From a virus, in the IMG/VR virus record IMGVR_UViG_3300030617_000020, positions 1 through 47,880 of that record: 47,880 nucleotides of DNA; one strand, written 5' to 3'. Numbering within the stretch: the first letter of the stretch is position 1; each line of letters starts with the position of its first letter. The translations under genes were made by a program, and so were the position numbers. Below, one piece after another: positions 1-47,880 of the stretch. Under the pieces are notes generated by a model. That model was not told the origin of the DNA. It saw only the letters and a program-made list of their open reading frames with translations, and made no database searches.

Positions 1-182
1 GGGGCAGACCGAGTTGGCTGGCTCCGAAAACGGCGTCGAGTGCCAAGGCCGCATCGTTCACCGCTACATCAAGGAAGGCTATGAAAAGCTCCAAGAGGAA
101 ATCGCCCTCGTTCAACCCCGGCTCATTATTGCGCTGGGTAATACTGCTCTTTGGGCTCTTACTGGCCTCGTTTCTGTTTCTA
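1..182. repeat. Terminal direct repeat (contig overlap), left copy
   Basis: The first 182 bases are repeated at 47699-47880 with a single difference: A at 128 versus G at 47826, which changes an Ile to a Val codon in the polymerase gene. The repeat lies inside a coding gene and the reading frame continues across the join. That fits the overlap of a circular assembly (unit length about 47,698 bp) better than true packaging termini, which are rarely inside a core gene. Confidence 0.9.
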
Positions 183-1432
183 AGTGGCGTGGAAGCACTC
201 TTACTGTGCCTTCCCTTCCAGGGGTAACAATTGTTCCTACTCTGCACCCTGCCTCTGTCCTACGCCAGTGGTCTACACGCCCCATCGTCGTGCAAGACTT
301 GCGGAGGGCCGCACAAGCCGCAACTATCCCTCCTGTTAAGCCCGCATGGAGGTTTGCTATACGACCTTCATTGCAGCAGGTGCGAGAAACGATGGCGAAT
401 CTGGAAGCCACGCTTGATGCAGCTACCGCCCCCCTCGTCCTCTCGACCGACATAGAAACTCGCGCCCAGCACATCACTTGCTTGGGCATTGCCTGGAGCA
501 AGCTCGATGCCATTTGCATCCCATTCCTCTCTGTCGACCGTCCAGACGGCTATTGGTCACAGGACGATGAGGCTGAGATTGTCTACCTTCTCTATCGGGT
601 TCTCACGCACCGTAACGCATTGGTCATCGGACAAAACTTCATCTACGACACTCAGTATATTCTGCGGCATTGGGGATTCGTACCACGCTTTGGGCGTGAC
701 ACTATGGTCGCCTTCCACGTTTGCTTTCCGGGAATGCCGAAGTCCCTCGACCATATCGCGTCGATGACTAACGAGTGGTACGTGTATTGGAAGGATGATG
801 GCAAGGAATGGGACAAAGGAGCAGACCAAGATGAAGATCGTTATTGGACGTACAACTGTGAGGACTGCGTTCGGACTTATGAGGCCGATGAAGTTCTTCA
901 GACCGTTGTGGATAAGATGGGACTGCGTGGACCACACGACTTTCAGCAGAAGCTATTCTATCCAGTGCTGCGTACTATGGTTCGGGGTGTACGCATCGAT
1001 AAGGCACGACAGACTGCAATGCGAGCGAGGCTGAACCACCATGCGAAGGAATGTATCCAGGCTATCGAGCAGATGGTGGGGTGGCCGCTCAACCCTAAGT
1101 CGCCCAAGCAAATGCAGAAGTTCTTCTACGAAGAGCTTGGCTTACCGGTCCAGAAGAAACGCGGTTCTATCGGTCCATCGTGTGACGACGCAGCGCTTGA
1201 TACGTTCCGCGCAAAAGTTCCATACCTCCGACCGCTGGTTGATGCTATCAAAGAGTTTCGCTCTTGTGAAACCGTCGCAGCGAACGCGTTGAAGGCAGGA
1301 GCAATAGGCCATGATGGAAGAGTCCACTGCTCCTACAACATAACTGGAACAACTACGTTCCGTTTCTCGTCCTCTACGGACGCCTTTGGTAGCGGGTATA
1401 ACCTGCAAAACATTACTGCTGGAGATGAATGA
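1..1432 (+). CDS. DNA polymerase, N-terminal subunit (UDG-like + 3'-5' exonuclease + thumb), continued from 47469
   Basis: This is the main part of a 553-residue protein whose start is at 47469 on the other side of the circular join. Residues about 1-185 resemble a family 4/5 uracil-DNA glycosylase fold (SDAPDFDRKG near residue 17, LIVALGN, HPASVLR), but without the cysteines of the iron-sulfur enzymes and with SDAPD in place of the catalytic GEAPG, so glycosylase activity is doubtful. An intact proofreading exonuclease follows: DIE at about residue 227, QNFIYD, and YNCED. The protein stops just after NLQNI, the motif that precedes palm motif A in family A polymerases. The palm and fingers are encoded separately at 2229-2945. 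UDG-polymerase fusions are known in other phages; this split makes the two halves dependent on each other. The stop overlaps the next start. Confidence 0.9.
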   Translation, partial: GQTELAGSENGVECQGRIVHRYIKEGYEKLQEEIALVQPRLIIALGNTALWALTGLVSVSKWRGSTLTVPSLPGVTIVPTLHPASVLRQWSTRPIVVQDLRRAAQAATIPPVKPAWRFAIRPSLQQVRETMANLEATLDAATAPLVLSTDIETRAQHITCLGIAWSKLDAICIPFLSVDRPDGYWSQDDEAEIVYLLYRVLTHRNALVIGQNFIYDTQYILRHWGFVPRFGRDTMVAFHVCFPGMPKSLDHIASMTNEWYVYWKDDGKEWDKGADQDEDRYWTYNCEDCVRTYEADEVLQTVVDKMGLRGPHDFQQKLFYPVLRTMVRGVRIDKARQTAMRARLNHHAKECIQAIEQMVGWPLNPKSPKQMQKFFYEELGLPVQKKRGSIGPSCDDAALDTFRAKVPYLRPLVDAIKEFRSCETVAANALKAGAIGHDGRVHCSYNITGTTTFRFSSSTDAFGSGYNLQNITAGDE

Positions 1433-1824
1433 TGTCAGTACGTGACGGTGTCAACAAGTTTGTGTCGGTGTGCTTTAAGGCTTCCTACAATGCTGGATGG
1501 TGGACGGACTTGAAGACGGGCGAGAACCTCTGCGCCCCGGAGAACCTCAAGAAGTATCGCATCGTGCAGGAGAAGCTGTGCCTCATCCACTCGGAGGTTA
1601 GCGAGGGGCTCGAAGGTTATCGCAAGAACCTGATGGACGACAAGCTCCCGCACCGGACGATGCTGGAAGTGGAACTGGCTGATGCCATGATTCGCATTGG
1701 CGACTTGGCCGGTGCCCTCGACCTCGACTTAGGTGGCGCCATCGAAGAGAAGCTGGCCTTCAACGCAGTCCGCCCCGACCACAAGGTCGAGAACCGTGCT
1801 GCTGAAGGCGGCAAAGCTTTCTAA
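1432..1824 (+). CDS. MazG-like nucleotide pyrophosphohydrolase
   Basis: A 130-residue protein with the MazG-like helical metal-binding pattern: HSEVSEGLEGYRK (acidic E..E motif) and LEVELADAMIRIGDLAGAL (second acidic helix, E...D). Such enzymes hydrolyse NTPs or dNTPs to monophosphates and pyrophosphate and are common in phages. ATG at 1432 is preferred over 1429 because GGAG at 1421-1424 lies 7 nt upstream. The gene overlaps the stop of the polymerase N-terminal half and is the first of two genes separating the polymerase halves. Family assignment comes from the motif pattern; substrate unknown. Confidence 0.75.
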   Translation: MSVRDGVNKFVSVCFKASYNAGWWTDLKTGENLCAPENLKKYRIVQEKLCLIHSEVSEGLEGYRKNLMDDKLPHRTMLEVELADAMIRIGDLAGALDLDLGGAIEEKLAFNAVRPDHKVENRAAEGGKAF

Positions 1825-1834
1825 GGAGACCGCC

Positions 1835-2575
1835 ATGCCGAAAGCCTCAACCCGGACCTCGGCTGGCGCGTACTTCTCGCGCTGGCTGAAGAAGTTCCGA
1901 CTTGACTACAACTACACCGTATCGGGGCTCACCGATGTCACCGGCATAGCGGAGCGGTCCCTGCACGCCTACGAGGGCAATGAATTCGACCCCACCCTTA
2001 AGCACCTTATTGTGCTTAGCGTCTTCAGTGGGGTTTCGATTCCTGATATGGTAGGGGTCCGAATCACCGGCCTACCCCCCAAGATGGGAGGTGTGCGCTA
2101 CAACTACCGCACCGGGGACTGGACCGCCAAGTTCGTAAGCGGCACCAAGGGGGGCAACGCTTACCTGGGCCACTTCACCACTGAGCAGCAAGCCCTAGAC
2201 GCCATTCAAAAGCAACGGAGAATTCACAGTGGCAATCCCAAACTGCCGAGAGATGTTCATACCGGACAATGGACGGGAGATGTTCGACCTGGACTTGGAC
2301 TCAGCGGACCTGAGAATAGTGACGTGGGAGTCGAACTGCCGGGGGATGAAAGACCTGTTCGCGGCAGGAGTAAAGCCTTACGTAGCCGTCGCGCAGGAGT
2401 ATTACCACGACCCGTCGATCACGAAGTCCCACCCGGCCTACCAAGTCTTCAAGAAGCTGTGCCACGGGACCAACTACATGGGGAAGCCCCCTACGATAGC
2501 CGGACAGTGTGGCCTTTTGGTCAACGATGTGACACGGATTCAGAAGTGGTACTTCGAGAAGTTCCCGGAAATTAA
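1835..2575 (+). CDS. XRE-type HTH plus AP2-like DNA-binding protein
   Basis: ATG at 1835 follows AAGGAG with good spacing. Residues about 10-75 look like an XRE helix-turn-helix (YTVSGLTDVTGIAERS...EGNEFDPTLKHL). Residues about 88-135 look like an AP2 domain (GGVRYNYRTGDWTAKF, AYLGHFTTEQQALDAI), a domain that usually accompanies HNH homing endonucleases in phages. No HNH motif is visible. The frame stays open to 2575, overlapping the polymerase palm gene (2229-2945) by 347 nt in another frame, so residues beyond about 132 are probably overprinted and meaningless. It is likely a mobile-element-derived or regulatory gene sitting in the polymerase break. Domain calls are by eye. Confidence 0.6.
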   Translation: MPKASTRTSAGAYFSRWLKKFRLDYNYTVSGLTDVTGIAERSLHAYEGNEFDPTLKHLIVLSVFSGVSIPDMVGVRITGLPPKMGGVRYNYRTGDWTAKFVSGTKGGNAYLGHFTTEQQALDAIQKQRRIHSGNPKLPRDVHTGQWTGDVRPGLGLSGPENSDVGVELPGDERPVRGRSKALRSRRAGVLPRPVDHEVPPGLPSLQEAVPRDQLHGEAPYDSRTVWPFGQRCDTDSEVVLREVPGN

Positions 2576-2945
2576 GCAGTGGCAAGAGCGCCTCACTAAG
2601 AAAGCGGAGCGCACTGCCACGATGGAGAATGCTTTCGGCTATCGGCGCAGGTGGTTCGACCGGGTCGAGGGCAACATCATCAACGAAATGGTGGCATGGA
2701 TTCCCCAATCCACCGTAGCCATCATCATCAACCACGCCTACACAAACATCGATGCGAACCTACCTGATGTGGATATATTGCTTCAAGTACACGACTCTCT
2801 TACTGGGCAGTTTCCGCTGGAAGATCGTGAGAAGCATATCGCGGATATCACCCGCGAAAGTACCATTGTCGTTCCTTACCCTGATCCTCTTATCGTCCCT
2901 GTTGGCCTGAAGCTATCGACGGATAGTTGGGGGCGTTGCAAATGA
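2229..2945 (+). CDS. DNA polymerase family A, C-terminal subunit (palm and fingers)
   Basis: Residues 1-238 carry the polymerase active site: motif A FDLDLDSADLRIV, motif B FKKLCHGTNYMGKPPTIA, motif C LLQVHDSL. It begins A-I-P-N-C, so the family motif NLQNIP is divided exactly between this protein and the N-terminal half. A GTG start at 2229 is supported by CGGAG at 2216-2220, 8 nt upstream; the frame is closed by TAG at 2196, so it cannot be read from the preceding genes without a frameshift. A working enzyme presumably needs assembly with the 553-residue N-terminal half. The stop overlaps the next start (ATGA). Confidence 0.9.
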   Translation: MAIPNCREMFIPDNGREMFDLDLDSADLRIVTWESNCRGMKDLFAAGVKPYVAVAQEYYHDPSITKSHPAYQVFKKLCHGTNYMGKPPTIAGQCGLLVNDVTRIQKWYFEKFPEIKQWQERLTKKAERTATMENAFGYRRRWFDRVEGNIINEMVAWIPQSTVAIIINHAYTNIDANLPDVDILLQVHDSLTGQFPLEDREKHIADITRESTIVVPYPDPLIVPVGLKLSTDSWGRCK

Positions 2946-4129
2946 GAAAGCTAGATAACTGGCTCGACGAGTTCGTGCGCTACGGACAGGTCGGGGAAGC
3001 ACCGGATCACCTCCTCTTCTGGACGGGGGTGTCTACTATTGCAGGCGCATTGGGGAGGAAGGTATGGCTAGAGCAGGGATTGTTTCGTTGGTACGCAAAC
3101 TTCTACGTGGTCCTCGTTGCTCCCCCTGGGATCATCTCGAAGACAACGTGTGCTGGTATCGGTGTGAAGTTGCTGCGCCAAGTGGACGAGGTGTTCTTCG
3201 GGCCGAATGTCGTTACGTGGCAAGCATTGGTTTCGTCCTTCAAGAAAGCGAACTCAGTTACCGAGGAGGGTCATGGCGAGTCTATTGAGACCCATTCACT
3301 CAACATTTTTTCTGGGGAGTTTGGAAACCTGCTGACCCCGAACGACCGGGAGATGATGGACATGCTGGTGTCCCTATGGGACTGCGCATCGATCTACAAG
3401 GAGACGAAGAAGGATGGCGCTGAGTCGATTGAGAACACCTTTCTCAACCTGATTGCATGCACTACGCCCGGGTGGATTAGCGGCAACATCCCCCCGTACA
3501 TGATCGAGGGCGGGTTGGTGAGCCGTATCATCTGGGTCTATGGGGAAGAGAAGCGGAAGCTGGTTGCCTACCCCGGCTTAGCCTTCAACACGGCGGCAAG
3601 TGAGATGCGCAGGCAGGAGATTCGCCTCGTCGAGGACCTCCGTGCTATCTCCAAACTGAAGGGCGAGTTCGGCATGACGGAGGAGGCTATCGCTTGGGGC
3701 GAGGAGTGGTATCAGGCCCACTACTTCCTCCACAAGAAGGGCGCCGATGACGCACGCTTCGGGGGCTACCTCGCCCGGAAGCAAACCCATATCCACAAGC
3801 TGGCGATGATCCTATCCGCCGCCCGTGGCGATTCCATGCTCATCACCGTCGAGGACCTACAAAATGCTGAGACCCATATCACCGCGCTGGAAGCCAGCCT
3901 GCCGCAAATCTTCGACCGCATTGGGAAATCTGAGACATCATCGCAGACTGATCGACTACTCTCATTTATCGGGCAACATGCGCAAGGAGTGCCGATGGCT
4001 ACGGCTTATCAGCATGTACACAACTACTTCCCCAAGCTTGATGATTTCCAAGCGGTGGTCAAAGGGCTTAAAGCTGCGGGTATGGTGAAGCAGAGGGTTG
4101 AAGGAGGAACAATCCTCCTCCACCTTTAG
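2942..4129 (+). CDS. DUF3987-like helicase/primase-type ATPase
   Basis: A 395-residue protein starting at the ATG that overlaps the polymerase stop. It has a P-loop-like VLVAPPGIISKTT near residue 60 (Ser replacing the usual Gly before Lys), and an acidic segment NIFSGEFGNLL in the Walker B position. The C-terminal 80 residues look like a winged helix (TDRLLSFIGQHAQGVPMATA). Architecture and position after the polymerase fit the DUF3987 family of phage replication ATPases, which replace DnaB-type helicases in many genomes. The gene converges on the endolysin and overlaps it by 4 nt. Function is inferred from the family pattern, not proven. Confidence 0.6.
   Translation: MRKLDNWLDEFVRYGQVGEAPDHLLFWTGVSTIAGALGRKVWLEQGLFRWYANFYVVLVAPPGIISKTTCAGIGVKLLRQVDEVFFGPNVVTWQALVSSFKKANSVTEEGHGESIETHSLNIFSGEFGNLLTPNDREMMDMLVSLWDCASIYKETKKDGAESIENTFLNLIACTTPGWISGNIPPYMIEGGLVSRIIWVYGEEKRKLVAYPGLAFNTAASEMRRQEIRLVEDLRAISKLKGEFGMTEEAIAWGEEWYQAHYFLHKKGADDARFGGYLARKQTHIHKLAMILSAARGDSMLITVEDLQNAETHITALEASLPQIFDRIGKSETSSQTDRLLSFIGQHAQGVPMATAYQHVHNYFPKLDDFQAVVKGLKAAGMVKQRVEGGTILLHL
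4103..4118. terminator. Inverted repeat at the convergent gene junction
   Basis: GGAGGA and TCCTCC form a 6-bp stem with an ACAA loop, within the last codons of the plus-strand gene and just before the overlapping stops of two convergent genes (4126-4129). There is no U-tract on either strand, so it is at best a weak bidirectional terminator or mRNA 3'-end hairpin. No other terminator is visible at this junction. Confidence 0.25.
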
Positions 4130-4596
4130 AGAGCGGCGATGAAGAAGAGGCGGTTCGTCCACCCCTTCCCGTAATTCGCCCACACCCCTAGACCTTCGAG
4201 GTGCTGAAGATGCAACGTGAGATATTCGTGATAGCGGGTGGTATCGAAACTGCGCAACGCTGTGAGCGTTTGTGGCCCAAATACCCCATCGACCGGCACA
4301 CCTACAAGCTGCTGGAGCAACTTAACCGCCGCTGTCCCCCCACTCATGACACAGGCATTGAAGTACCAAAGGTCAAGGTGTGCTGGCATCTGCCCACATT
4401 GCCATTTCAGCCAGTAGTCTTGGTAGTAGATGGCCGACGCCTGAGCCTCGGTGAGGTTGGCGATATCGAGGTTCGGATAGGAAGCCTTCGAGATGCCGAA
4501 GTTGGTCTCACCTCCGGGGTCCGAGGGGTCATTCACATACCCCCCTTCCAGTTCGAGGATGAATGGTACACAGTAGTCAAAGTTGATATTGCACAT
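4126..4596 (-). CDS. Endolysin, glycoside hydrolase family 108
   Basis: A 156-residue muramidase-type endolysin. The GH108 signature is clear: ILELEGGYVNDPSDPGGETN near the N-terminus, with Glu17 (ELEGGY) the expected catalytic acid, followed by NFGIS. The C-terminal half has the peptidoglycan-binding pattern common to this family (VPVDGVFGPQTLTAL). There is no signal peptide, so release would depend on a holin, for which the gene immediately upstream is a candidate. It is the last gene of the late minus-strand block. Confidence 0.9.
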   Translation of the reverse strand: MCNINFDYCVPFILELEGGYVNDPSDPGGETNFGISKASYPNLDIANLTEAQASAIYYQDYWLKWQCGQMPAHLDLWYFNACVMSGGTAAVKLLQQLVGVPVDGVFGPQTLTALRSFDTTRYHEYLTLHLQHLEGLGVWANYGKGWTNRLFFIAAL

Positions 4597-4598
4597 GA

Positions 4599-4814
4599 CT
4601 AGCCCTTGTTGGTGATGGCGCGGTAGACCTCGATGGCCGCCGCTGCCGCCGCTACGATCCAGCCCCCGGCCTTGGCGAACAAGAGGGCGGTGCGCCCCAA
4701 GGAGACCACGTCAAGAACCCGATCCAACTTCTGGTCCAGGCTCTTGCACTCGGCCTCCACCTTCTGCTCTAGCGCAAAGACTCGCTGCTCTAGTTGCCGT
4801 AACTGTTCCATCAT
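4599..4814 (-). CDS. XhlA-like coiled-coil membrane protein, candidate holin
   Basis: A 71-residue protein: an N-terminal heptad-rich helix (LRQLEQRVFALEQKVEAE) followed by one membrane segment (about residues 47-65, rich in Ala) and a short basic tail. That order matches the haemolysin XhlA-type phage lysis proteins and some i-spanin-like proteins. It sits directly before the endolysin, separated by 2 nt. ATG at 4814 or 4811 are both possible after AAGGGG. Lysis function is inferred from topology and position. Confidence 0.55.
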   Translation of the reverse strand: MMEQLRQLEQRVFALEQKVEAECKSLDQKLDRVLDVVSLGRTALLFAKAGGWIVAAAAAAIEVYRAITNKG

Positions 4815-4820
4815 GGCCCC

Positions 4821-5300
4821 TTACGGTTGGAGGTATTCGATACGGAAGTTGGTGGAGATTCCGCTGGCGGCGACCGTGCAGGTCCCGGCTGGGCTGATGA
4901 AGGCGCGGACGGAGAGGGACTGTCCCGCTGTCAGCGCCGTCAATATATCCACCGAGACCGTGTTGATGTAGGCAACGCCCGCCGACTGGTTCTCTGATAG
5001 CTCTCCTATCGCGACAGCACCGCCCGCCGCTTGAATGATAACCTCCAAGACCGCAGGGGTAACCGCCGCTGTGGGGACATTACTCAGTAGCAACGTAGCC
5101 GACACCCGGTACAATCCACCCCACGGAGCGGTGTAGACTTCGGTGCCCGTGTTGTACGCGGAGAAGTTGTCGTACTCGACGGTATTAAACGCCACCGCAG
5201 TTTGAGTATTGGCCGAGATGGTTTGCGGCGTGCTGAGGCTAACCATTGTCAGGGGGCGATTCCCCGGCAACTCGGGTTGCCCTTGGAAGATGTGTCCCAT
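4821..5300 (-). CDS. C1q/TNF-like trimeric fibre-tip domain protein
   Basis: A 159-residue protein beginning at 5300, where its ATG shares an A with the upstream TAA. The segment TAVAFNTVEYDNFSAYNTG, then YTAPWGGLYRVSATLLLSN, matches the C1q/TNF jelly-roll pattern (AFNTVEFD...FTAPVAGLY) seen at the tips of phage fibres. Ala/Val-rich beta-strands continue to the C-terminus. It probably forms a trimeric receptor-binding or capsid-decorating head. It belongs to a run of small virion proteins before the lysis genes. Confidence 0.6.
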   Translation of the reverse strand: MGHIFQGQPELPGNRPLTMVSLSTPQTISANTQTAVAFNTVEYDNFSAYNTGTEVYTAPWGGLYRVSATLLLSNVPTAAVTPAVLEVIIQAAGGAVAIGELSENQSAGVAYINTVSVDILTALTAGQSLSVRAFISPAGTCTVAASGISTNFRIEYLQP

Positions 5301-5614
5301 TATTGCGACTCCAGCCCGCTGACCGTTAGGGACAGCCCGGTAGCAGAGGCGGCGGTTGTTATCGTATCCCCAGCATTCAACACCAGGGTCCCCGTCCACG
5401 TCATAGTTTGATTGGGTGGGATGGGGGTAAGGACGAAGATGGGCGACCCTACCGGAGCGCTGAGACTGAAGTTGACGGAGATGGTATTGGGATTCGCCAC
5501 CGTGATGCACTTCACCACATCCTGCCTGGAGGCAGGAACCGTGTACTGCACCGTTGAAGCCACAACAACCGACACGTTGACCTGCCGGATATATTGAACA
5601 ATCGTGAAGGCCAT
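5300..5614 (-). CDS. Small beta-rich virion protein
   Basis: A 104-residue protein with a strong AAGGAG ribosome site before the ATG at 5614. It is made of beta-strand-like segments rich in Val/Thr (NVSVVVASTVQYTVPA; TMTWTGTLVLNAGDTITT), resembling a single beta-sandwich attachment domain. It is adjacent to the C1q-like protein (stop and start share one base), so the two are translationally coupled and may form one appendage. No specific family recognised. Confidence 0.5.
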   Translation of the reverse strand: MAFTIVQYIRQVNVSVVVASTVQYTVPASRQDVVKCITVANPNTISVNFSLSAPVGSPIFVLTPIPPNQTMTWTGTLVLNAGDTITTAASATGLSLTVSGLESQ

Positions 5615-5623
5615 GCTGGCTCC

Positions 5624-6091
5624 TTAGAGAGGCACGAGAACAGAACAGATAAGCAACAGATCGTCCGGTGCAATCTTGCTGTCCGGTGTCGATGGCTTGT
5701 AGATGGCGCCCGAGTCAATCAACCCTGCTGTCACCAGTTGCGAACAGAACCAGTTCGAGGGATTGGACCAAGCGGCGCCGAAGAAGAAGGCGAGGATGGC
5801 GAGTTGATTGTACTCGCGCCCGACTTGCTTCATCAAGAACGCGTAGTACTCTTGCTCAACCGCATTACTCACCGGCAGGACCACACGGCGAGTCTGGTAG
5901 TCAAGCACGTAATCGGCGGGGCGAATCTGCACCCCTTTGGGAACACCCATCACAACGTCGCTGCGGGCGCCAAGCAATCTCCCATCCGGGAGGACAGTGT
6001 CGACGTGGCTGTAGAGGCCGTGGTCGAACCACCTTATCAATTGGGAACCGAAGTCCCCGTTCGAGGTGAATTGGAGAGTGATGGCGCCCAT
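5624..6091 (-). CDS. Permuted NlpC/P60-like (YiiX type) hydrolase
   Basis: A 155-residue protein with His29 in LYSHVDTVLPDG and Cys116 in NWFCSQLV, the His-before-Cys order of circularly permuted papain-like NlpC/P60 enzymes. Members act as amidases or peptidases on cell-wall peptides or lipids. It lies among tail/lysis genes and has no strong ribosome site of its own; TAA of the upstream gene is 4 nt before the ATG, so translation is probably coupled. It could be a virion-borne wall hydrolase used at entry or an accessory lysis enzyme. Confidence 0.7.
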   Translation of the reverse strand: MGAITLQFTSNGDFGSQLIRWFDHGLYSHVDTVLPDGRLLGARSDVVMGVPKGVQIRPADYVLDYQTRRVVLPVSNAVEQEYYAFLMKQVGREYNQLAILAFFFGAAWSNPSNWFCSQLVTAGLIDSGAIYKPSTPDSKIAPDDLLLICSVLVPL

Positions 6092-6095
6092 AGCT

Positions 6096-6428
6096 TTAGG
6101 TTGCGGAGCCGGTGATGGTTGCGGCGACTTGAGCCGGGGTGGCCGGGGTCGTCAGCTTGGCGCCGAGGTTCGTCCAGATGGCGGACACGAGGGCCGCAGC
6201 AGAGGTAACTGCCGTGCCTTCGAGGTTGGGCAGAGCCGCCGTCAAAGCAGCCACCGCAGCAGCACCCTTGATAGGCGCCGACAGCGGATTCAGCCACGCT
6301 TGCGGATTGGCTTCGATGTCAGCCAGGGTCGCCACGACGATGGGATTGATAGCCTGGAAGGCTTCGTTCCCAAACAGCGTTGCCAGTTGTTCAAACACGG
6401 TAGATGCAGTATCGGTAGATGTGGTCAT
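6096..6428 (-). CDS. Hypothetical Ala-rich helical protein in lysis/tail cluster
   Basis: A 110-residue protein, strongly Ala/Thr rich and probably helical, with GAGG 9 nt before the ATG at 6428. No catalytic motif, signal peptide or convincing membrane helix is seen, though AAAVAALTAALPNL is moderately hydrophobic. It lies between a membrane protein and the NlpC/P60-like gene. Family not recognised; a virion or lysis accessory role is possible from position only. Confidence 0.5.
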   Translation of the reverse strand: MTTSTDTASTVFEQLATLFGNEAFQAINPIVVATLADIEANPQAWLNPLSAPIKGAAAVAALTAALPNLEGTAVTSAAALVSAIWTNLGAKLTTPATPAQVAATITGSAT

Positions 6429-6435
6429 GATTTCC

Positions 6436-6654
6436 TCAATTGGAAGGAGGTGGGGGTAACACCTGTACAGTAGGCACAGGATCGGGGCTCTGCTTGCCGA
6501 CGAGGTGCACAGCTAACCCCACCAGCACGTACTTGATGAAGTCGATGAGGTCGCCCGATAAGGCTACATGCGCCACGTCGAGATAGACCCACACCCCGAA
6601 GAGGATAAGGCCGACCGCAAACTTCAGGTAAAGCAATTGAAGACTGTTGCTCAT
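6436..6654 (-). CDS. Two-helix membrane protein, candidate holin
   Basis: A 72-residue protein with two likely membrane segments: LYLKFAVGLILFGVWVYL (about 8-25) and FIKYVLVGLAVHLVG (about 39-53), and a Pro-rich tail ending PPPPSN. Two short helices and small size fit a class II holin-like topology, though sequence family is not recognised. AGGAG precedes the ATG. A TATAAT box lies about 30 bp upstream, suggesting that a lysis-end promoter starts here. With the coiled-coil protein at 4599-4814 there are two holin or antiholin candidates. Confidence 0.55.
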   Translation of the reverse strand: MSNSLQLLYLKFAVGLILFGVWVYLDVAHVALSGDLIDFIKYVLVGLAVHLVGKQSPDPVPTVQVLPPPPSN

Positions 6655-6681
6655 TTTACTCTCCTGTGCTAGGCACGCGGA

Positions 6682-6687
6682 ATTATA
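6682..6687 (-). promoter_or_regulatory. Candidate late promoter -10 box (TATAATTCCGC)
   Basis: On the minus strand TATAAT, directly after the stop of the fibre-like gene, is followed by TCCGC and 27 nt later by the start of the two-helix membrane protein. The same TATAATNCCGC sequence occurs at 18931-18936 and a CATAAT version at 29860-29865. No good -35 hexamer is visible at 16-18 bp. Confidence 0.35.
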
Positions 6688-6969
6688 TCACTGGGACAGG
6701 AATCCAGTGTAGATGCCCAGTTGGTGGGTGTAGGAGAGGGAGTCGGTCACCACGCCCGTTACCGTGAGGTTGCCGCCCACCGTCTCGCTGCCCGTCACGG
6801 CCAAGTTCCCCGTGACCGTAGTCGTGGGAGGAGGCCCTGCCGAGAAGGAGATGTTGGTGGTCGCCGCCTGTACCCCCGTGATAGCCTGCCACGCTTGGTA
6901 AATCCAGTCCGTGAAACTCCCCAGTCCCGTCAACTGCTGGGTCGGTGGTTGCTGCAACGGTTGTGCCAT
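6688..6969 (-). CDS. Short fibre-like virion protein
   Basis: A 93-residue protein starting at 6969, whose ATG overlaps the stop of the ATP-grasp gene. After a helical N-terminus (LGSFTDWIYQAWQAITG), the C-terminal half carries Gly-Asn/Thr repeats typical of phage fibre shafts (NLAVTGSETVGGNLTVTG), ending in a Tyr/His-rich tail. It is probably a short trimeric appendage or head fibre; too short for a receptor-binding tailspike by itself. Confidence 0.55.
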   Translation of the reverse strand: MAQPLQQPPTQQLTGLGSFTDWIYQAWQAITGVQAATTNISFSAGPPPTTTVTGNLAVTGSETVGGNLTVTGVVTDSLSYTHQLGIYTGFLSQ

Positions 6970-8276
6970 TAGAAACTCCACTCCTTAGCAAATCCCATAG
7001 CCTTCAAATCCTTGATATGCCCCTCACAACGATCACCAATATCATGACGATAGGCGGGACTATTAGGAATCTCCAACTGTTTAACCACACGGTACGCATC
7101 ATCCTTAGCATCGCTGACAGATGCACCAGTACCAACCACAACAAGAGGCCACTCCCCCGCAGTGCAGAATAAATCTCGTGCTTCCCATTTTCCATTCTCG
7201 AAGACCTCATGCTCCTTCGCCATGACCTCCACGAGGTGGACGTTCTTCCAGTTCTTGTGGTCGATGCCGAAGAGCGGGATGCCGTCGACTTCCTCGTGGG
7301 GGATGTGGCAGTGCGGGAAGGAGGGTCCGACTATGCACACCCCGATGCAATGGTCATATGATACGCGAAGAGAGTCTTTCCCGTGGACGAGGTCGTAAAT
7401 CCATGTGGCCGGGTCGCCCTTGTGGAGGTGCTGGTTCAGGTAGAAGGCGGGCCAACCGCAGCGCATGGTGAATTCCAGGGGCCACGGCACCCCTTTCTCA
7501 TCGATCATCACCGATACGTCGATGTTGCCGCAAAACTTGATGGCCTTGAGAGCTTGCTCTAAGGGGCGGAGGACCATGTCTCCAAGCGTGCTGTGGTCGA
7601 CGTACTTCATTGCCGTTCCCATTTCGCCTGTATTCATTCCGATGTCGTGGGCAAAGAGCTTCTTGTGTTCGAAATTTTCTTCGGTCACGCTACTAAAGCC
7701 GTGCGGCCCAAACCACGCACCACAGGCAAACTCCACCCCCTTCATCTTGTCCTGAAGGATGAAGTCCTGCTTAGCTGACCCATAAACCTTCTGCGCCCGC
7801 TTCATCATAGCTACCAGATCGTCAGGCCCCTTCCCGACATAGCTAAGAGCGCGGTCAGCATCACCAATAGGCTTGCAAGCAAACTCACCGTTACTAGATT
7901 TGATATGGGCAATCGCATCATCGTAAGACGAGAAACGGGTATATGGAAGCACCTTAATGCCGTGATCCTCAAGCACCTGCTGACCCACGCACCGGTCGAG
8001 TTCCCAAGCCGCAGCGGCCTTGTTGGCCCCGAATATCGGGTAGCCCTTCGCATAATAGTCCTCCATCTCCCAGCCATACTTGGCTGATGCAGTACACATG
8101 ATGAGGTCAGCCCAGCGCATCCACTGGCGCCAATCCTTAACCCGGTTCGTCAGGCCCATGCCGATGTTAGGCCGCTTACCCGGAGAGAGGTAGTGCTTAA
8201 CATCATGGCCTGCCGCCTGACTCCTGACGCAGAAGTCCACCCCCGTCCCATACACATCAATCATTAGAATCTTCAT
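6969..8276 (-). CDS. PurD-like ATP-grasp ligase
   Basis: A 435-residue protein resembling phosphoribosylamine-glycine ligase (PurD) and other ATP-grasp ligases: N-terminal MKILMIDVYGTGVDF, an ATP-grasp core with GEFACKPIGDADRALSYVG (ATP-binding Lys) and CGNIDVSVMID, then WPLEFTMRCGWPAF (metal-binding Glu, Asn replaced), and a C-terminal GTGASVSDAKDDAYRVV, the PurD C-terminal pattern. These enzymes couple a carboxylate to an amine with ATP. It lies within the virion cluster, expressed with ejection and tail genes rather than with early metabolic genes, so a late role such as virion or DNA modification is conceivable. Overlaps the ejection protein gene by 4 nt. Confidence 0.75.
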   Translation of the reverse strand: MKILMIDVYGTGVDFCVRSQAAGHDVKHYLSPGKRPNIGMGLTNRVKDWRQWMRWADLIMCTASAKYGWEMEDYYAKGYPIFGANKAAAAWELDRCVGQQVLEDHGIKVLPYTRFSSYDDAIAHIKSSNGEFACKPIGDADRALSYVGKGPDDLVAMMKRAQKVYGSAKQDFILQDKMKGVEFACGAWFGPHGFSSVTEENFEHKKLFAHDIGMNTGEMGTAMKYVDHSTLGDMVLRPLEQALKAIKFCGNIDVSVMIDEKGVPWPLEFTMRCGWPAFYLNQHLHKGDPATWIYDLVHGKDSLRVSYDHCIGVCIVGPSFPHCHIPHEEVDGIPLFGIDHKNWKNVHLVEVMAKEHEVFENGKWEARDLFCTAGEWPLVVVGTGASVSDAKDDAYRVVKQLEIPNSPAYRHDIGDRCEGHIKDLKAMGFAKEWSF

Positions 8277-11272
8277 TGCGCATCCCTCTTCGCATCAGCC
8301 CGTGCATTGGCCTTGTTCGTCCGTTCTAACCACTTCTGCGTTTTCTCGACCTGTTCCCGGCTGGGATTATTAATCCCAAACTGTTGCAAGATAATCTGCT
8401 TAACAGACTTCTTGCCCGAGTTATACGACTGCACCAACGCCAACGGCGCCAGTTGCTTCTCCAGATACTTATCCAACCCAGTCCCGCCGCTACCATAAAT
8501 CTTCTTACCCGTGAACGAGTCCTTGTCGCTTGCCAATTCCCCGGCCATCTTAAACGCAGGGCTAGACGGGAACGCCGTCCCCATGATCTGGGTAGCATCC
8601 TTCTTCCCTACGAAAGCATCGTGGACAAGGGTAGGGATAGTAGCAGGGCCATAGCGAGTCGCAGTGGCGTTCGGATTCCCTGTGACAGTCGCGGCCATCT
8701 TGTCCATAATATGCGGATAAACGAAGAAGGAAATGAAAGCAGTCGCAGCGATCTGATCCAAAGCCTTAGCTCGTTGAAGGGCATTAAGTCCCTTGTCGGT
8801 TCGAGTAAGGTCAGTAAGCATATGGCCGTAAGAAGCCATACGGCCATAGTCGTAACGTCCAAAAGCAGCGATGGCCGGATTACGGAGCGCAAGACTAAGA
8901 CCACGACTGCCAAGCACTCGATTGGGAACACGATAGTTCGGCACGTGCTTTTCCACGTCCGCCACTGCCTCTGCCACTGTATACCCCGCACGTTCCTTCT
9001 CCAAGTAGGCTTGCATCATGATGACATCGTTGGTGAACCAGAGCGACTTACGGGATGTGCCGTAGACGGCCTTGACCCATGCGGCGGGGTTGGCGTAGCC
9101 GAATGACTTTGCCAACGAGCCCGCTGCCGGATCGGAGCCGACCTTCTTCAACACCGTCTCGAAGAAGTCATTCGTGTAGACACTCGGGTACATCAACCCC
9201 GCACCTTCATTCAGGTACTTCATGTAATTGTGGTCCTTATTCCAGACTGCTTTCCATGCGTCGACAGTGGTGGTGGTCAGGTTCGGGTTCAACGCCCTGC
9301 CTGCCTCTTTGCCCAGCGCCACCACATTGCCCACCAGCCCCTTCGCCACGACCGAGTGCGTCAGCACGTTCATGATGTGAGTGAGCGGGTTGAAGAATAG
9401 ACTCCCCACCACAAACCGAGTCAACTTCCCAAGCCTGTCGACAAGATCACCGTGTACCGTGCCCTTAAAGTCTTCAAAAGTTTCCGCCATCTGCGGATGC
9501 ATCTTCCACCCTTCGAACTGACGCGTCCCTGGCATGTCAACAGTACGCCAGTCTGCGGGCGCGGCCGACGTTGCAGGCCTTGCCATTTGCAGGAACTCAG
9601 GCGTGGTCTTAATGTTCTCAATCGCTTGCGCATTGATGAGGGCCTTCTGCATGTCGACGTTCGCTTGGACAACAGCAGCAACCGGGTCCTTGTGGTATCG
9701 AGAGTTGGTGTTGGCCTCGATTTCCTTGACGGTTGCATCGCCTTTCTTTGCCCACGTTGCACCTTGAACTGCGACTCCACCTTTGCCATCTTCGACTCCA
9801 CTCGCAATGCGCTGGTTGTTCTTATAGAGGATGACCCGATCCGTCTGCGGGTCCGTGACACCGATGAGTCGGTCGCCGCCAGGGGACTCGACAGCGAAGG
9901 TCGTCCGCTCCTTCAACTCGGGCGCACCAGTCGCCAGTGTCTTGGGCTTAGTCTTGACATCCATAGGCGCATCGAAGTCCCCGAAGAGACCTCGTGTCGG
10001 CTTATCCATCGGGCGCCGGGTTATGTAGTTCGCTTGGTCCGGTCCCACGTCGATGCCGTAGTCGTTCTTGAGCCGGTCTCGGAGGAGCGCCGTCTTTTTA
10101 GCCACCGGATCAAGCACGTTTTTCTTCCAAGCAAGCGCATCCGGCGAGAGTTTAGACGTGTCCCCACTATCATAGGCATGGAAGATGTCCTCCTTGATGG
10201 CGGCGTAGTTGGCGGGAAGTTGCTGGTCGACACTCGCCATCCACTTGGTCATGATGGCGTCAGTCTTTCCCTCAGCCCGAGCGAGTTGATGGCTCACGTG
10301 TCGAGCCGATTGCCCCGCAACCATATTGGCATGTGCCGTGTCTTGGGCACCGAGCAGGAACTTCGCCACCGGGTCGAGCGCATCCTGAAGAGTCTTGCTC
10401 CGGGTCAGCCCAACAGGCGCAGCCATCTGCGTGATCGTATCAATCGTCGGGTCCCACTTCGATGGAATGCCCAGTTGATGGGCTACCTGTTTGGTAGGGT
10501 CTCCCAGCAATCCCTGAGTCACACTCGTCACCGGAGAGAAAGGCAGACCCAGCGCATCAAGAGCGGTATGAAAAGCCCCCTTGATGGAAGGCTTCTGCAC
10601 CAACTTCCCGATGTCACTGAACAAAGTCTTGGCATCCTGCGCCATGAGGTCCACTGCCCTGTCTGCCGGATGCATAATGGCGTAGAGCGGGTCTCCAGGC
10701 TGGGTCTCCCCCTCGTGGAAGAAACCGGCTTGTGCCAGTAACGGATGCTCCTTCGAATCCTTCTGCGCCTGTTGCATCTGCTGTTGCTTCTGTTCGACGG
10801 GGCTAGGCTTCTGCGCAGCGGCAGGAGGCGTAGGCCCCTTCGACAGCGACGATAGAGCAGGAGGTGCATCATCCCCGAACAAGGCGGATGCCGGTGGCTT
10901 CCACTTAGTCATCAGACCGTTGACGTAGTTCTTGGTCTCGTGGTTATCGAGGTTGCCGTTAGGCCCTGCGTTGTAACGAGCGAGTCCCTTGGCGACATCG
11001 CCACCTGAGAGGTCGATCATCTTCTTCAGGTAGGGGGCACCAGCATCCGGGTTCTTAGGGTCGAACGGAGCCAGCCCAAAGCCTGGACTCTTCGCAGTCG
11101 AGGGCATCACCTGACTCGCCCCCACCGCACCCTTCTTCGAGACGGCGTCATTCCGGGTGTTGCTCTCCTGCTCCTTCACCAAAGGCCACAGCCCCTTAGG
11201 CAACCCAGCCGCCTCACCCGGATCGGGCGGCGGACCAAACACATCGTTAGCGGTAGGCAGTGCTTGTGCCAT
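8273..11272 (-). CDS. Large ejection/internal virion protein with lytic transglycosylase domain
   Basis: A 999-residue protein starting at 11272 (ATG shares a base with the upstream stop). Residues about 28-130 form an SLT-type transglycosylase domain: VKEQESNTRNDAVS with Glu36 as catalytic acid, GAVGASQVMPSTA, and ARYNAGPNG. The remaining 850 residues are mostly helical with basic C-terminus (NKANARADAKRDAQ) and a few hydrophobic stretches (FVVGSLFFNPLTHIMNVL; FISFFVYPHIMDKMAATV). This fits a podovirus internal protein ejected with the DNA that opens the peptidoglycan and spans the envelope. It is the last of three ejection-type genes. Confidence 0.8.
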   Translation of the reverse strand: MAQALPTANDVFGPPPDPGEAAGLPKGLWPLVKEQESNTRNDAVSKKGAVGASQVMPSTAKSPGFGLAPFDPKNPDAGAPYLKKMIDLSGGDVAKGLARYNAGPNGNLDNHETKNYVNGLMTKWKPPASALFGDDAPPALSSLSKGPTPPAAAQKPSPVEQKQQQMQQAQKDSKEHPLLAQAGFFHEGETQPGDPLYAIMHPADRAVDLMAQDAKTLFSDIGKLVQKPSIKGAFHTALDALGLPFSPVTSVTQGLLGDPTKQVAHQLGIPSKWDPTIDTITQMAAPVGLTRSKTLQDALDPVAKFLLGAQDTAHANMVAGQSARHVSHQLARAEGKTDAIMTKWMASVDQQLPANYAAIKEDIFHAYDSGDTSKLSPDALAWKKNVLDPVAKKTALLRDRLKNDYGIDVGPDQANYITRRPMDKPTRGLFGDFDAPMDVKTKPKTLATGAPELKERTTFAVESPGGDRLIGVTDPQTDRVILYKNNQRIASGVEDGKGGVAVQGATWAKKGDATVKEIEANTNSRYHKDPVAAVVQANVDMQKALINAQAIENIKTTPEFLQMARPATSAAPADWRTVDMPGTRQFEGWKMHPQMAETFEDFKGTVHGDLVDRLGKLTRFVVGSLFFNPLTHIMNVLTHSVVAKGLVGNVVALGKEAGRALNPNLTTTTVDAWKAVWNKDHNYMKYLNEGAGLMYPSVYTNDFFETVLKKVGSDPAAGSLAKSFGYANPAAWVKAVYGTSRKSLWFTNDVIMMQAYLEKERAGYTVAEAVADVEKHVPNYRVPNRVLGSRGLSLALRNPAIAAFGRYDYGRMASYGHMLTDLTRTDKGLNALQRAKALDQIAATAFISFFVYPHIMDKMAATVTGNPNATATRYGPATIPTLVHDAFVGKKDATQIMGTAFPSSPAFKMAGELASDKDSFTGKKIYGSGGTGLDKYLEKQLAPLALVQSYNSGKKSVKQIILQQFGINNPSREQVEKTQKWLERTNKANARADAKRDAQ

Positions 11273-12531
11273 TATTGAACCCACCCTTGTTTACGTGCAT
11301 AGGCGATAGCATCATCTCGGCTGATCTTCTTGTCCTTGACGGCTTGCTGGAGAGAGAGGACCGAGTCGAACTTGCCTGCGGTTGCGGCAGGCGGCAACGG
11401 CTTACCCTGTGCTTGCGGGCCTGCTTTGGGCTGAACCTTCGGCGGGATGTGGGAGTACTGAGGATCGCTGCCGAACATGCCATTGCCGCCCGGAACAGAA
11501 GGCTTGAACAGCCCTTCCTTATCCATCTGCTGCATCGTCTCTTCCAGCGCTTGGTCGTAGTCCTCGGGCTCGTAGGTCGAGCCTGCGGGAGCATCCTTCA
11601 AGTCCTGAGACAACTTCAACTTCGTCCGCTGCGCCGCCATCGTGGCTACCGTATCGCGGAGGTTAGTCGGCATGTTGGCCGTGCGGTCATCGGTTGCGAA
11701 GACGCCCTTGGCCGCATCGAGTTCCGGCTTCTGCACCTTGGCCGCATTCGCCGCCTGACGAGCCGTGTCCCCGAGCTTGTGCATGTCGAGTCCTTCCTGC
11801 GCCCGCTGGTCCCGAATGGCGTCCTCACCCACCTTATGATGTTGCATGAACTCCGCATCCTGGGTGCGCTTCTGCTCAAGGTTGAGCTTCTGGATGCTGA
11901 TGCCAAGGCCCTGGTCGAGTTGAGACAGGCGAGCACTGCGGTAGGAGTTCAATCCCTTGTAGGCTTGCTCCTTATCGGAGGCCGTGGTCTGCTGGGCGGC
12001 GGTCATCGTCGACTTGGCGATCTGCTGAAGCTTGGGCGCATCCTGCTGATAGTCACCCGTCAGGTTCAACGTCGAGATATCCACACCCGCCGCCTGGAGT
12101 TCCGGCAGTGCAGCGTTGTAAGCCTCTTGCGAATCAACCGCGCTGAGGATGCCTCCTACCGCCTTCATCTTGTTCTGCTGGTTGGACTGCTGGAGCTTGC
12201 TAGTCTCGGCGGCACGATACCCCGCCATCGAGATAGACGACAGCAGAGAGCCCGCCTCCTTGACATTGCCCGTCTTGAACATCAGACCAGCGGTTGCCTG
12301 AAGTTTAGGCAGCATGTCGGGCGTTGGGTTGGATGCCGCATCGGTTGCCGTCAATCCCGCGCCGGGTCCCCAAATCTGCTGCATGCCATCCTGCATCGAC
12401 TTCTGATTTGCCAACTCCACCTTAGCGGCCTCGTTGGTTGTCTTCAGATAGTCGGTGCGTGCCTTCTCCTGCTCCGCTTGGATGGGCGCCGAGTAGCCTC
12501 GGAATGCAATATCAAACAAAGAATCAGCCAT
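11272..12531 (-). CDS. Internal virion/ejection protein, helical
   Basis: A 419-residue Ala/Gln-rich protein with long helical, coiled-coil-prone regions (LEQKRTQDAEFMQHHKVG; AEQEKARTDYLKTT) and a Pro-rich segment near the end. No enzymatic motif is seen. Its place between the Gly-rich ejection protein and the transglycosylase protein, in the same order as the three ejection genes of P22-like phages, suggests a role in the trans-envelope channel. Family assignment by position and composition only. Confidence 0.6.
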   Translation of the reverse strand: MADSLFDIAFRGYSAPIQAEQEKARTDYLKTTNEAAKVELANQKSMQDGMQQIWGPGAGLTATDAASNPTPDMLPKLQATAGLMFKTGNVKEAGSLLSSISMAGYRAAETSKLQQSNQQNKMKAVGGILSAVDSQEAYNAALPELQAAGVDISTLNLTGDYQQDAPKLQQIAKSTMTAAQQTTASDKEQAYKGLNSYRSARLSQLDQGLGISIQKLNLEQKRTQDAEFMQHHKVGEDAIRDQRAQEGLDMHKLGDTARQAANAAKVQKPELDAAKGVFATDDRTANMPTNLRDTVATMAAQRTKLKLSQDLKDAPAGSTYEPEDYDQALEETMQQMDKEGLFKPSVPGGNGMFGSDPQYSHIPPKVQPKAGPQAQGKPLPPAATAGKFDSVLSLQQAVKDKKISRDDAIAYARKQGWVQ

Positions 12532-12533
12532 GC

Positions 12534-13280
12534 TTAGTCACCTCCTCCAGAACCACCACCTTCCCCACCATCTCCACCGCCGTCACCACCATCGCCGCCA
12601 TCTCCTTGCCCACCGCCGTAGGAGCCTACTCCTGTGCCTGCGCCGGGACCGCCGAGGGCGCCGGAGTCTGTTCCTTGTCCGCTGCTGGCCGCGCCTTCAG
12701 CATTGGCGCCCGAGTCCGCCGACTGGCCGGGGCCTGCGAAGCCTGCCGTGTTGGCACCGACTCCAGCGACACCAGATGTGGCACCGAGGGCCGCAGCGTT
12801 GGCATTGGTCTGCCCCGCCGACATTGCGTTCGAGTCGCCGCCTGGAGCGTTCTTGACTGCTGTCTTGACGCCGAGGCTGAGGGCGAGCCCGACGATACCG
12901 CCAATCGGCCCACCGATAAGGCCCCCAATTGCCATGCTCCCGATCTGGCCCATTATACCGCCCATGACCGAGCCGAGAGCGCTTGAATCGCCGCCAAACT
13001 GGCTGGAAGCTGTCCCCCCTACTCCTGCACCATGCCCGCTGCCAGCAGCCCCGCCACCGCTGCCCTGGTTGGCTGAGCCGCCCTTGCCGTTCACAGCGGA
13101 CCCCGCCGACTGAGTTCCCCCCAACGCCGTAGTCAGAAGGTTCCCCAGGTTCGAGTTCACCTGATTGGAGTTGTACCCATTCCCCCCATACAGCGCCTTC
13201 AAGTTCTGTATCGAGGCGAGGGGGTTAGCACTGGGGTCGTTCTGCTTGACGCTCAGGGCTTGTGTCAGAAAGTTATCCAT
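12534..13280 (-). CDS. Gly/Ser-rich ejection protein with hydrophobic core
   Basis: A 248-residue protein; ATG at 13280 overlaps the upstream TGA. A helical N-terminus is followed by Gly/Ser/Ala-rich sequence around a hydrophobic glycine-zipper stretch (IGSMAIGGLIGGPIGGIVGL, about residues 113-132), and the tail is almost pure Gly/Asp (residues 215-248). Glycine-zipper membrane segments are typical of pore-forming or ejected phage proteins. Position first-in-line before two other ejection candidates supports that role. Confidence 0.55.
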   Translation of the reverse strand: MDNFLTQALSVKQNDPSANPLASIQNLKALYGGNGYNSNQVNSNLGNLLTTALGGTQSAGSAVNGKGGSANQGSGGGAAGSGHGAGVGGTASSQFGGDSSALGSVMGGIMGQIGSMAIGGLIGGPIGGIVGLALSLGVKTAVKNAPGGDSNAMSAGQTNANAAALGATSGVAGVGANTAGFAGPGQSADSGANAEGAASSGQGTDSGALGGPGAGTGVGSYGGGQGDGGDGGDGGGDGGEGGGSGGGD

Positions 13281-14509
13281 CACAGCCCCAAGAGAGCGCT
13301 CAACCCATCACTCACGCCGGAGTCAGTACCGCCCGACAGGAGGGACTCGAAGCCGCCACTTGCAGAAGAGCCGAGGGAACTATCCAGCCCATCCACTGTC
13401 AGACCGCTCAATGCCCCCTGAGCGGAGCCACTGCCGAAGAGACTGGACAGGCTGTCAGAGATGCCGGAGGAGTTGCCGCCGAAAAGGCTGGACAACAAGC
13501 TGCCTGCGCTGCTGCCCAAAGCGGACCCTGCTCCCGTGATACCGGCGCCGATGTTGCCGAGTGCGGTGTTCGTGTTGGCGAACTGGCCCGAGAGAATCTG
13601 CCCCGCTGCTCCCGGCGAACCTGTGGTAGCCCCGCTCAACTGGCCCAAGGAACTCAACAACCCCTGATTGGCATTGTTGATGTTGCCAGTCGAGGCGTTG
13701 TAGAGGGACCCTGCTCCGCTGATCTGGCTCATGAGGTTGCTGGCCGTGTCCTGCTGATTCGTGACAGCGGCGCTGTTGAACCCCATCTCGTTCTGCTCTT
13801 GTTGTTGGAGCAAGGAGGCTTCACCTTGGTTCTGCGCCAACCCTTGGTTGAAGGTCTGCCCCTGCAACGCGGCCTGCTCTTGCGTGGCTTGGAGGTTCTC
13901 GTTGTTGGCGGTCGTCGAGCCTGTGACCAGATCGTTGAAGGTCTGCTGGTAGGCGCCGGAAGCGTACTGCTGCCCGTACTGTTCGAGTTGGGTAAGAGCC
14001 GCGCCCGAGACAGCCGTGCCACTGGAGGCAGCACTGCGAGTAGCCGAGTTGAGCCCGAGTTGGTACTGCGCCTGGATGGCGGGGTTGCTCATGTAGTTAC
14101 CGGCGAGCGCAGACAATTGGCTCGTGAGGTTTGAGCCTGCGTTGTTCTCGGAGGCGGTCGTCGACCCGGCGTTAGTGTTCAACCCGGCGATACCACTGAT
14201 CTGGCCGTTGAGTGCGGAGGTCAGGTTCTGCGCCGTGGAAAGAGCCCCCGGATCACCAGTGACAGCAGTGTTGGCCCCCATCAAAGCGTTGCCCGCCCCT
14301 GTGGTCAACTGTGACCCGGCAGTGGCTTCGGCGCCCGTGTTAGCCAACTGCCCGCTCACCATCGGCTGGTAGTTGGCATACTGTCCGCCGAAGGGGGAAG
14401 CCGCAGCAGCGCCCGCCGCAGCGTTAGTCCCCGCCGAGCCGAGTTGCGAAATGCCCGCAGCACCACTGAAGATGCCCGAGAGAAGTTGTGCCAGCGAAGA
14501 TGGGTCCAT
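13280..14509 (-). CDS. Virion protein, Ser/Gly/Gln-rich, probable ejection protein
   Basis: A 409-residue low-complexity protein rich in Ala, Gly, Ser, Asn and Gln (for instance TNAAAGAAAASPFGGQYANY), with a central helical part (YGQQYASGAYQQTFNDLV, QATQEQAALQGQTFNQGL). No enzyme motif. Repetitive SSLFGSGS-type segments occur near the C-terminus. It follows the tail hub gene directly and is likely a P22 gp7/gp20-like internal protein by position. Sequence family not recognised. Confidence 0.55.
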   Translation of the reverse strand: MDPSSLAQLLSGIFSGAAGISQLGSAGTNAAAGAAAASPFGGQYANYQPMVSGQLANTGAEATAGSQLTTGAGNALMGANTAVTGDPGALSTAQNLTSALNGQISGIAGLNTNAGSTTASENNAGSNLTSQLSALAGNYMSNPAIQAQYQLGLNSATRSAASSGTAVSGAALTQLEQYGQQYASGAYQQTFNDLVTGSTTANNENLQATQEQAALQGQTFNQGLAQNQGEASLLQQQEQNEMGFNSAAVTNQQDTASNLMSQISGAGSLYNASTGNINNANQGLLSSLGQLSGATTGSPGAAGQILSGQFANTNTALGNIGAGITGAGSALGSSAGSLLSSLFGGNSSGISDSLSSLFGSGSAQGALSGLTVDGLDSSLGSSASGGFESLLSGGTDSGVSDGLSALLGL

Positions 14510-14510
14510 T

Positions 14511-17354
14511 TTAGAAGCTTCCCAAAATAATTTCTAACTCAAGGGCTTCGGCCCGGAATGCTACTGGTTCAGTGTGGCGAATCTTGAATGCCCTGCGGCG
14601 GAACCTGCCTGCCGGTGTCACCGTTGCCCGTTGCCCTTGCTGCGTACTCATGAAGCGGCTAGACGAATACGACTGGTAGTCGTTATCCGAGTAACTCACC
14701 ATCACGTTGAAGGACTGGATGTCCGCGATGAGGGTGATACGGCGGCAGACCTTCCACTGGCTTATGCCGCCATCGTACCGGTCGGTGATGATCTGGAGGT
14801 CGATAGGTCCACCGTTGTCCGTCACGTCAGTCGAGTCCTGTACGTAGATGGCGCCGCTCGTCGGGTCCTGAAGATAGTCCAAGTCCATCACCTGGGCACT
14901 GGCGACCGGACGGAAACAGTTCTCCGAGAAGTTGGCGAACCCAGCATTGCCAGGATTCCCTGCCGGAGCCGTACCGATCTGGTACGTGAACGTGTTGGTG
15001 TCGACTACCGTGATGTTGAAGATGCCGTTGTAGTCCGGGATGACGGCGCCCTGGATAACGACAGGATCGCCATCCGAGGAGCCGTTGTTGGGCACCACTG
15101 CCGTCACCGTGCCATACGGGTCCGCTTCCAACAGCGTAACCTGCTGAGTCGGGTTCTGCGTGTTGGACGTGAAGATGGTCCACAGGCCCGAGTCGAACGA
15201 ATAAACGAGCGTGATGTTAGTCGTGCGCAAGGTCAACACGTAGCAGCTATGGCCGTACTGATCCACCGAGAACGCCGAGATGTTATTCAACGGATCGTTC
15301 TGGAGGATACGGTCGACGAACGCTGTGCTGATTTTCACCGGCATATAGTTCTGGATCATGTAGACCGAGGCACCTTCACGCCGGGTCTGGCCGATCCACA
15401 CGACCGAGTTCTGCATCTCGATCACCGACTCGCCAGCGGCGCACCCAACCAGCGAAGGCAGGGACGTGTTGGGCAGGAGCGGGGAAGCGGGCGGCGGTAC
15501 ACCCGCATCCGCGAAGAACTCCATGCTCCACACACCGAAGCCCACCACGTAGTTGAGGTACTTGGCAATCGCCACCCCACCGTTTGGTTCGTTCTCCATT
15601 GCAATGAAGCCTAAGGCAGTCCACGTCGAAGGGTCGTTCTCTGCCGAGTTCCAAATCTGCCCTTCGGGGTCCATCACGAAGAAGAAGGTATCGAGGTAGA
15701 CGATGCCAGGGACCGTGACGGTTGGGTAGTTAGGAACGTTCGACAGCTTCGTCAGGGCGTTCAGGTTCGAGTTGAACGAGTACAGGTCATGCGTCGACTT
15801 GAACACCAGCAGGGGCGTGGTGATCGAGGTAGCGGTCTGAGTGAAGTGGTAGAAGCCGCCTGCTACGTTAGGGGCCAGGGCCACCGTCAAGCCGGTGAAG
15901 TCGACCAGCCACACGTCATCGTAGAAGGTGGAGGTTGCCGTGGCTTCCCCACCAATCTCCCAGAGATTGCCGAAGCCGAAGAAGGCGCCGCCACTTCGTA
16001 CCGGCCACCCCGCCGAGAAGTTGGTGCCCGTATTCTCGAAGGTCACGCCGTCCGTGGTCGACCAGATACGTTGAACGTCAGAGCCGGAGGCGCTGTATTC
16101 GAGGAGGTAGACGACACCGTTCAGGGTAGTGGCCTGGAGTTGTTTGGCCCCGCCGTTGGAGGTGCCGTCCAGCATCGCATAGGCGCCAGCATTGAACCCA
16201 ACGTTCAGGCCAAAGGCTACGTTCGGGGCTCCCGTGTAGCCGCTTCCGACGTTGCCGAAGGTGACTTGTACGTAGGGTCCGAGGGCTGACTTGTCCCCAT
16301 CCCCATCGTCATCAAAGTCTGTAAAAGCATAAGCTGTTGCTCCCGTGCCGCCAGTGCCACCAGAAACCGTGATCGGGCTCGGGATAGGGAAGTCTTGCCC
16401 GTAGGAGTCAAACGCCGCAATAGGCCAAACACCAGATGCCGCAACAGCGAACGGGTTTGAAGATGAGCGGGTCCAAGTAGTGCCATCGGGGGAGGTCCAG
16501 CAATCAGAGGTTGCAAAGTGGAAAGGGTCCGACAGTTGTCCGCCGACGACCGTCAGCTTGGTGCCCATCCAGAAGAAGCCGAGGTTCGAGCGGGCAACCC
16601 ACGGGGCTTCCTTGGCGCACTGCGTCCACGAGACGCCGTCAGGGGAAGACCAGACATCGGAGTAGAAGGTGTTGCCTGCTCCGTTGGAGGCGGGACCGGC
16701 TGTACCCCCTGCGATGTACATGAGAGAAGAGGAGGCGGTGACGCCGAAGGAGAACCGAGGGCCGAATGCCGCCGCACTGATCTGAGTCCAGTTGATCCCA
16801 TCGGGGGTCGACCACACATCCCCGAAGACGATGTTGCCCGAGCCAACACCAGTCGTCCCGCCCATCAGGTAGAGGGTGTTGTTGAAGACGATGACCGAGG
16901 CGCCGCCCCTGGGGAACCATGCCGCCGTCCCATTGTTGACCCAGGCCAAGCCATCGACCGACGACCAGATATCGTTCTGTGGGACTCCTGCCGAATTGAT
17001 GCCACCGAATATCCACAGCTTGCCTTGGAAGCCAACTCCCATAGGCAGTGTGCGGGTAGAGAAGGTAGCCGACCCTGTGACCTGTTGAGCGGTCAGGACG
17101 ATGGAGGACGCCCCGAACGCATTGAGCGTATCGCCCGAGATGGAGTAGAGGTTGCCGAGGTAGTTGTCGATGCCCTGCCCAATACCTACCGTCCCCTGGA
17201 ACGCCAACCTTTGCCCCGGCCTTTTGATGACGCGCAGAGTCCCCCGAGTCGACTGCTCGATGATCCCGTTGAGGACCTTCGCATCGGTCGAGGTGGTAGC
17301 GTCCCTGTTCTCCAGGGGCTCGACAAGAGGGAAGCGGACTGGCGGTTGATCCAT
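14511..17354 (-). CDS. P22 gp10-like tail hub with inserted kelch propeller
   Basis: A 947-residue protein. Residues 1-80 and about 487-947 resemble the P22 gp10 DNA-stabilisation/tail hub family (VRFPLVEPLENRDAT at the start; STHDLYSFNSNLNALTKLSN and GVWSMEFFADAG later). Between them, about residues 108-486, lies a kelch-like beta-propeller with recurring blades: NDIWSSVDGLAWV (127), DVWSTPDGINWT (179), DVWSSPDGVSWT (233), DCWTSPDGTTWT (284), RIWSTTDGVTFE (429), plus GG-turns such as LWIFGG. A calcium-loop-like DFDDDGDGDKS is at 346-356. The insertion probably presents an external sugar- or receptor-binding module on the hub. Start shares one base with the upstream stop. Confidence 0.75.
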   Translation of the reverse strand: MDQPPVRFPLVEPLENRDATTSTDAKVLNGIIEQSTRGTLRVIKRPGQRLAFQGTVGIGQGIDNYLGNLYSISGDTLNAFGASSIVLTAQQVTGSATFSTRTLPMGVGFQGKLWIFGGINSAGVPQNDIWSSVDGLAWVNNGTAAWFPRGGASVIVFNNTLYLMGGTTGVGSGNIVFGDVWSTPDGINWTQISAAAFGPRFSFGVTASSSLMYIAGGTAGPASNGAGNTFYSDVWSSPDGVSWTQCAKEAPWVARSNLGFFWMGTKLTVVGGQLSDPFHFATSDCWTSPDGTTWTRSSSNPFAVAASGVWPIAAFDSYGQDFPIPSPITVSGGTGGTGATAYAFTDFDDDGDGDKSALGPYVQVTFGNVGSGYTGAPNVAFGLNVGFNAGAYAMLDGTSNGGAKQLQATTLNGVVYLLEYSASGSDVQRIWSTTDGVTFENTGTNFSAGWPVRSGGAFFGFGNLWEIGGEATATSTFYDDVWLVDFTGLTVALAPNVAGGFYHFTQTATSITTPLLVFKSTHDLYSFNSNLNALTKLSNVPNYPTVTVPGIVYLDTFFFVMDPEGQIWNSAENDPSTWTALGFIAMENEPNGGVAIAKYLNYVVGFGVWSMEFFADAGVPPPASPLLPNTSLPSLVGCAAGESVIEMQNSVVWIGQTRREGASVYMIQNYMPVKISTAFVDRILQNDPLNNISAFSVDQYGHSCYVLTLRTTNITLVYSFDSGLWTIFTSNTQNPTQQVTLLEADPYGTVTAVVPNNGSSDGDPVVIQGAVIPDYNGIFNITVVDTNTFTYQIGTAPAGNPGNAGFANFSENCFRPVASAQVMDLDYLQDPTSGAIYVQDSTDVTDNGGPIDLQIITDRYDGGISQWKVCRRITLIADIQSFNVMVSYSDNDYQSYSSSRFMSTQQGQRATVTPAGRFRRRAFKIRHTEPVAFRAEALELEIILGSF

Positions 17355-18088
17355 TACCGGCTCCGGGTATCGTAGAGGAACCTGACCGAGTCCGTGTTCT
17401 CCTGCGACCAGTTAATCATGTCCTCGTAGGCTTTCGCCGCGCGCTGTTGGATCATCTGGACGCGGTCGAGAGACGTGGCGTATTCGAGGCTGATCTCATT
17501 GGCAAGGCACCACGTCAACCCCATGTAGCATTCCTGGGGGAAGTCGACCGGGTCAGTGCCAATCTCGACATCGTTCAGCGTCACGAGGCCAATCATCCGC
17601 AACGAGTAGTTGTCATCGGCAGGAGTGGGGTAGACGAAGATTTCAGAGTTCTGCGGTTCGATACTCCCGTTGTTGTCATTGAACGGGCGATAGAGCATCG
17701 AGTTCACTACGCCCAGGGAGTTCTTGCTTCCGTACATGTTGTACTCTTGAATCGAGAGTTGATCGATGGGAGTATCGAACTGGGTGGGGTTGAACCGGAC
17801 GAACGCCTGCTGCACCTTCAAGATGCGGGTCGTCACGAGTGAGCCAGTGCCGGTGGCATACGGCCCAATCTGATACGTCCTCTGTCCCGCCACCAGCGGC
17901 AGCACCGTCTCGACCACCTTCCACATAGGCTGGCCCTGGAGTATCCACGCCTTAATCATCATATTGAAGGCGAGACTCACATACTGGTAGTCTTGGCTGG
18001 TCGGCGGGTTCGTGGCGTCGTAGGTGCCACAGAGCCTCAGAGCCCTGTTGATGACATCGTCCCGGCTAACGCTAAAAGTGGTGCTCAT
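17354..18088 (-). CDS. P22 gp4-like head-to-tail adaptor
   Basis: A 244-residue protein with the features of the P22 gp4 tail accessory family: N-terminal VSRDDVINRALRLCG, then QYVSLAFNMMIKAWILQG, and a C-terminal helical stretch with QMIQQRAAKAYEDM. It would bind beneath the portal and extend the DNA exit channel. The gene order portal...gp4-like, gp10-like, ejection proteins is that of P22-like podoviruses. Assigned by pattern and synteny. Confidence 0.65.
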   Translation of the reverse strand: MSTTFSVSRDDVINRALRLCGTYDATNPPTSQDYQYVSLAFNMMIKAWILQGQPMWKVVETVLPLVAGQRTYQIGPYATGTGSLVTTRILKVQQAFVRFNPTQFDTPIDQLSIQEYNMYGSKNSLGVVNSMLYRPFNDNNGSIEPQNSEIFVYPTPADDNYSLRMIGLVTLNDVEIGTDPVDFPQECYMGLTWCLANEISLEYATSLDRVQMIQQRAAKAYEDMINWSQENTDSVRFLYDTRSR

Positions 18089-18089
18089 C

Positions 18090-18650
18090 TCAACTCGCTG
18101 CGTAGAGGATGTAAGAAGTGGTCGAGCCGTCGCCAGTGGCGAACTGGAATTGAACGATAGTCCAGAGAACCAGAGCGTTGTCTTTCCACGTGCCTGACCA
18201 TGTCAACACATCACCTTCGTTGGGGGAAGACGTGAAGGTGAGGTTGCCGAAATTGGACGTGAGGTTGTAGTCGACACCGGGCGTCTGGAGGATGCGATTG
18301 CGGTAGACGGCGGGAGTGCCGATGATGAGGTTGCCGTACTCGACGCCCTCGGTTGGGGTGACGCCGTCGCCAGGGTTGGGGGTGCCGCCGAGGATTGCAG
18401 GACCGGCGCCGAGGCCGAGTTGGCCGAGAGGCAGGAAGACAGGCCGTACCTCGGGCTGGGTCCAGGGCGGCGCCTGCTCGTCGGGCACACCGCGAACGAA
18501 GTCCTGGGGCTGGCGCGGTTCCCAGTCCTCCTTGCAGACGTAGACGCCGTCCCACCGCAGACGCAACTCGCTGGCCTTGCGCTTGAACCCGCAGACCCGG
18601 CAGATAGCGTTGTAGTCGCCCAGCTTGAAGTAACCCCGATTCCCGCTCAT
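18090..18650 (-). CDS. Virion-cluster protein with N-terminal zinc-finger-like motif
   Basis: A 186-residue protein: CRVCGFKRKASELRLRWDG then VCKEDWEPR (a C-x2-C...C pattern), followed by a Pro/Gly-rich linker and a beta-rich C-terminal half (VYRNRILQTPGVDYNLTSN) that resembles phage attachment or neck proteins. It sits between the capsid block and the gp4-like adaptor; ATG overlaps the stop of the preceding Cys-rich gene. A structural or assembly role is likely; not identified further. Confidence 0.55.
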   Translation of the reverse strand: MSGNRGYFKLGDYNAICRVCGFKRKASELRLRWDGVYVCKEDWEPRQPQDFVRGVPDEQAPPWTQPEVRPVFLPLGQLGLGAGPAILGGTPNPGDGVTPTEGVEYGNLIIGTPAVYRNRILQTPGVDYNLTSNFGNLTFTSSPNEGDVLTWSGTWKDNALVLWTIVQFQFATGDGSTTSYILYAAS

Positions 18651-18865
18651 GGCAACGTCACCCCCGCATTGATCCCCTGGCGAGCGGTCAAGGTCACGTT
18701 CGCAGCGGCGCCGAGTTCAGTGCAGCAGGGGTTGCAGAGCAGGACAGATGGGATCACTGCGACGAGATTCGAAGCGGCGCCAGCCAGGACGGGGGTATTG
18801 AAGTTCGACTTGTTGAGGCTTTGATTGCCACACACGTCGCAGATGTAGAACAGTTGAGTAGCCAC
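18647..18865 (-). CDS. Small Cys-rich protein (two CxxC motifs), GTG start
   Basis: A 72-residue protein with YICDVCGNQ and LLCNPCC, two Cys pairs consistent with one zinc site. The start is GTG at 18865, chosen because GGAG lies 7 nt upstream. It is the first gene after a terminator hairpin on this strand and overlaps the next gene, which also has Cys pairs. Function unknown. Confidence 0.55.
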   Translation of the reverse strand: MATQLFYICDVCGNQSLNKSNFNTPVLAGAASNLVAVIPSVLLCNPCCTELGAAANVTLTARQGINAGVTLP

Positions 18866-18885
18866 GAGTACGCTCCATAAACTAG

Positions 18886-18908
18886 GAAAAGCCCTCGGGG
18901 AGAGGGCT
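18886..18908 (-). terminator. Rho-independent terminator between capsid and tail blocks
   Basis: On the minus strand AGCCCTC and GAGGGCT (7 bp) enclose a TCCCC loop and are followed by TTTTCC. It lies after the last capsid-block gene (stop at 18946) and before the tail block (start 18865). It probably reduces read-through so that capsid genes are more highly transcribed than tail genes. Confidence 0.7.
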
Positions 18909-18930
18909 CACTACGTAGACTCGTTGCGGG

Positions 18931-18960
18931 ATTATACCGCAGATTTTAGCAGGAGGTGAA
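18931..18960 (-). promoter_or_regulatory. Candidate promoter TTCACC-18-TATAAT
   Basis: A minus-strand TATAAT (18931-18936) with TTCACC (4 of 6 matches to TTGACA) 18 bp upstream, overlapping the stop region of the 64-residue protein gene. It is followed by CCCGC, as in the candidate at 6682. It fires toward the terminator at 18886-18908, an attenuator-like arrangement. Confidence 0.4.
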
Positions 18961-19140
18961 TTGGTCCGGGGAGGCATGAACCAAAAGAGTCTGGTTCCTG
19001 GCTTCAATCAAGCCGGGGTGGAAAGCTACAATACGTACTTCGATACCTTTCCACAGGACACGTTCCCCTACCCGAAGAGGTTCTGGCGCAACCCCCTCCG
19101 TCACAACCGATAAGGCAATGGGATTTGAATACAGGCCCAT
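18946..19140 (-). CDS. Small hypothetical protein of the capsid block
   Basis: A 64-residue protein with AGGAGG just before the ATG. A beta-rich segment, PLRVGERVLWKGIEVRIVAF, could form a small barrel (SH3-like, as in head-tail joining proteins). No family recognised. It is the last gene before the terminator. Confidence 0.5.
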   Translation of the reverse strand: MGLYSNPIALSVVTEGVAPEPLRVGERVLWKGIEVRIVAFHPGLIEARNQTLLVHASPDQFTSC

Positions 19141-19148
19141 ATAACCTC

Positions 19149-19475
19149 CTACGAAAGCGTAACCGTTACGCCAGTGGGCGATTGGTAGGTAGCAGGCGGC
19201 ACGACCACAGCCGGGACCGTAAAGGCGGTTGTCACGGGATTGCCAAGAGGCGCTACCCCATTGACTGTCATCAGGCCATTGGCTTGAACAGTGACCGTGT
19301 AGTCGCCTGGGTTCAAGGCGGTAGCGAAGGTGCAGGTGTCGGTGGTAACCGACTGCGATTCAATATGCCCCGTGCCTGCGGCATGATCCAGGCTGAACAC
19401 ATAACCCTCAAATGACGCAAATCCGTCCGGAAGGTCTGCGGTTTCGGTGGTGATAGTTGCAGTAGCGATAGCCAT
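19149..19475 (-). CDS. Ig-like small virion protein
   Basis: A 108-residue protein rich in Thr, Val and Ala. The central part, TALNPGDYTVTVQANG, has the Gly-Asp-Tyr-hydrophobic pattern of Ig-like or big-type beta-sandwich domains often exposed on phage capsids, followed by VNGVAPLGNPVTTAFTVPA. A clear AGGAG site precedes the ATG. It probably decorates the virion; identity not established. Confidence 0.5.
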   Translation of the reverse strand: MAIATATITTETADLPDGFASFEGYVFSLDHAAGTGHIESQSVTTDTCTFATALNPGDYTVTVQANGLMTVNGVAPLGNPVTTAFTVPAVVVPPATYQSPTGVTVTLS

Positions 19476-19489
19476 AAATTACTCCTAAG

Positions 19490-19945
19490 TTAAGCCCCGC
19501 CAACACTGATGGGGCGGTACTTGACAGTTTGAAGCATCAGGGTCCAGGTAACTGTACCCGCTGCCAGGGCATCGATAACGATTACCGAAAAACTAATGGC
19601 CCCTGTCACACCAACACCGGCATTATTTTGCAATCCCCCGAACCACTTGGCTTCTATCTTACCCCGGCCTGACAACTCTGTGATGAGGATAGGTGTGGTG
19701 GCATTCCAGTACAACTGGATAGCGATGCCGTCCGAAATGGAATACTGAATGCAGTCAATGCGCAAGCGGGTGGCCGGGTGTAATCCGCTCATGCCAGGGT
19801 TCATGTCACTCAAGGACCCGTTAGTTGGGTCTTGAATAATCGTAAACGCTGGCAAGGCGGGTGTTGGAGCCGTGTCATCCCCTGTGGTTTTTGTAACCAC
19901 ATTACGCGGCCCATCGATTTCAATCTGAGTCGCATTCGAGGCCAT
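19490..19945 (-). CDS. Structural protein, beta-rich
   Basis: A 151-residue protein with AAGGAG before its start. It is largely beta-strand-like (FTIIQDPTNGSLSD; AIQLYWNATTPILITELSGRG; TVTWTLMLQTVKYR). The GLHPATRLRIDCIQYSISDG segment resembles small capsid-associated proteins found downstream of capsid genes in several podoviruses. Role inferred from position. Confidence 0.45.
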   Translation of the reverse strand: MASNATQIEIDGPRNVVTKTTGDDTAPTPALPAFTIIQDPTNGSLSDMNPGMSGLHPATRLRIDCIQYSISDGIAIQLYWNATTPILITELSGRGKIEAKWFGGLQNNAGVGVTGAISFSVIVIDALAAGTVTWTLMLQTVKYRPISVGGA

Positions 19946-19946
19946 C

Positions 19947-20726
19947 TTACCGCTCCTTCTGGGCTTGGTGGAAGTCCGCCAGACCGGCGATGATAGCTCC
20001 CGTGGCCCCGTTGCCGAACACTATCGTCGGAGACAGTGGGACAGTCGGAAGAGTCGGCGCCGTCAAGCGGGCTACACAACCAGCGTTGTTCGGGCCGTTC
20101 GTGGTGCCGATGTTCGACTGCGGTACGAAGCCAACCAACTGCGTATCGGCGTAGAACTCTACGTCACCTTGGCGGGTGATGTAGATGGCGAGGTCGAAGT
20201 AGGTTGCGTTGGTCAGGGCAAGAGCGCCCAGAGGGATGTTCACCGAGACCGTGGCCGAAGCCACCGTCACGTTGCCCACCAGTTGTACGCCACCAGCGGC
20301 CTTGCTGAAGTACACGCCATTCACCACCGTAGGGGTGGCCGGAGCCGCAAACGTCGCAATCAAGCCAGCCAGAAACGTCTGGGTGGTTACGTTCGCCATC
20401 TGAAAGCGGCCTTCCCAGAACACCTTCTTCGGGGGGGTGTTGACAGTGAAACCGCCCACCGGAGTTTGCACACCAGCAAAGGAACCGGCAGCAACCAGCG
20501 TGGTGAAGGAAGCAATGCCACCATCACCGGCAACTACAGCATTCGTCGGCGTGGTTCCGATATTGACATAAGCCCCGGTGATCCCCAAGCTCTGGTCGAA
20601 GTCATCGACAAAGGCGTGGTAGAACAACGGGTTCCAATTGCCGCAATCAGCGAGAGGTTGGAACGGGGCATCAGGCGTGCCGCCCGAAGTCTGCCGAACC
20701 GGAGGTTGAGAAGCTACTACGGCCAT
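19947..20726 (-). CDS. Structural protein with lectin-like beta-sandwich pattern
   Basis: A 259-residue protein with a strong AAGGAG site. Sequences such as KKVFWEGRFQMANVTTQTFL, NATYFDLAIYITRQGDVEFY and TQLVGFVPQSNI alternate in a way typical of concanavalin-like beta-sandwich domains in capsid-associated phage proteins. It sits downstream of the capsid gene and two tiny basic proteins. Family not recognised with certainty. Confidence 0.5.
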   Translation of the reverse strand: MAVVASQPPVRQTSGGTPDAPFQPLADCGNWNPLFYHAFVDDFDQSLGITGAYVNIGTTPTNAVVAGDGGIASFTTLVAAGSFAGVQTPVGGFTVNTPPKKVFWEGRFQMANVTTQTFLAGLIATFAAPATPTVVNGVYFSKAAGGVQLVGNVTVASATVSVNIPLGALALTNATYFDLAIYITRQGDVEFYADTQLVGFVPQSNIGTTNGPNNAGCVARLTAPTLPTVPLSPTIVFGNGATGAIIAGLADFHQAQKER

Positions 20727-20735
20727 GACCGCTCC

Positions 20736-20915
20736 TTAGATTTGGGGCTTACCGTTCTTGAACGGATGGGCGATTGTCTTTGCACCGAGGCCAGGGTTGC
20801 GCTTCGACACGGGCGTTGCCGTCATCGGCACTGCCTTGAAGGGAGTGTTGGGGAGGGACACGCCTGCTGCCTGCACGCCCAGCTTGTAATCTTTCCGATT
20901 GCGAGAGTCGGCCAT
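20736..20915 (-). CDS. Small basic protein, 59 residues
   Basis: ATG at 20915 to TAA at 20736 gives MADSRNRKDYKLG...KNGKPQI, a basic, Pro-rich peptide. It fits exactly between two genes on the same strand, leaving 3 nt before the upstream neighbour's stop and 9 nt after. A weak GGA is the only ribosome-site match. Likely a small virion or assembly protein. Confidence 0.5.
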   Translation of the reverse strand: MADSRNRKDYKLGVQAAGVSLPNTPFKAVPMTATPVSKRNPGLGAKTIAHPFKNGKPQI

Positions 20916-20918
20916 GAT

Positions 20919-21086
20919 CTATTTCCGTTTGGACTTGCGGGCAGTTGAGAGGGCCACTGCGACGGCTTGCTTATTCGCCTTGGCCTTCCCGAACTTCTTC
21001 GCCGTCTTGGCGAACGTCTTGCCCTTGTGGAACTCAGAGATGTTCGAAGAAACCGTCTTCTTCGATGAACCCTTTTTCAGAGGCAT
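20919..21086 (-). CDS. Small Lys-rich conserved protein (DUF6496-like)
   Basis: A 55-residue, very basic protein MPLKKGSSKKTVSSN...KQAVAVALSTARKSKRK. The start at 21086 is set by GGAG 6 nt upstream and by similarity to a widespread small phage and bacterial protein with the pattern KKGSS...SNI...KQAVAIALS.ARK. Located just after the capsid gene. Possibly binds nucleic acid; function unknown. Confidence 0.65.
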   Translation of the reverse strand: MPLKKGSSKKTVSSNISEFHKGKTFAKTAKKFGKAKANKQAVAVALSTARKSKRK

Positions 21087-21099
21087 GACGTTCTCCAGA

Positions 21100-22020
21100 T
21101 TACGGCCCGTTCGACCCGAAGAGACCACGAGGATCGGTCCAGAAGAACGAGTACCGTTCACGGGACTTCGCCTTGGCGTTGTCGGTGTCGAAGTCGTTGT
21201 CCTGCTCGAATGAGATTGGGACACGGGTGTAGGACTTAAGGCCGTCCGGGCAGTTGGTGCGGAGGAACCACGCATGCGGCGACGTGAGGTAATGATTCAC
21301 GTGGATGCCGCCTGGGATGGCGCCAGTAGCCTTGATGACGTTGATGTCATTGTTGGCCGTGCCCGGTTGGAACACCGACTTCATGATTCGGTTGGCATTG
21401 AACCATTCCTGACGCGGAACGATCAAGCGTTGCGGCATGATGTTGATGAGGTTGCCCACGTCATCCGCCGTACCCATGATCTGGATGATGAGGTCTTCGA
21501 GCGACGCTTCCGACAAGTCGGCGCCCACTGCGAGCATGTTCGAGAACGAACCGCCCGAGGTGTTCGGGTGAGCCACGTTCAGCAAGCTCACTCCGTCGCC
21601 GCCGTTGAAGCCGGTGGTGAACGCGTTGTTGTAGATGTTCGCTGCGACGTTCTCTTTGGTCTGGCGGAAGCTAAATGCCAGACTCGCAGCACGCCGCTTG
21701 GACACCTTCTCGTAGAGGTCATCCTCCAACTCTTCCTGCGTCACGATGTAGCCGAGGCTGTACGTGAGGTGGACGTAGCGGGAGATGAAGCCCTGGAGTT
21801 CCGAGGTGTAGATCGTACCGCCAGACTCGGGCTTGACCGGAGCCAACCCGAAGCCGGTGATCTGAACATCTTCCTCGTAGTTCTGGTGCGAGGTGTCCTG
21901 CTCGAAGAGCATCGGCCATTCTTCGGGATGCTCCGCGTAGGTCCGACCCCACCACGCCTTGATACCCGGCCACAAGGCTTTGGGGTGGGTGCCTGTATTG
22001 ATGATGCCACCAACTGCCAT
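21100..22020 (-). CDS. Major capsid protein
   Basis: A 306-residue protein in the usual place after scaffold and decoration genes. Features typical of HK97-fold capsid proteins of this phage type: ALWPGIKAWWGRTYAEHPEEW, the acidic LEDDLYEKVSKRRAASLAFS helix, and NVAANIYNNAFTTGFNGGDG followed by a late beta-rich domain (HAWFLRTNCPDGL). GGAG is 7 nt before the ATG. No N-terminal cleavage site is evident. Confidence 0.8.
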   Translation of the reverse strand: MAVGGIINTGTHPKALWPGIKAWWGRTYAEHPEEWPMLFEQDTSHQNYEEDVQITGFGLAPVKPESGGTIYTSELQGFISRYVHLTYSLGYIVTQEELEDDLYEKVSKRRAASLAFSFRQTKENVAANIYNNAFTTGFNGGDGVSLLNVAHPNTSGGSFSNMLAVGADLSEASLEDLIIQIMGTADDVGNLINIMPQRLIVPRQEWFNANRIMKSVFQPGTANNDINVIKATGAIPGGIHVNHYLTSPHAWFLRTNCPDGLKSYTRVPISFEQDNDFDTDNAKAKSRERYSFFWTDPRGLFGSNGP

Positions 22021-22044
22021 GATGATTCTCCGTTGTGGTTAGGT

Positions 22045-22701
22045 TTAGACGCCGACAGTGCCAGGAGACGGCTTGCCGTACTGATGCGTGTTGAAGACAA
22101 CCAACAGCGGCATGTTCACACCGAATGCGACGTTGGGGCGGTAGGGAATTCCGACGATCTTCAGCGGCAGGGTAGCCGTCACAGCGATGGTATCCACCAC
22201 CGTTGCCGAGAGAGGTCCGATTGTGTTGGCAGGAGCCGTGGGCAAGAACGAGGCGTTGGAACCCACCGTGGTAGCTTGCGCTGCCGCGAGAGAAGCCGAG
22301 CCTTGGATTTCAAATAGCAGCGAAGGATCGTCCGCCACCCAAACGTAGTAGTCGTTCAGCTTGGCGGCTGGCACGAACTGGAGGTTCAAGTTGACTGCGG
22401 TGCCTTGAGTTTGACCAGCGCCGACACCGATAGGGGCAACCTGCACGCCGACGATAGCGCCGATGGGCAAGCAAGCTGTCTGGGAACCGGTGAAGCCGGT
22501 GATGTTCGGGACACCGTTGATGTCCGAACCTTGCGTGGAGCCGTTCAGACCGGCAGCAGGGACCAACTGAACAATGTCGCCATTGTAGTAAGCCTTGGTG
22601 TCGGTCGACTGGATGTGGTACAGGTTCGCCTTGCCGTTCCAGGGATTTCCGTCCTGGGTCTGGACCGGCTGGAGGCCATGCGGAGCGGCAGGGTTTGCCA
22701 T
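22045..22701 (-). CDS. Head decoration/stabilisation-type structural protein
   Basis: A 218-residue protein starting MANPAAPHGLQPVQ at 22701 (GGAG 7 nt upstream; the ATG at 22707 is too close to it). N-terminal segment and the GDIVQLVPAAGL and LPIGAIVGVQVAP stretches match a widespread phage structural protein found next to capsid genes, generally considered a capsid decoration or minor capsid component. Beta-rich throughout. Confidence 0.55.
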   Translation of the reverse strand: MANPAAPHGLQPVQTQDGNPWNGKANLYHIQSTDTKAYYNGDIVQLVPAAGLNGSTQGSDINGVPNITGFTGSQTACLPIGAIVGVQVAPIGVGAGQTQGTAVNLNLQFVPAAKLNDYYVWVADDPSLLFEIQGSASLAAAQATTVGSNASFLPTAPANTIGPLSATVVDTIAVTATLPLKIVGIPYRPNVAFGVNMPLLVVFNTHQYGKPSPGTVGV

Positions 22702-22716
22702 TGTCATTCTCCAGAA

Positions 22717-23220
22717 TTATGAAGTCGTCGAGCCGTAGTCGATGCCACTTTTCGGAATGTAGGCACCTTCCACCGGCGTAGTCGTTCCCGTTCGAATGGC
22801 CTTGTCGATTGCTGCGGCCCGCTTCTGGTAGAACGCATCGTTCTCGTTCTTCCATTCCTGCTTGATCTTCATCAAGTAGGCTACCAGCGGCCCGCCCTGT
22901 TCGGTGTGCCCTACGATACGGCTAACTCGGTCGCCGGAGTCAGCGCTTGCAGCGCCCATTCCCGGCTCTATCTCGACTTCACTCTGGGAGACGAACTCGT
23001 ATCCGTTAGCCAGGGCCTCATTCACCCTATTGGGATAGTCGTTGATCCAGTGGCAGTATAACCCACTTGCCATAAGTTTGCTGCAATCGACACCAAGCTT
23101 CGATCCGCCGAGCATCGGACGGCGGGAACGGCCCGCCGTTTCGCGATCTGTGATGGACCGTACTTGCGGCGCGATAGCCTCACGGGTGGGGATGCCTTCG
23201 TGCTGGTCTTGCTTGCTCAT
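22717..23220 (-). CDS. Hypothetical protein between scaffold and head genes
   Basis: A 167-residue protein with a conserved-looking middle: ASGLYCHWINDYPNRVNEAL (a cell-end 'RWVNDxPGRV' type motif), and a helical C-terminal LVAYLMKIKQEWKNENDAFY. Proteins of this pattern commonly accompany podovirus scaffold and capsid genes. No enzymatic motif. Probably a minor head protein or assembly factor. Confidence 0.5.
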   Translation of the reverse strand: MSKQDQHEGIPTREAIAPQVRSITDRETAGRSRRPMLGGSKLGVDCSKLMASGLYCHWINDYPNRVNEALANGYEFVSQSEVEIEPGMGAASADSGDRVSRIVGHTEQGGPLVAYLMKIKQEWKNENDAFYQKRAAAIDKAIRTGTTTPVEGAYIPKSGIDYGSTTS

Positions 23221-23229
23221 GATGGTTCC

Positions 23230-24108
23230 TTACTGGTAGTTGGAGAAGTATTCGGCCTGGGCTTTGGCCTTGTCCATCTTCTTATCGCCCTCGACATAGA
23301 AGCCCGCTTTGTAGAAGCGCTCGAACTGAGCTTTGACTTCGGCGGGGAGAGAGTTGAAGCCCTTGCCAGACTTGGCCGGGGTGAAGGAGGAGCCACCGCC
23401 GCCACCACCTTCGACCATACCTGGGGCAGGAGATTCGAACTCCTCGAACTGCTTGGCGAAGACCTTGCGAGTCTTCTTGGCAACCTCGGCCAGGACTTGC
23501 TTGGGGGTGAGTCGTTCGGCCTGGGGCTTCTTCATTTCCCGATCTTGAATGGATAAAGCTGCGCCGTTGGCGTACTCCACCAGTTCTGGATTCTTGCGGT
23601 CGTCGAACCAGGGGTTCTCGGACATCCACTCCTGCACGTCCGGGTGGACAGTAGGGTCTTGCTTGGCAGGAGCCTTGACCTCGGGGATCGAGGAAGGTGC
23701 CGCTTTCAACTCATCCATCTGATCACGGAGGTCCTCAGCGGCAAGGGCATCGCCGTTGGCTAGGGCTTCCCGGCGCTGCTCCTTCAACTGCCGGAGGGCG
23801 TTGGTCATCGCGTTGTCCTCAACCTTCTTGAGGTACTCCCGGATTTCCTTGACGGTGGCGCCCTGCTCCGTCATCTCTTGCCTAAGGCGGGTAATCTCCG
23901 CATCCTTCTTGGCGAGAGTCTTGCGCAGGATCGGGTTGATCTGCTTGCCCCGGTTGACGAAGGTCTCAGCATCGGACCACTCGGCTTCGTCACCGCGCCA
24001 TTCGGCAAGTGGGACCCAGCCTTGCTCACGAGCTTCCGCCACGATGTGGTCGTCACCGCCACCTTCATCGGCGCCGCCACCACCCAACACATCTTTTATA
24101 TCAGCCAT
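23230..24108 (-). CDS. Scaffolding protein
   Basis: A 292-residue, highly charged and mostly helical protein: acidic Gly-rich start (VLGGGGADEGGGDDHIV), then long coiled-coil (LAKKDAEITRLRQEMTEQG, KVEDNAMTNALRQLKEQRRE), and a basic C-terminal segment (FYVEGDKKMDKAKAQAEYF) as expected for capsid binding. It lies between portal and major capsid genes, the normal scaffold position. An internal Gly/Ser linker is at about residue 235. Confidence 0.75.
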   Translation of the reverse strand: MADIKDVLGGGGADEGGGDDHIVAEAREQGWVPLAEWRGDEAEWSDAETFVNRGKQINPILRKTLAKKDAEITRLRQEMTEQGATVKEIREYLKKVEDNAMTNALRQLKEQRREALANGDALAAEDLRDQMDELKAAPSSIPEVKAPAKQDPTVHPDVQEWMSENPWFDDRKNPELVEYANGAALSIQDREMKKPQAERLTPKQVLAEVAKKTRKVFAKQFEEFESPAPGMVEGGGGGGSSFTPAKSGKGFNSLPAEVKAQFERFYKAGFYVEGDKKMDKAKAQAEYFSNYQ

Positions 24109-24109
24109 G

Positions 24110-24427
24110 TCATTCCCCCAGAACCATCATGATGTCCAAGTCGTGAACGACTCGGTAATTGACCTTGTTCTTCAGGTCGCCTTCTTGAAACAGCCAACCT
24201 CCGAACTTGGCAATGCGGACCTTATCGCCCACCTTGACCCAGTCTGCCGGTTGGTCGTGGAAGGCTTGCGCCCCCAAAGCAACCACAGTACCTTCCATCT
24301 GTTGCATCTCAGCACGACCTTCCAACGTACCGGGAGCGGCAATGATGATGCCGGACGCAGTCGTTGTTTCGGGCGGGTCCATCAAGATCAGGACCTTGTT
24401 ACCACTCGGCTTCCACTTCGTTGTCAT
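24110..24427 (-). CDS. GroES-like co-chaperonin
   Basis: A 105-residue protein with the Cpn10 layout: PSGNKVLILMDPPETTTASG (N-terminal strand and start of the mobile loop), GIIIA, then GTVVALGAQAF and VKVGDKVRIAKFGGWLF, and a final YRVVHDLDIMMVL strand. It would cap host GroEL and adapt it for folding of a phage protein, as gp31 of T4 does. Its position between portal and scaffold suggests the capsid protein as client. GAGG lies 9 nt upstream of the ATG. Confidence 0.8.
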   Translation of the reverse strand: MTTKWKPSGNKVLILMDPPETTTASGIIIAAPGTLEGRAEMQQMEGTVVALGAQAFHDQPADWVKVGDKVRIAKFGGWLFQEGDLKNKVNYRVVHDLDIMMVLGE

Positions 24428-24539
24428 TGATGTCTTCCTCTTTCTAGATATGACACACAGTTTAAAAGAACTACCTCACTATCTCCGGCATGACCAAGTA
24501 TCAAATTACAGTTGCTGCAAAACTTACCTCTACATTGCG

Positions 24540-24800
24540 CTATGCTTGGTCGTCCCATAGGTCCTCTTCATCCATCGTTAGTAAATAAGAGTACACCTCA
24601 TGCGCACCGATAGCCTTCGCTCTACGAACTGCTTCTTCATGCGGATCATCTAATCCCACGCCACCCCTAAAACGGGCTAGCTCCTCCTCCTCCAACTCCC
24701 GGAGGTGCCGCTCCAGCATCGCCTTGACCGCCTGTTGCACCGGATGCGCCGAGAAGAGCACCCAGTCCTCCTCCTCCACCACTACTGTCCTTGCCACCAT
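24540..24800 (-). CDS. Small acidic protein overlapping portal C-terminus
   Basis: An 86-residue protein with AAGGAG 4 nt before ATG 24800. It overlaps the last 134 nt of the portal gene in another frame. The part outside the overlap (GLDDPHEEAVRRAKAIGAHEVYSYLLTMDEEDLWDDQA, split here as two helices) looks like real acidic helical protein. Function unknown. The 112 nt after it (24428-24539) contain no gene I can support. Confidence 0.5.
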   Translation of the reverse strand: MVARTVVVEEEDWVLFSAHPVQQAVKAMLERHLRELEEEELARFRGGVGLDDPHEEAVRRAKAIGAHEVYSYLLTMDEEDLWDDQA

Positions 24801-26973
24801 CGCTCTCCTTATCGTTGCCACCCATCATTGAGTGGAGGATTTTGATTGCCTCCAGCGTTCCCTCTTGCTTGTTCTTCGCGGCTCCGATTTGCGCCTCAAT
24901 AAGCGCAATCTGATGCCCAGTATCCACACCCTTCGCCTCAGCAAGAGTTTGAACAACTTGTGCCTCCAAGAGTTTGATTTGGGCTTGTTGCAACTCAGCC
25001 TTGGAGACCAAGTCGAGGAGCTTGATCTTGAAGTCGAGTTGCTGCTTGGCCTGAGCCGACTGTTGCTTGAGTTGCTCGATCTGAAGCTTCGGGTTCTGCG
25101 GAGGCGGAACGGCGAACGGACCCTTAGGATCAGGTAGGAACTTGTCGATGTCAGGGACCTTCAGGGCTTGAAGGTAGTAACGATGGACTTGATAGATGTC
25201 GTAGCCTGGAGCCGCCATTGCCGCCTGCATCAGCGACGAGGCTTGGTTGTAGCGTTGGGCGTCCGACATGTAGAACGGGTCGGCGCTAGGGCGGATCGTA
25301 ACCTCGGCATTCTTGTAGAGGTGCGCTGCTGCCTTAGACTGCGGCGGGGCTGACTGAGCGAAGTACGGCATGCTCTCGTCAAGGAACACGCAGTTCAGGC
25401 GGAACAGTTTGCGCAACTCCTGAGTGAAAGCCCGATGCGTCCGCTTGAAGATGCCGTTGAACACCTTCATGCCCTGCTCTACCATCGCACGGGAAGTCTC
25501 AGCCGGAGTATTCTGACCTGGGTTCTTACCTTGCAGAATGTCAACCGCACCAGCGATCTGCTGTCCATACTCGATGAGGAGGGTGAGCAGTTGGAAGAGC
25601 GACTGGTTAGGCGGTGGAGGGGGCAGAGGAACAACACTCTTCCTGATGTCATCTCCACTTCCATCAACAGTCTTCCACTCGCCGGGGCGGAAACGATACT
25701 CGCCCTTCTTATTCTTGAACCCGCGCCCAAGGAAGCCCCCTCCAGCATTGGCAAGGGTTCCCGAATCGAGCATCTGGTTGAGCGAGGAATCAATGGCGTG
25801 ATTGAGCGGCCCGAGTAGAGCACCGAATCCGAGGTCATAGAAGCCACCATCCGGCGAGGGGATGAAAGGATACTTCGTGAACATCGTCAGAGGGTTGATT
25901 CGGATGAGTTTTCCGGAGGGTAGGAAAGTAACATCCTTGCGAGTGAAACGCGGCACGATTCGCAGCACTTGGGCCGTATCATAGCGAACAGTGACGATGT
26001 ATGGTTCGGCGTAGCCGTCGCCGTCCAAATCGAGCGTGCGATGTTGTTCCAGCAACTCGTATGGAGCATCGTGGTCGGCCACGACAGGCCGGATTCCTTG
26101 TCGGTCGTCGGTCTCTTCTTCGAGCATGTAGCGGAGTCGGGGCTCGGCTCGGGGGGAACCTTCTTTGAACTCGGCAAAGATTCCTCGGGCTTGGCGCTCG
26201 TAGACGGCGTTAGGGTCGAGGTAGATGATGTGGGTAAGGCGGGGGGCATGCTCAATGTCCTTGGTGTAGTAGGACACGACGATGTCCTTCGGGGAGATAA
26301 ACTCCGAAACGTTGTGGCACAGGATGGGGTCGAAGTAGGACTTCTTGAAGGCGCACCCCATGATGGCTTGGGTCAAGAGCATCTTGTCGTGGTTCTCTTC
26401 CCAGGTCTCGTCCTCTTCGAGGATTTGATAAGACATGTGGTCGGCTATTTCGTTGGCCTGTTGGGTCAGGGCATCGAACTTGGCCTTGAGTTGCTGAGCT
26501 TGCTGCTGGGCTTGCTGCATAGCCTGCTGCGCCTGGGGGTCAGGCGGTTGACCCGGCTGGGCAGGAGGCATCGTAGGCAGCGTCAGCTTAGGCATTTTCT
26601 GTAGCGGACGAGCAGCGACAGGTTGTCCACCGTTGACCAGCGCGGGGTAGGCGCGAGACTGATACTGAAGGGCGGCAATAGTCAAGAGAGGGAACTTGAC
26701 GTTGGCGGCATCCGGCCACGGGAAGGTCTTCTTCTCGGTGACTTGAAGGGCTAGGCGCATAGCCAACTGCATCCGCTCTTCCCATTCTTGGCGAGAGACC
26801 CGGTCGTTGTCGAAGTCCTGCTTGACCATCGCACCGAGGGTGTCGAGGTCATGCTCGTCGAAACGGTCGACGAGGTTCGAGGAGCGCATCAACTTCTCGT
26901 CGAGCGCGATGAAGTGTTCAAGGTTCCACGGAGCATTAGCCGGGGCCTGATCTTCGAAGTCAGTAACACTCAT
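24667..26973 (-). CDS. Portal protein
   Basis: A 768-residue portal. The N-terminal region has TFPWPDAANVKFPLLTIAA followed by QYQSRAYPAL, a signature of podovirus and related portals. A central wing/stem region includes FIPSPDGGFYDLGFGALLGP, and a long coiled coil (residues about 640-730, rich in Gln/Ala/Lys) forms the barrel-like C-terminus before a Gly-rich tail. The start at MSVTDFEDQ (26973) is chosen because the earlier possible ATG would run into the neighbour and has no ribosome site. The dodecamer would form the DNA entry vertex. Confidence 0.85.
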   Translation of the reverse strand: MSVTDFEDQAPANAPWNLEHFIALDEKLMRSSNLVDRFDEHDLDTLGAMVKQDFDNDRVSRQEWEERMQLAMRLALQVTEKKTFPWPDAANVKFPLLTIAALQYQSRAYPALVNGGQPVAARPLQKMPKLTLPTMPPAQPGQPPDPQAQQAMQQAQQQAQQLKAKFDALTQQANEIADHMSYQILEEDETWEENHDKMLLTQAIMGCAFKKSYFDPILCHNVSEFISPKDIVVSYYTKDIEHAPRLTHIIYLDPNAVYERQARGIFAEFKEGSPRAEPRLRYMLEEETDDRQGIRPVVADHDAPYELLEQHRTLDLDGDGYAEPYIVTVRYDTAQVLRIVPRFTRKDVTFLPSGKLIRINPLTMFTKYPFIPSPDGGFYDLGFGALLGPLNHAIDSSLNQMLDSGTLANAGGGFLGRGFKNKKGEYRFRPGEWKTVDGSGDDIRKSVVPLPPPPPNQSLFQLLTLLIEYGQQIAGAVDILQGKNPGQNTPAETSRAMVEQGMKVFNGIFKRTHRAFTQELRKLFRLNCVFLDESMPYFAQSAPPQSKAAAHLYKNAEVTIRPSADPFYMSDAQRYNQASSLMQAAMAAPGYDIYQVHRYYLQALKVPDIDKFLPDPKGPFAVPPPQNPKLQIEQLKQQSAQAKQQLDFKIKLLDLVSKAELQQAQIKLLEAQVVQTLAEAKGVDTGHQIALIEAQIGAAKNKQEGTLEAIKILHSMMGGNDKESDGGKDSSGGGGGLGALLGASGATGGQGDAGAAPPGVGGGGASPF

Positions 26974-27247
26974 GATTGCAATTCCAAATAGGTAGACCAC
27001 AAGGGCAGGCGTCACAATCTTCAGTGGGGTAGGGAGAGTAGGGCTCGCCGTCGCCCTCCCGGCTCACCGCTACGGAGGAGCTTACTTCGGGCGCTCCCAG
27101 ATGTGCAAGGGTTCGCTCGCTACGCTCGCCGCCTTCGGCGCCCTTGACATCCGGTTCTGCGCGCCCTCGTGTCGCCCCTCTTCGCGGGTGAACCTCAACG
27201 GGCGCGGCATCGCTGCTAGTACCCAGTGATAGGGTTGCGTCCTTCAT
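26960..27247 (-). CDS. Small Cys-rich protein between terminase and portal
   Basis: A 95-residue protein filling the gap between terminase and portal. GGAG lies 6 nt before the ATG at 27247. Its C-terminus EDCDACPCGLPIWNCNHECY carries six Cys and one His, suggesting metal binding; the first half is basic and less convincing. Overlaps terminase by 32 nt and portal by 14 nt. If not real, the 242-nt gap would be unexplained. Confidence 0.5.
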   Translation of the reverse strand: MKDATLSLGTSSDAAPVEVHPRRGATRGRAEPDVKGAEGGERSERTLAHLGAPEVSSSVAVSREGDGEPYSPYPTEDCDACPCGLPIWNCNHECY

Positions 27248-28673
27248 CTAAGGCTCCAGATTCTTCCATCTCCTCTTCCCACTCCAGTTCGTCAAGCTCG
27301 CGGCGGGTGAGAGAGGGGGAGAGTTTGTTGAGGTAGAGGCCAAGCCACGCCAGGGCGTCAACTCGGTCGTCGTTCTTCCCACGCGGGAAGTTTATCATCT
27401 CTTCGTAGAACGAGAACCACCATTCGGCGTCGCAGTCGAAGTGGACGCCGCCTGCCCGCATCCGGGCTTGGATGGAAGTGGCACGAGCCTGCTTGTCCTT
27501 GTGGGGGCGAATCCTTTCAATCGATAGATAGCGCCCTCGTTTCCGCATCTCGGCTTCCAAGAACGGCCCGATGGTCTTGGCGATATTCTCGTCCTCGACG
27601 ACCCAGAAGTCGATGTTGTAAAGTTCCTGGAGGCGGAACATCTCTTCTATCGATTCAAGAGGGTCCAGACGCTTGGCAATAACTTCCACAATATGAAGTA
27701 GGCCATCAGGGCTAACTCCACCAACAACAATGGCAGTGGGATCGCCCTTATCGGACTGTCCAATCGAGAAGTCAATCGCCGCGTACATCGTCTTAGGTTC
27801 TTCATGATCCGCCGCCGTCATTGCACGGAAGTCGCTCTTCCGAAAGTAGGCGTCCGCTTCCGCAACAGGGTGAGAGAGATACTCTTGAGAGTAGCCCGAG
27901 GGGTTGCCTGCCGATATGTACCGCTGCCGCTCTCGACGAAGGCGTGCCTCCGTGAATTTCTCGGGCCAGAGAATTTCGCCAAAGTCGTCAAACGATTTAT
28001 GGGCGCGGAAGCGACGACCCACCCATCCATTGTCAGGGTCTGTAAGTAGCCGTTCGAGTAGCGAATCCATATGTAGGATTGTCCCAAGGAACCGTACTCG
28101 CAGATTATCGGCCCCACACGGAAGGAGGGCGTTGTTGAACCAGTCTCTGAGTTTTTCACGGCGTTCCTTTGACATGACTGCTTCGTCGTTTTCTAAGTCA
28201 TCGACGACGATGAGGGAGGGGCGCTTGTTGTGCCAGAGAAGGCCACGGACGGCTTGTTCAGCGCCCTTACCTACGACGCAGAACTCTCGACCCCCTGCCT
28301 CCGCTACCAGTTGGGTTTCGTTAGCCCGCAAGACCCGTACACCAAATTCGGTTCGTAGGTCATGGTTGTCCGTAAGTATTCTGGTGAGATTTGCAAGATG
28401 CCCTGCGGCGAGCGCTTCGGTCGCGGACACGAGGAGGGCGAAGTCATCAGAACCAAATAGAAGGCTTGCGAGACTGAAGGCGTGAGTTCCCGCAGTGGAC
28501 TTGGCATGGCCGCGAGGAGCCGCAACTGCCACGTTCTGTTCGGGCGAACAGAATAGATTCCACAGGTCTCGGTGGAACTGGGGAGTTGGTTTTGGTTGGT
28601 CGAGGTCGGCATGAAGGAAGGCTTCCATAAAACCCTCAACAAGGTGCGCATCGATGATGATCTTATTGCTCAT
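27216..28673 (-). CDS. Terminase large subunit
   Basis: A 485-residue packaging motor. Walker A APRGHAKST (residues 52-60), Walker B with catalytic acid LIVVDDLE (154-161), coupling motif near GTILH (198), and RNase H-like nuclease residues Asp301 (AAIDFSIG), Asp/Glu 360-362 (VVEDEN) and Asp435/439 (KNDDRVDALAW). The start at 28673 (MSNKIII) has GAGG 9 nt upstream and overlaps the small subunit by 11 nt. The ATPase pumps DNA into the prohead; the nuclease cuts concatemers. Confidence 0.92.
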   Translation of the reverse strand: MSNKIIIDAHLVEGFMEAFLHADLDQPKPTPQFHRDLWNLFCSPEQNVAVAAPRGHAKSTAGTHAFSLASLLFGSDDFALLVSATEALAAGHLANLTRILTDNHDLRTEFGVRVLRANETQLVAEAGGREFCVVGKGAEQAVRGLLWHNKRPSLIVVDDLENDEAVMSKERREKLRDWFNNALLPCGADNLRVRFLGTILHMDSLLERLLTDPDNGWVGRRFRAHKSFDDFGEILWPEKFTEARLRRERQRYISAGNPSGYSQEYLSHPVAEADAYFRKSDFRAMTAADHEEPKTMYAAIDFSIGQSDKGDPTAIVVGGVSPDGLLHIVEVIAKRLDPLESIEEMFRLQELYNIDFWVVEDENIAKTIGPFLEAEMRKRGRYLSIERIRPHKDKQARATSIQARMRAGGVHFDCDAEWWFSFYEEMINFPRGKNDDRVDALAWLGLYLNKLSPSLTRRELDELEWEEEMEESGALDEGRNPITGY

Positions 28674-29289
28674 CGCGGGGGACCTCGGTGACGGCACCGT
28701 CGATGATGGACGGGTCTTTGGCGCCAAGGGCGCGGAGTTTGTTGGCGAGCAGGTTCATGCGGTCTGTGTCGCCGGGAATGGAGGTTGGTTCGTTGCGCAG
28801 CAATTGGCGCTTGATGAAGACGGAGTCGGCCACCCTCGTCAGGACGGAGGCCGTGATGGGCATGCGCCGTTTCGTGCCGTCCTTGTTGACGCCCGTCACC
28901 TCGCCCTTGATGATGCGGTCCTCTAGCTCGATGAGGGACCGGTCAAGGATGCGGGTGTAGGTGGAGTCGAGAATGGTGTTGGAGTCCCTCTTGAACCGGG
29001 TCTCCTCTTCTTGCCACCAGAGTTGGCGCGCCATCTTGTTGATTTCGTAGACGGTCTTGCCGAACTCACGGGCGCAGAGGGCCATGTTGCCGGTCTCGCA
29101 GTACCGGCGGCAGATCGCAATGTCAAGGGTGACTAGCTCTTCGCCGGGAACCGTGCCCGCCGAGGCGCCGAAGGCGCCATCGGAAACGCGCTCGTCGGCT
29201 ATGGCTTGAACAGCCGTATGGAATTGGTCTGCGGGCGGCTGAGGAGGAGACTCCTGTAGCACCGCCCCCTTCTTGTCCGTTACCTTCAT
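28663..29289 (-). CDS. Terminase small subunit
   Basis: A 208-residue protein directly upstream of the large terminase. A helix-turn-helix-like region (residues about 62-90: CETGNMALCAREFGKTVYEI) would recognise the packaging site; a helical oligomerisation region (DSTYTRILDRSLIELEDRII) follows and the C-terminus is short. Pattern and position fit TerS of podoviruses. Confidence 0.7.
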   Translation of the reverse strand: MKVTDKKGAVLQESPPQPPADQFHTAVQAIADERVSDGAFGASAGTVPGEELVTLDIAICRRYCETGNMALCAREFGKTVYEINKMARQLWWQEEETRFKRDSNTILDSTYTRILDRSLIELEDRIIKGEVTGVNKDGTKRRMPITASVLTRVADSVFIKRQLLRNEPTSIPGDTDRMNLLANKLRALGAKDPSIIDGAVTEVPRDEQ

Positions 29290-29320
29290 CGATCAGCCTC
29301 TTGCTGAGTTGGTAGGGGAC

Positions 29321-29494
29321 TTACTTCCTTTTGATGCTCTTCACTGCTGTCTTGGGCTTCGAGGTTGGACGGGCGCCGCCCTTCGTCCCACTTAGACGGG
29401 CGCCAGTCTTCGACTGGGTTCCGAGCTTACCTTTCCCCAAGATTGCCGAAAGAGCACTTCCCGCCTTCATGGCGCCCTTCGTTGTCCGTGCCAT
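29321..29494 (-). CDS. Small basic protein, 57 residues
   Basis: MARTTKGAMKAGSALSAILG... is a Lys/Gly/Ser-rich basic protein ending KPKTAVKSIKRK. AAGGAG sits 7 nt before ATG 29494, much better than the upstream in-frame ATG at 29524. It overlaps the end of the preceding gene by 68 nt. Possibly a DNA-binding or virion protein; family not recognised. Confidence 0.5.
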   Translation of the reverse strand: MARTTKGAMKAGSALSAILGKGKLGTQSKTGARLSGTKGGARPTSKPKTAVKSIKRK

Positions 29495-29636
29495 TGAGAG
29501 ACTCCTTGACCAGTTGGTAGCCATCGTTCTTTGTCAGGTAGGCATGCATCTGGGGCGTGATGAGAAGCTGGGCGCAGATGGCCGCCGTGTCGGCGCCCGA
29601 GAGGTCTAGCCTTGCTACATCGTGAATCAGAGACAT
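29427..29636 (-). CDS. Small hypothetical protein at start of late block
   Basis: A 69-residue protein with GGAG 7 nt before its ATG. The N-terminal 45 residues (LDLSGADTAAICAQLLITPQ, then MHAYLTKNDGYQLVKESL) look like a small helical domain; the last part is low complexity because it overlaps the next gene. It is the first protein gene downstream of the tRNA-like gene and the late promoter candidate. Confidence 0.5.
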   Translation of the reverse strand: MSLIHDVARLDLSGADTAAICAQLLITPQMHAYLTKNDGYQLVKESLNGTDNEGRHEGGKCSFGNLGER

Positions 29637-29653
29637 GTCTACTCCAAAGGGGG

Positions 29654-29732
29654 TGGTCTGGGCGGCAGGATTCGAACCTGCGACCTCCTGCTTCCAGGGC
29701 AGGTGACTTGACCGGACTAGCCTACACCCAGA
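29654..29732 (-). tRNA. tRNA-Pro-like (anticodon TGG), CCA encoded
   Basis: The minus strand folds as a tRNA: acceptor TCTGGGT/GCCCAGA followed by encoded CCA, D-stem GGCT/AGTC, anticodon stem CCTGC/GCAGG, and T-arm GCAGG TTCGAAT CCTGC. The seven-base anticodon loop is CCTGGAA, giving TGG (Pro) at 34-36. Two oddities: base 33 is C, not the near-universal U, and three bases instead of two lie between acceptor and D-stem, with no U8. It may be a divergent phage tRNA or a non-decoding tRNA-like element. It lies between the late promoter candidate and the first late gene. Confidence 0.65.
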
Positions 29733-29859
29733 TCGATGACGCAGATCATATCACAGTCCATTCAAGATCGGGATTGACTGCACCCTGTTGCTACATCGAA
29801 TGCGGTTAAAGCCTTTCGCGCGAGCGTTGCGATTGCCCCCCTCCGGCCCCTAGGACGGG

Positions 29860-29865
29860 ATTATG
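29860..29865 (-). promoter_or_regulatory. Candidate late promoter -10 box (CATAATCCCGTCC)
   Basis: On the minus strand CATAAT followed by CCCGTCC lies about 130 bp upstream of the tRNA-like gene and about 220 bp upstream of the first late gene. It resembles TATAATCCCGC at 18931 and TATAATTCCGC at 6682. One TGTAAGC element (reverse of GCTTACA) ends 5 bp upstream, so a regulator bound there could act on this promoter. Confidence 0.35.
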
Positions 29866-29870
29866 GGACT

Positions 29871-29992
29871 GCTTACATACCTCCGGATGTAGTAGGCGCT
29901 TACAACATCTGCGCTGGCGCATGAAGCATGTGCTTACATCACTCGTTGTGTAGTGAGTGCTTACACCATGCTGATGCATGGGGCATCACGAG
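29871..29992. repeat. Two imperfect 61-bp repeats carrying four GCTTACA elements
   Basis: GCTTACA occurs at 29871, 29898, 29932 and 29959, with spacings 27, 34 and 27 bp: two tandem copies of a 61-bp unit. Each unit also has a TGTAGTAGG/TGTAGTGAG segment (a third ATGTAGTAGG at 29997) and small inverted repeats, e.g. CCATGC-TGAT-GCATGG at 29966-29981. Such spaced iterons suit a regulator binding site or an origin. Confidence 0.6.
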
Positions 29993-30280
29993 GCGTATGT
30001 AGTAGGTACATGGTAAGTGTAACAGTCGTCTAACCTAGGGTTTGTACTAATAACACTGCGCACTCTGCGCACCTAAGATTGAGTCAAGCCAAGCAACACG
30101 GCGAAAGTAGCAAAGCGGAGTGGCCAGCACGGCGCGAAGTACCGCCAGAGAAGCCGAACCTCTGTGATTAACGGCGCGCAGTAGCAGCACCCGACTAGCA
30201 TGACAAGCTAGCCAAGCAAGACGGCCCTAGTGCAGAGCGCTGGTCAAGCATCCGCCTTCTAGATGCCCGGTCGTGACAGG

Positions 30281-30295
30281 TGTTCTTTAACAATT
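30281..30295 (+). promoter_or_regulatory. boxA-like antitermination site
   Basis: TGTTCTTTAACAATT differs from the bacterial rRNA boxA TGCTCTTTAACA at one of 12 positions. It lies in the presumed leader of the early operon, 234-248 nt before the first start codon. NusB/S10 binding here would help RNA polymerase read through a long operon full of hairpins and ribozymes. Confidence 0.55.
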
Positions 30296-30429
30296 CGTAC
30301 CCCATGCCTCAGGCGTTGCACCCTAGGTGGAGTGAGCGAGTAGCTAGCCGTGACAGGACTAGTCGAAAGCGCACAGAGCAAGACCGGACGAGTGCAGGCA
30401 AGACCGCAGGTGATGGGGAGTTCAGTAGC

Positions 30430-30516
30430 GCACCCTAATGTTGGGTGCCAGACTAGTAGTTGAGTCTGGACCGGCGCCTTCGGCGAAAGCCAAGGGCACG
30501 GTCCTTTGTCAACTAC
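30430..30516 (+). ncRNA. Structured leader: two hairpins before the first early gene
   Basis: First hairpin GCACCC/GGGTGC (30430-30448). Second, much larger: GTAGTTGA (30456-30463) pairs with TCAACTAC (30509-30516), enclosing GGACCG (30468-30473) paired with CGGTCC (30499-30504), enclosing CGCC-TTC-GGCG (30475-30485). The hairpin ends at the AGGAG of the next gene. No U-tract follows, so it is not a simple terminator. Probably protects or regulates the early mRNA 5' region. Confidence 0.55.
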
Positions 30517-30528
30517 AGGAGCAGGATC

Positions 30529-30678
30529 ATGGAACAAGAGATTGGGTTGTATGTGGTGCGGTTGTTTGGGGCCGGGTATGTTGAGGTCGAGGCGGTTAGT
30601 GTTGATGATGCGCAGGTGAAGGCTGAGGTGTTGTATCCAGAGTTTGAACTGGCAACGGTTCCGCTGAGGTGCGATTAA
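30529..30678 (+). CDS. Small early protein, 49 residues
   Basis: MEQEIGLYVVRLFGAGYVEV... is an acidic, mixed beta protein. Start at 30529 follows AGGAG directly below the leader hairpin. Fits the pattern of small host-interaction proteins at the start of phage early regions; no family recognised. Confidence 0.55.
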   Translation: MEQEIGLYVVRLFGAGYVEVEAVSVDDAQVKAEVLYPEFELATVPLRCD

Positions 30679-30680
30679 TC

Positions 30681-30803
30681 ATGGATGACTTCGGCAATGC
30701 CTTGGATGGCGAGTATCTGTTCGAAAAGCATTTTTTGGGGATGGATGATGCGGTGTTTGATGCGATGTTTGAGGCGTCGGACTTTTATGACGATGAGTAT
30801 TGA
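30681..30803 (+). CDS. Tiny acidic early protein, 40 residues
   Basis: MDDFGNALDGEYLFEKHF..., ending FEASDFYDDEY: very acidic (about 12 Asp/Glu), resembling small acidic early proteins that bind host enzymes. It begins 2 nt after the preceding stop. Ribosome site weak (GAGG at about 12 nt). Function unknown. Confidence 0.45.
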   Translation: MDDFGNALDGEYLFEKHFLGMDDAVFDAMFEASDFYDDEY

Positions 30804-30874
30804 GAAGGAGGCAGGGTCTCCCCTGTCGCATGCGACTAGCATTCCGCTGGTGGCGAGTGCGAGGGGAGGTGAGT

Positions 30875-31075
30875 ATGACGCTAGATCGATGGTGCCACCA
30901 CGTGAAACGGGCGCCCGTACACCACAAGGTGCTTACGGTAGTTGTGATGACTGCCGCATGGTACGGACTGGAGTACGTGTTGCACTTCGCTATGCTGGCG
31001 AAAGGGGTGGAGCTTTTTGGCATTGCTCCGGTTGTAACGCATGTTGCGGAAGAGTTTTTCTCGTCCGTTGAGTAA
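30875..31075 (+). CDS. Small membrane protein, 66 residues
   Basis: MTLDRWCHHVKRAPVHHKVL then a hydrophobic stretch (TVVVMTAAWYGLEYVLHFAML, positions 21-41, broken here only by one Glu) and a second weak one. GGGAGG precedes ATG 30875. Within it lies a partial parS-like sequence CCACGTGAAAC (30898-30908). Probably an inner-membrane early protein; no family recognised. Confidence 0.55.
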   Translation: MTLDRWCHHVKRAPVHHKVLTVVVMTAAWYGLEYVLHFAMLAKGVELFGIAPVVTHVAEEFFSSVE

Positions 31076-31138
31076 TACCAAAGAGCTTCGGGCGCTAGAT
31101 ACGCTTCAAGTTCTTTTCTACTTTAGAGGGGTGGCAAG

Positions 31139-31330
31139 ATGGATAGGTGGTGCGTCAAGACGAGTGAGATTTGCGATGGGGACGATGCTTTCGAGTCCGT
31201 CGATCAGGTAGAGGACAAGGACTTCCCGGAGCAACATTCGGAGGCAATCGTGTATGCGAGGTTTCAGGCCGAACGGGGATTGAAGGCAGTAGTGTTCCAC
31301 AACGGGCAGTGGTATCAAACCTACGAATAG
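31139..31330 (+). CDS. Small early protein, 63 residues
   Basis: MDRWCVKTSEICDGDDAFES... with a beta-rich C-terminal half (YARFQAERGLKAVVFHNGQW). GAGGGG lies about 9 nt upstream of the ATG. Acidic and soluble. It is the first gene of the unit that ends in hammerhead ribozyme 1. Family unknown. Confidence 0.5.
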   Translation: MDRWCVKTSEICDGDDAFESVDQVEDKDFPEQHSEAIVYARFQAERGLKAVVFHNGQWYQTYE

Positions 31331-31339
31331 GGGGTTGTG

Positions 31340-31444
31340 ATGGAATCGTTGATTGCAGTGTATGCGGCATGGGAAGCGGCGGTGGTGCTGGGCGGGCTGG
31401 TAACGCTGATGGTGTTGGTGAATTTCTTAGGGGAAGGGGACTGA
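31340..31444 (+). CDS. Tiny membrane protein, 34 residues
   Basis: MESLIAVYAAWEAAVVLGGL then VTLMVLVNFLGEGD: one membrane helix over residues 5-29. GGGGG lies 6 nt before the ATG. Its stop codon is 4 nt before hammerhead ribozyme 1, the same arrangement as the membrane peptides at 31849 and 32705. Confidence 0.5.
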   Translation: MESLIAVYAAWEAAVVLGGLVTLMVLVNFLGEGD

Positions 31445-31448
31445 ATCA

Positions 31449-31503
31449 GGTCGAAACCCCGGCATGTTCGGGGTAAGCACGTAATGCGTGCTCTGATGAG
31501 ACC
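31449..31503 (+). ncRNA. Type II hammerhead ribozyme 1
   Basis: All core elements are present in type II order: stem II GGTC (31449-31452), GAAA (31453-31456), stem III CCCCG/CGGGG with 7-nt loop (31457-31473), TA with cleavage expected after A31475, stem I AGCACG/CGTGCT with TAATG loop (31476-31492), CTGATGA (31493-31499), stem II closing GACC (31500-31503). Every paired base is Watson-Crick. It lies between two early genes, in the transcribed orientation. Confidence 0.92.
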
Positions 31504-31517
31504 AATTGGGAGGATGT

Positions 31518-31856
31518 ATGAAAGCGATGGTTAATGTAGGGCTGCTCCGTGCGGGTGGCGGGTATGTGAGCGTGCAGGATATTCTCGCAACGTTCAAGGC
31601 GAACCGGATTGAAGTAGAGCGGTATGAGGTGAGGCTTATCCAGCCTTCACTGGAAGGAGAGGATACGTTTGTAGCAGAGGTGAACTTTCCGCTTGCCAAC
31701 AATTACCGCGCAGTCTACGCGGCAAGCGTGGCATTGGGACAGGACTGTATCGCCGTGTTGTGGCCGTTCGGCGGGGAATTGATCGGCCCCAAAGCTGCCG
31801 AATGGGGCGACTTCCGGGAAGAATACTTTCACCGTCTGGAGGTGGAACATGTTTGA
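31518..31856 (+). CDS. Early hypothetical protein, 112 residues
   Basis: ATG 31518 follows GGAGG (31509-31513). Mixed alpha/beta: VSVQDILATFKANRIEVERY, DTFVAEVNFPLANNYRAVY, then WPFGGELIGPKAAEWGDFRE. No catalytic motif recognised. Its ribosome site begins only 6 nt after ribozyme 1 ends, so cleavage would leave stem I as a 5' hairpin just before it. The stop overlaps the next start by 8 nt. Confidence 0.6.
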   Translation: MKAMVNVGLLRAGGGYVSVQDILATFKANRIEVERYEVRLIQPSLEGEDTFVAEVNFPLANNYRAVYAASVALGQDCIAVLWPFGGELIGPKAAEWGDFREEYFHRLEVEHV

Positions 31857-31941
31857 GATTGCCCTGTCTACGCTGATCGTGTTCGGCGCCATCCCCCTCT
31901 CTATGTGGAGTCTGAACCACCCAACCAAGGTGTCGAAGTAA
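31849..31941 (+). CDS. Tiny membrane protein, 30 residues
   Basis: MFEIALSTLIVFGAIPLSMW then SLNHPTKVSK: one membrane helix (3-21) with a basic tail. GGAGG lies 6 nt before the ATG. The stop at 31941 is 4 nt before hammerhead ribozyme 2. Confidence 0.5.
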   Translation: MFEIALSTLIVFGAIPLSMWSLNHPTKVSK

Positions 31942-31945
31942 ACAA

Positions 31946-32010
31946 GGTCGAAACGCCGTGTCAGGTGCACGCCTGCGGCGTATTAGGGTATCGCCCTAAC
32001 TGATGAGACC
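31946..32010 (+). ncRNA. Type II hammerhead ribozyme 2
   Basis: Stem II GGTC (31946-31949), GAAA (31950-31953), stem III CGCCG/CGGCG (31954-31958 with 31976-31980) extended by an inner CAGG/CCTG helix, TA with cleavage after A31982, stem I TTAGGG/CCCTAA with TATCG loop (31983-31999), CTGATGA (32000-32006), GACC (32007-32010). Stems differ in sequence from ribozyme 1 while the core is identical: compensatory variation. Confidence 0.92.
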
Positions 32011-32014
32011 AGAT

Positions 32015-32030
32015 TGTTTCACGTGGAACA
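32015..32030 (+). promoter_or_regulatory. parS-like centromere site 1
   Basis: TGTTTCACGTGGAACA; the other strand reads TGTTCCACGTGAAACA, an exact match to the bacterial chromosomal parS consensus TGTTNCACGTGAAACA bound by ParB. It lies 4 nt after ribozyme 2 and 2 nt before the ribosome site of the next gene. Confidence 0.75.
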
Positions 32031-32041
32031 TGGAGGCTGTG

Positions 32042-32224
32042 ATGAAACAGTGGGGTGTTAAATTGAAGAACGAGCAGGGCGTGGAGTTTGCCTACTACTG
32101 CGACGCCGATACGGAGTCGGGCGCGGTAGCGCAAGCGCTGGCAGAGTATGCAAACTGTGAGGTCGTCCTCACGCGCGACCTCGGCATGCTGGAATCGGGC
32201 AGCTACTACCACAGGTTCATCTGA
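32042..32224 (+). CDS. Small early protein, 60 residues
   Basis: MKQWGVKLKNEQGVEFAYYC..., then SGAVAQALAEYANCEVVLTR and a Gly/Ser-rich end. ATG 32042 follows GGAGG by 5 nt. Looks like a compact alpha/beta domain. No family recognised. Stop overlaps the next start. Confidence 0.55.
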   Translation: MKQWGVKLKNEQGVEFAYYCDADTESGAVAQALAEYANCEVVLTRDLGMLESGSYYHRFI

Positions 32225-32394
32225 TGCGCGCCCTCACGATCAAGCCGCTACTGGTCTTTATCGCGGCGGTAGTGTCCTTGCACTTTGCGTGGGATATCTA
32301 CCAAGACCTACCAAGTGTGACCGGATTTGTCGATCACACGTTTTCGTGTCATACGGGCGCGGTGCATGGCACCGTCCGTAATCCATTCGTTTGA
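32224..32394 (+). CDS. Small membrane-anchored protein, 56 residues
   Basis: MRALTIKPLLVFIAAVVSLH starts with a signal-anchor-like helix (about 6-22), followed by a short polar domain ending VRNPFV. ATG overlaps the upstream TGA. Probably an inner-membrane protein with its C-terminus in the periplasm. No family recognised. Confidence 0.5.
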   Translation: MRALTIKPLLVFIAAVVSLHFAWDIYQDLPSVTGFVDHTFSCHTGAVHGTVRNPFV

Positions 32395-32402
32395 GGTGAG
32401 AG

Positions 32403-32693
32403 ATGAGACAGATAGGTAGAGACGTTGTGCAGGCGTTGAAAGAGCGCCGGTCGTTTCGCAAGGGTAATACGGAGGTCGCACGTGCCGACATATATACGGA
32501 CGTGTACCTATTCGGCAATCGCATTGCCCGATACTTCGACACGGGGGATTTTGAGATTAATCTCCAGACGTTGCGGGAGTGGCCTACGCCGACTACCGCG
32601 TCACGGTTGAATGACATTCTTCGCGGGCTCCAGCGCAACGATTACGTGTCTGTGCGTCGTGGCGGACCCTTCATTAACAACATTCGGATTTAA
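32403..32693 (+). CDS. Early hypothetical protein, 96 residues
   Basis: MRQIGRDVVQALKERRSFRK..., with VYLFGNRIARYFDTGDFEIN and LREWPTPTTASRLNDILRG. This resembles a small conserved phage and plasmid protein type in which a substrate-like strand (LFGNxIAxxxG) and WPTxTTxSRLN are typical; function unknown. GAGG lies a few nt upstream of ATG 32403. Confidence 0.6.
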   Translation: MRQIGRDVVQALKERRSFRKGNTEVARADIYTDVYLFGNRIARYFDTGDFEINLQTLREWPTPTTASRLNDILRGLQRNDYVSVRRGGPFINNIRI

Positions 32694-32696
32694 GGA

Positions 32697-32712
32697 GGTT
32701 TCACGTGGAACA
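32697..32712 (+). promoter_or_regulatory. parS-like centromere site 2 (overlaps a start codon)
   Basis: GGTTTCACGTGGAACA matches the parS consensus at 15 of 16 positions on the reverse strand. It overlaps the AAGGAGG ribosome site and contains the GTG start codon of the next gene in its CACGTG core, so ParB binding could also affect this gene. Confidence 0.65.
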
Positions 32713-32875
32713 TTTTCTCGCCTTTCTAGGCGCCTTAGCTGGTGTCTATCTCCTCTACCGTGCAGTCGAATCGCTTCTGGCCTTGCGCCGCCTAGGGCGA
32801 TATTACTTCTGGGACGCCATCCGCTTGTGGGGGATTGTCGCCGTCATTGCACTCGCATTCGTGCACAACGCTTGA
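32705..32875 (+). CDS. Small two-helix membrane protein, 56 residues, GTG start
   Basis: MEHFLAFLGALAGVYLLYRA..., with membrane segments at about 4-19 and 40-53 (AIRLWGIVAVIALAFVHNA). GTG at 32705 is supported by AAGGAGG 6 nt upstream. The stop is 2 nt before hammerhead ribozyme 3. Confidence 0.55.
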   Translation: MEHFLAFLGALAGVYLLYRAVESLLALRRLGRYYFWDAIRLWGIVAVIALAFVHNA

Positions 32876-32877
32876 CC

Positions 32878-32936
32878 TGTCGAAACCCGGCGCCTAGCAA
32901 GCCGGGTAGTGGCGAGATACGCCACCTGATGAGACT
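32878..32936 (+). ncRNA. Type II hammerhead ribozyme 3
   Basis: GAAA (32882-32885), stem III CCCGG/CCGGG (32886-32890 with 32902-32906), TA with cleavage after A32908, stem I GTGGCG/CGCCAC with AGATA loop (32909-32925), CTGATGA (32926-32932). Stem II is only 3 bp, GTC/GAC (32879-32881 with 32933-32935), shorter than in ribozymes 1 and 2, so it may cleave more slowly. Confidence 0.88.
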
Positions 32937-32955
32937 CACTTGCAAGGAGGTCGCA

Positions 32956-33132
32956 ATGGGAGTCCGTAAACCCGTTCGCACGCGTCGCAGTGTCCCATTG
33001 CGCCCGTCGAATCGCAGCTATACCACGGTGCAGAGTAAGCCCGTGTTGGTAATCCCCCGGAGGTACTTTGGCACGGTGTCGGAGTATGTTGCGGAATTCG
33101 AAGATACTAACCATCTTAAGAGGACTGTATGA
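32956..33132 (+). CDS. Small basic early protein, 58 residues
   Basis: MGVRKPVRTRRSVPLRPSNR..., basic at the N-terminus and acidic at the end. AAGGAGG lies 5 nt before ATG 32956, and this site starts 7 nt after ribozyme 3. Possible nucleic-acid binding; family unknown. Confidence 0.55.
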   Translation: MGVRKPVRTRRSVPLRPSNRSYTTVQSKPVLVIPRRYFGTVSEYVAEFEDTNHLKRTV

Positions 33133-33269
33133 CAACAGCACAACTGGAACGGATTGTTTTCACCTCGTCGACGGACTTCGCATGTCGGGATGAGGGGGGG
33201 TATGACTTGGATATTGACGGGCTCGATTGGGACCGCGTCAATGAACTGAGTTTCGAAGGGGAGGAATGA
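33129..33269 (+). CDS. Small acidic early protein, 46 residues
   Basis: MTTAQLERIVFTSSTDFACR..., ending in acidic residues (LDWDRVNELSFEGEE). ATG overlaps the upstream stop by 4 nt. No family recognised. Confidence 0.5.
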   Translation: MTTAQLERIVFTSSTDFACRDEGGYDLDIDGLDWDRVNELSFEGEE

Positions 33270-33271
33270 AC

Positions 33272-33487
33272 ATGGCCCATGCAGGTAACGGCGGCATCCA
33301 ACGCCACTCCCTAGGCGACGACTACCCATTCACGGTAGTGGGAACCATCCGCGACGGGGAGACGCGGTATTACGTGCAGAACCTCATCACGGGGGACTTG
33401 TATCACAAGGTCAATCCGTTTCTCACTAGCGAAACCGCGCACGAAGAGTGCCGATTCATCAAGGAGTTTTACGACCATGAGCAATAA
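33272..33487 (+). CDS. Small early protein, 71 residues
   Basis: MAHAGNGGIQRHSLGDDYPF..., with a beta-rich centre (TVVGTIRDGETRYYVQNLIT) and helical end. ATG 33272 is preferred over 33266 because GGAGG is 7 nt upstream of it. No family recognised. Confidence 0.55.
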   Translation: MAHAGNGGIQRHSLGDDYPFTVVGTIRDGETRYYVQNLITGDLYHKVNPFLTSETAHEECRFIKEFYDHEQ

Positions 33488-33656
33488 CATCAAAGTCAAC
33501 TTGGCCTTCACCCTCGACGAAGCGCGGGAGCTTCACCAACTCCTGCACGATATCGTCACCGACAACAAGCAGGCTCTGCCCATCGACCGCCACCTGCATG
33601 AGGCCATTGCAGCGCAACTCGCTGACGCAGGCATTGTTCCACGTGAAACATCGTAG
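33477..33656 (+). CDS. Small helical early protein, 59 residues
   Basis: MSNNIKVNLAFTLDEARELH..., a mainly helical protein. ATG 33477 overlaps the upstream gene by 11 nt. Its last codons (GIVPRETS) coincide with parS-like site 3. No family recognised. Confidence 0.5.
   Translation: MSNNIKVNLAFTLDEARELHQLLHDIVTDNKQALPIDRHLHEAIAAQLADAGIVPRETS
33635..33650 (-). promoter_or_regulatory. parS-like centromere site 3
   Basis: TGTTCCACGTGAAACA reads as an exact parS consensus on the plus strand, in the opposite orientation to sites 1 and 2. It lies inside the last codons of a small gene. Sites 1-3 span 1.64 kb (32015-33650). Confidence 0.75.
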
Positions 33657-33663
33657 GCTTCAA

Positions 33664-33747
33664 ATGGATAACCCCTGCATCAAGACTGGCGTCGCACTAA
33701 CTCCTCTTCAGTACCAATGTCGTGGACTACGCCTCACGGCGAACTAA
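33664..33747 (+). CDS. Possible 27-residue peptide
   Basis: MDNPCIKTGVALTPLQYQCR..., in the 100-nt gap before the JAMM-like gene. Only a weak AGG lies upstream. It may be a leader peptide or not translated at all. Confidence 0.2.
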   Translation: MDNPCIKTGVALTPLQYQCRGLRLTAN

Positions 33748-33757
33748 AGGAGCAACA

Positions 33758-34432
33758 ATGGACCAACTAATCACCTCATCGACAGTGTGGCGTGCTGTCG
33801 ATCAAATCGCCGCAGAGGCCCGTGCACGGACTTTGTCGGACGACCCTTCCAACTACCTCAACCGGCGAGAGTATGGCTTCGTCCTCGACTCCAAGAGCGG
33901 CGCCATCCTGTCCCGCGTACAGGGCGACACGAAGACGGTTAATTTCGAATGCGCTGCTCACCTCATCCCCGGCAACGTAGTCGTCCACTCGCACCCGAAC
34001 GCCACCCCCCTGTCGCCGGAAGACATCACCATCGCCACAGGCAACGGCGACAACATTGGCGAATCCATCGTCTTCGCTGTCTCCATCGACGGTTCCCTCT
34101 TCTGGTCCGGTGGATGGAACAAGAAAAAGCTGCGTGGCCCCAGCGATGTCGCTTCCCTCTGGGAGAACATAGTCGCAAAGTGGGGCAAAGCCCTCGCCGA
34201 TAGGCTGTATTCCCCCTCCGACATCCGCATGGCGCGGATTGATCCCTCCTTCCAACCCCTCTCCCCAGAAGGCATCACCCTGGACGACATCCTTGCCTTC
34301 TCCCTTCACCACTTCTGGAAAGACTTCGCCAAGCGCGACCTCCTGACCTACGGCTACCGCCTGACACCAGAGTTCGAGGAGAGGTATGAACTCGTCCGCA
34401 ATGCCGCCTTTCGAGTAGGAGCACCTTTATGA
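33758..34432 (+). CDS. JAB/JAMM-like metalloprotease-type protein
   Basis: A 224-residue protein starting at 33758 after AAAGGAG. VVVHSHPNATPLSPEDI matches the JAMM motif H-x-H-P...S-x2-D, with one residue fewer than usual between HP and S; YGFVLDSKSGAIL before it is the expected first strand and would supply the acidic residue. Family members are deubiquitinase-like or RadC-like metallopeptidases; RadC-like and phage JAB proteins use the same HxHP...SxxD core. The C-terminal 90 residues are helical and unassigned. An early soluble enzyme acting on a host target is possible. Confidence 0.6.
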   Translation: MDQLITSSTVWRAVDQIAAEARARTLSDDPSNYLNRREYGFVLDSKSGAILSRVQGDTKTVNFECAAHLIPGNVVVHSHPNATPLSPEDITIATGNGDNIGESIVFAVSIDGSLFWSGGWNKKKLRGPSDVASLWENIVAKWGKALADRLYSPSDIRMARIDPSFQPLSPEGITLDDILAFSLHHFWKDFAKRDLLTYGYRLTPEFEERYELVRNAAFRVGAPL

Positions 34433-34602
34433 AAGCCGGAAAAGCACACAATGCCGCCGCCTATCTCCTCGCCCATGGGAGTCCCTTCGAGCGCCATCTA
34501 GCAGAAGCGTGGTATGCGGGCGGGGAAGTTAATCGTCGAAGACTAGTGAATGCCTTCCCCGACCTTTTCCTGAGGGCACTTCCTTTGATAGGAGATATCT
34601 AA
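34429..34602 (+). CDS. Small helical early protein, 57 residues
   Basis: MKAGKAHNAAAYLLAHGSPF..., all-helical and slightly amphipathic, starting at the ATG that overlaps the upstream TGA. No family recognised. Confidence 0.5.
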   Translation: MKAGKAHNAAAYLLAHGSPFERHLAEAWYAGGEVNRRRLVNAFPDLFLRALPLIGDI

Positions 34603-34775
34603 TGGGCTGGCTGATTGGATTGTTTGCGTCTATCGGGTTCCTGTCGAGCCTGTATGTGATCGACCGGAATACCGACCCGCTACCGGCCTGGGCCGTGCTC
34701 CTGACTGTCTCGGTACTGGGGCTGGCTTGGATAGGCGTGGCAGGGCTGGCAATGGCCGCGCTGGAGGTGTTGTGA
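34602..34775 (+). CDS. Small two-helix membrane protein, 57 residues
   Basis: MGWLIGLFASIGFLSSLYVI (helix 1) and AWAVLLTVSVLGLAWIGVAG (helix 2) with a short polar turn. ATG shares a base with the upstream TAA. Last gene before a terminator; ends the first early operon. Confidence 0.5.
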   Translation: MGWLIGLFASIGFLSSLYVIDRNTDPLPAWAVLLTVSVLGLAWIGVAGLAMAALEVL

Positions 34776-34783
34776 GGGAAGAA

Positions 34784-34804
34784 GGGGGTGATCCCCCCTC
34801 TTTT
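34784..34804 (+). terminator. Rho-independent terminator of the first early operon
   Basis: GGGGG-TGAT-CCCCC followed by CTCTTTT, 8 nt after the last stop codon. The stem is short but pure G-C. Confidence 0.65.
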
Positions 34805-34815
34805 CGAGGTGAAAA

Positions 34816-34917
34816 ATGAAATTTCTAAAATGCACCTTGCGCACAGTCAGTACAAGAGTACAAGAATACAAGTTTGGAGAAAAAGGCAGAAATCGCGAAA
34901 AAGAAAAAAGTAAGTAA
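34816..34917 (+). CDS. Possible 33-residue basic peptide next to origin candidate
   Basis: MKFLKCTLRTVSTRVQEYKF..., then a Lys/Glu/Arg tail. GAGG is 6 nt before the ATG. It runs through the left arm of the palindrome, so its codons may simply reflect that repeat. Might be a DNA-binding peptide. Confidence 0.3.
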   Translation: MKFLKCTLRTVSTRVQEYKFGEKGRNREKEKSK

Positions 34918-35026
34918 GGGGGGATATTAAAAAAAAAAAAATAAATAACCTACCTTCTACACTTTTTTTTCCTTTCCAAAATCTGTCGCAATTTGCTCAA
35001 ACTTGTATTCTTGTATCCTCGTATCC
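34851..35026. repeat. AT-rich imperfect palindrome with inverted 8-bp iterons, candidate replication origin
   Basis: Left arm: three tandem TACAAGA(G/A) units (34851-34872). Right arm: three CTTGTAT(T/C)-type units (35002-35026). An 18-bp stretch, TACAAGAATACAAGTTTG (34859-34876), is exactly repeated in inverse at 34998-35015, and weaker complementarity continues inward through purine-rich and pyrimidine-rich arms to a centre with a run of 13 A and a run of 8 T. This is the most AT-rich part of an otherwise GC-rich genome, between two operons. Confidence 0.55.
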
Positions 35027-35121
35027 AGCGTTGAACGCGTGCGCATGTTCGACAGCTAAAATCAATTACCAAAGTGCCTGAAGTACGTGCATAATACGAG
35101 TTCGCACCACGGAGACCCAAA

Positions 35122-35565
35122 TTGACATCCCGAACCCCTCAACCACTGAACCGTTTCCCTGCCATCGACTTCGAAGTCCTGAACCGCGTGGCCGAAACCG
35201 GGCGCCTGGACATCACATTCCAGACCCCCAATATGGCAATGAACACGAAGTTCCGGCTCCTGCGTCTCATCAAGTCGCTCGAATTCTACAAACCCGCCGA
35301 CCCCCTGACGCAAGTTGCCGTTCTCTTCACCATCAAAATCGATGCCAAGCGCGGCGCCATGACAATCCTACGCAAGGACCAATCGCCCGAACGTAATGCC
35401 ATGCGCGCGGCCCTCGATGCTGCCCCCGGTGCTATCGCCTCCTCCGACATCAACGAAGCTGAAGACGCTGGCATGGACCTCGCTATCGAGCAGATGAAGC
35501 AGAACGGACAACTCATCCTCGTCAACGGCGAGTGGTGCCACAACCCGGACTGGGTGGCAGAATGA
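35122..35565 (+). CDS. Early/middle hypothetical protein, TTG start
   Basis: A 147-residue protein. TTG at 35122 is the start, with GGAG 7 nt upstream and no better ATG until residue 38. N-terminal part is helical (FPAIDFEVLNRVAETG; RLLRLIKSLEFYKP) and the end carries WCHNPDWV. First gene of the second rightward operon; CATAAT at 35088-35093 is a possible -10 box. Family unknown. Confidence 0.55.
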   Translation: MTSRTPQPLNRFPAIDFEVLNRVAETGRLDITFQTPNMAMNTKFRLLRLIKSLEFYKPADPLTQVAVLFTIKIDAKRGAMTILRKDQSPERNAMRAALDAAPGAIASSDINEAEDAGMDLAIEQMKQNGQLILVNGEWCHNPDWVAE

Positions 35566-35729
35566 TTACCCTTACCATAACCGAAGACGAAGCGGCGGCA
35601 CTCATCACTGCTCTCTACCTGTCTGACGCCGTAGCAAAGTTCCGCCCTTACGCTGAGTTGCGTCAAACCTTCCTCTTGCAATCGCAGGATGTAGACTCAG
35701 TTAAAAGGCACCTGGAAAGTCTTCTCTAA
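35562..35729 (+). CDS. Small helical protein, 55 residues
   Basis: MITLTITEDEAAALITALYL..., starting at the ATG that overlaps the upstream stop. The pattern of a beta-strand then two helices is common in small phage regulatory proteins. Function unknown. Confidence 0.5.
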   Translation: MITLTITEDEAAALITALYLSDAVAKFRPYAELRQTFLLQSQDVDSVKRHLESLL

Positions 35730-35770
35730 GCATCACCCACCGTAGTCCCACCTATTAGTTAGGAGTAAGC

Positions 35771-36256
35771 ATGACCACGAAGCAAAGCAAAGTAGCAATC
35801 GAATCCACCATCGAAGAGAATGGGGACATCTTCCACGCCCTCACCTTCTCGAACGGCGCGAAGTCCGTTGTCCATATCAAGCATGATTCGCCCTTGATCG
35901 GCAAGTTCGTCGAGCACGGCTCGAAGTCCAAGCTCCTCGCTGCCGCCAACTCGGCCAAGGATGTCGAGGACGCCACCCTCAAGGTCGCCGCCATCGCTAC
36001 GGCCTTCAAGGAAGGCAAGTGGAGCCTCGTCAATGAGTCGACGGAACCGAAGGTTGGCATTCTGGCGCAAGCCCTCGCCGCGTTGAAGGGCTGCTCGCTT
36101 GAAGAAGCTCAGGCGTTCGTTGCTACGCAAGACCGCGCAGCGCAAGCCAAGCTGCGTGCTGCCCCCCTCGTTGCCGCGAAGATTGTGGAACTTAACAAGG
36201 GCGTTGCTGTCGAAGAAGAAGTAAGCGATGCCCTCTCTGGCTTCCTTGGAGTCTAA
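35771..36256 (+). CDS. Hypothetical protein, 161 residues
   Basis: AGGAG precedes ATG 35771. A beta-rich first third (EENGDIFHALTFSNGAKSVV), then helices (LGQ-free: ALAALKGCSLEEAQAFVATQ). It ends SDALSGFLGV; the codons for FLG contain the TTGGAG ribosome site of the next gene. No family recognised; likely a DNA-metabolism accessory by location only. Confidence 0.55.
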   Translation: MTTKQSKVAIESTIEENGDIFHALTFSNGAKSVVHIKHDSPLIGKFVEHGSKSKLLAAANSAKDVEDATLKVAAIATAFKEGKWSLVNESTEPKVGILAQALAALKGCSLEEAQAFVATQDRAAQAKLRAAPLVAAKIVELNKGVAVEEEVSDALSGFLGV

Positions 36257-36259
36257 CCT

Positions 36260-36649
36260 ATGAACCTGTCCCTGGAACCCGATGAACTGCGCGCCGTCCT
36301 CAATGCCTGTGGCGTAGCTGTCACCGCGATTCAGGGACCGGCGCAAAACGCCCGACAACGCGACTTCCAACATGCGGTCGCAGACAACCTCGGCGCCTTC
36401 ACCTCCGCTAGTCGGAAGTTGTCGGCCCTAGCTAAGAAAATGGAGCAAGGAATGGTAAGACCTTTGAGCGATAAGATTTACGTCCACGCTGCCCTCACGC
36501 CAGAAGCGCATCGTGCTCTGCACGAGACCCTCGCCCACCGCTTCAATGGCAAGGTGCCTACTGGTGCTATCGGCACTTACTTGTCGGAGTTGATCCTTAG
36601 CGATGCCGCAGAAGTTTGCGCGGATACTCTGGCCAAGGAGGACCTGTGA
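36260..36649 (+). CDS. Hypothetical protein, 129 residues
   Basis: Two helical parts: residues 1-60 (DELRAVLNACGVAVTAIQGP; FTSASRKLSALAKKMEQG) and 65-129 (YVHAALTPEAHRALHETLAH; AIGTYLSELILSDAAEV). The second resembles small ribbon/helix DNA-binding domains but without a clear motif. GTGA overlap with the next gene. Confidence 0.5.
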   Translation: MNLSLEPDELRAVLNACGVAVTAIQGPAQNARQRDFQHAVADNLGAFTSASRKLSALAKKMEQGMVRPLSDKIYVHAALTPEAHRALHETLAHRFNGKVPTGAIGTYLSELILSDAAEVCADTLAKEDL

Positions 36650-36897
36650 GCACCGACCGCAAAGACAAACTCCTCGCGGCCCTCAACGAAGCGCTCCTCG
36701 CTAACCACCTCGATGGCGTGGGCGTGGCAATCGTGGTGGCCGACGACGAAGGGTGCCGTACCATCATCGGCAAGCGCGGCAACGCCACCAACGCCCTGAT
36801 GGACTCGGCCTTAGTCTGCCTCACCGGTTCGTGGTGGCAAGTAGCCTACGAGTCGAACGGGACCGTCGAGACCATTGAGGGAGAAGTCAAGCACTAA
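36646..36897 (+). CDS. Small hypothetical protein, 83 residues, GTG start
   Basis: GTG at 36646 overlaps the upstream TGA and is preceded by AAGGAGG. Sequence begins (M)STDRKDKLLAALNEALLAN, with beta-rich VGVAIVVADDEGCRTIIG and a final strand. Family unknown. Confidence 0.5.
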   Translation: MSTDRKDKLLAALNEALLANHLDGVGVAIVVADDEGCRTIIGKRGNATNALMDSALVCLTGSWWQVAYESNGTVETIEGEVKH

Positions 36898-37258
36898 CCG
36901 TCTAAGGGGAGGCGTCGGACTCAAAGTTTCCTTAGCACGTGTGTCAGGAGACCACCGTCCCGCTAACCTCCCCGCCTATCACACCCTCGGTAGCATGCGG
37001 CGTGACGACGCATGGCAGGGTTGCAAAGGGGAAGCCGATACCCTAGCCTCAAGCTGTCACGAGTTGAGAGGGCGAGCCGTGTCAACCACAGTCCCTGTAA
37101 AAGTCCGAGAGTTGGCGGAGATGCTCTAGCAGACAGTGAAGTCACCCCTAGTGGGTTTCAATAACGGCAATTAGGCTTCGGCCAGGATGCTAGGAGGGTG
37201 GAACGCCTACCTAGCGCCGTCATTCAAGCCCAGTAGTCTAACCAAGTAAGGAGTAGAG
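36898..37258 (+). ncRNA. Non-coding 361-nt region, possible structured RNA
   Basis: No convincing gene. Several inverted repeats: GGGGAGG (36906-36912) with CCTCCCC (36967-36973), CATGCG/CGCATG (36994-36999 with 37009-37014) presenting GTGACGA in its loop, and a GC-rich 3' half. It lies between two genes of the same operon, so it is transcribed. Could be a regulatory RNA, a processed spacer or a relic; it matches no riboswitch, intron or RNase P pattern that I recognise. Confidence 0.35.
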
Positions 37259-37513
37259 ATGTCACCGAGTGAAGAGAAAGAAAGCGGCGCTTATCAAGCA
37301 ATGGTCGCATTGGGGGACGCTGTCGCCCTCCTGTTGGCGTCGACCGTTCACGAGAAGAATGTGGGGGGTAAGGTTTCCGTCTCTGTAGAGGACCTCCAAG
37401 TCCTTGTCAAAGCCCTCGGCCAAGCCGCCAATGTCCTGTCTCGACTGGGTGGTGGTGGCCCTGCGGAAGATGAACTGGTCCGCCGCGTATTCGCCCCGAG
37501 GGCTGGAGAATGA
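37259..37513 (+). CDS. Small hypothetical protein, 84 residues
   Basis: AAGGAG 5 nt before the ATG. Mostly helical (GAYQAMVALGDAVALLLAST; VEDLQVLVKALGQAANVLSR). Overlaps the next gene by 4 nt. Family unknown. Confidence 0.55.
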   Translation: MSPSEEKESGAYQAMVALGDAVALLLASTVHEKNVGGKVSVSVEDLQVLVKALGQAANVLSRLGGGGPAEDELVRRVFAPRAGE

Positions 37514-37737
37514 GCCCCGAATCGCGCGCCACGATGGAACTGATCCGCCAGGAGTTAGCGCAACCTGACACAACCGAAGACCGCGCCCGTGACCTCTGCC
37601 GCCAAGCCGTAGATCTCGTTCGCCGTGACCGTGGCATCAAAGCCGCAGTGACGGAAGAGAAGAGACCTGCTAAGCGGGCGGCAAAGGTGGACGGGAATGC
37701 GATTTTGAACGGCTTTCTTGGAGATACAAAAGCATGA
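37510..37737 (+). CDS. Small charged helical protein, 75 residues
   Basis: Rich in Arg/Lys/Glu (TTEDRARDLCRQAVDLVRRD; KRPAKRAAKVDG). Ends ILNGFLGDTKA, whose FLG codons carry the TTGGAG ribosome site of the next gene, as in the gene at 35771. Family unknown. Confidence 0.5.
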   Translation: MSPESRATMELIRQELAQPDTTEDRARDLCRQAVDLVRRDRGIKAAVTEEKRPAKRAAKVDGNAILNGFLGDTKA

Positions 37738-38030
37738 CCATCCCAACCCCCAATCCTGACGCCACAACCCTGGACGAGCACTTTCAGGACTACGTCAATC
37801 TGTGCCGCTACTCCCTCACCAAGCGCGGTGACGACGCAACCAAACTCGACGATCTGAAGGTCCTCTCTGGCTTGCGGGATACCTTCTCCCTTGGCTTCTT
37901 CGCGGGCGCCAAGATGGTCGCTTCGGCGGGGCGTGACGAAGCTAAGCTGGCCGCAGTTGCTCTCAACCTGCTCGAAGAACTCGAAAAGATGGGCAACGGC
38001 GGGCGCCCCCTCGGAGCGAGCCTGCAATGA
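37734..38030 (+). CDS. Small hypothetical protein, 98 residues
   Basis: An all-helical acidic protein (VNLCRYSLTKRGDDATKLDD; GLRDTFSLGFFAGAKMVASA). Start and stop overlap its neighbours by 4 nt. Family unknown. Confidence 0.55.
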   Translation: MTIPTPNPDATTLDEHFQDYVNLCRYSLTKRGDDATKLDDLKVLSGLRDTFSLGFFAGAKMVASAGRDEAKLAAVALNLLEELEKMGNGGRPLGASLQ

Positions 38031-38494
38031 GTTATGTAGCCGGCCTTAAAGAAGACCGCTTTGAAGCTTTTGTAGAGCGAGTGCCTTTTTTAGAGTGTTG
38101 GGTGTGGATGGGGTATTTAGACAAACATGGCTATGGGTCTTTTCATTGGGAAGGCCGCAGCATAACCAAGCCTGCGTATCAAGCGGCTTGGTGGCTGTAT
38201 AAAGGAAAGCCTCGGGGTGTTCTTAGGCATACTTGCGACAATCCGTGGTGTGTTAATCCCAGCCACTTACTAGAGGGTACGCAGCTAGACAACATTCAAG
38301 ATATGCTTGACCGCAATCGCCAAGCTAGGGGGGAGCGCGCGGGCAGTAGTGTTTTGACCGAAGAGGAGGTGCGGGCAATTCGTAATTTGAGCGCACAGGG
38401 CGTGTCTGGCAAGGCTCTTGCAAAACAGTACGGTGTAAATGCGTCTTGCATATGCAAGATTGTGAAAGGTTATTCTTGGAAGCACTTATTATGA
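38027..38494 (+). CDS. HNH endonuclease with C-terminal HTH
   Basis: A 155-residue protein of the HNH_3 type: CWVWMGYLDKHGYGSF at 24-39, catalytic-type LRHTCDNPWCVNPSHLL (67-82) with His68, Asn77, His80 and Cys70/Cys75, then QLDNIQDMLDRNRQA. Residues 110-150 form a helix-turn-helix (GKALAKQYGVNASCICKIVK) to choose the target. Such genes are usually homing endonucleases. Codons are clearly more A/T-rich than in neighbours, a sign of recent arrival. It sits directly before the exonuclease gene, overlapping it by 4 nt. Confidence 0.88.
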   Translation: MSYVAGLKEDRFEAFVERVPFLECWVWMGYLDKHGYGSFHWEGRSITKPAYQAAWWLYKGKPRGVLRHTCDNPWCVNPSHLLEGTQLDNIQDMLDRNRQARGERAGSSVLTEEEVRAIRNLSAQGVSGKALAKQYGVNASCICKIVKGYSWKHLL

Positions 38495-39399
38495 GCGGAA
38501 ATCACAGTCCACTTTTTCCCCATGTTTTAGATGCGACTATCCTGTCGCAGTACCGTTGCCCCCGGAAGTTCCACCTCGCCACTGTCGAGCGCTATGGCCC
38601 GTCAGGCGGCAAGTCTATCCATCTAACCGCTGGAGGAGCCTATGCTAAAGGCCTGGAAGTGGCGCGGCTTGCGTATTGTCGTGGCGACGCGCCCGAACTT
38701 TGCCTCGAAGCTGGAATTGGTGCGCTTATCGCTGAGTATGGAGACGCCGACCCCGGAACATCGGCTAAAACGCTGGACCGTATGTGTGGCGCCTTGGAGT
38801 ATTACTTCGATCAATACCCACTCGACACTGACCCCGCCCGCATTGCCGTTTTGGCTGGCGTCCCTGCGGTTGAATGGTCCTTCGCTCTTCCTCTTCCTTT
38901 CATTCACCCTGACACGGGCGCCCCGCTGCTCTACGCAGGACGCACCGACTGCATCATGAACTTCGCCGGAGGGCTCTATGCGGAGGACGATAAAACTACT
39001 TCTAGCCTTGGCGCTTCTTGGTCTAAGCAGTGGGACCTTCGTTCTCAGTTTATTGGTTACGCATGGGCCATGCGAGAGTTGGGCCTTATTCCTGCTGGCG
39101 TTATCGTGCGTGGTGTTAGCATTCTGAAGACCAAATACGAGACCGCCCAAGCCATTGTCAACGAACCGGCGTGGAAAATTGACCAGTGGGTCGAGCACCG
39201 CGATCACCTTGTAAAGAGGATGTTGGCCGACTATGCCGCAGGCTATTGGGAACCCGCACTCGACGAAACCTGCAACGAGTACGGCGGGTGCATGTTCAAA
39301 CAAATTTGTGACGTGCCCCCTAAGCTGCGCCAGAATTGGTTGGACACGCAGTTCGAGGAGAATACTTGGTCGCCCTTGCATAACATCAAGGTCGTCTAA
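38491..39399 (+). CDS. Cas4/RecB-like PD-(D/E)XK exonuclease with Fe-S cysteines
   Basis: A 302-residue nuclease starting at MSGNHSPL. Active-site pattern: Asp153 (AGRTDCI), Asp-Asp-Lys 166-168 (AEDDKTT) and QFIGY (186-190, QxxxY motif). Cys23 (QYRCPRKF) plus Cys261, Cys267 and Cys273 (CNEYGGCMFKQIC) would hold a 4Fe-4S cluster as in Cas4 and AddB. It likely resects DNA ends for recombination, working with the Sak4-like ATPase at 40552 and the SSB-like protein at 43440. Confidence 0.85.
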   Translation: MSGNHSPLFPHVLDATILSQYRCPRKFHLATVERYGPSGGKSIHLTAGGAYAKGLEVARLAYCRGDAPELCLEAGIGALIAEYGDADPGTSAKTLDRMCGALEYYFDQYPLDTDPARIAVLAGVPAVEWSFALPLPFIHPDTGAPLLYAGRTDCIMNFAGGLYAEDDKTTSSLGASWSKQWDLRSQFIGYAWAMRELGLIPAGVIVRGVSILKTKYETAQAIVNEPAWKIDQWVEHRDHLVKRMLADYAAGYWEPALDETCNEYGGCMFKQICDVPPKLRQNWLDTQFEENTWSPLHNIKVV

Positions 39400-39540
39400 G
39401 TGAAAATCCTCCTCTTCCTCCCCTGTTGCCTGGGGGAACTAATTCTCGTCGACTTGCTCTTACGTAAGTATGGGGCACCTTTTATGCATTTCCTGGCGGT
39501 CTGTAGTCTCTTCTACATAACCGCTTGTGCCATTTTCTAG
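39400..39540 (+). CDS. Small membrane protein, 46 residues, GTG start
   Basis: (M)KILLFLPCCLGELILVDLLL..., two hydrophobic segments (3-20 and 28-44). GTG starts right after the exonuclease TAA. No ribosome site beyond AAGG. Function unknown. Confidence 0.4.
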   Translation: MKILLFLPCCLGELILVDLLLRKYGAPFMHFLAVCSLFYITACAIF

Positions 39541-39546
39541 GAGAAA

Positions 39547-39954
39547 ATGATGGCTGATTTTTTGGATGAGTGCCGTGCAGCAATCGCGAATGTAACGGAA
39601 CCGGCGCAGACGAAACAAGTGGCGAGTGATCCTGTCAAGTTCGTCCATATCCGCGAGCAAGAAGCGTGGATCGACATCGCAGGCGGCAGTGTCACCTACC
39701 ACCCGGCCCCCAACGGCGGCCTTACCATCGCCTATTACCTGCTGCCTGAAGAGGGCCAACAGTGGCTAGTGCGTTTCGCCTTGGCGCAGTGCTCGCCCCG
39801 CGACAACTACAACAAGAAGGTCGGACGTGCCATCGCCCGTGGCCGCTTGTGCCGTTCCGCAGTTGAGAATTTTTATATCCCCGACCAACTCTCGGGCGCC
39901 GAAATCACCAACGCCGTAATCGCAGCGGCCCTCGCCTCCCTGGAGCAAGCATGA
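39547..39954 (+). CDS. Hypothetical protein, 135 residues
   Basis: AGGAG lies 4-7 nt before the tandem ATGs (39547/39550). Mixed protein with HIREQEAWIDIAGGSVTYHP in the middle and a helical end. No motif recognised. Overlaps the next gene by 4 nt. Confidence 0.5.
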   Translation: MMADFLDECRAAIANVTEPAQTKQVASDPVKFVHIREQEAWIDIAGGSVTYHPAPNGGLTIAYYLLPEEGQQWLVRFALAQCSPRDNYNKKVGRAIARGRLCRSAVENFYIPDQLSGAEITNAVIAAALASLEQA

Positions 39955-40349
39955 ACCCTGAATACAAAGCCAAGTGGGTCGCCGCCCTTCGTAGCGGCAA
40001 GTATGCCCAGGGCCGCGCTACCCTTCAGCAAGAAAGCGGGGGTATGTGCTGCCTAGGCGTCCTCTGCGACATCGTTAAGGACGAGGTTGGCGGGGAGTGG
40101 AGTGACGACCGCCGAGGGGACGGGTTTGTAGACTTCCTTAGCGGGGACCTTAAGGTCGATAGAAACTATCCGCCTGTGGCTGTCTACAAGCTAGTTGGGC
40201 TGGAGGATGTTCGTGTTGGTCGGGATATCCCTGTCATTGCGCAGATGCGCCAGGACCCCCAGCCTACCCAGCACGGCCTGACTATCCTCAACGACTCCGG
40301 CAAGTACACCTTCGAGGACATCGCCAAGATCATCGAGGAGCAACTGTGA
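39951..40349 (+). CDS. Conserved phage protein with CCLGVLCD motif
   Basis: A 132-residue protein matching a widespread phage hypothetical family: MNPEYKAKWVAALRSGKYAQ at the start, GMCCLGVLCDIVKDEVGGEW, and HGLTILNDSGKYTFEDIAKI near the end (LxxLND...tFexIAxxIxe pattern). The Cys pair may bind metal. No biochemical role known for the family to my knowledge. Tightly overlapped with neighbours. Confidence 0.65.
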   Translation: MNPEYKAKWVAALRSGKYAQGRATLQQESGGMCCLGVLCDIVKDEVGGEWSDDRRGDGFVDFLSGDLKVDRNYPPVAVYKLVGLEDVRVGRDIPVIAQMRQDPQPTQHGLTILNDSGKYTFEDIAKIIEEQL

Positions 40350-40555
40350 TCCCCCTCAAACTCTTCCTCGCGGTCTTCTTCACCGCCATCGTCACCTTCA
40401 TCTGGACGGAGTGTCACACCGCCTCCTCCTGCGACGATGACAACACCTCCATCACCCATATCGCGGGCAAGGACTACTTCTGCGCGGACTACAACTCCAC
40501 CGTGGAAGTTTTTCGCCGGTTGAAGGCCAACCAAGCCAAAGGACCGCAAGCATGA
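40346..40555 (+). CDS. Small secreted or anchored protein, 69 residues
   Basis: MIPLKLFLAVFFTAIVTFIW is a signal-anchor-like helix, followed by a Cys-containing polar part (CHTASSCDDDNTS; DYFCADYN). Possibly periplasm-facing. Overlaps the Sak4-like gene by 4 nt. Family unknown. Confidence 0.5.
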   Translation: MIPLKLFLAVFFTAIVTFIWTECHTASSCDDDNTSITHIAGKDYFCADYNSTVEVFRRLKANQAKGPQA

Positions 40556-41412
40556 CCGACACTGTCGAAGTTCTAGAAGGCTTCAACACCATCCTGATGG
40601 GTGCTAGTGGCACGGGGAAAACCCACGCCATTGGGACCCTCGTGGACACGGGCCTTGAAGTCTTTTACATCCCTTTGGAATCAGGTACGGAATCTCTTAT
40701 CGGCTATTACACCGATAAGGGTCAACCTGTGCCTGACAATCTCCACATCCACGCCCTCTCCCAACCCAAAGCCTCTTTCATGGACCTGTTCGACGCGGCG
40801 AAGCGCACCAACACGCTCCCCCACGACGCAGTCATGAAGATGGCCGACCCCAAGCGCTCCAAGTACGATGGCTACCTTCAACTCCTTACTTCCCTCAACG
40901 ACTTCACAGATAACAGAACTGGTGAAAAATTTGGACCGGCTGACACCTGGGGAACAGATCGAGTGGTGGTCGTTGACGGTCTCACCGGACTTAATAATTT
41001 TGCGATGCAACTTGTCATCGGAGGAAGAGCGGAAAGAACTCAAACGGACTGGGGCGTTGCCCAATCATATGTTATGTCTCTCCTTCGAAAACTCACCGAT
41101 GGTTGCCGATGCCATTTCGTACTTATCGCGCACGTTGAGAGGGAGACCGACTTGGTGTTGGGAGGGGTCAAGCTCACCGTCAGTACCCTCGGAAAAGCCA
41201 TTGCCGGAACAATCCCCCCCTTATTCAGCGATGTAGTGCTGACGAAGAAGGATGTCGACAAGTTCTTTTGGTCAACCGCCGAGGCTAACGCCGATGTCAA
41301 GAACCGAAACTTGCCCTTGAAGGCGGGGCAGGCGCCCTCATTTGCTCCTCTCTACCAGAAGTGGTTGGAACGTAGCAAGGGCATGCAAAGTGTGGAGGTG
41401 GCAGATGAATAA
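40552..41412 (+). CDS. Sak4-like RecA-fold ATPase (annealing recombinase)
   Basis: A 286-residue ATPase: Walker A GASGTGKT (17-24), Walker B RVVVVDG with Asp142, and a RecA-like HFVLIAHVERETD strand. It lacks helicase motifs and matches the Sak4-type single-strand annealing ATPases or AAA_24-type phage proteins. Together with the Cas4-like exonuclease upstream and the SSB-like protein at 43440, it would make an annealing-based recombination system. The Sak4 label is by motif and context. Confidence 0.65.
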   Translation: MTDTVEVLEGFNTILMGASGTGKTHAIGTLVDTGLEVFYIPLESGTESLIGYYTDKGQPVPDNLHIHALSQPKASFMDLFDAAKRTNTLPHDAVMKMADPKRSKYDGYLQLLTSLNDFTDNRTGEKFGPADTWGTDRVVVVDGLTGLNNFAMQLVIGGRAERTQTDWGVAQSYVMSLLRKLTDGCRCHFVLIAHVERETDLVLGGVKLTVSTLGKAIAGTIPPLFSDVVLTKKDVDKFFWSTAEANADVKNRNLPLKAGQAPSFAPLYQKWLERSKGMQSVEVADE

Positions 41413-41602
41413 GCAGAACTACTGCAAAAACGCTAACGACTCCATCAAGGAGGGGCCTTGCTCCTTTGGCGGGTACTGCTACTTCAACTGGTATCCGATG
41501 AATGCCCAGGCAACCGTTGAACTCGACGGGGAATTCAATCTCGAAGACCTTAAGCGGCTTGCCGACCTGTTGCAACACATTAAAGAGGAGTCACTGAAAT
41601 GA
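41405..41602 (+). CDS. Small Cys-rich protein, 65 residues
   Basis: MNKQNYCKNANDSIKEGPCS..., Cys at 7, 19, 25 suggests metal binding, then a helical end (NLEDLKRLADLLQHIKEESL). GGAGG is 6 nt before ATG 41405. Function unknown. Confidence 0.5.
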   Translation: MNKQNYCKNANDSIKEGPCSFGGYCYFNWYPMNAQATVELDGEFNLEDLKRLADLLQHIKEESLK

Positions 41603-41757
41603 ACGCTGGTGAACTGCTGAAATGGCTCCAAGGGGCCATCGCTGCTGACGACTCGGTAGCTGATATGCCGGTTGTCTGTTACGTCGAAGAGGCTGACGGC
41701 CCCTGCGCCATCTACATCGGCACCCCTATGGTTTTCAAAGACGAGGTGCGACTGTGA
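41599..41757 (+). CDS. Small hypothetical protein, 52 residues
   Basis: MNAGELLKWLQGAIAADDSV..., a small alpha/beta protein (PVVCYVEEADGPCAIYIGTP), with ATG and stop overlapping neighbours. Family unknown. Confidence 0.45.
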   Translation: MNAGELLKWLQGAIAADDSVADMPVVCYVEEADGPCAIYIGTPMVFKDEVRL

Positions 41758-41996
41758 GCAACACTGGACGCCTGCGGGCACTCGACGACATCCTGAAGGA
41801 GCGGAACAATCAGGATGCGCAGTGGGGCGGCCCCGCCCACGACGATACGCACTATTCAGAGGACTGGTGGGCATACATCGGCTACCAATACAGGCGGTTC
41901 AACGACAATCCTGCCGAGACGCGGGACCGTTTCGTCAAGACGGCGGCTCTGGCCCTCGCCGCAATCGAATCACTGGATCGCAAGGGGGTAGCATGA
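41754..41996 (+). CDS. Conserved phage protein with ERxxQDxxWGGPxHDD motif, GTG start
   Basis: An 80-residue helical protein. DILKERNNQDAQWGGPAHDD and HYSEDWWAYIGYQYRRF match a motif very common in small phage proteins (ERxRQdxkWGGPxHDDxH...DW), with RFVKTAALALAAIESLDRK at the end. GTG overlaps the preceding stop. The family has no settled role; helical layout recalls MazG-like folds. Confidence 0.6.
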   Translation: MSNTGRLRALDDILKERNNQDAQWGGPAHDDTHYSEDWWAYIGYQYRRFNDNPAETRDRFVKTAALALAAIESLDRKGVA

Positions 41997-42217
41997 GCCC
42001 CCGTGAAGCCCTGGAACTGCTCCTTCGCCGCATCGATTACAACGCCGGTCACTGCGGCCCCATGATGGCCATCTCCGACCTCGTCCCGCACTATATGCTT
42101 CGGCTTGCGAACGAATCTTTGGAGGAACCTGCGGAACTTATCGACGACGACCTTGTCGAACCTACTGAGCAAGCTAACCTAGACGATGGACAGGAGCAAG
42201 AAAATGAAACTGACTAA
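41993..42217 (+). CDS. Small acidic protein, 74 residues
   Basis: MSPREALELLLRRIDYNAGH..., with an acidic C-terminus rich in Asp/Glu. ATG overlaps the upstream stop; the acidic tail contains the ribosome site of the next gene. Family unknown. Confidence 0.45.
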   Translation: MSPREALELLLRRIDYNAGHCGPMMAISDLVPHYMLRLANESLEEPAELIDDDLVEPTEQANLDDGQEQENETD

Positions 42218-42470
42218 GCTGGAAATCCGCCGCAAGGAGTCGTATGAGTCGGGCTCCGAACTTCAGGGCCTCGTGGAACTCACCGGCCCCACCGGCAAGC
42301 AGGCCATCGTCCTTTCCCCAGGCTCGATCAACCGCATCATCTCGGTGATCGGTGCGGAAATCTCGAAGTCCGCGAAGGACAACGCTCGCCTCGTCGAGGG
42401 CGCGGTCCAAGAAGCTGTCGACCAGTGCCTCTTGCAAGCGCAAGACGGCTTCATCGCCATCGAGGGGTAA
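42204..42470 (+). CDS. Small hypothetical protein, 88 residues
   Basis: MKLTKLEIRRKESYESGSEL..., start set by AGGAG 7 nt upstream. Beta-rich start (LQGLVELTGPTGKQAIVLSP) then helices. Family unknown. Confidence 0.5.
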   Translation: MKLTKLEIRRKESYESGSELQGLVELTGPTGKQAIVLSPGSINRIISVIGAEISKSAKDNARLVEGAVQEAVDQCLLQAQDGFIAIEG

Positions 42471-42471
42471 A

Positions 42472-43143
42472 ATGAAAACGTTCCTGTCCTTAACCGCAAT
42501 TGCTCTGGCGTCCATAGCGGCCCCGGCAATAGCTGCGCCAGTACAATTCGAGTTGGGGATAGGAACGTCCACCTTTGGAACCCTAGCCGATGGCATCTGG
42601 TATCAGCAAGGCCTGCCCCACACGTTGCGCCTCACCGTCCCGGCCATCACTGCCGGTCTCACTGGCGCCATCCCTGTGTCGAATCATTGGACTGCCGACT
42701 GGCACGCCGATTACGTCTTCCTGGGCGCAGTCCATTCGGATGCGATGGCGGTGCCTGACGCTAACTACAGCGTCAAGTCGGGCTCGTGCATTAGCAATTG
42801 TGGTGCTGGGAACCAATCGCGCTTCGTCGGCAATGGCAATTCGCAAGGGCTCGCCCTCACCATCGGCCCCACCCTCCACTACGGCGACTGGCATCTTGGC
42901 GCCGAAGCCGGGGCCTTCATCTTTCGCTCTACGTGGCGCCAGACCGTTTACCCCTCTGGAGGAGGCGCCGCCGTCCACGACAACTACTCCCCACGCCTAC
43001 AGGTTAAGCCCGTGGTCGGCGTTTCGGTTGGACTAGGCAACATGTCCTTCAGCGTGCGCTATTTCGCCGACCGCTCTGCATGGGACCCGGCGCCCGTAAT
43101 CTGGAAGGGCACAGTCTTAGTCTCCACAACCTACAGGTGGTAA
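42472..43143 (+). CDS. Outer-membrane beta-barrel protein with Sec signal peptide
   Basis: A 223-residue protein. Residues 1-21 are a classical signal peptide, MKTFLSLTAIALASIAAPAIA with cleavage after AIA-A. The mature part alternates amphipathic strands with aromatic girdles (WTADWHADYVFLGAVHSDAM; HYGDWHLGAEAGAFIFRSTW) and ends with TVLVSTTYRW, a C-terminal aromatic strand as recognised by the BAM complex. One loop has a Cys pair (CISNCG). It would reach the host outer membrane early in infection; like Lom-type or receptor-masking proteins it could block superinfection. Role is inferred. Confidence 0.75.
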   Translation: MKTFLSLTAIALASIAAPAIAAPVQFELGIGTSTFGTLADGIWYQQGLPHTLRLTVPAITAGLTGAIPVSNHWTADWHADYVFLGAVHSDAMAVPDANYSVKSGSCISNCGAGNQSRFVGNGNSQGLALTIGPTLHYGDWHLGAEAGAFIFRSTWRQTVYPSGGGAAVHDNYSPRLQVKPVVGVSVGLGNMSFSVRYFADRSAWDPAPVIWKGTVLVSTTYRW

Positions 43144-43144
43144 C

Positions 43145-43435
43145 ATGCGTTCCCGGTTCCACATCCACATTTGGATCGGTAACGATCCCGCCATCATAAA
43201 GGGCACCTATGAAGTCGACACTCGCCAGCCGTTCGACCTCCTCATCACCGCCATCTCTTTCGAGAGTGGCCCTGTAGACATCACCACCTTCCCCTACACC
43301 GACAAGGTGCAGTGGCAACGCCTCTGGCGTGAGGTGGCAATCAAGTTAGGGCGCCGCGAGGAAACAACCAATCGGCGCTCTCGCTACGGCCAACCGGCCA
43401 TCATCGGGGCTCCAGCCCCTAACGCAACGGAGTAA
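43145..43435 (+). CDS. Hypothetical protein, 96 residues
   Basis: Begins MRSRFHIHIWIGNDPAIIKG one base after the barrel gene's stop. Beta-rich first half, basic region GRREETTNRRSRYG. Family unknown. Confidence 0.5.
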   Translation: MRSRFHIHIWIGNDPAIIKGTYEVDTRQPFDLLITAISFESGPVDITTFPYTDKVQWQRLWREVAIKLGRREETTNRRSRYGQPAIIGAPAPNATE

Positions 43436-43439
43436 TACT

Positions 43440-43874
43440 ATGGGCATTTTTGATCCGGACTCTTTCCTCAACGACGAACAAGAGGAACTGTCCACCGAGC
43501 GTGTCGTAATCCCGGCAGGTATCCATGCCGCCTTCATCGAAGCACTCGACATCAAGGACGGGACCTCCCAATCCGGCGTCGAATGGGCCAAGCTGAACGT
43601 GAAGTTCAACATCACGGAACCGGCTGTCCTGGCTGAGATGGAACGCGACAAGGTCGTCCTCACGGAAGGCTACATGCTCGACATCGACGAGGCCACCGGT
43701 CGTCTCGCCACCGGCAAGGGCAAGAACTACCAACTCGGTCAACTTCGCGCTGCCTGCGAAAAGCCGAAGGGTCCCCTGTCGGAATTGGTGGGCTGTCAAG
43801 TCCTCATCGAAGTGAAGCACCGCATCTATGAAGGTGCGCCGCAAGCTGCTGTGAAGTCGGTAACGCGGGCGTAA
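43440..43874 (+). CDS. SSB-like protein (DUF669-type pattern)
   Basis: A 144-residue protein with an OB-like beta-barrel pattern: AGIHAAFIEALDIKDGTSQS, GVEWAKLNVKFNI, then LGQLRAACEKPKG and LVGCQVLIEVKHRIYEG. This layout (modifier strand, 'ksG...l.v.f.i', 'G..v.v.v') fits DUF669-like phage proteins and single-stranded DNA-binding proteins that pair with Sak4-type ATPases. Acidic N-terminus; no acidic tail. Function inferred. Confidence 0.5.
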   Translation: MGIFDPDSFLNDEQEELSTERVVIPAGIHAAFIEALDIKDGTSQSGVEWAKLNVKFNITEPAVLAEMERDKVVLTEGYMLDIDEATGRLATGKGKNYQLGQLRAACEKPKGPLSELVGCQVLIEVKHRIYEGAPQAAVKSVTRA

Positions 43875-44153
43875 TGCCCGTGAGGGGCCAGCTGGTCCAC
43901 TGCGGACTCTGACAGCACCCGGAGGTGTGTGCCCCGAAACCTCCCCCCAATACCATGTCCTTACCCTAGCGGGTGACGACGCCCAGCGGGTGGTGGCGTG
44001 TAACCCCCGCAGACGCCCTGTTTCGTGCTCCCTTCGGCAGTCGCACCTCCCCGAAGACCTCACGGCCTACTCAAGGTACAGCGAAGCGTTGACGTGAATG
44101 GAAAGGGAACGCCCACAAAATCCCTTCCACCCTATTCCCCAAGGAGCATAAAA
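43875..44153 (+). ncRNA. Non-coding 279-nt region, possible structured RNA
   Basis: No gene is supported. Hairpins: GGAGGT/ACCTCC (43921-43926 with 43939-43944), GGG/CCC around TGACGACG (43971-43984), and GGAAAGGGA with TCCCTTCC (44100-44128), the last just before the AAGGAG of the next gene. It shares the 10-mer GTGACGACGC, preceded by ACCTCCCC, with the gap at 36898. Role unknown. Confidence 0.35.
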
Positions 44154-44345
44154 ATGGATGCCATAGCTGGCTTGACCCACCACACTAAGGAGGTAGTAGA
44201 GCACGTCTCAACGCTCTCCCCCTTCAGCCAGTGGCTACCGCCGCAAGACCCACGCGGCCTCAACATTCGGGTTGTCAATGCCAACCCCAACGACACCTAC
44301 ACCGTGGTGGTGATCCGCCACATCAACACTGTGAGCTTGCCATGA
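44154..44345 (+). CDS. Small hypothetical protein, 63 residues
   Basis: MDAIAGLTHHTKEVVEHVST..., ending with beta-strands (LNIRVVNANPNDTYTVVVIR). AAGGAG is 7 nt before ATG 44154. Family unknown. Confidence 0.5.
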   Translation: MDAIAGLTHHTKEVVEHVSTLSPFSQWLPPQDPRGLNIRVVNANPNDTYTVVVIRHINTVSLP

Positions 44346-44944
44346 CCGACCACACCAGCGCCGAGCAAGACAAAGAACGGGAGAAGGTGCAAAACGCGGC
44401 TCGTCTTTTAGAAGACCTGGGAGAGGTAGATTCGGCCTACGCCGTCCGTCTGATGTTAGCCAACATCTGCGCTAACGAGTTCGCCGCCCCCACGCCGAGC
44501 ACGCCCGGTCCGGTGGCGATCTATCAGACCAAGCATGTAGGTGCGTCTACGTGGATCGACGGAAGTGAGCACACATACACTCTTCGCCTGGCCTATCCGC
44601 AAGATTGGGACACGCGTATCGTCTACAGCGCCTCGTCCGCGCGGAGGCGGTATGAACATTGGCTACGCAGATCCGCCGTACATCGGTTGCGCCCTCACGA
44701 GGCTGCCACCCCACCCCCGCAGCCAAAGGTCGGAGACATGCTGACGAGAGCGCAGTGGTACGACATAGCCTCAAAGTACGCACTGAGAGATTGGACAAAC
44801 GACTACGTGACCTTGATAAAGGCTGTGTGTGCCGATTTTGCGGCGCTCGCATCCTCCCCCACGCAGCCAGGAATAGCCTGCGGTCACGGCAATGTCGTCT
44901 GCTCTTACCCTTGCATAGGCAAAGCCCGAGGACATTGCAAATGA
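44342..44944 (+). CDS. Probable fused hypothetical protein, 200 residues
   Basis: Residues 1-100 are a helical start and a small beta domain (VAIYQTKHVGASTWIDGSEH; RIVYSASSARRRYEHW). From about residue 104 the frame runs across what looks like the start of a lost methyltransferase gene in another frame (44652-44744), and residues about 125-200 (DMLTRAQWYDIASKYALRDW) look like a different protein. The join is best explained by a deletion that fused two genes. The C-terminal VCADFAAL portion matches no known family. Confidence 0.5.
   Translation: MTDHTSAEQDKEREKVQNAARLLEDLGEVDSAYAVRLMLANICANEFAAPTPSTPGPVAIYQTKHVGASTWIDGSEHTYTLRLAYPQDWDTRIVYSASSARRRYEHWLRRSAVHRLRPHEAATPPPQPKVGDMLTRAQWYDIASKYALRDWTNDYVTLIKAVCADFAALASSPTQPGIACGHGNVVCSYPCIGKARGHCK
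44652..44744 (+). pseudogene. Remnant of an adenine methyltransferase start (DPPY motif)
   Basis: GGAGG 4 nt before ATG 44652 introduces MNIGYADPPYIGCA, the typical start of phage Dam-type N6-adenine methyltransferases including catalytic DPPY. The similarity ends after about 14 codons and the frame stops at 44744. A deletion seems to have removed the rest; the surrounding reading frame now belongs to the 200-residue protein. Confidence 0.5.
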
Positions 44945-45207
44945 CCGCCTGCCCCCCCAACCTCCGCAAGGTTCCGCGCTCGTGGAAGAAGACCTCCACC
45001 GGCTCGACCCCAATGGGCGACCGCCTGAAGAAGGAGCGCATGCGTATGGGCTACACCGTCAAAGGCTTCGCCTCGGTAGTGGGCTGTACCGACTGCGCTG
45101 TGACTGGCATGGAGAACCGGGGTGTGATCTGCAACCTCTCCACCATCGTCGCTATGGCGCAAGTCCTCAACTGCTCCCTCGACTGGCTCGTCCTGGGGGA
45201 AGAATAA
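44941..45207 (+). CDS. XRE-family HTH regulator
   Basis: An 88-residue protein; residues about 25-85 form an XRE/Cro-type domain: GDRLKKERMRMGYTVKGFAS, then CTDCAVTGMENRG (turn and recognition helix) and NLSTIVAMAQVLNCSLDWLV. A basic N-terminal arm precedes it. ATG overlaps the upstream stop. It may control the middle genes or the switch to late transcription; the GCTTACA repeats are candidate sites but nothing links them directly. Confidence 0.75.
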   Translation: MTACPPNLRKVPRSWKKTSTGSTPMGDRLKKERMRMGYTVKGFASVVGCTDCAVTGMENRGVICNLSTIVAMAQVLNCSLDWLVLGEE

Positions 45208-45560
45208 TGTTCTGCTGGTTTGGTCACAAGTATCAGCCCTTGCCTCAACTATGGGACGGCGAAGCCGGTTTAGAAGTCCACACCGACTTGGAACAGTGCC
45301 AACGTTGTGGCAACTGCCGCCCCTTGCCGGGGGCCTACGCATGGCTGGCGGATGTCTACTTATCTGACCAAGGTAGTCGAGGGTTTGGATCCGGAGGAAG
45401 CGTGTTGAATAATGAACGAGAATTGAAGCTGCTCATTGCAGAGACGGTCGAAGCGCTTCGCGACCTGAAGAGACAGCAAGAGCTTTGGTGCCGGGGCGAT
45501 GGACTCGACACAACCCGCGTGTTGTCAGCGCTTGAAAAATGGGAGTCTTCGGATGCCTGA
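45207..45560 (+). CDS. Zinc-binding small protein (DUF1660-like start)
   Basis: A 117-residue protein. MFCWFGHKYQP and CQRCGNCR give a Cys/His set as in DUF1660-like prophage proteins. The second half is a helical segment (ELKLLIAETVEALRDLKRQQ). ATG shares a base with the upstream TAA. Function unknown. Confidence 0.55.
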   Translation: MFCWFGHKYQPLPQLWDGEAGLEVHTDLEQCQRCGNCRPLPGAYAWLADVYLSDQGSRGFGSGGSVLNNERELKLLIAETVEALRDLKRQQELWCRGDGLDTTRVLSALEKWESSDA

Positions 45561-45599
45561 ATACCACGGTTCCGTCCTACTTCTGCCGGGAGATGGGGA

Positions 45600-46049
45600 A
45601 TGAAAAACATCGTCCTCTTCGACCTTGACGGCACCATCGCCAACATCGACCACCGCCTTCACTACCTCTCTCGGGAGAACATAGATTGGACCGGGTCCGA
45701 ATCCCAGTGCGAGTACGACCTACCCATTCCCGCGACAGTAGCGATGCTGCGCGCCCTGTCCCAGAGCGGAAAACAAATTTGGTTGTGGACAGGAAGAACA
45801 GTTGGTGTCGAAGCCATGACCAAAATCTGGCTGGAACGCCACTCAATCCCGTACCACCAACTCCTGATGCGCCCCGAGGGAACTTTCCTGAGCGCCGCCA
45901 GTCTGAAGAAGAGGTGGCTCAACGACTCCCCCGTTCCCAAAGAACGAGTTATCTGCGCATTCGAAGACGAGCCCCGAATCGTAGAGATGCTGACCGGTGA
46001 GGGCCTAACCGTCTTCCACGTCCGCCGACCTGAACCGGAGTTCGAATGA
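45600..46049 (+). CDS. HAD-family phosphatase (PNKP-like 3'-phosphatase type)
   Basis: A 149-residue HAD enzyme: motif I LFDLDGTIANIDHR (Asp8, Asp10), motif II QIWLWTGRTVGV (Thr), motif III lysine region SLKKRWL, and motif IV CAFEDEPRI. It resembles the phosphatase domain of T4 polynucleotide kinase, which removes 3' phosphates, including 2',3'-cyclic phosphates, from RNA; no kinase domain is present here. Hammerhead cleavage leaves 2',3'-cyclic ends, so a link is possible but unproven. A 16-residue reading frame (45553-45603) precedes it and may couple translation. Confidence 0.75.
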   Translation: MKNIVLFDLDGTIANIDHRLHYLSRENIDWTGSESQCEYDLPIPATVAMLRALSQSGKQIWLWTGRTVGVEAMTKIWLERHSIPYHQLLMRPEGTFLSAASLKKRWLNDSPVPKERVICAFEDEPRIVEMLTGEGLTVFHVRRPEPEFE

Positions 46050-46060
46050 GGAGAAGTCCT

Positions 46061-46252
46061 ATGTCACGCTGGACTTGTATTTGCCAAGACTGCGGAGAAG
46101 AGATTGAGCCAGAGTTGGAGGAGAACGAACGCCTCAATGAACACGGCACCGAGATAACTTATTGGGTTCCCGTCTGCCCGGAGTGCGGATGGCAACTCGA
46201 CGAGGACCAGTCGATGGATTGGTTTGCGCAACAACGCAAGGAGGGAAATTAG
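46061..46252 (+). CDS. Small zinc-ribbon protein, 63 residues
   Basis: Two Cys pairs, CICQDCGEE and CPECGW, separated by about 27 residues: a zinc ribbon. AGGAG is 7 nt before ATG 46061. Probably binds nucleic acid or a host protein. Family not assigned. Confidence 0.6.
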   Translation: MSRWTCICQDCGEEIEPELEENERLNEHGTEITYWVPVCPECGWQLDEDQSMDWFAQQRKEGN

Positions 46253-46459
46253 ATGTTCGAAGATTTATATGAAGGGCAACCGCCCTCACGCCACCTCGAC
46301 GTGAAGTGGCACGGCGATGACAAGTGGAACTTGTTCGACTGCGAGGGGCATCCAATGGTGCTTCTCTTCACAGGTAACTCCGTCGAAGAGTGCGACTCCT
46401 GGCTCATCACCAACAGACCTGATGTTGACTTCGTCTACATCGAGAAGGGGCAATCATGA
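46253..46459 (+). CDS. Small hypothetical protein, 68 residues
   Basis: MFEDLYEGQPPSRHLDVKWH..., acidic with a beta-rich centre. AAGGAGG precedes the ATG. Overlaps the next gene by 4 nt. Family unknown. Confidence 0.5.
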   Translation: MFEDLYEGQPPSRHLDVKWHGDDKWNLFDCEGHPMVLLFTGNSVEECDSWLITNRPDVDFVYIEKGQS

Positions 46460-46593
46460 TCGTCTGCTACAAGTACCCGGCGCCTGAGTTCCGCACCGCC
46501 CCCGAGGAGCCCAAGCCCAAGCACCGTGCTGGCCTCGACCCCGAGGAAGTAGATTGGGAAGCGCACAAAGCATTTATGAGAGGAGAAGGGTGA
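46456..46593 (+). CDS. Tiny protein ending in DWEAHKAFMRGEG
   Basis: A 45-residue Pro/Glu-rich protein. Its C-terminal AHKAFMR resembles the ends of two nearby proteins (46826 and 47119). The Met-Arg codons (ATGAGAGGAG) provide the ribosome site for the next gene. Confidence 0.5.
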   Translation: MIVCYKYPAPEFRTAPEEPKPKHRAGLDPEEVDWEAHKAFMRGEG

Positions 46594-46829
46594 TGCCATG
46601 CTCTGACAACGGGCAAGATGAGCACGAGAACAAGTTGATGTACGGTCTCGATATTTCCAGTGCCGACCTAGCAGCAGCAGTGGCTTGCGAAGTCTTACAC
46701 AAAGCTGCCGAGGCTGGCCTCATCCCCCAGTGTAGTAAGACCGTTCAACTCTGGTGGAAGAACCACCAAGCCCGCGACGAGGAACGCCGCAAGACGGGAT
46801 GGCCCCTTAAACACAGGAACTTACCATGA
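46593..46829 (+). CDS. Small hypothetical protein, 78 residues
   Basis: MPCSDNGQDEHENKLMYGLD..., helical, basic near the end (QARDEERRKTGWPLKH). Start overlaps the preceding stop; stop overlaps the next start. Family unknown. Confidence 0.5.
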   Translation: MPCSDNGQDEHENKLMYGLDISSADLAAAVACEVLHKAAEAGLIPQCSKTVQLWWKNHQARDEERRKTGWPLKHRNLP

Positions 46830-47122
46830 TCTTTTACAAACACGAATGTGTAGATAACGACCTGTCTAGGGCAGGCGTCTATACAGCCTTCATCACCTAC
46901 GATGCCCGGACCCATGAGACGGCCTTCTTCAATGTCGTCTCTCGTGGAGAGTCCCCCGAAGACGGCGACATAGTTCCCTTCACCAAGCACCAGGTGGCCG
47001 TAGTCGAACGCCGCTACCTCGACTGGTGCGCTGCTCACCCCGACAAGGCTGTCGCCGCAGTAGGCGGGGCCGTGGTCCACTTCAACCGCGAAGCATACGA
47101 AGACTTCATGAGGTCGCTATGA
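46826..47122 (+). CDS. Hypothetical protein ending in REAYEDFMRSL
   Basis: A 98-residue alpha/beta protein (GVYTAFITYDARTHETAFFN; HQVAVVERRYLDWCAAHPDK). Its end resembles those of the proteins at 46456 and 47119. The ATGAGG encoding Met-Arg is the ribosome site for the next gene. Family unknown. Confidence 0.55.
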   Translation: MIFYKHECVDNDLSRAGVYTAFITYDARTHETAFFNVVSRGESPEDGDIVPFTKHQVAVVERRYLDWCAAHPDKAVAAVGGAVVHFNREAYEDFMRSL

Positions 47123-47469
47123 CTCAATGGGCAACGAATCCCTATACCCCCTACGGGGCGCAGATGGCTTCCCCCCACAACATCCAAGTGGGGGATCGCT
47201 TCCATTACGACGACACCTCCATCAATCCCAACACCGCCGACATCTTCGAGGGGGAGGTGATATCGGTGATGAGTGCGGATGTCTTCCGTGCCAAGATCAC
47301 TTCGCGGCAGGCGCAGAGTTTCTATGGAGGAACCGAGGTCTCACTGTCCTCGGCCAGCCGCTACATCACGTGGTACGCCAGTCTACTGGCGCCGCCTCTG
47401 CAAACGTCTCGGGAACTGCCCAACGGCTTCGACTACGACGCCCACAAAGACTTTATGAGGAACCTCTGA
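47119..47469 (+). CDS. Hypothetical protein ending in YDAHKDFMRNL
   Basis: A 116-residue protein with a beta-rich middle (IQVGDRFHYDDTSINP; VISVMSADVFRAKITSRQ) suggesting an SH3- or TUDOR-like barrel. C-terminal AHKDFMR again, and the codons TTTATGAGGA carry the ribosome site for the polymerase gene, whose ATG shares a base with this stop. Confidence 0.55.
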   Translation: MTQWATNPYTPYGAQMASPHNIQVGDRFHYDDTSINPNTADIFEGEVISVMSADVFRAKITSRQAQSFYGGTEVSLSSASRYITWYASLLAPPLQTSRELPNGFDYDAHKDFMRNL

Positions 47470-47880
47470 TGTCGTTTCGCCCTGAAGGTCCACTTGATGC
47501 CCGGATCATGGTCATCTCGGATGCCCCAGATTTCGACAGGAAGGGGGTGCCACGCCCTTTTGGGCAGAACCCTGGGGAGTTGCTAGGGCGCATGCTTGCG
47601 GAGGCCGGGATAGCCGTTTCCTCGTGCTTCGTGACGAGCGCCGTGCGTGAACGTCCGCCGGGGAATAAGATCGAGTTGTGGGCGCCCCCCACAAAAAAGG
47701 GGCAGACCGAGTTGGCTGGCTCCGAAAACGGCGTCGAGTGCCAAGGCCGCATCGTTCACCGCTACATCAAGGAAGGCTATGAAAAGCTCCAAGAGGAAAT
47801 CGCCCTCGTTCAACCCCGGCTCATTGTTGCGCTGGGTAATACTGCTCTTTGGGCTCTTACTGGCCTCGTTTCTGTTTCTA
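47469..47880 (+). CDS. DNA polymerase N-terminal subunit, first part (continues at base 1)
   Basis: This is the true start of the polymerase: ATG 47469, overlapping the preceding TGA. It encodes (M)SFRPEGPLDARIMVISDA... and continues in frame through the 182-bp overlap into base 1 (47712 corresponds to base 14). It adds 81 residues before the first Met of the copy at the left end and completes the UDG-like domain. Full length is 553 residues when joined. Confidence 0.9.
   Translation, partial: MSFRPEGPLDARIMVISDAPDFDRKGVPRPFGQNPGELLGRMLAEAGIAVSSCFVTSAVRERPPGNKIELWAPPTKKGQTELAGSENGVECQGRIVHRYIKEGYEKLQEEIALVQPRLIVALGNTALWALTGLVSVS
47699..47880. repeat. Terminal direct repeat (contig overlap), right copy
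   Basis: Same sequence as bases 1-182 except G at 47826 (A at 128). The codon is Val here and Ile in the left copy. See the left copy. Confidence 0.9.

Follow-up and report, generated by a model that had tools for sequence, protein, structure and literature searches.

What role does a short, strongly AT-rich palindrome play between two operons of a phage genome whose overall GC content is 0.572? The DNA analysed here in its entirety (hereafter the window) is a complete IMG/VR virus record of 47,880 bases, classed linear, and its PHROG matches suggest a podovirus-like, lytic, tailed phage. According to these matches, genes for a family-A DNA polymerase (14-1432), a pyrophosphatase and a primase (2927-4129) lie on the left, portal and terminase genes occupy the minus strand, and the plus strand carries genes for an HNH endonuclease, an exonuclease and a Sak4-like single-strand annealing protein (40552-41412). 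The palindrome sits in the plus-strand early/replication half, among the exonuclease, Sak4, primase and polymerase genes. A DNA-level search with the window revealed no similar genome among cultured phages. A tRNA-Pro gene (anticodon tgg; 29654-29731, minus strand) adjoins the terminase genes; tRNA-Pro(tgg) was also recorded in relative G001 and tRNA-Tyr in relative G005. Three independent contigs (the window, G001 and G002) have every break inside the DNA polymerase gene (window 1-1432), with polymerase residues 73-98 of G001 encoded at both contig ends. These breaks suggest either that the assemblies are circularly permuted or that the polymerase gene has some peculiarity.

An initial annotation had placed at 34851-35026 an AT-rich palindrome in which three tandem 8-bp TACAAGA-type units face three inverted ones. 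The units were indeed present. The left array (34851-34874, plus strand) is composed of TACAAGAG, TACAAGAA and TACAAGTT, with TACAAG at 34851, 34859 and 34867, and the right array (35000-35023, minus strand) of TACAAGTT, TACAAGAA and TACGAGGA as read on the minus strand, with CTTGTA at 35002 and 35010 and an imperfect third core (CTCGTA, 35018-35023) that is one base off. The start of the span was correct and its end was not, since the arms stop at 35023; likewise, the structure is an inverted repeat as announced, but an interrupted rather than a contiguous one. Its 18-bp arm is perfect (34859-34876 / 34998-35015), and 23 positions match over the full 26-nt arms. Between the arms extends an AT-rich core of about 125 bp (34875-34999), the proposed unwinding region, whose left half is purine-rich and right half pyrimidine-rich and in which the A13 (34929-34941) and T8 (34963-34970) runs were retrieved. 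The reported GC anomaly was equally sharp: 34851-35026 displays 0.318, i.e. 32% versus 57% for the contig, and is the contig minimum, the next lowest 176-bp window reaching 0.403. The element is also the top-scoring interrupted palindrome of the contig (score 18, whereas 200 dinucleotide shuffles of the region gave 8.2 on average and 12 at most), and a scan for three tandem 8-bp units with at least 13/16 lag matches returned the two arms only in the 47.9 kb.

The location, between a terminator and the second operon, also proved accurate. An intrinsic terminator-like hairpin with a T-rich tail (34784-34804, plus strand) closes the upstream plus-strand operon. The start of the following gene, at 35122, is preceded by a sigma-70-like promoter (TTACCA-18-CATAAT, 35066-35095, plus strand) recognised by consensus match only; relative L110 displays TTGACA-17-TACACT, likewise a consensus match, at the equivalent place. 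This gene, ORF 35122 (35122-35565, plus strand), adjoins the palindrome and encodes a conserved, uncharacterised protein of 147 aa, a candidate initiator or regulator. The same block comprises a conserved downstream gene (35771-36256, plus strand). ORF 36260 (36260-36649, plus strand) encodes 129 aa, of which the C-terminal half (residues ~72-117) appears ribbon-helix-helix-like (RHH); its product is the second candidate binder.

Comparison with relatives indicated which of these traits are maintained. Three near-identical contigs differed from the window at the element solely in the length of the A-run and displayed an identical orientation. Longer-range comparisons were informative for five relatives: G001 and G002 (terminase identities to the window of 73% and 69%, respectively), G005 and G006, both found through Sak4, as well as G004, which is more distant. 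In G001, G002, G005 and G006, the top-scoring interrupted palindrome of each contig occupied the gap that separates the preceding gene block from the ORF 35122 homologue. The preceding block was co-directional, terminator-like hairpins occurred ahead of the palindrome in some of these relatives, and the distance from palindrome to ORF 35122 homologue was 109-148 bp in the four, or 107-148 bp with the window included. The letters of the arms, on the other hand, were unrelated among the five phages: the units of the window have as counterparts GGTTTAAT/TTTTTAGT/TTTTCAAT in G001, GGTCACAT/GACTTTAT/GACTATAT in G002, ATGAAACT/ATAAAACT/ATGACACT in G005 and AGATTTAC/CGATTTAC/CGATTTAT in G006. When left arms were pooled, self-identity at lag 8 amounted to 70/98 (71%), versus 0.23-0.38 at the other lags from 2 to 15, a value reached by 0/20,000 shuffles. 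Since period 8 is common to arms with unrelated letters, unit number, period and mirror orientation have been kept while the sequence was drifting.

These comparisons also bear on the idea that a short AT-rich segment flanked by inverted repeats might be a promoter segment able to invert, or else a MITE, i.e. a small mobile element bounded by terminal inverted repeats. This is extremely improbable. The uniform orientation in the three near-identical contigs makes inversion less likely; as for a MITE, relatives carry unrelated sequences at the equivalent place, and no target duplication is visible. The genes that were scanned included no recombinase.

Conserved in sequence across the five phages, as the iterons are not, is an AT-rich block (approximately GAAAAnGAAAATTTCnGAAAT; 34806-34831 in the window) just outside the left arm. 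In the alignment it corresponds to GAGGTGAAAAATGAAATTTCTAAAAT in the window and approximately GGGGnGAAAAnGAAAATTTCnGAAAT in relatives, and it reads GAAAA..GAAAATTTC..GAAAT. In G004 (L027 9786-9875), a direct repeat of ~26 bp, AGTCGATTTTCGCGGGATAGTCG, occurs twice between the palindrome arms together with a T12 run. Finally, TGTCAAGG is common to the palindrome centres of three relatives (L110 2720-2770, L032 3090-3120 and L019 1255-1275), where, on the minus strand, it reads as a TTGACA box lying within the palindrome; that of L032 scores as a sigma-70-like promoter (TTGACA-17-TAATAT). A primer or an antisense transcript is a possible product of this box.

Differences between the two arms of a same palindrome were informative as to the nature of the units. 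They affected 3/86 positions in unit cores and 16/57 in spacers (Fisher p 3e-5) in the four phages with readable unit cores, a set picked after seeing the sequences. Mismatches compatible with G-U pairing numbered 32 versus 20 according to strand, next to 40 of other kinds, which represents no clear preference. As far as sequence comparison goes, mismatches that spare the cores and have no clear strand preference for G-U pairs favour protein-bound DNA sites over RNA structure. The second operon might have in its leader a long RNA hairpin, acting as a terminator, an RNase III site or an antisense structure. The plus-strand RNA does fold strongly, at -54.6 kcal/mol (z -7.1), but such folding is expected of any inverted repeat, the loop would exceed 100 nt, which is not terminator-like, and the periodicity of the units would be left unexplained. 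Moreover, an Rfam search gave no match at the palindrome, tRNA being its sole match, so that, with no clear G-U preference, this reading appears very improbable. A scan for terminators, defined as GC-rich stems with a short loop and a T run behind them, retrieved the upstream site at 34784-34797 only. The initial annotation had opposed to its own proposal a palindrome acting only as an RNA terminator; the lack of a terminator in the palindrome, taken with the core-sparing mismatches and their lack of a clear strand preference, disfavours this.

The association between gene and palindrome extended to a wider group of phages. A profile search found the ORF 35122 family in 18/21 Sak4-bearing contigs. 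Among 21 contigs with a gene of this family, the top palindrome was at most 250 bp upstream in 10 and at most 3 kb upstream in 16 (binomial p under uniform placement of 1e-16 and 1e-13, respectively, both overstated since relatedness between phages is ignored). Four of the 21 (G007, G011, G016 and G018) displayed no comparable palindrome near the gene, G011 and G016 being short contigs. Array spacing was about 10 bp in G020, G022 and G023, and in G022 inverted units of ~10 bp surround an AT-repeat centre of ATATATATA repeats. In the latter (L165 19200-19629), GATTATCGCG repeats with 10-bp spacing are located outside TTGTCC repeats. Vibrio phage VS-ABTNL-3 (MF497422), whose palindrome spans 40665-40790, displays three 7-bp units on each side with a T8 core between; MW202796, whose palindrome is merely a TA repeat, and OK172329, which is without palindrome, were left out. 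A tblastn search of cultured phages with the ORF 35122 family gave no match, and no described origin for related cultured phages was found among the papers covered by a literature search.

Cultured relatives, recognised by their primase, carry comparable palindromes near the ends of their linear records, between terminase and early genes (at 40.7 of 43.6 kb in MF497422, 42.8 of 43.8 kb in PaP2 and 44.1 of 44.4 kb in PP438425). Such places would suit a packaging or terminus element, with hairpins or terminase-related binding at a concatemer junction. In the window, however, the small terminase gene is 5.6 kb from the element, and a hairpin terminus is not expected to have repeated short units; the contigs of the window, G001 and G002 break within the polymerase gene, so their termini are not readable. 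We regard a packaging role as quite improbable.

As to the protein that would bind the units, our guess is the product of either ORF 35122 or ORF 36260. The model of the former (pLDDT 85, core above 95) displays the order helix-strand-helix-helix-strand-strand, common to winged helices; no recognisable initiator domain and no significant structural match were found for it, and together with its relatives it gave no Pfam match up to E 0.1. Foldseek returned no significant match for either protein and a second structure comparison returned weak ones (best Z 5.0 for ORF 35122 and 5.5 for ORF 36260). Among the matches listed, the antitoxin AtaR alone covers the C-terminal part of ORF 36260 (model residues 75-129, Z 4.1, rmsd 2.3 over 48 residues). 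This stretch shows an RHH pattern, weak in the window protein (family HMM E 0.005), and about 15 of the other contigs encode, downstream, members of a clear small-protein family with this pattern. One member of this family weakly matches the Arc-like repressor phrog_3180 (E 0.0054), and a PDB sequence search of the RHH candidate gave a single match (E 1.4), 2k6l, which we take to be an RHH protein. Binding of tandem 7-8 bp units by such a protein would fit the 8-bp period.

The strongest rival of an origin is an operator acting on transcription. Both arrays would be bound by a repressor or activator of the phage (e.g. an RHH protein such as that of ORF 36260), which would loop the DNA and govern the second early operon's promoter, perhaps regulating its own synthesis as well. 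This is consistent with the binding of RHH proteins to contiguous short repeats, both direct and inverted, as known for the 7-bp repeats of omega (PMC9499535), with an RHH-like protein that most of these phages encode no more than 6 kb further downstream, and with promoter-like sites just downstream, to which the minus-strand promoter-like site inside the L032 palindrome may be added. Yet an operator alone leaves the strongly AT-rich core and its homopolymer runs unexplained, and the arrays of the window are at least 40 bp upstream of the candidate promoter. Besides the weakness of the RHH assignment in the window protein (E about 0.005), G002 has the palindrome, but its ORF 36260 homologue is devoid of the RHH stretch, and another RHH protein was looked for there without success. 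The operator reading was judged unlikely. A regulatory operator would nevertheless share much of the origin-like anatomy, and the two readings need not exclude each other, since an origin and an autoregulated promoter are frequently found at one site.

A replication origin, or the main one, in which inverted iteron arrays flank an unwinding core, is what we hold, with moderate confidence, the element to be. It is the reading that best accounts together for the AT-richness, the unit arrays, the replication-gene context, the conserved position and the fast drift of the sites. Anatomy, uniqueness in the contig, conserved position, and unit period and orientation kept with drifting unit sequence are legible in the DNA itself; in terms of an iteron origin, they amount, at sequence level only, to six units in two contig-unique arrays and an adjacent AT-rich GC minimum. 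Binding of the units by a protein, unwinding of the core and replication start at the element are what we infer from them. A phage DNA-binding protein would occupy the three 8-bp iterons on each side and, the arrays facing each other, bound proteins would be placed symmetrically on either side of the AT-rich core of ~125 bp. Under strain, this core would then open, and the phage primase, family-A DNA polymerase and single-strand annealing protein would load there. The initiator-binding and unwinding region of the initial annotation is retained in this form as the best explanation, helped by the conserved architecture with divergent sequence in relatives, its replication role being predicted. 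The GC-skew check that had been proposed gave mixed results: in G001 the cumulative maximum was only 15 bp off the centre of the palindrome, but it was 1.6 kb off in the window and elsewhere in others, with inconsistent sign. G001, G021 and G012 have a cumulative maximum close to the site, G022 and G019 a minimum, and other relatives neither of the two.

A plausible, although tentative, generalisation is that this large and mostly uncultured Sak4-carrying phage group possesses an origin class of mirror-image arrays of 7-10 bp iterons around an AT-rich core, recognised by a new small-protein family (that of ORF 35122), with sites drifting fast and only the geometry conserved. To our knowledge, the origins of most lytic phages are not known and cannot be recognised from similarity at the sequence level. 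Origin prediction across the group would become possible with a geometric signature that combines the strongest interrupted palindrome, short inverted unit arrays and one conserved small gene. Such a signature would also be a direct case of binding-site drift with the layout held, and would provide a testable role for an uncharacterised core gene family.

Several known systems invite comparison. Foley reportedly described, in 1998, a non-coding element with origin characteristics in Streptococcus thermophilus phage Sfi21; like that of the window it is a short non-coding phage element, a likeness by description and not by sequence, and its host group and gene context differ. MetJ recognises boxes of 8 bp. 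Both met boxes and the omega/ParB parS heptad arrays of pSM19035 resemble the window by contiguous units of 7-8 bp and an RHH-like protein encoded nearby, in contrast to which the window displays three units per side with an AT-rich core between and a binder that is a candidate only; no ParA-like gene was found among the window genes scanned. Dimers of the RHH protein omega bind contiguous 7-bp repeats in direct or inverted arrangement (PMC9499535). The origin of the phage satellite PLE, with RepA, is of the iteron type (PMC7145576); this RepA is a RepA_N member, and the Pfam search of ORF 35122 and its relatives showed no RepA_N domain. Iteron origins (plasmids, PLE and oriLambda) have in common with the window short direct repeats by an AT-rich region, non-coding and beside a phage gene cluster, and their repeats vary between related replicons as they do in these phages. 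The origin of lambda is itself of the iteron type, and typical plasmid iterons measure about 17-22 bp and run in one direction. Unlike in iteron origins, the units of the window are just 8 bp long, three per side, and are arranged in mirror-image arrays.
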